Part shown: in pieces, positions 1 to 11,108 of the stretch
Layout: each line of letters opens with the position of its first letter
How positions within the stretch are numbered: position 1 is the first letter of the stretch
From: Microcaldota archaeon
GTDB lineage: Archaea > Micrarchaeota > Micrarchaeia > Burarchaeales > Burarchaeaceae
Reading direction: 5' to 3'
Assembly: GCA_003660965.1 (NCBI GenBank)
Contig: QMVF01000013.1
Span: 1-11,108 of the forward strand
DNA: 11,108 nucleotides
Made by a program: the position numbers and the translations under genes
The notes under the pieces: model-generated
What the model saw: only the letters and a program-made list of their open reading frames with translations
What the model was told of the DNA's origin: nothing
Databases searched by the model: none

Positions 1-380
1 AACACAAGGTGGTCGAACCAGCCGCCCTCCATGGGCTTGAGTATTCCTCCTATTCCCGCCAGCTTCTTCTCCTTTGCGAAATTTCTCTGTATTCTGTCAA
101 GCCAGTCCTTCTCAGCCTCGCAATCCGCATCTATGAATGCTAATATTTCATATTTTGCCTTCTCAGCCCCCTCGTTCCTAGCAGCTCCAGGCCCATGCGC
201 CTTTTTCTTCAAAACCCTGTCCACATAAGGCTTTGCAATCTTTACTGTACTATCCTGACTATATCCATCCACCAGTATGATTTCATATTTGTCCTCGAAC
301 TTCTGTTTTCTAAGGCTCTTCAAACACTTCTCTATGCTTTCCTCTTCGTTCAAAGCAGGTATTATTATTGAAACGCCCAT
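1..380 (-). CDS. Family 2 glycosyltransferase, C-terminus cut by window edge
   Basis: The gene starts with ATG at 380-378 and reads open to the left edge, so only about the first 126 residues are present. The N-terminus MGVSIIIPALNEEESIEKCL is the classic GT-A nucleotide-sugar binding start. It is followed by EIILVDGYSQDST and, near residue 83, FIDADC, the DxD-type metal/nucleotide-sugar site. HGPGAARNEGA between them is also typical of GT2 enzymes. The start lies 3 nt after the stop of the upstream GT4 gene, with a GGGGTGA Shine-Dalgarno sequence overlapping that stop, so the two are probably translationally coupled. It likely transfers a sugar from an NDP- or dolichyl-type donor onto a lipid or surface glycan. 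Acceptor and sugar cannot be told from this fragment. Confidence 0.9.
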   Translation of the reverse strand, partial: MGVSIIIPALNEEESIEKCLKSLRKQKFEDKYEIILVDGYSQDSTVKIAKPYVDRVLKKKAHGPGAARNEGAEKAKYEILAFIDADCEAEKDWLDRIQRNFAKEKKLAGIGGILKPMEGGWFDHLV

Positions 381-383
381 GGT

Positions 384-1532
384 TCACCCCTTTTTCTCAA
401 GCACCTTCTCATATACTTCCACAAGTCTCTTCACACACATCCCTGTATCGTACTTCTCTGCCATCTTTGCTGCTGCAGACCCCAATCGCTCCCTCCCCTT
501 ATAAACCCTGACTATTGCCTCAGCACATCCCTTTGGGCTCTTTGGGTTGAACCTTATCCCGTTCCTCCCGTTCTTCACCATGCTCTTAAGCGGGCCGTGG
601 TCTGCACAGGCAACAGGAAGCCCGCATGCCATTGCCTCAAGTGCAACTATTCCAAGAGTTTCGAAAGTCGAAGGGAAGGCGAGAACGTCTGAGCCCGCAT
701 ATGCTCTTGGTAGCATCTTGCCCGGAAGGAAGCCCGCAAATACAAAGCTCTTTTCAAGCCCCTTCCTCTCAACCATTCTCTTGTATTTTGCTTCAGCAGG
801 CCCTTTCCCTGCAATCACGAACTTGCAATTCGGAATCTTCTTGAGCACATATGGTGCTGCGCGTATAAGCAGGCCTATGTTCTTCTCAAGTACTATCCTT
901 CCAATATGAAGCACAACGGGGCTATTGCCAAGCCCGTACTTCTTTCTGAACTCCCTCCCTTTTATACCTGGCTTGAACCTCTTTGTATCAATTCCAGGAT
1001 GAACTGCAATCACGTTCCTTATTCCCTTGCGCCTCAGCAGTTTACACGTCCACTCGCTAGGCGCGAGCACTGCCTCACAGTTGTCATAGTACCACTTCAA
1101 ATACTTCCACGCAAGCTTCTTACCAATTCTCTTCACTGTCTGTGAGCTGCTTATGTAATGCGTTGCATCAGTAACCATAGTATGAAACGTACCCACCATC
1201 GGAATCTTCGTTATCTTTGAAATGGTGAGTGCTGCAAGCCCAAGAGTTGCCATTCCATGGGTGTGTATGATGTCTATACCCAGCTTCCTCACCCTTCGCT
1301 CAGATATGTATGGGAAAAGCGCAACGCGGTAGGCAGGGTATGGCTTAAAGGGAACTGAGGTGTGGTAGTACACATGTGAATCCTTGTTCTGCGCCTTATC
1401 TCTCCTCGAGCCAGCTGCGAATATGTAAACTTCATGGCCCTGCCTCTCAAGCTCCTTCCTGAAGCCCATTATAGTGCTCACTACACCATCCCATTGTGGC
1501 AAGTAGCTGTCTGTAAAGAAGGCAATTTTCAC
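384..1532 (-). CDS. GT4-type (GT-B fold) glycosyltransferase
   Basis: This 382-residue protein is full length for GT4. The N-terminal acceptor domain begins MKIAFFTDSYLPQWDGVVS and contains the IIHTHG (about 89-94) and VGTFHTM segments seen in MgtA/PimB-like lipid glycosyltransferases. The C-terminal donor domain has HIGRIVLEKNI (209-219) and the E-x7-E nucleotide-sugar signature, with E291 and E299 in FETLGIVALEAMACG. The start is GTG at 1532. A palindromic TATA box centred about 26 bp upstream (near 1558) puts transcription initiation at or beside the GTG, so the mRNA is probably leaderless. The gene is followed after 3 nt by a GT2 gene. Together they probably build a glycolipid or surface glycan. 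The exact substrate is unknown. Confidence 0.93.
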   Translation of the reverse strand: MKIAFFTDSYLPQWDGVVSTIMGFRKELERQGHEVYIFAAGSRRDKAQNKDSHVYYHTSVPFKPYPAYRVALFPYISERRVRKLGIDIIHTHGMATLGLAALTISKITKIPMVGTFHTMVTDATHYISSSQTVKRIGKKLAWKYLKWYYDNCEAVLAPSEWTCKLLRRKGIRNVIAVHPGIDTKRFKPGIKGREFRKKYGLGNSPVVLHIGRIVLEKNIGLLIRAAPYVLKKIPNCKFVIAGKGPAEAKYKRMVERKGLEKSFVFAGFLPGKMLPRAYAGSDVLAFPSTFETLGIVALEAMACGLPVACADHGPLKSMVKNGRNGIRFNPKSPKGCAEAIVRVYKGRERLGSAAAKMAEKYDTGMCVKRLVEVYEKVLEKKG

Positions 1533-1553
1533 AAAATTCTATTCTCATAAGAC

Positions 1554-1562
1554 TATTTAAAT
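1554..1562 (-). promoter_or_regulatory. TATA box for the glycosyltransferase operon
   Basis: The sequence TATTTAAAT contains a palindromic ATTTAAAT centred about 26 bp upstream of the GTG start at 1532. That is the normal archaeal TBP-to-start-site distance, so the transcript would be leaderless. Confidence 0.6.
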
Positions 1563-1567
1563 CTGCT

Positions 1568-3337
1568 TCAAATCTTGGTGATTGCCCACAGAACAAGCAG
1601 AACCGTTGCTATCAAAACAAGAGGAACCGCAATTTTCGCTACCGCAACTATTGAATTTACAGTACCTATGAATTCGCTCGCCTGCCTCGGGCCGATCACT
1701 TTTATTCTAAACCTCTCAATTGCAGACCCAACCTCAACAGGCTCTATTCTCTTAATAGCACTCTTAACGCACTTAAGAGTCTTCTGCTTTATTTCCTCCC
1801 CGCGCGAAACACCCACTGGGTTGAGTACCCCGCGAACCAGATTTATACTGTGGGTATCTGTAGTGTAAACCTCTGCCCTGAACCCTGTTTCCCTTTCAAT
1901 CAAACCAATAAGCTCCTTTCTGTAAGGCGGCAGCATTCCATTACCGTCAAAGAGCATGAGAACATATTTTTTCTTTCCAAATGAAAAAGCCGCACATCTA
2001 ACCCCATTCTCCCCAATTCCCGCCTCCTCAAAATTCTGCAGGCGCTCAACAGCAGTTCCCATCTGCACCGGCTTTTTTTCTTTAGCCTTTTTTACAGCTT
2101 CCTGCATCGCATCCATATATTCGAATCCAATAGGATCACCAGAATCCACCCTGGTTATCTCCCCCTTCTCTGCATTATGCGCATCGCATACTATAGGGAG
2201 TCCAACCCCGAGGCTTCTTGCCCTCTCCCCGATTGCCAGGCCCAGCGAAAAATCTATATCCTCTGTAGTGCGGGGCGCGCGTGTAAGGCCTATGAATGCA
2301 GACTTGCCAAACTTCAAACAATACGCCCTGGCATTCCCTGCAGAGCCAACCGCAAAATCTCCTCTCACTCTTTCGTAACTTAGCTTTCTCAATGCCTCAT
2401 TGCAAACATTCCACACTCCTTCAATTTCTGCATTTGAAACCGGGTTGAAATCATGGGTTGCGGTCCCGTGGAATACGAAGGCAGTTGTTTTATAATTCTC
2501 TTCAGCGCGCTCCGCAAGCATCTTCGGAAATTCGCTTCCCCCCAGATTACCTATGGGCCCATAATGCACGTTCGGAACTATGAAAACTGCGCCCCGCTTC
2601 TTTCCCCTGAACGCAATCAGGCCCATGGTGGTTTCGATTTCTTGACCTACTGAATCAAACATCTCCTCTATTTCGCTGCTCTGCCTCAGCCACTGGGCTA
2701 TAAAGAGGCTAAGCGCCTCAATACCGCTTATACCGAAATTTCTTTTGAGAGGTGCGTTTATAAGCCAGAATATTGCGTAAAGCGAAATCAGGAAAACCCC
2801 GCTTACCAGATAGAATTTAACCACAGAACCAAACACATCACTTTCCAGAAGTATTGCCTCGCTCGCCAAAAAGAAAATTGCATTATAGGTAAGCTGCAGC
2901 AGCGCGAATAGAAGCGCTGAATATTTCAGCCTGAATACTATTTTCGCAATAGAGTACCATACTATGAAACTCAACCCATAGCCCACAAACACCAGATTTG
3001 TGCTTTCTGGATGAAGGCCTCCCATTGCAACCGCAAGTAAATAGAAAACAGCATACACTGAGGCACCTATAAATGCAAGAAACAGCATCCTGCCCCACTT
3101 AAGCTCCCTCCTCACCGCAAACGCGCTTACCGCGCTTAGGAATGCTGGAAGCGAGAGAAGAAACAGTCCCTGCCCGCCCGATTCCAACAGCCCGACAGTG
3201 CTTGCCTTCCCTCCGATCATGGCGAGCAGGATTCCGAATAGAAAGCCAAGAGCTATTATCATCATGGTGCTCTTGGTTGAACTAGGGAGCGGCATTATGT
3301 AGCTCGTCAATCCGACAGTCCTTTCCTCAAGTCCCAC
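1568..3337 (-). CDS. DUF2070 family membrane protein
   Basis: This 589-residue protein matches the archaea-wide DUF2070 family by architecture: about six N-terminal membrane helices (roughly residues 25-195), a long soluble domain (about 205-560), and one C-terminal helix (about 567-587). The soluble part holds the most distinctive residues, including VPNVHYGPIGNLGGSEFP, FHGTATHDFNPVSN, CDAHNAE and TTDTHS. These His/Asp-rich patches could bind metal or form a catalytic site, but that is inference and the family function is not known. The start is a GTG 7 nt after the stop of the upstream pilin-like gene. An in-frame ATG at residue 15 is an alternative, but it would drop part of the conserved-looking LTSYIMPLPSS segment. 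It forms an operon with the two class III signal peptide genes upstream. Confidence 0.88.
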   Translation of the reverse strand: MGLEERTVGLTSYIMPLPSSTKSTMMIIALGFLFGILLAMIGGKASTVGLLESGGQGLFLLSLPAFLSAVSAFAVRRELKWGRMLFLAFIGASVYAVFYLLAVAMGGLHPESTNLVFVGYGLSFIVWYSIAKIVFRLKYSALLFALLQLTYNAIFFLASEAILLESDVFGSVVKFYLVSGVFLISLYAIFWLINAPLKRNFGISGIEALSLFIAQWLRQSSEIEEMFDSVGQEIETTMGLIAFRGKKRGAVFIVPNVHYGPIGNLGGSEFPKMLAERAEENYKTTAFVFHGTATHDFNPVSNAEIEGVWNVCNEALRKLSYERVRGDFAVGSAGNARAYCLKFGKSAFIGLTRAPRTTEDIDFSLGLAIGERARSLGVGLPIVCDAHNAEKGEITRVDSGDPIGFEYMDAMQEAVKKAKEKKPVQMGTAVERLQNFEEAGIGENGVRCAAFSFGKKKYVLMLFDGNGMLPPYRKELIGLIERETGFRAEVYTTDTHSINLVRGVLNPVGVSRGEEIKQKTLKCVKSAIKRIEPVEVGSAIERFRIKVIGPRQASEFIGTVNSIVAVAKIAVPLVLIATVLLVLWAITKI

Positions 3338-3344
3338 ACGAGGT

Positions 3345-3752
3345 TTACGTAAGTCCCTTATTTATCCTTTCCACTTTGATTCCACCATCCTCCGCGCTTA
3401 TTCTCAGCCTAGCCTGCCCTTCAAACTCCATAGAAAATTCGCTTCCAGAGCACAATCTTTCAATGCTCACTGCATAATTCTTTCCTATCACAAAAACCCG
3501 CCTACCTTTAACTTCAACCTTCACTTCATCTACAAAATTAAGTTCAAGCTCCCTAACATTGCCTTCCCCAAGGATGCAGACGTCATCAAGCGCTCCTGCC
3601 AGCCTTGCGCCTGCCTCGCGCGCACGATTGAGAGCAACTCTCCTCTCAGCTCCCTCCTTGATTTCCGCAAGCAGTGGAAGCCATGCTGCTAAAAATGCCA
3701 GAAATGCTATTAGAAGAATGAGGAATTCGAGCGAGACTTGTGCTCTTTTCAT
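3345..3752 (-). CDS. Class III signal peptide (pilin-like) protein, second of pair
   Basis: From the ATG at 3752 this is a 135-residue protein beginning MKRAQVSLEFLILLIAFLAF. That is a textbook class III signal: a short basic leader, a cleavage region before Q-V-S-x-E, then a hydrophobic helix. Such proteins are processed by a prepilin-type peptidase (EppA or PibD type) and assembled into or anchored at the cell surface. The rest (about 35-135) is a predicted beta-rich domain with two cysteines (C59, C101) that may form a disulfide. An in-frame ATG five codons upstream (3767) exists. I prefer 3752 because it overlaps the previous gene's stop as TGATG, indicating translational coupling, and gives a normal short leader. 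DUF2070 follows after 7 nt. Confidence 0.85.
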   Translation of the reverse strand: MKRAQVSLEFLILLIAFLAFLAAWLPLLAEIKEGAERRVALNRAREAGARLAGALDDVCILGEGNVRELELNFVDEVKVEVKGRRVFVIGKNYAVSIERLCSGSEFSMEFEGQARLRISAEDGGIKVERINKGLT

Positions 3753-3988
3753 CAAACCGGCTCGCATGCTCCTTTTGCAAAGTTACAGGTGAAATCAGTC
3801 GGGCAGTCCTCATCCTCATCGCAACTTATCATACTCCCTGCCTCATCCATGATGCTTTCTCCCTCCTTTTCAAGCACCTCGCTTCCTTGGGAAGCCATTT
3901 TCTGCAATTGCACTACTAGGATGAGAGCGACGGCGAGCACTGCTGCGATTATTATTATGAGCTCGACTGAAACTTGTCCTCGCGCCAC
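3752..3988 (-). CDS. Class III signal peptide protein with cysteine-rich tail
   Basis: This 78-residue protein begins MARGQVSVELIIIIAAVLAV, a class III (pilin-like) signal with the conserved Q-V-S-x-E followed by a hydrophobic helix to about residue 27. After an acidic linker the C-terminus carries four cysteines (C56, C62, C68, C75) in a pattern resembling the small secreted motif C-x-x-D-x-D-C-P-x-x-x-x-C-x(n)-G-x-C. This suggests two disulfides displayed outside the cell. The start is GTG at 3988, with a weak AT-rich box about 26 bp upstream, so it is the first gene of the operon and probably leaderless. Its stop overlaps the next gene's ATG by one base. It probably acts as a minor pilin or surface knob, but the function is inferred only from the signal and topology. 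Confidence 0.82.
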   Translation of the reverse strand: MARGQVSVELIIIIAAVLAVALILVVQLQKMASQGSEVLEKEGESIMDEAGSMISCDEDEDCPTDFTCNFAKGACEPV

Positions 3989-4009
3989 GCTTCTACTATT
4001 ACGGGAAAA

Positions 4010-4019
4010 AGATTAAGTT
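4010..4019 (-). promoter_or_regulatory. Weak TATA-like box for the pilin-like/DUF2070 operon
   Basis: On the minus strand the sequence AACTTAATCT lies about 26 bp upstream of the GTG at 3988, inside the 38-bp gap after the kinase stop. It is a poor match to a TATA box, but the spacing agrees with the other leaderless genes here. Confidence 0.35.
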
Positions 4020-4026
4020 CTTTCCC

Positions 4027-5160
4027 TCACCGCGAGCAGAAGTAGCCTACTGAGAAGCTGTCTCCAAGTCCCAAGGAGCTTGCATCCTCCCCCAGTGAAA
4101 GTGCGGGTACGAAGCAGAAGCCCTTTCCAAATTTCTTAGACTCATCCGTTTCTATAGGCTGTGCCTTAATTTCCTTCAACTCCTCTGGCTTAGGTCCCCT
4201 TCCATTCTTTGCTCTAAACGCAGCCAATAAATGACCGAGTGCAAGCCTTTCCTCAGCCCCGTTAGCATCCTCTCCTCCCACCACTGCATATTTTTTATTG
4301 TGCAAAACTGCACTTGGGCATATGGCCAGAATCTCCTGCATTGCATCTGCCTCGCCGCGCCACTTGGTTTCAAGTGATTCCATTATTTGCTTTATTTCAA
4401 CCTCGTTAAAGCCAATGCTGTCGCAACTGGGTGCCAGAATTTCGAGTACGGACTTAAGAACATCATTCCTCTTAAAATCTGCCAACTCCAGATGAACTTT
4501 CAATTTGCTGTTGCTATTCTTCCAGCGCTTCAAAAGCACCTTCACCTCTTCAATCCTTCCCTTGGGCTCAGGTATGTCCAGCAGATGGAAGCCGCTTATC
4601 ACCGCCCGTTCAACAAGCTTTATTTCCTTCTCCATACACCTCTTGAAATTTCTGTTTATGAGCATATGTGTATTGTATATGTCATTAACCGCAATATACC
4701 TGTCCTTTCCAAAATCAACAACAAAATGTACAGGCACCTCACCCTCGCTCATTATTGCATCTGCAGTTTGAAAACAGAAAGGAGAGGACACCATAACTGC
4801 GGGGCGCAGGTGCTTCGTAAGATTTTTGCAAACCACACTGGAATGAATATAACTTCTTATGCCCATGTCTGCGGCCAGATTTGCCATATTGCCTGCCTGC
4901 CCCCCTATTCTCATTTCATCGTACCTCTCCTTCATAAGCAGGGCCATCTTTCCCGTAGAAACAGATTCTTCTTTTCCCTCTCCTTTTTTAACGCATTCTT
5001 CAAGCGTGCTCAAATTAAGTTTATCTGCCAATGCAAGCGCCTGCTTTTCATCAGTTTTCAAAACCAGATCGACATTGCTGTTGAAGGCAAAGAGAGCGCT
5101 CTCTACCATCTTTCCACTTGCGGACGCAGCCGCCTCGCTGTACAACTTTCCGTTCCGCAT
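4027..5160 (-). CDS. ADP-dependent glucokinase/phosphofructokinase family kinase
   Basis: From the ATG at 5160 the protein has 377 residues, shorter than the roughly 450 usual for this family. The residue numbers that follow count from the in-frame ATG at 5166. The substrate-binding GGQAGN (88-93), SGFHLL (191-196), HLELADF (225-231), the NxxE-type GFNEVE (252-257) and the catalytic GLGDSF (366-371, with D369 as presumed base) appear in the family order. These enzymes phosphorylate glucose or fructose 6-phosphate with ADP in the archaeal modified Embden-Meyerhof pathway. Which sugar is used cannot be decided here. The ATG two codons upstream (5166) is possible. I prefer 5160 because it lies about 25 bp from the TATA box centre, like other leaderless starts in the window. 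It is a single gene divergent from the tRNA. Confidence 0.87.
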   Translation of the reverse strand: MRNGKLYSEAAASASGKMVESALFAFNSNVDLVLKTDEKQALALADKLNLSTLEECVKKGEGKEESVSTGKMALLMKERYDEMRIGGQAGNMANLAADMGIRSYIHSSVVCKNLTKHLRPAVMVSSPFCFQTADAIMSEGEVPVHFVVDFGKDRYIAVNDIYNTHMLINRNFKRCMEKEIKLVERAVISGFHLLDIPEPKGRIEEVKVLLKRWKNSNSKLKVHLELADFKRNDVLKSVLEILAPSCDSIGFNEVEIKQIMESLETKWRGEADAMQEILAICPSAVLHNKKYAVVGGEDANGAEERLALGHLLAAFRAKNGRGPKPEELKEIKAQPIETDESKKFGKGFCFVPALSLGEDASSLGLGDSFSVGYFCSR

Positions 5161-5181
5161 GTACATGCTTTATCGCATACT

Positions 5182-5192
5182 CTTATAAAAAT
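5182..5192 (-). promoter_or_regulatory. TATA box upstream of the ADP-dependent kinase
   Basis: On the minus strand this reads ATTTTTATAAG, a strong archaeal TATA box centred about 25 bp before the ATG at 5160. On the plus strand it reads CTTATAAAAAT and could also drive transcription towards the tRNA gene, giving a longer leader. Confidence 0.55.
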
Positions 5193-5210
5193 CTTCAGCG
5201 GGATCTTAGG

Positions 5211-5220
5211 AGATTATAAG
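5211..5220 (+). promoter_or_regulatory. TATA box for the tRNA-Leu gene
   Basis: AGATTATAAG would set the transcription start near 5240-5243, about 25 nt before the mature tRNA 5' end, leaving a short leader for RNase P. The leader can form an imperfect hairpin (5230-5236 with 5243-5250). The octamer TCTTAGGA occurs at 5204-5211 and again at 5242-5249. Confidence 0.45.
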
Positions 5221-5286
5221 AATGCGGTCTTCTAAGGGAGGTCTTAGGAACCGTAGGTTTCTAATGCGGGGGTGCCAGAGTCCGGA

Positions 5287-5347
5287 ATGGCCCTTTTCCG
5301 CTTCGCGCAAAAGCGCCGGCGGAAAAACGGAAAAGGGTAAATGGAAA
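5287..5347 (+). other. tRNA-Leu intron 1 (D arm, about position 21/22), 61 nt
   Basis: AATGG occurs at both ends (5286-5290 and 5347-5351), so the junction could fall at several points. The only register I found that gives a bulge-helix-bulge has UCCG (5281-5284) pairing with UGGA (5342-5345), a bulge GA|A at 5285-5287 and a bulge AA|A at 5346-5348. The intron body is a hairpin with a perfect 10-bp stem (5291-5300 with 5328-5337). It contains a smaller GCGC-AAAA-GCGC hairpin (5305-5316). The shared ends with intron 3 support this register. Confidence 0.75.
5292..5310 (+). repeat. 19-bp direct repeat, copy 1 (inside tRNA intron 1)
   Basis: CCTTTTCCGCTTCGCGCAA is identical to 5511-5529. Here it forms the 5' arm of the intron 1 hairpin. 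Preceding bases are TGGC, nearly the same as the TGG before the second copy. Confidence 0.9.
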
Positions 5348-5363
5348 ATGGGGGAGGCTTAAG

Positions 5364-5414
5364 AGTCGAAACCTCCGGCAGGTTTCGACGCATCCAGCAA
5401 CCATTGCTGAAGAA
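5364..5414 (+). other. tRNA-Leu intron 2 (anticodon loop, position 37/38), 51 nt
   Basis: This is the standard archaeal intron position. The central helix is C5358-G5412, U5359-A5411 and U5360-A5410, with an A/G mismatch as fourth pair. Bulges are AG|A (5362-5364) and AA|C (5413-5415), so the motif is relaxed. The body holds two perfect hairpins: a 10-bp stem 5365-5374/5380-5389 with a 5-nt loop, and a 6-bp stem 5395-5400/5404-5409 with a CCA loop. A junction one base later (5365-5415) would give loop CUUAAGA but a worse bulge-helix-bulge. Confidence 0.75.
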
Positions 5415-5446
5415 CCCTCCTGGCTTAGCGCCTACGCAGGTTCAAA

Positions 5447-5492
5447 AGGCCTTTTCTTTGGGAAAGAAAAGCTCTGGGAAAAGAAATGGAAA
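5447..5492 (+). other. tRNA-Leu intron 3 (T loop, position 59/60), 46 nt
   Basis: Removing these bases joins TTCAAA to T and restores a standard T loop between the paired GCAGG and CCTGC. A bulge-helix-bulge fits exactly: UUCA (5441-5444) pairs with UGGA (5487-5490), with bulges AA|A (5445-5447) and AA|U (5491-5493). The body has a 9-bp stem 5451-5459/5463-5471 with a GGG loop, or alternatively CUUUUC (5451-5456) with GAAAAG (5478-5483). Position 59/60 is a known noncanonical archaeal intron site. Confidence 0.82.
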
Positions 5493-5508
5493 TCCTGCCC
5501 CCCGCACT

Positions 5509-5599
5509 GGCCTTTTCCGCTTCGCGCAACAAGCTTTTTCCCTTCGGGAAAAAGATGCGCCTTTTTGCTTTGGCAAAAAGTGCGAAGCGTTAACCGGCC
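5509..5599. repeat. Branched palindromic element downstream of the tRNA
   Basis: An outer 8-bp stem CGCTTCGC (5518-5525) with GCGAAGCG (5582-5589) encloses two hairpins. One has a 9-bp stem 5534-5542/5546-5554 with a TTC loop. The other has an 8-bp stem 5561-5568/5573-5580 with a TTTG loop. GGCC boxes (5509-5512 and 5596-5599) could close it further. It fills the space between the tRNA 3' end and the stop of the convergent lipoprotein gene. Possible roles are a two-way terminator, a small structured RNA, or a dispersed palindromic repeat; I cannot choose between them. No protein gene is supported in 5507-5613. Confidence 0.7.
5511..5529 (+). repeat. 19-bp direct repeat, copy 2 (just after the tRNA)
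   Basis: This is identical to the 5' arm of tRNA intron 1 and starts 4 nt after the tRNA discriminator base. It is also the 5' side of the branched element at 5509-5599. It may be a truncated copy of the intron element. Confidence 0.9.
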
Positions 5600-5613
5600 C
5601 ACCTTCCTCTAGG

Positions 5614-6061
5614 CTATTTCTTCTTAGCAACATAGTTGTCCGCTTCAAGCATAACTGTATTTTCATAGAAATGATGTGTGAAGTAGATGTTCTCCTCCTC
5701 AAGGCTTGGCTCGCCCGCGAACTGCGAGATTATCAGCTCAGGCTCCTGCCATTCTCCATTCACCTTCCTAGAAACCCATATATCATACCCTCCTTTTCCA
5801 CCAAGCATTCCTGAATGATAATAGAGTTCCGTTCCATCCGCACTCAAATGCAACTCTCCAAGCCCGTACTCAACATTCAGCTTCTCGCCAGCATTTCTCC
5901 AATCAGCCCACTTTCCATTCACCCATGTATATATCAACCTCCCTTAAATTGCCCGCACGCACAGAGCAGAACCATGCTTCATCCATTTCCGAAATACTTT
6001 CCTGCGCGCAACCCGCTAGGGTTAATAGCATAGTCATGAGCACGCAAAGCAACAATCTCAT
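5614..6061 (-). pseudogene. Frameshifted PD40-like lipoprotein gene
   Basis: The first frame (6061 to 5903) begins MRLLLCVLMTMLLTLAGCAQ, a lipoprotein signal peptide with lipobox LAGC and lipidated C18. It ends early after 52 codons. The second frame resumes from about 5943 to the TAG at 5614 with NVEYGLGELHLSADGTELYY, GGKGGYDIWVSRKVNGEW and GEPSLEEENIYFTHHFY, matching the beta-propeller PD40/TolB-like repeat pattern. The total of 448 nt is one base more than a multiple of three. Dropping one G in the minus-strand run AAGGGAGG (5939-5946) joins the frames into a 148-residue protein. It would be an exported, lipid-anchored protein with one to one and a half PD40-type blades. The cause may be a real mutation, a sequencing or assembly error, or programmed frameshifting. 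The start is leaderless, about 27 bp from the shared TATA box. Confidence 0.78.
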
Positions 6062-6080
6062 CGCAAATGCTCCACAACCT

Positions 6081-6096
6081 ATTTTTTATTAATTTG
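6081..6096. promoter_or_regulatory. Shared divergent TATA region
   Basis: The AT-only tract ATTTTTTATTAATTT lies midway in the 50-bp gap between the lipoprotein ATG (6061, minus) and the membrane protein ATG (6112, plus). It is about 24-27 bp from each start, so one box can serve both leaderless genes. Confidence 0.6.
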
Positions 6097-6111
6097 TAGA
6101 GAATTCCCTTC

Positions 6112-6507
6112 ATGAGCCCCCACTTCTTCAACTGGAATGCATTGAAGGAAAGCGAAAAGCACCTAGCACACATGCCACACATAAAATTCAAGTTGATAAC
6201 AACGATTTTTCTAATACTCTCTGCCTACCTTTTTCTAACCCGCGTTTACTATCTCTCCCCTTCCTCCTGGCTTCCCGCACTCTTCCTATCCATCTCAATA
6301 CTGCTTCTTCTGTTTTTAATAAAACTCATATTCACAATGCACATACTCTTTTCAAAACTAATTTTGTTTGCCTCCCTCCTCTTATTTCAGGCAATTGAAT
6401 TCGGCCAAAGCCCTCATTTGAACTTGGCTCCTCCCAGCCTCTTGCTAGTAATGCTGCTTCTGGCCAACTTTCTATTCATATACTTCCTTTCAAAAATCAA
6501 GAATTAG
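6112..6507 (+). CDS. Small integral membrane protein, function unknown
   Basis: I do not recognise this 131-residue protein. It has a short, partly charged N-terminus (about 1-25) and four hydrophobic segments at about 27-48, 52-76, 80-96 and 106-127, ending KIKN. It is very rich in Leu and Ile, with few charges between helices, so it is probably a four-helix membrane protein with both ends on the same side. The ATG at 6112 fits a leaderless start about 24 bp from the divergent TATA box. The in-frame ATG at residue 21 (6172) is the alternative and would still keep all helices. It is divergent from the lipoprotein and precedes the bPH2 membrane protein, which has its own promoter. That it is a gene rests on its promoter position, its length and lack of any competing frame. 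Confidence 0.65.
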   Translation: MSPHFFNWNALKESEKHLAHMPHIKFKLITTIFLILSAYLFLTRVYYLSPSSWLPALFLSISILLLLFLIKLIFTMHILFSKLILFASLLLFQAIEFGQSPHLNLAPPSLLLVMLLLANFLFIYFLSKIKN

Positions 6508-6543
6508 ACAGTTCTTTTCAACACTCTAACCCTTTGCCAATGC

Positions 6544-6551
6544 TTTTAAAT
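6544..6551 (+). promoter_or_regulatory. TATA box for the bPH2 membrane protein
   Basis: TTTTAAAT is centred about 26 bp before 6574, giving a leader of only about 9 nt. That leader contains the GGTGGAG ribosome binding site (6574-6580) in front of the GTG at 6583. Confidence 0.5.
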
Positions 6552-6582
6552 TATAGATTCACAAACCGAACTGGGTGGAGGC

Positions 6583-7344
6583 GTGATCCTCAAATCCTGC
6601 AATCCATATTATCTGCACCAATTCAAAATCATAAAATATGCTAGCGTACTTATTGTGCTTCTCATTTTACTGGCTTCGGCTTATTTTGAAATGCTTGAAA
6701 ACCTCGAGCTGCTTTTGGCAATAATCGCAGTTTACCTCATAATCGCGCTCACCATAGCCATATACTTAAAGGTGATAAATGATCACATATTCTATATAGC
6801 GACCGAACGGGAACTCATAAGGCGGGAGGGTATAATCAAGAAGAAGCGCACTATTACTTCATTTGCAAAGATTTCAAACGTTTCAGTTGGCCGCGGAATT
6901 CTAGACCGCGTTTTCAATCTGGGAACATTATACATAGACACCATGGGCGGAAAGGAGAGTTATGAGATAACCATGGACAATCTTCAAATGAAAGACATGG
7001 AGGAATTCATAGACATAATAAAGGATATGATGGCCAGAAGAGAGGATTACAAGCCAGCCGTTCCACAAAAAGAAGCAGAGCAACCACGCAGGGAAGAGCA
7101 GTTTGAAGTGCAAACTGAGAAGAAGCCTCCACAGTTCAAGGAATTTGAGCCTGCAAGGCCTCATCACATGAACGGGGTAGGCTATTCTGGCAAAGAGCGC
7201 CTAGCAGAGCTTGAATACAAAGCATATGTGAGGCAGGAGGATGAAAAGAAAGAGAAGCAGAAATCCAAAGAAGGCGAGGAAGAGCCTCCCCCTGAAAAAC
7301 AGAAGAAAAAGAAACAGGGAAAGAAAAAGCGAAAGAAGCGGTAG
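6583..7344 (+). CDS. bPH2-domain (YdbS-like) membrane protein with basic C-terminal tail
   Basis: This 253-residue protein has two adjacent membrane helices (about 18-34 and 42-62). A bacterial PH-like domain (bPH2, formerly DUF304) follows at about 65-150. Its hallmark segments are YIATERELIRREGII, KKRTITSFAKISNVSVGRG and LDRVFNLGTLYIDTMGG. From about 155 to the end the protein is low complexity, first Glu/Gln/Pro-rich and then strongly Lys/Arg-rich, ending GKKKRKKR. That tail is unusual for the family and could bind nucleic acid, ribosomes or acidic lipid head groups; this is inference. The GTG start is supported by GGTGGAG just upstream and a TATA box at suitable distance. The biochemical role of the family is not established. 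Confidence 0.85.
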   Translation: MILKSCNPYYLHQFKIIKYASVLIVLLILLASAYFEMLENLELLLAIIAVYLIIALTIAIYLKVINDHIFYIATERELIRREGIIKKKRTITSFAKISNVSVGRGILDRVFNLGTLYIDTMGGKESYEITMDNLQMKDMEEFIDIIKDMMARREDYKPAVPQKEAEQPRREEQFEVQTEKKPPQFKEFEPARPHHMNGVGYSGKERLAELEYKAYVRQEDEKKEKQKSKEGEEEPPPEKQKKKKQGKKKRKKR

Positions 7345-7352
7345 GCTTAGAG

Positions 7353-7361
7353 TTTATTAAT
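7353..7361 (+). promoter_or_regulatory. TATA box for the zinc ribbon protein
   Basis: TTTATTAAT is centred about 25 bp before the ATG at 7382, placing initiation on the start codon. The transcript is probably leaderless and no Shine-Dalgarno sequence is present. Confidence 0.55.
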
Positions 7362-7381
7362 GCGCCTCGTGATTTTATTTT

Positions 7382-7882
7382 ATGTATCACTGCACCCGCT
7401 GCGGCCGCCAGATAGAATCATGGGATGGCAACTACTTCAGCCGCGGCATGCTCTGTCCTGTTTGTTATGCTGAAAGGAGAAGAAAAGCGCATGAAAAGAG
7501 CGCAATCTGCACCCGCTGCGGCATACGCACCCACCCCCGGAACGTGAACACCAAGCTTGGAAGAACTCTGTGCAAGCAATGCTATGAGGATTTGATGGAG
7601 GAGAAAAAGGAGAACTTCTGCGTGGTGTGTGGAAAGCGCATAAAGGGCGCAAGCTTCCAGCGAGAAGACGGCTACCGCGTATGCCTCGACTGCATGCGCG
7701 ATCAATTCCCGGGCAGCGGCTCGCGAATGGGAGTAAGGCGTTGCAGCGAATGCGGCAAACGCACCATACTGCAGTATGTAGCTGGAGAAGGCAAATACCT
7801 CTGCCCTTCCTGCAAGGAAAAGCACACCTCTAAAGGCGTTCTGAAAAAGCTAATGGATGCGATTGGCAGGATCAGGCACTGA
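7382..7882 (+). CDS. Four-module zinc ribbon protein
   Basis: The 166-residue protein consists of four successive Cys4 modules, each a pair of CxxC knuckles: C4/C7-C25/C28, C43/C46-C64/C67, C80/C83-C101/C104 and C121/C124-C141/C144. The gap between knuckles is 17 residues in the first three and 16 in the fourth, so the protein looks like an internally repeated unit of about 38-40 residues. Each should bind one zinc. A basic tail (KKLMDAIGRIRH) follows. Such modules serve in nucleic acid or protein binding, and some resemble LIM-type fingers, but no named family is clear to me. It is expressed from its own leaderless promoter and converges with the SecB-like candidate gene, with only 3 nt between stop codons. 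Confidence 0.85.
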   Translation: MYHCTRCGRQIESWDGNYFSRGMLCPVCYAERRRKAHEKSAICTRCGIRTHPRNVNTKLGRTLCKQCYEDLMEEKKENFCVVCGKRIKGASFQREDGYRVCLDCMRDQFPGSGSRMGVRRCSECGKRTILQYVAGEGKYLCPSCKEKHTSKGVLKKLMDAIGRIRH

Positions 7883-7885
7883 TGC

Positions 7886-8296
7886 TCACGCAGCACTCGC
7901 GCCAGTTCCCTCCTTATCCAGCCTTATTCTCGGAGGCATCATGGGCGGCTGAAGGTTTACAACGCGCGCTATAAGCGTACCATGCGCACCGCATGCAAAG
8001 TTTATGTGATTCAAAACTTCCTCGGCAAACTCATCCTCAAGCCTCTTCTTCTCCTTCCACACCTTCATAACCTTGTCCCTAACCTTCTTCTCCTCCTCCA
8101 CAGTCATAACTCCCTTTATGGTAAGCCTTGCAACATCTTCTGCATAGTCTGCTACATAGGTGAAGCTGATTTGAATAAAGCCTCCCTCCTGGCTAACCTC
8201 CTCTATGTTCATATGTATTCCAAGGCCCTTGGGAATCTCATTTTTAGTGCGTTCAACCTCTGCCTTGCTTATCATCATACCTCTTACCGCAATCAT
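7886..8296 (-). CDS. Small conserved-looking protein, possibly SecB-like
   Basis: From the ATG at 8296 the product is 136 residues. A GTG at 8305 is in frame, but a perfect GAGGTG Shine-Dalgarno (8308-8303) overlapping it sits 6 nt before the ATG, which decides the start. The middle is a predicted beta-rich segment (IQISFTYVADYAEDVARLTI, then KGVMTVEEE). A charged helix (KVMKVWKEKKRLEDEFAEEV) follows, and then LNHINFACGAHGTLIARVV and a proline-rich end, NLQPPMMPPRIRL. The layout of beta sheet, long helix and a terminal L-x-P-P-x-x-x-P motif recalls SecB-fold chaperones reported in archaea. This resemblance is from memory of the general pattern and is weak evidence. It is co-transcribed with the hydrolase upstream (2 nt between the hydrolase stop and the GTG). 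Confidence 0.7.
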   Translation of the reverse strand: MIAVRGMMISKAEVERTKNEIPKGLGIHMNIEEVSQEGGFIQISFTYVADYAEDVARLTIKGVMTVEEEKKVRDKVMKVWKEKKRLEDEFAEEVLNHINFACGAHGTLIARVVNLQPPMMPPRIRLDKEGTGASAA

Positions 8297-8302
8297 ACTA
8301 TC

Positions 8303-8308
8303 CACCTC
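8303..8308 (-). promoter_or_regulatory. Shine-Dalgarno deciding the start of the SecB-like gene
   Basis: The minus strand reads GAGGTG, then GATAGT, then ATG (8296-8294). Six-base spacing is ideal. The GTG within the motif is therefore unlikely to be the true start. Confidence 0.7.
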
Positions 8309-8973
8309 TACGTTTCGAACTCGTCTCCGGGCTGCATCAATACGACTTTTGCCCTCTTCACATCCCTGGCGAATTCATCAGGGTACTGTTTTATTCTCTC
8401 ATGCGTGTTGTAGTGCATGGGAACCGCATACTTTATGTTCATTTCGTTGCAGGCAACTGCAGCTGCAAACGGATCCATGGTGTATGAGCCCCCTATTGGC
8501 ACAAGGGCAACATCCGCGCTTATCTCCCTCATCTCCCTGTACTCGTACGTGTCCCCTGCATGGTATACGCTCTCATTCCCTTTGCTTATTTTGAACCCGA
8601 CAGGATATTCTGATTGAGGGTGAACGGCACGAATAACCTCCACTGCAATTCCCTTAAGCTCAAATCTGTCGCCCTCCTTCACATCAACCTTCTGCTTCTC
8701 GTTTATATTCAGCTTCGCCAGAGCAGGCCTTGGTGCAATCACCTGTGCATAAGTTCTCTCAACAATCTCCTTCACCGCATCCGGATCGCAGTGTGGCGAA
8801 TGCTCGTGGGTGATAAATATGAAATCACACTCCTTTATCTCATCACTCGATATGGCAGGCGCTACCAGCCGCGGCCTCCCGTTTATTTCACTCCCGAAAA
8901 ACGGATCCGTGTATGCGACCACGCCCCCAATATCTATTCTGAAGCAGGAATGACCTATATACGTCAGTCTCAT
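8308..8973 (-). CDS. Metallo-beta-lactamase-fold hydrolase (UPF0173/UlaG-like) with altered metal motif
   Basis: This 221-residue protein has the size and order of UPF0173-type metal-dependent hydrolases: MRLTYIGHSCFRI at the start, AYTDPFF, the metal motif, H118 in RAVHPQ, D141 in YHAGDTYEY and H187 in PMHYNTHE. The first metal motif, normally HxHxDH, reads H56-E-H58-S-P60-H61, so the aspartate that usually binds the second metal is replaced by proline. The following C62-D63 could supply a ligand instead. It is probably still a hydrolase, but its metal content may differ. The substrate is unknown. The ATG at 8973 is about 26 bp from a symmetric TATA box shared with the divergent surface protein, and the transcript is probably leaderless. 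It is the first gene of a two-gene operon. Confidence 0.88.
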   Translation of the reverse strand: MRLTYIGHSCFRIDIGGVVAYTDPFFGSEINGRPRLVAPAISSDEIKECDFIFITHEHSPHCDPDAVKEIVERTYAQVIAPRPALAKLNINEKQKVDVKEGDRFELKGIAVEVIRAVHPQSEYPVGFKISKGNESVYHAGDTYEYREMREISADVALVPIGGSYTMDPFAAAVACNEMNIKYAVPMHYNTHERIKQYPDEFARDVKRAKVVLMQPGDEFET

Positions 8974-8993
8974 ATTCGTGAAATACCTATGCA

Positions 8994-9004
8994 GATTTAA
9001 AAAT
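8994..9004. promoter_or_regulatory. Shared symmetric TATA box for divergent genes
   Basis: ATTTAAAAAT, with reverse complement ATTTTTAAAT, is centred near 8999. It lies 26 bp from the minus-strand ATG at 8973 and 26 bp from the plus-strand ATG at 9025. No other TATA candidate is visible in the 51-bp gap. Confidence 0.65.
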
Positions 9005-9024
9005 GTGTCTACAAATTCCTATCT

Positions 9025-9837
9025 ATGAAATCTGGCATAATTCTGCTCTCAATAGCTCTTCTTCTATCTGTTTCTAGTGCAGCATTCCATCAAATATACC
9101 ATAATTTCCAAATGAACATACGGGAGGACGGAAGCGCGCACGTACTGGAGGAGTTCCAGCTTTATATGGATTCGAATGAATCCTCCAACTTCTACGACAG
9201 CATAATGTCTCTGAATGACATATCAGCCTGGAAGAACGTGACTTCTATAGAAAATATGAGAATTCATGTTAATACGCGCTACGCACAGGTTGACAATGTG
9301 CGAATTCGCGCCCAGAGAAAAGAAAGCTGCAATCCATGGACTGGCACCTGCTATGGAGTTGTGCGCATGGAGTATGATATTCGCAATATAGAGCCAGGAA
9401 CCTTCATAGGCGTAACCTCTGAAAAACCGCGCACTTACAATTACACTTTTAACCCACGGGCACTTTCCTTCAGCCTTACTGAGGAAGGAAACATTGCCAT
9501 ACCTGATAAGACTGAGCTCACCATAAATCTACCAAACGATTCCGTAATAACAAGACTCAACAATTTCCCAGACTACTTTACAACCACTTCACTTCCCATA
9601 ACCGGCATTTCACAGCTGAAGTGGGCAGGCCCAGAAGTGCTTGCAGGTTTTGAGCTCCAGTTCACTCGCGAAGAACCTCTGGAAACTGAGGTAATCTCCT
9701 TCTTTAAATCCCTGCAAAGCGATCTGGTAGACCTTTTGAGGTCTGATGAAGGCCTTGCAATTCTCCTGATGCTGGTGGTGGTTCTTGTTTCAATAGTGCT
9801 TCTCAGAAAATACAGGGAGGCGAGAGTCAAAAAATAG
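9025..9837 (+). CDS. Surface protein with signal peptide and C-terminal membrane anchor
   Basis: The 270-residue protein starts with a Sec signal peptide (MKSGIILLSIALLLSVSSA, probable cleavage after A19 or A20). It ends with a single membrane helix (about 243-261) and a short basic tail (KYREARVKK). The mature domain (about 20-235) is predicted beta-rich, begins with YHNFQMNIREDGSAHVLEEF and would face outside. That opening strand pattern is similar to other archaeal and bacterial surface proteins of the DUF2207/DUF4897 kind, but I cannot assign it. It has two cysteines (C102 and C108, in SCNPWTGTCYG) and several N-x-S/T sequons, so it may be a glycosylated, disulfide-bonded protein. The start is leaderless relative to the shared TATA box. 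pheS follows after 8 nt. Confidence 0.78.
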   Translation: MKSGIILLSIALLLSVSSAAFHQIYHNFQMNIREDGSAHVLEEFQLYMDSNESSNFYDSIMSLNDISAWKNVTSIENMRIHVNTRYAQVDNVRIRAQRKESCNPWTGTCYGVVRMEYDIRNIEPGTFIGVTSEKPRTYNYTFNPRALSFSLTEEGNIAIPDKTELTINLPNDSVITRLNNFPDYFTTTSLPITGISQLKWAGPEVLAGFELQFTREEPLETEVISFFKSLQSDLVDLLRSDEGLAILLMLVVVLVSIVLLRKYREARVKK

Positions 9838-9845
9838 GCGGTAAT

Positions 9846-11108
9846 ATGCACGAGCATGAAATCATAGTACTGCGTTCGCTCAAAGAGCTTTCCAAGCAGG
9901 GCAGGCAAAAAAGCCTTGAAGAGGTTTCACAAAAGGCAAGGCTTCCGCTGGATGCGGTAAGAAAGGCAGCAGGCCTGCTTTCTGACAAGGCCCTGGTTGC
10001 TCTTGACGAGGGCTTGAAGGGCTATCACACCTCAGTTACTGAGGAGGGTAAGCGCTTTCTAAAGCAGGGCTTTCCAGAAGAGCGCATAATGAAAAAGCTT
10101 CAAACCAAGGGAAGCCTGCATATAGGCGCGCTTGATGACGAGGAGAAGCGCATAGGCTTGGGCTGGGCAAAAAAGCTCGGCTGGGTGGAGCTTAAAGAAG
10201 GCAGGCTTCTGCCAAAGAGAAAGCCCGCTCTTGAAGACTATGAGCAGCGTAAGATGCTGAGCTGGATTTCAGAGCACAATTTCATAAGCCCTGCAGCGCT
10301 TCCATCTGTAAAGCCCCTTCTCTCCCGCAGCCTGATTACAGAGCTCAAGCCCGAAAAAGAGCATTCTGCAGCGCTTACTGAAAAAGGTCTGCAGGCCCTT
10401 TCAAAAGAGCTCAGGCCCGCCTACAACCTCACCGCACCAGTTTCCCGTGCATACCCTGCAAAGCTCCACCCGCTTCAGAGGGCAACTGATAGAATAAGAC
10501 GCATATTTTTCGAATTAGGGTTTGAGGAGATGGAAGGGCCTGCAGTTGAAAGCTCTTTCTGGAATTTCGACGCGCTTTTCCAGCCCCAAGACCACCCCGC
10601 ACGCGAGCTTGCAGACACCTTTTACATAAAAGGCGAGCAGCCCCTGCCAAAGGGTGATGTGGTTGAGCGCGTGAAAAAGGCACACCAAAAAGGCTGGAAG
10701 TATAAATGGAAGGAAGAGCTGGCGCGCAAGAAGACCCTGCGCACCCATACAACAGCAGTTTCAGCGCGCTACTTGGTAAAGAGCAGGGAACGGGAGAATT
10801 CAAAATACTTCTGCGTGGGAAGGGTTTACAGGAATGAAGTGGTTGACTACAAGCACCTTGCAGAATTCTACCAAATAGAAGGCATTGTTCTGTGGGAAAA
10901 GGCAACCTTTGCGGATTTGATGGGTCTTTTACGAGAGTTCTACAAAAAGCTCGGCTTTGAGAAAATAAGGTTCAGACCATCCTACTTCCCGTACACCGAG
11001 CCCTCGCTTGAAGTCGAGGTTTACTTTGAAAAGAAGAAGGCGTGGCTTGAGCTGGGCGGAGCAGGCGTATTCAGACCAGAAGTCTGCCTGCCCCTGTGGG
11101 GCAAATAC
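9846..11108 (+). CDS. pheS: Phenylalanine--tRNA ligase alpha subunit, C-terminus cut by window edge
   Basis: The frame is open from the ATG at 9846 to the right edge, giving 421 residues of an expected roughly 490-500. The first 190 or so residues are the winged-helix repeats of archaeal/eukaryotic-type PheS (HEHEIIVLRSLKELSKQGRQ at the start, then TEEGKRFL). The class II catalytic core follows. Motif 1 includes DRIRRIFFELGFEEMEGPAV near residues 215-234, with the WNFDALFQPQDHPARELADTF substrate region after it. Motif 2 is GRVYRNEVVDYKHLAEFYQI from about residue 325. The visible part ends in ELGGAGVFRPEVC, near the Phe-binding pocket. It forms the alpha2beta2 enzyme that charges tRNA-Phe in the cytoplasm. 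The start follows the surface protein stop by 8 nt with a weak GGCGG site, so it may be co-transcribed. Confidence 0.97.
   Translation, partial: MHEHEIIVLRSLKELSKQGRQKSLEEVSQKARLPLDAVRKAAGLLSDKALVALDEGLKGYHTSVTEEGKRFLKQGFPEERIMKKLQTKGSLHIGALDDEEKRIGLGWAKKLGWVELKEGRLLPKRKPALEDYEQRKMLSWISEHNFISPAALPSVKPLLSRSLITELKPEKEHSAALTEKGLQALSKELRPAYNLTAPVSRAYPAKLHPLQRATDRIRRIFFELGFEEMEGPAVESSFWNFDALFQPQDHPARELADTFYIKGEQPLPKGDVVERVKKAHQKGWKYKWKEELARKKTLRTHTTAVSARYLVKSRERENSKYFCVGRVYRNEVVDYKHLAEFYQIEGIVLWEKATFADLMGLLREFYKKLGFEKIRFRPSYFPYTEPSLEVEVYFEKKKAWLELGGAGVFRPEVCLPLWGKY

Follow-up and report, generated by a model that had tools for sequence, protein, structure and literature searches.

We identify the segment 5266-5506 of the analysed window (the whole stretch of 11,108 nucleotides) as, very probably, a functional tRNA-Leu(UAA) gene of a micrarchaeote, whose transcript would fold as a tRNA with extra hairpins and whose introns would be spliced out. 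Multi-intron tRNAs of this kind are known; the gene is the first visible sign of a genome in which introns of a few families interrupt all 24 rebuilt tRNAs. The elements of the locus are the following:

5247..5262, plus strand: palindromic leader GGAACC-GTA-GGTTTCT, just 5' of tRNA-Leu(UAA)
5266..5506, plus strand: tRNA-Leu(UAA) gene, entire precursor region of 241 nt (fold, ARAGORN, relatives, strict search)
5266..5286, plus strand: exon 1, with the acceptor 5' strand, U8, the D stem 5' strand and the D loop up to A20 (ARAGORN; agrees with the intron-free relatives L099 and L100)
5287..5347, plus strand: D-loop intron, 61 nt by the bulge rule, or 5287-5345 (59 nt) by the relatives, with the hairpin CCCUUUUCCG/CGGAAAAGGG
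5348..5363, plus strand: exon 2, with the D stem 3' strand, the anticodon stem 5' strand, U33, the anticodon UAA and G37; its start is 5346 if the D-loop intron has 59 nt (ARAGORN, relatives)
5364..5414, plus strand: 51-nt intron of the anticodon loop, at 37/38; two hairpins form within it (predicted fold)
5415..5446, plus strand: exon 3, with the anticodon stem 3' strand, the variable arm, the T stem 5' strand and UUCAAA (relatives)
5447..5492, plus strand: T-loop intron at 59/60, 46 nt (intron comparison)
5493..5506, plus strand: exon 4, with U60, the T stem 3' strand, the acceptor 3' strand and A73 (ARAGORN, relatives)

Excision of the introns restores a canonical type II tRNA with anticodon UAA, as judged from intron-free relatives and from ARAGORN, which types the joined exons as tRNA-Leu(taa). 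The acceptor stem (5266-5272/5499-5505) is paired at 7/7 positions and the T stem (5436-5440/5494-5498) at 5/5, as read from the sequence and drawn by ARAGORN; the anticodon stem (5353-5357/5416-5420) is also fully paired (5/5) and its loop, CUUAAG, includes the anticodon UAA and G37. Folded without constraints, the 241-nt precursor has a minimum free-energy structure in which the acceptor, D, anticodon and T stems all form and the introns make hairpins; the energy of this structure (-98.2 kcal/mol, z = -2.74) is equalled or bettered by 3 of 200 shuffled sequences. A strict tRNA search, which demands flawless pairing in the 7-bp acceptor and 5-bp T stems as well as U8, A14 and a GG within the D loop, returns a single match in the window, at this locus, and none in 100 dinucleotide-shuffled windows (both strands). 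A chance fold was considered and rejected. The original prediction of a three-intron tRNA-Leu(UAA) with perfect acceptor and T stems, anticodon UAA and G37 is therefore borne out by fold, strict search, ARAGORN and relatives, and its coordinates and exons were right. It had also stated that standard finders were likely to miss or mis-type the gene; in the unspliced window ARAGORN reports no tRNA, with or without an intron allowed (up to 3000 nt), and Rfam cmscan reports no RNA family at E <= 1. A self-splicing group I or II intron was rejected on this cmscan result and on length, 46-61 nt being too short for a catalytic core. Just 3' of the gene, at 5511..5529 (plus strand), lies an exact 19-nt copy of the stretch 5292-5310 of the D-loop intron, and downstream of this copy hairpin-like sequence continues to about 5599. 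The tRNA-Leu(CAA) gene on L031 is also followed by a similar element.

The strongest evidence comes from comparison: the exon joins are supported by relatives with no intron (G001, G009) or one intron (G002) in this gene. The joined 83-mer was compared with the assembly that contains the window and with 30 relatives; at E <= 1, 29 of the 31 genomes match, mostly through other Leu genes or pieces. G001, from the same family, carries an uninterrupted tRNA-Leu(UAA) of 85 nt (87% identity over the joined length), and G009, from the same order, an uninterrupted one with 86% identity. For G002, also of the same family, positions 1-69 match in one piece (85%) and positions 67-83 after a gap, i.e. a T-loop intron only. 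ARAGORN types the G001 and G009 genes as Leu(taa) and misses the G002 gene. Eight window proteins were looked for around the G001 and G002 genes, in loci of only about 3 kb; two that are encoded right of the tRNA have a counterpart close to the G001 gene, and one has a counterpart close to the G002 gene. These shared neighbours, together with the intron counts, indicate a single locus with zero, one and three introns.

Within the assembly of the window the 83-mer gives nine matches. Four are pieces of the tRNA-Leu(UAA) locus; the other five are two acceptor-end pieces in other Leu genes (C84, C42), two matches of 14 nt and one of 19 nt, which is exact and sits on C9 at the end of a protein reading frame. 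A second intact tRNA-Leu(UAA) had been named beforehand as the finding that would speak against the prediction; none was found in this assembly (77% complete). It is most improbable that the locus is a dead pseudogene disrupted by hairpin repeats, with a working copy elsewhere: 23% of the genome is missing, and intron-like sequence does occur outside the tRNA (e.g. at 5511-5529), but excision restores all stems, the exons match the uninterrupted relatives at 86-87%, the assembly holds no other copy, and the tRNAs of this genome, with introns in 24/24 of those rebuilt, are hardly all dead.

The junctions of the gene were examined against the bulge-helix-bulge (BHB) criterion, in which each splice site lies in a 3-nt bulge beside a central helix of 4 bp. 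The T-loop intron is compatible with the bulge rule: a UUCA/UGGA pairing is possible, the cuts would fall at AA|A and AA|U, and the 3' bulge would be AAU. The UGGA near its 3' end can form four pairs with U54-A57, in a helix that is absent from the minimum-energy fold. For the D-loop intron, a UGGA near the 3' end pairs with the exon UCCG in the predicted fold; this site has four pairs but larger loops, and is not a strict BHB. A cut between nucleotides 2 and 3 of the bulges places the junction at 5286/5348 (61-nt intron, 83-nt tRNA), and the D loop GGAAAA of three related Leu(UAA) genes implies a 59-nt intron (5287-5345) and an 85-nt tRNA; the counts over the 24 rebuilt tRNAs take this intron as 59 nt. 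For the anticodon-loop intron the expected central helix shows, by eye, three good pairs only (CUU/AAG) and an A.G. The 37/38 cut of the original prediction yields C38 where relatives have A38, and a one-base shift of this junction is possible. Out of the predicted 61, 51 and 46 nt, the last two fit, with this shift in mind, and the D-loop intron has either 61 or 59 nt, which makes the mature tRNA 83 or 85 nt long. The D-loop and T-loop intron ends, which can pair with the neighbouring exon, would make relaxed BHB sites. The ambiguous junctions and the D-loop site that departs from a strict BHB leave a very slim chance that splicing removes some of the inserts but keeps another, e.g. the one in the D loop, as an expansion in the mature tRNA. 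Against this, D-loop inserts of 53-61 nt are present in six tRNAs of the genome, each of the six has ends able to pair with the exon (several also have short helices in other registers), and the D-loop insert is absent from this gene in G001, G002 and G009.

We infer from sequence that the tRNA-Leu(UAA) precursor, with all three introns, is spliced, and which enzymes do it. A broad-specificity endonuclease of epsilon2 type would cut the relaxed BHB sites, and an RNA ligase would join the exons after cutting. RtcB is the RNA ligase that joins exons in archaea. A tRNA_int_endo gene is present in 30 of 30 relatives, and both same-family genomes (G001, G002) have one of epsilon2 type; the G001 endonuclease (386 aa) matches the ARMAN-2 endonuclease 4fz2 over residues 4-386 with 458 bits. 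This ARMAN-2-like enzyme and the PheS matches (uncultured archaeon LFW-281_7, 73%; Candidatus Micrarchaeota, 49%) fit the earlier guess of an ARMAN-like archaeon and make a micrarchaeote (DPANN archaeon) very likely; a like scan with the ADP-dependent sugar kinase yielded no relative. Epsilon2 enzymes are described as cutting relaxed sites (PMC6379350, PMC12397907). In the assembly of the window (77% complete) no tRNA_int_endo gene was found, nor any match to the G001 endonuclease in a search run without positive control; as 23% of the genome is missing, this absence is weak evidence.

The distribution of introns was then considered for the whole assembly (812,789 bases in 138 contigs). RF00005 gives nine matches at E <= 10 and three at E <= 0.01, versus 3 to 47 at the latter threshold in the 30 relatives. 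Complete tRNAs, 24 in number, were rebuilt from RF00005 matches, a T-loop-intron pattern and the leader palindrome; the pattern favours T-loop introns, RF00005 favours genes with few introns, and the leader palindrome is neutral in this respect. The choice of exons was manual and guided by what a tRNA should look like. The 24 exclude three genes truncated at contig ends (Trp-like on L036, Pro-UGG on L077, a Gly gene on L068), and finder matches on the L022 minus strand, L129, L149 and L151 were dropped as clear false ones, by eye. All 24 complete rebuilt tRNAs are interrupted, by 47 introns of 37-110 nt: 22 in the T loop (22 of the 24 tRNAs), 19 in the anticodon arm and 6 in the D loop. The introns sum to 2612 nt, against 1832 nt of mature tRNA. 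ARAGORN types all 24 hand-joined tRNAs with the expected anticodon, and the L001 tRNA is His(GUG) by the same program. No intact tRNA gene was seen in this assembly, and all nine RF00005 matches fall among the 24 interrupted tRNAs. The truncated Trp-like tRNA on L036 (G000:C75) apparently has three introns, namely one in the anticodon arm before CCA, a long one at 37/38 and one in the T loop. Should all tRNA genes be interrupted, translation in this cell would require splicing. As standard models nearly miss the tRNA set (only 2 RF00005 matches pass the Rfam cut-off), estimates of completeness and decoding for such genomes can be wrong.

Comparison of the introns with each other reveals that near-identical ones are present in different tRNA genes and at different positions (D, anticodon, T). 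Among 1081 intron pairs, 104 score >= 40; ten shuffled sets yield 0 or 1 such pair apiece. The best local match of the Leu(UAA) T-loop intron is to the T-loop intron of tRNA-Arg(CCU) (39/39 nt), and it matches the 37/38 intron of tRNA-Glu(CUC) at 39/40 nt; the T-loop introns of Asn and Gln(UUG) are identical over 55/55 nt. The 3' tetranucleotide that was tested forms four pairs (G-U allowed) with exon positions 54-57 in 18 of the 22 T-loop introns. Base 57 covaries with its intron partner (A57 with U in 10 cases and C in 1, G57 with U in 1 and C in 7; Fisher p 0.0012, a value that is too small because T-loop introns are related and not independent). In the tested register the T-loop introns of Tyr, Arg-CCU, Pro-GGG and Leu-GAG form only 1 or 2 of 4 pairs; three T-loop introns have A as first base of the tetranucleotide, and these with Leu(GAG) are the four misfits.

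Genome-wide, the core AAAAGCGNNNNCGGAAAAG matches at 21 sites with <=2 mismatches, versus 10 for the reversed pattern. Its 14 sites at <=1 mismatch are distributed as follows: 11 in tRNA introns, one in 23S rRNA, two in C/D-box-like RNA genes (by eye) and none in protein genes. The 23S rRNA gene, L181 (G000:C105), is firmly assigned (RF02540, 635 bits) and has two inserts relative to the archaeal model, one of 50 nt (2 in the model), which carries the core, and one of 232 nt (11 in the model). By eye, one insert of L181 combines the tRNA-intron core with a BHB-like pairing. On the other strand of L183 (G000:C36) an intron-like core lies between the D' and C' boxes of a two-guide C/D-box-like RNA, and on L182 (G000:C115) one lies beside C/D-box-like motifs, both by eye; Rfam has no match on L183 or L182. 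A pattern for a second intron class was rejected: its 10 sites comprise 7 in tRNAs already found and 3 without a tRNA by eye.

Orthologous tRNA genes in the same family contain fewer introns. In 17 pairs with G001 the genome studied here has 33 introns versus 12 (more in 14 pairs, never fewer), and in 14 pairs with G002 it has 30 versus 15 (more in 10, never fewer), a contrast that may be inflated, since the table was made by hand and the G001 and G002 genes were mostly found with Rfam, which favours few introns. A same-family orthologue was found for 19 of its T-loop introns; the intron is absent there in 13 cases and present in 6. A search of 117 genomes with the T-loop-intron pattern gives it 15 sites (control 0), second to G047 with 17 (control 2); most genomes have a few sites, and among those listed many are due to chance alone or belong to tRNAs that have no interruption. 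From 20 stretches, hand-picked for an intron-like look and hence no measure of frequency, 18 tRNA genes with T-loop introns were recognized in six further genomes of the class. Introns of the T loop at 59/60 are thus also present outside this genome. G005 (same order, 73% complete) gives 3 RF00005 matches at E <= 0.01, but 2 matches to the T-loop pattern (control 3).

Introns appear to have been gained in this genome rather than lost in relatives. That they are old and were lost in relatives is an unlikely alternative, to which the 59/60 introns of six or more other genomes in the class and the 6/19 shared with a same-family orthologue lend some weight; it agrees poorly with a gene that never has fewer introns here (17 and 14 pairs, subject to the same Rfam bias) and with near-identical cores at different positions within one genome, which point to recent spread. 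The introns may move by transposition. Integration of mobile elements has been proposed as a source of one archaeal tRNA intron (PMC3293823). The introns observed fall into a few families, which occupy all 24 rebuilt tRNAs, mostly in the T loop at 59/60, and one of which is also in 23S rRNA. Tentatively, these families might be tiny mobile elements that move as RNA, that have filled the tRNA set by landing chiefly in the T loop, and that have also reached 23S rRNA and C/D-box-like RNA genes. Such movement could consist, for example, of reverse splicing into loops able to pair with the end of the intron, followed by reverse transcription and recombination. The 10 sites of the reversed core pattern at <=2 mismatches speak against this scheme, and no copy was seen moving.

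The original prediction held that multi-intron tRNAs are known mainly from Thermoproteales. In that order multi-intron tRNA genes and large-scale intron transposition are on record (Sugahara 2008 and Fujishima 2010, as cited in PMC4090602 and PMC4033280), and 59/60 is among the known archaeal tRNA intron positions listed in section 4 of PMC4090602. The statement is nevertheless dated: in the Asgard Atabeyarchaeia and Freyarchaeia 92-95% of tRNA genes have introns (PMC11291895). As in Thermoproteales, up to three introns are found per tRNA, at non-canonical positions, with similar introns across tRNAs, and the shared cores resemble the intron transposition described there; here, however, the lineage is another one, 24/24 rebuilt tRNAs are interrupted, 59/60 dominates, one core is in 23S rRNA, and introns measure 37-110 nt versus medians of mostly 12-25 nt (PMC4090602). 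The Asgard genomes similarly have nearly all tRNA genes interrupted, often at non-canonical positions and over half with several introns; they belong to a different lineage, and intron cores common to several positions are not mentioned in the available text of PMC11291895. ARMAN-1 and ARMAN-2, of a related lineage, have multi-intron tRNAs and an epsilon2 endonuclease (PMC6379350, PMC12397907, PMC4033280), and the 386-aa endonuclease of the same-family genomes is of this type; unlike here, the available parts of these sources describe no T-loop saturation of the tRNA set, and the enzyme was not found in the window's own assembly. No such saturation is reported in the titles and abstract beginnings of open-licence papers on Micrarchaeota/DPANN tRNA introns. 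With all rebuilt complete tRNAs interrupted by few related intron kinds, this genome is a good case for the study of intron spread, and because its relatives carry none, one or some of these introns at orthologous sites, the way in which archaeal tRNA introns are gained can be tested directly, in a lineage independent of Thermoproteales.

The leader palindrome upstream of tRNA-Leu(UAA) recurs in the genome. The pattern AACCN2-3GGTTYY precedes 16 of the 24 rebuilt tRNAs by no more than 60 nt, some of these tRNAs having been found through it, with variants at His and Met; genome-wide it has 72 matches (37+35) versus 9+9 for the control, several of them inside protein genes. It also occurs near an RNase P RNA-like gene (L005, 264-508; 52 bits, Rfam cut-off 84). 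The palindrome resembles a promoter element for genes of stable RNAs. At some sites (L019, L081) leader palindromes are in tandem, and on L050 (G000:C7) the 95-nt anticodon intron of tRNA-Thr(GGU) holds a complete one.
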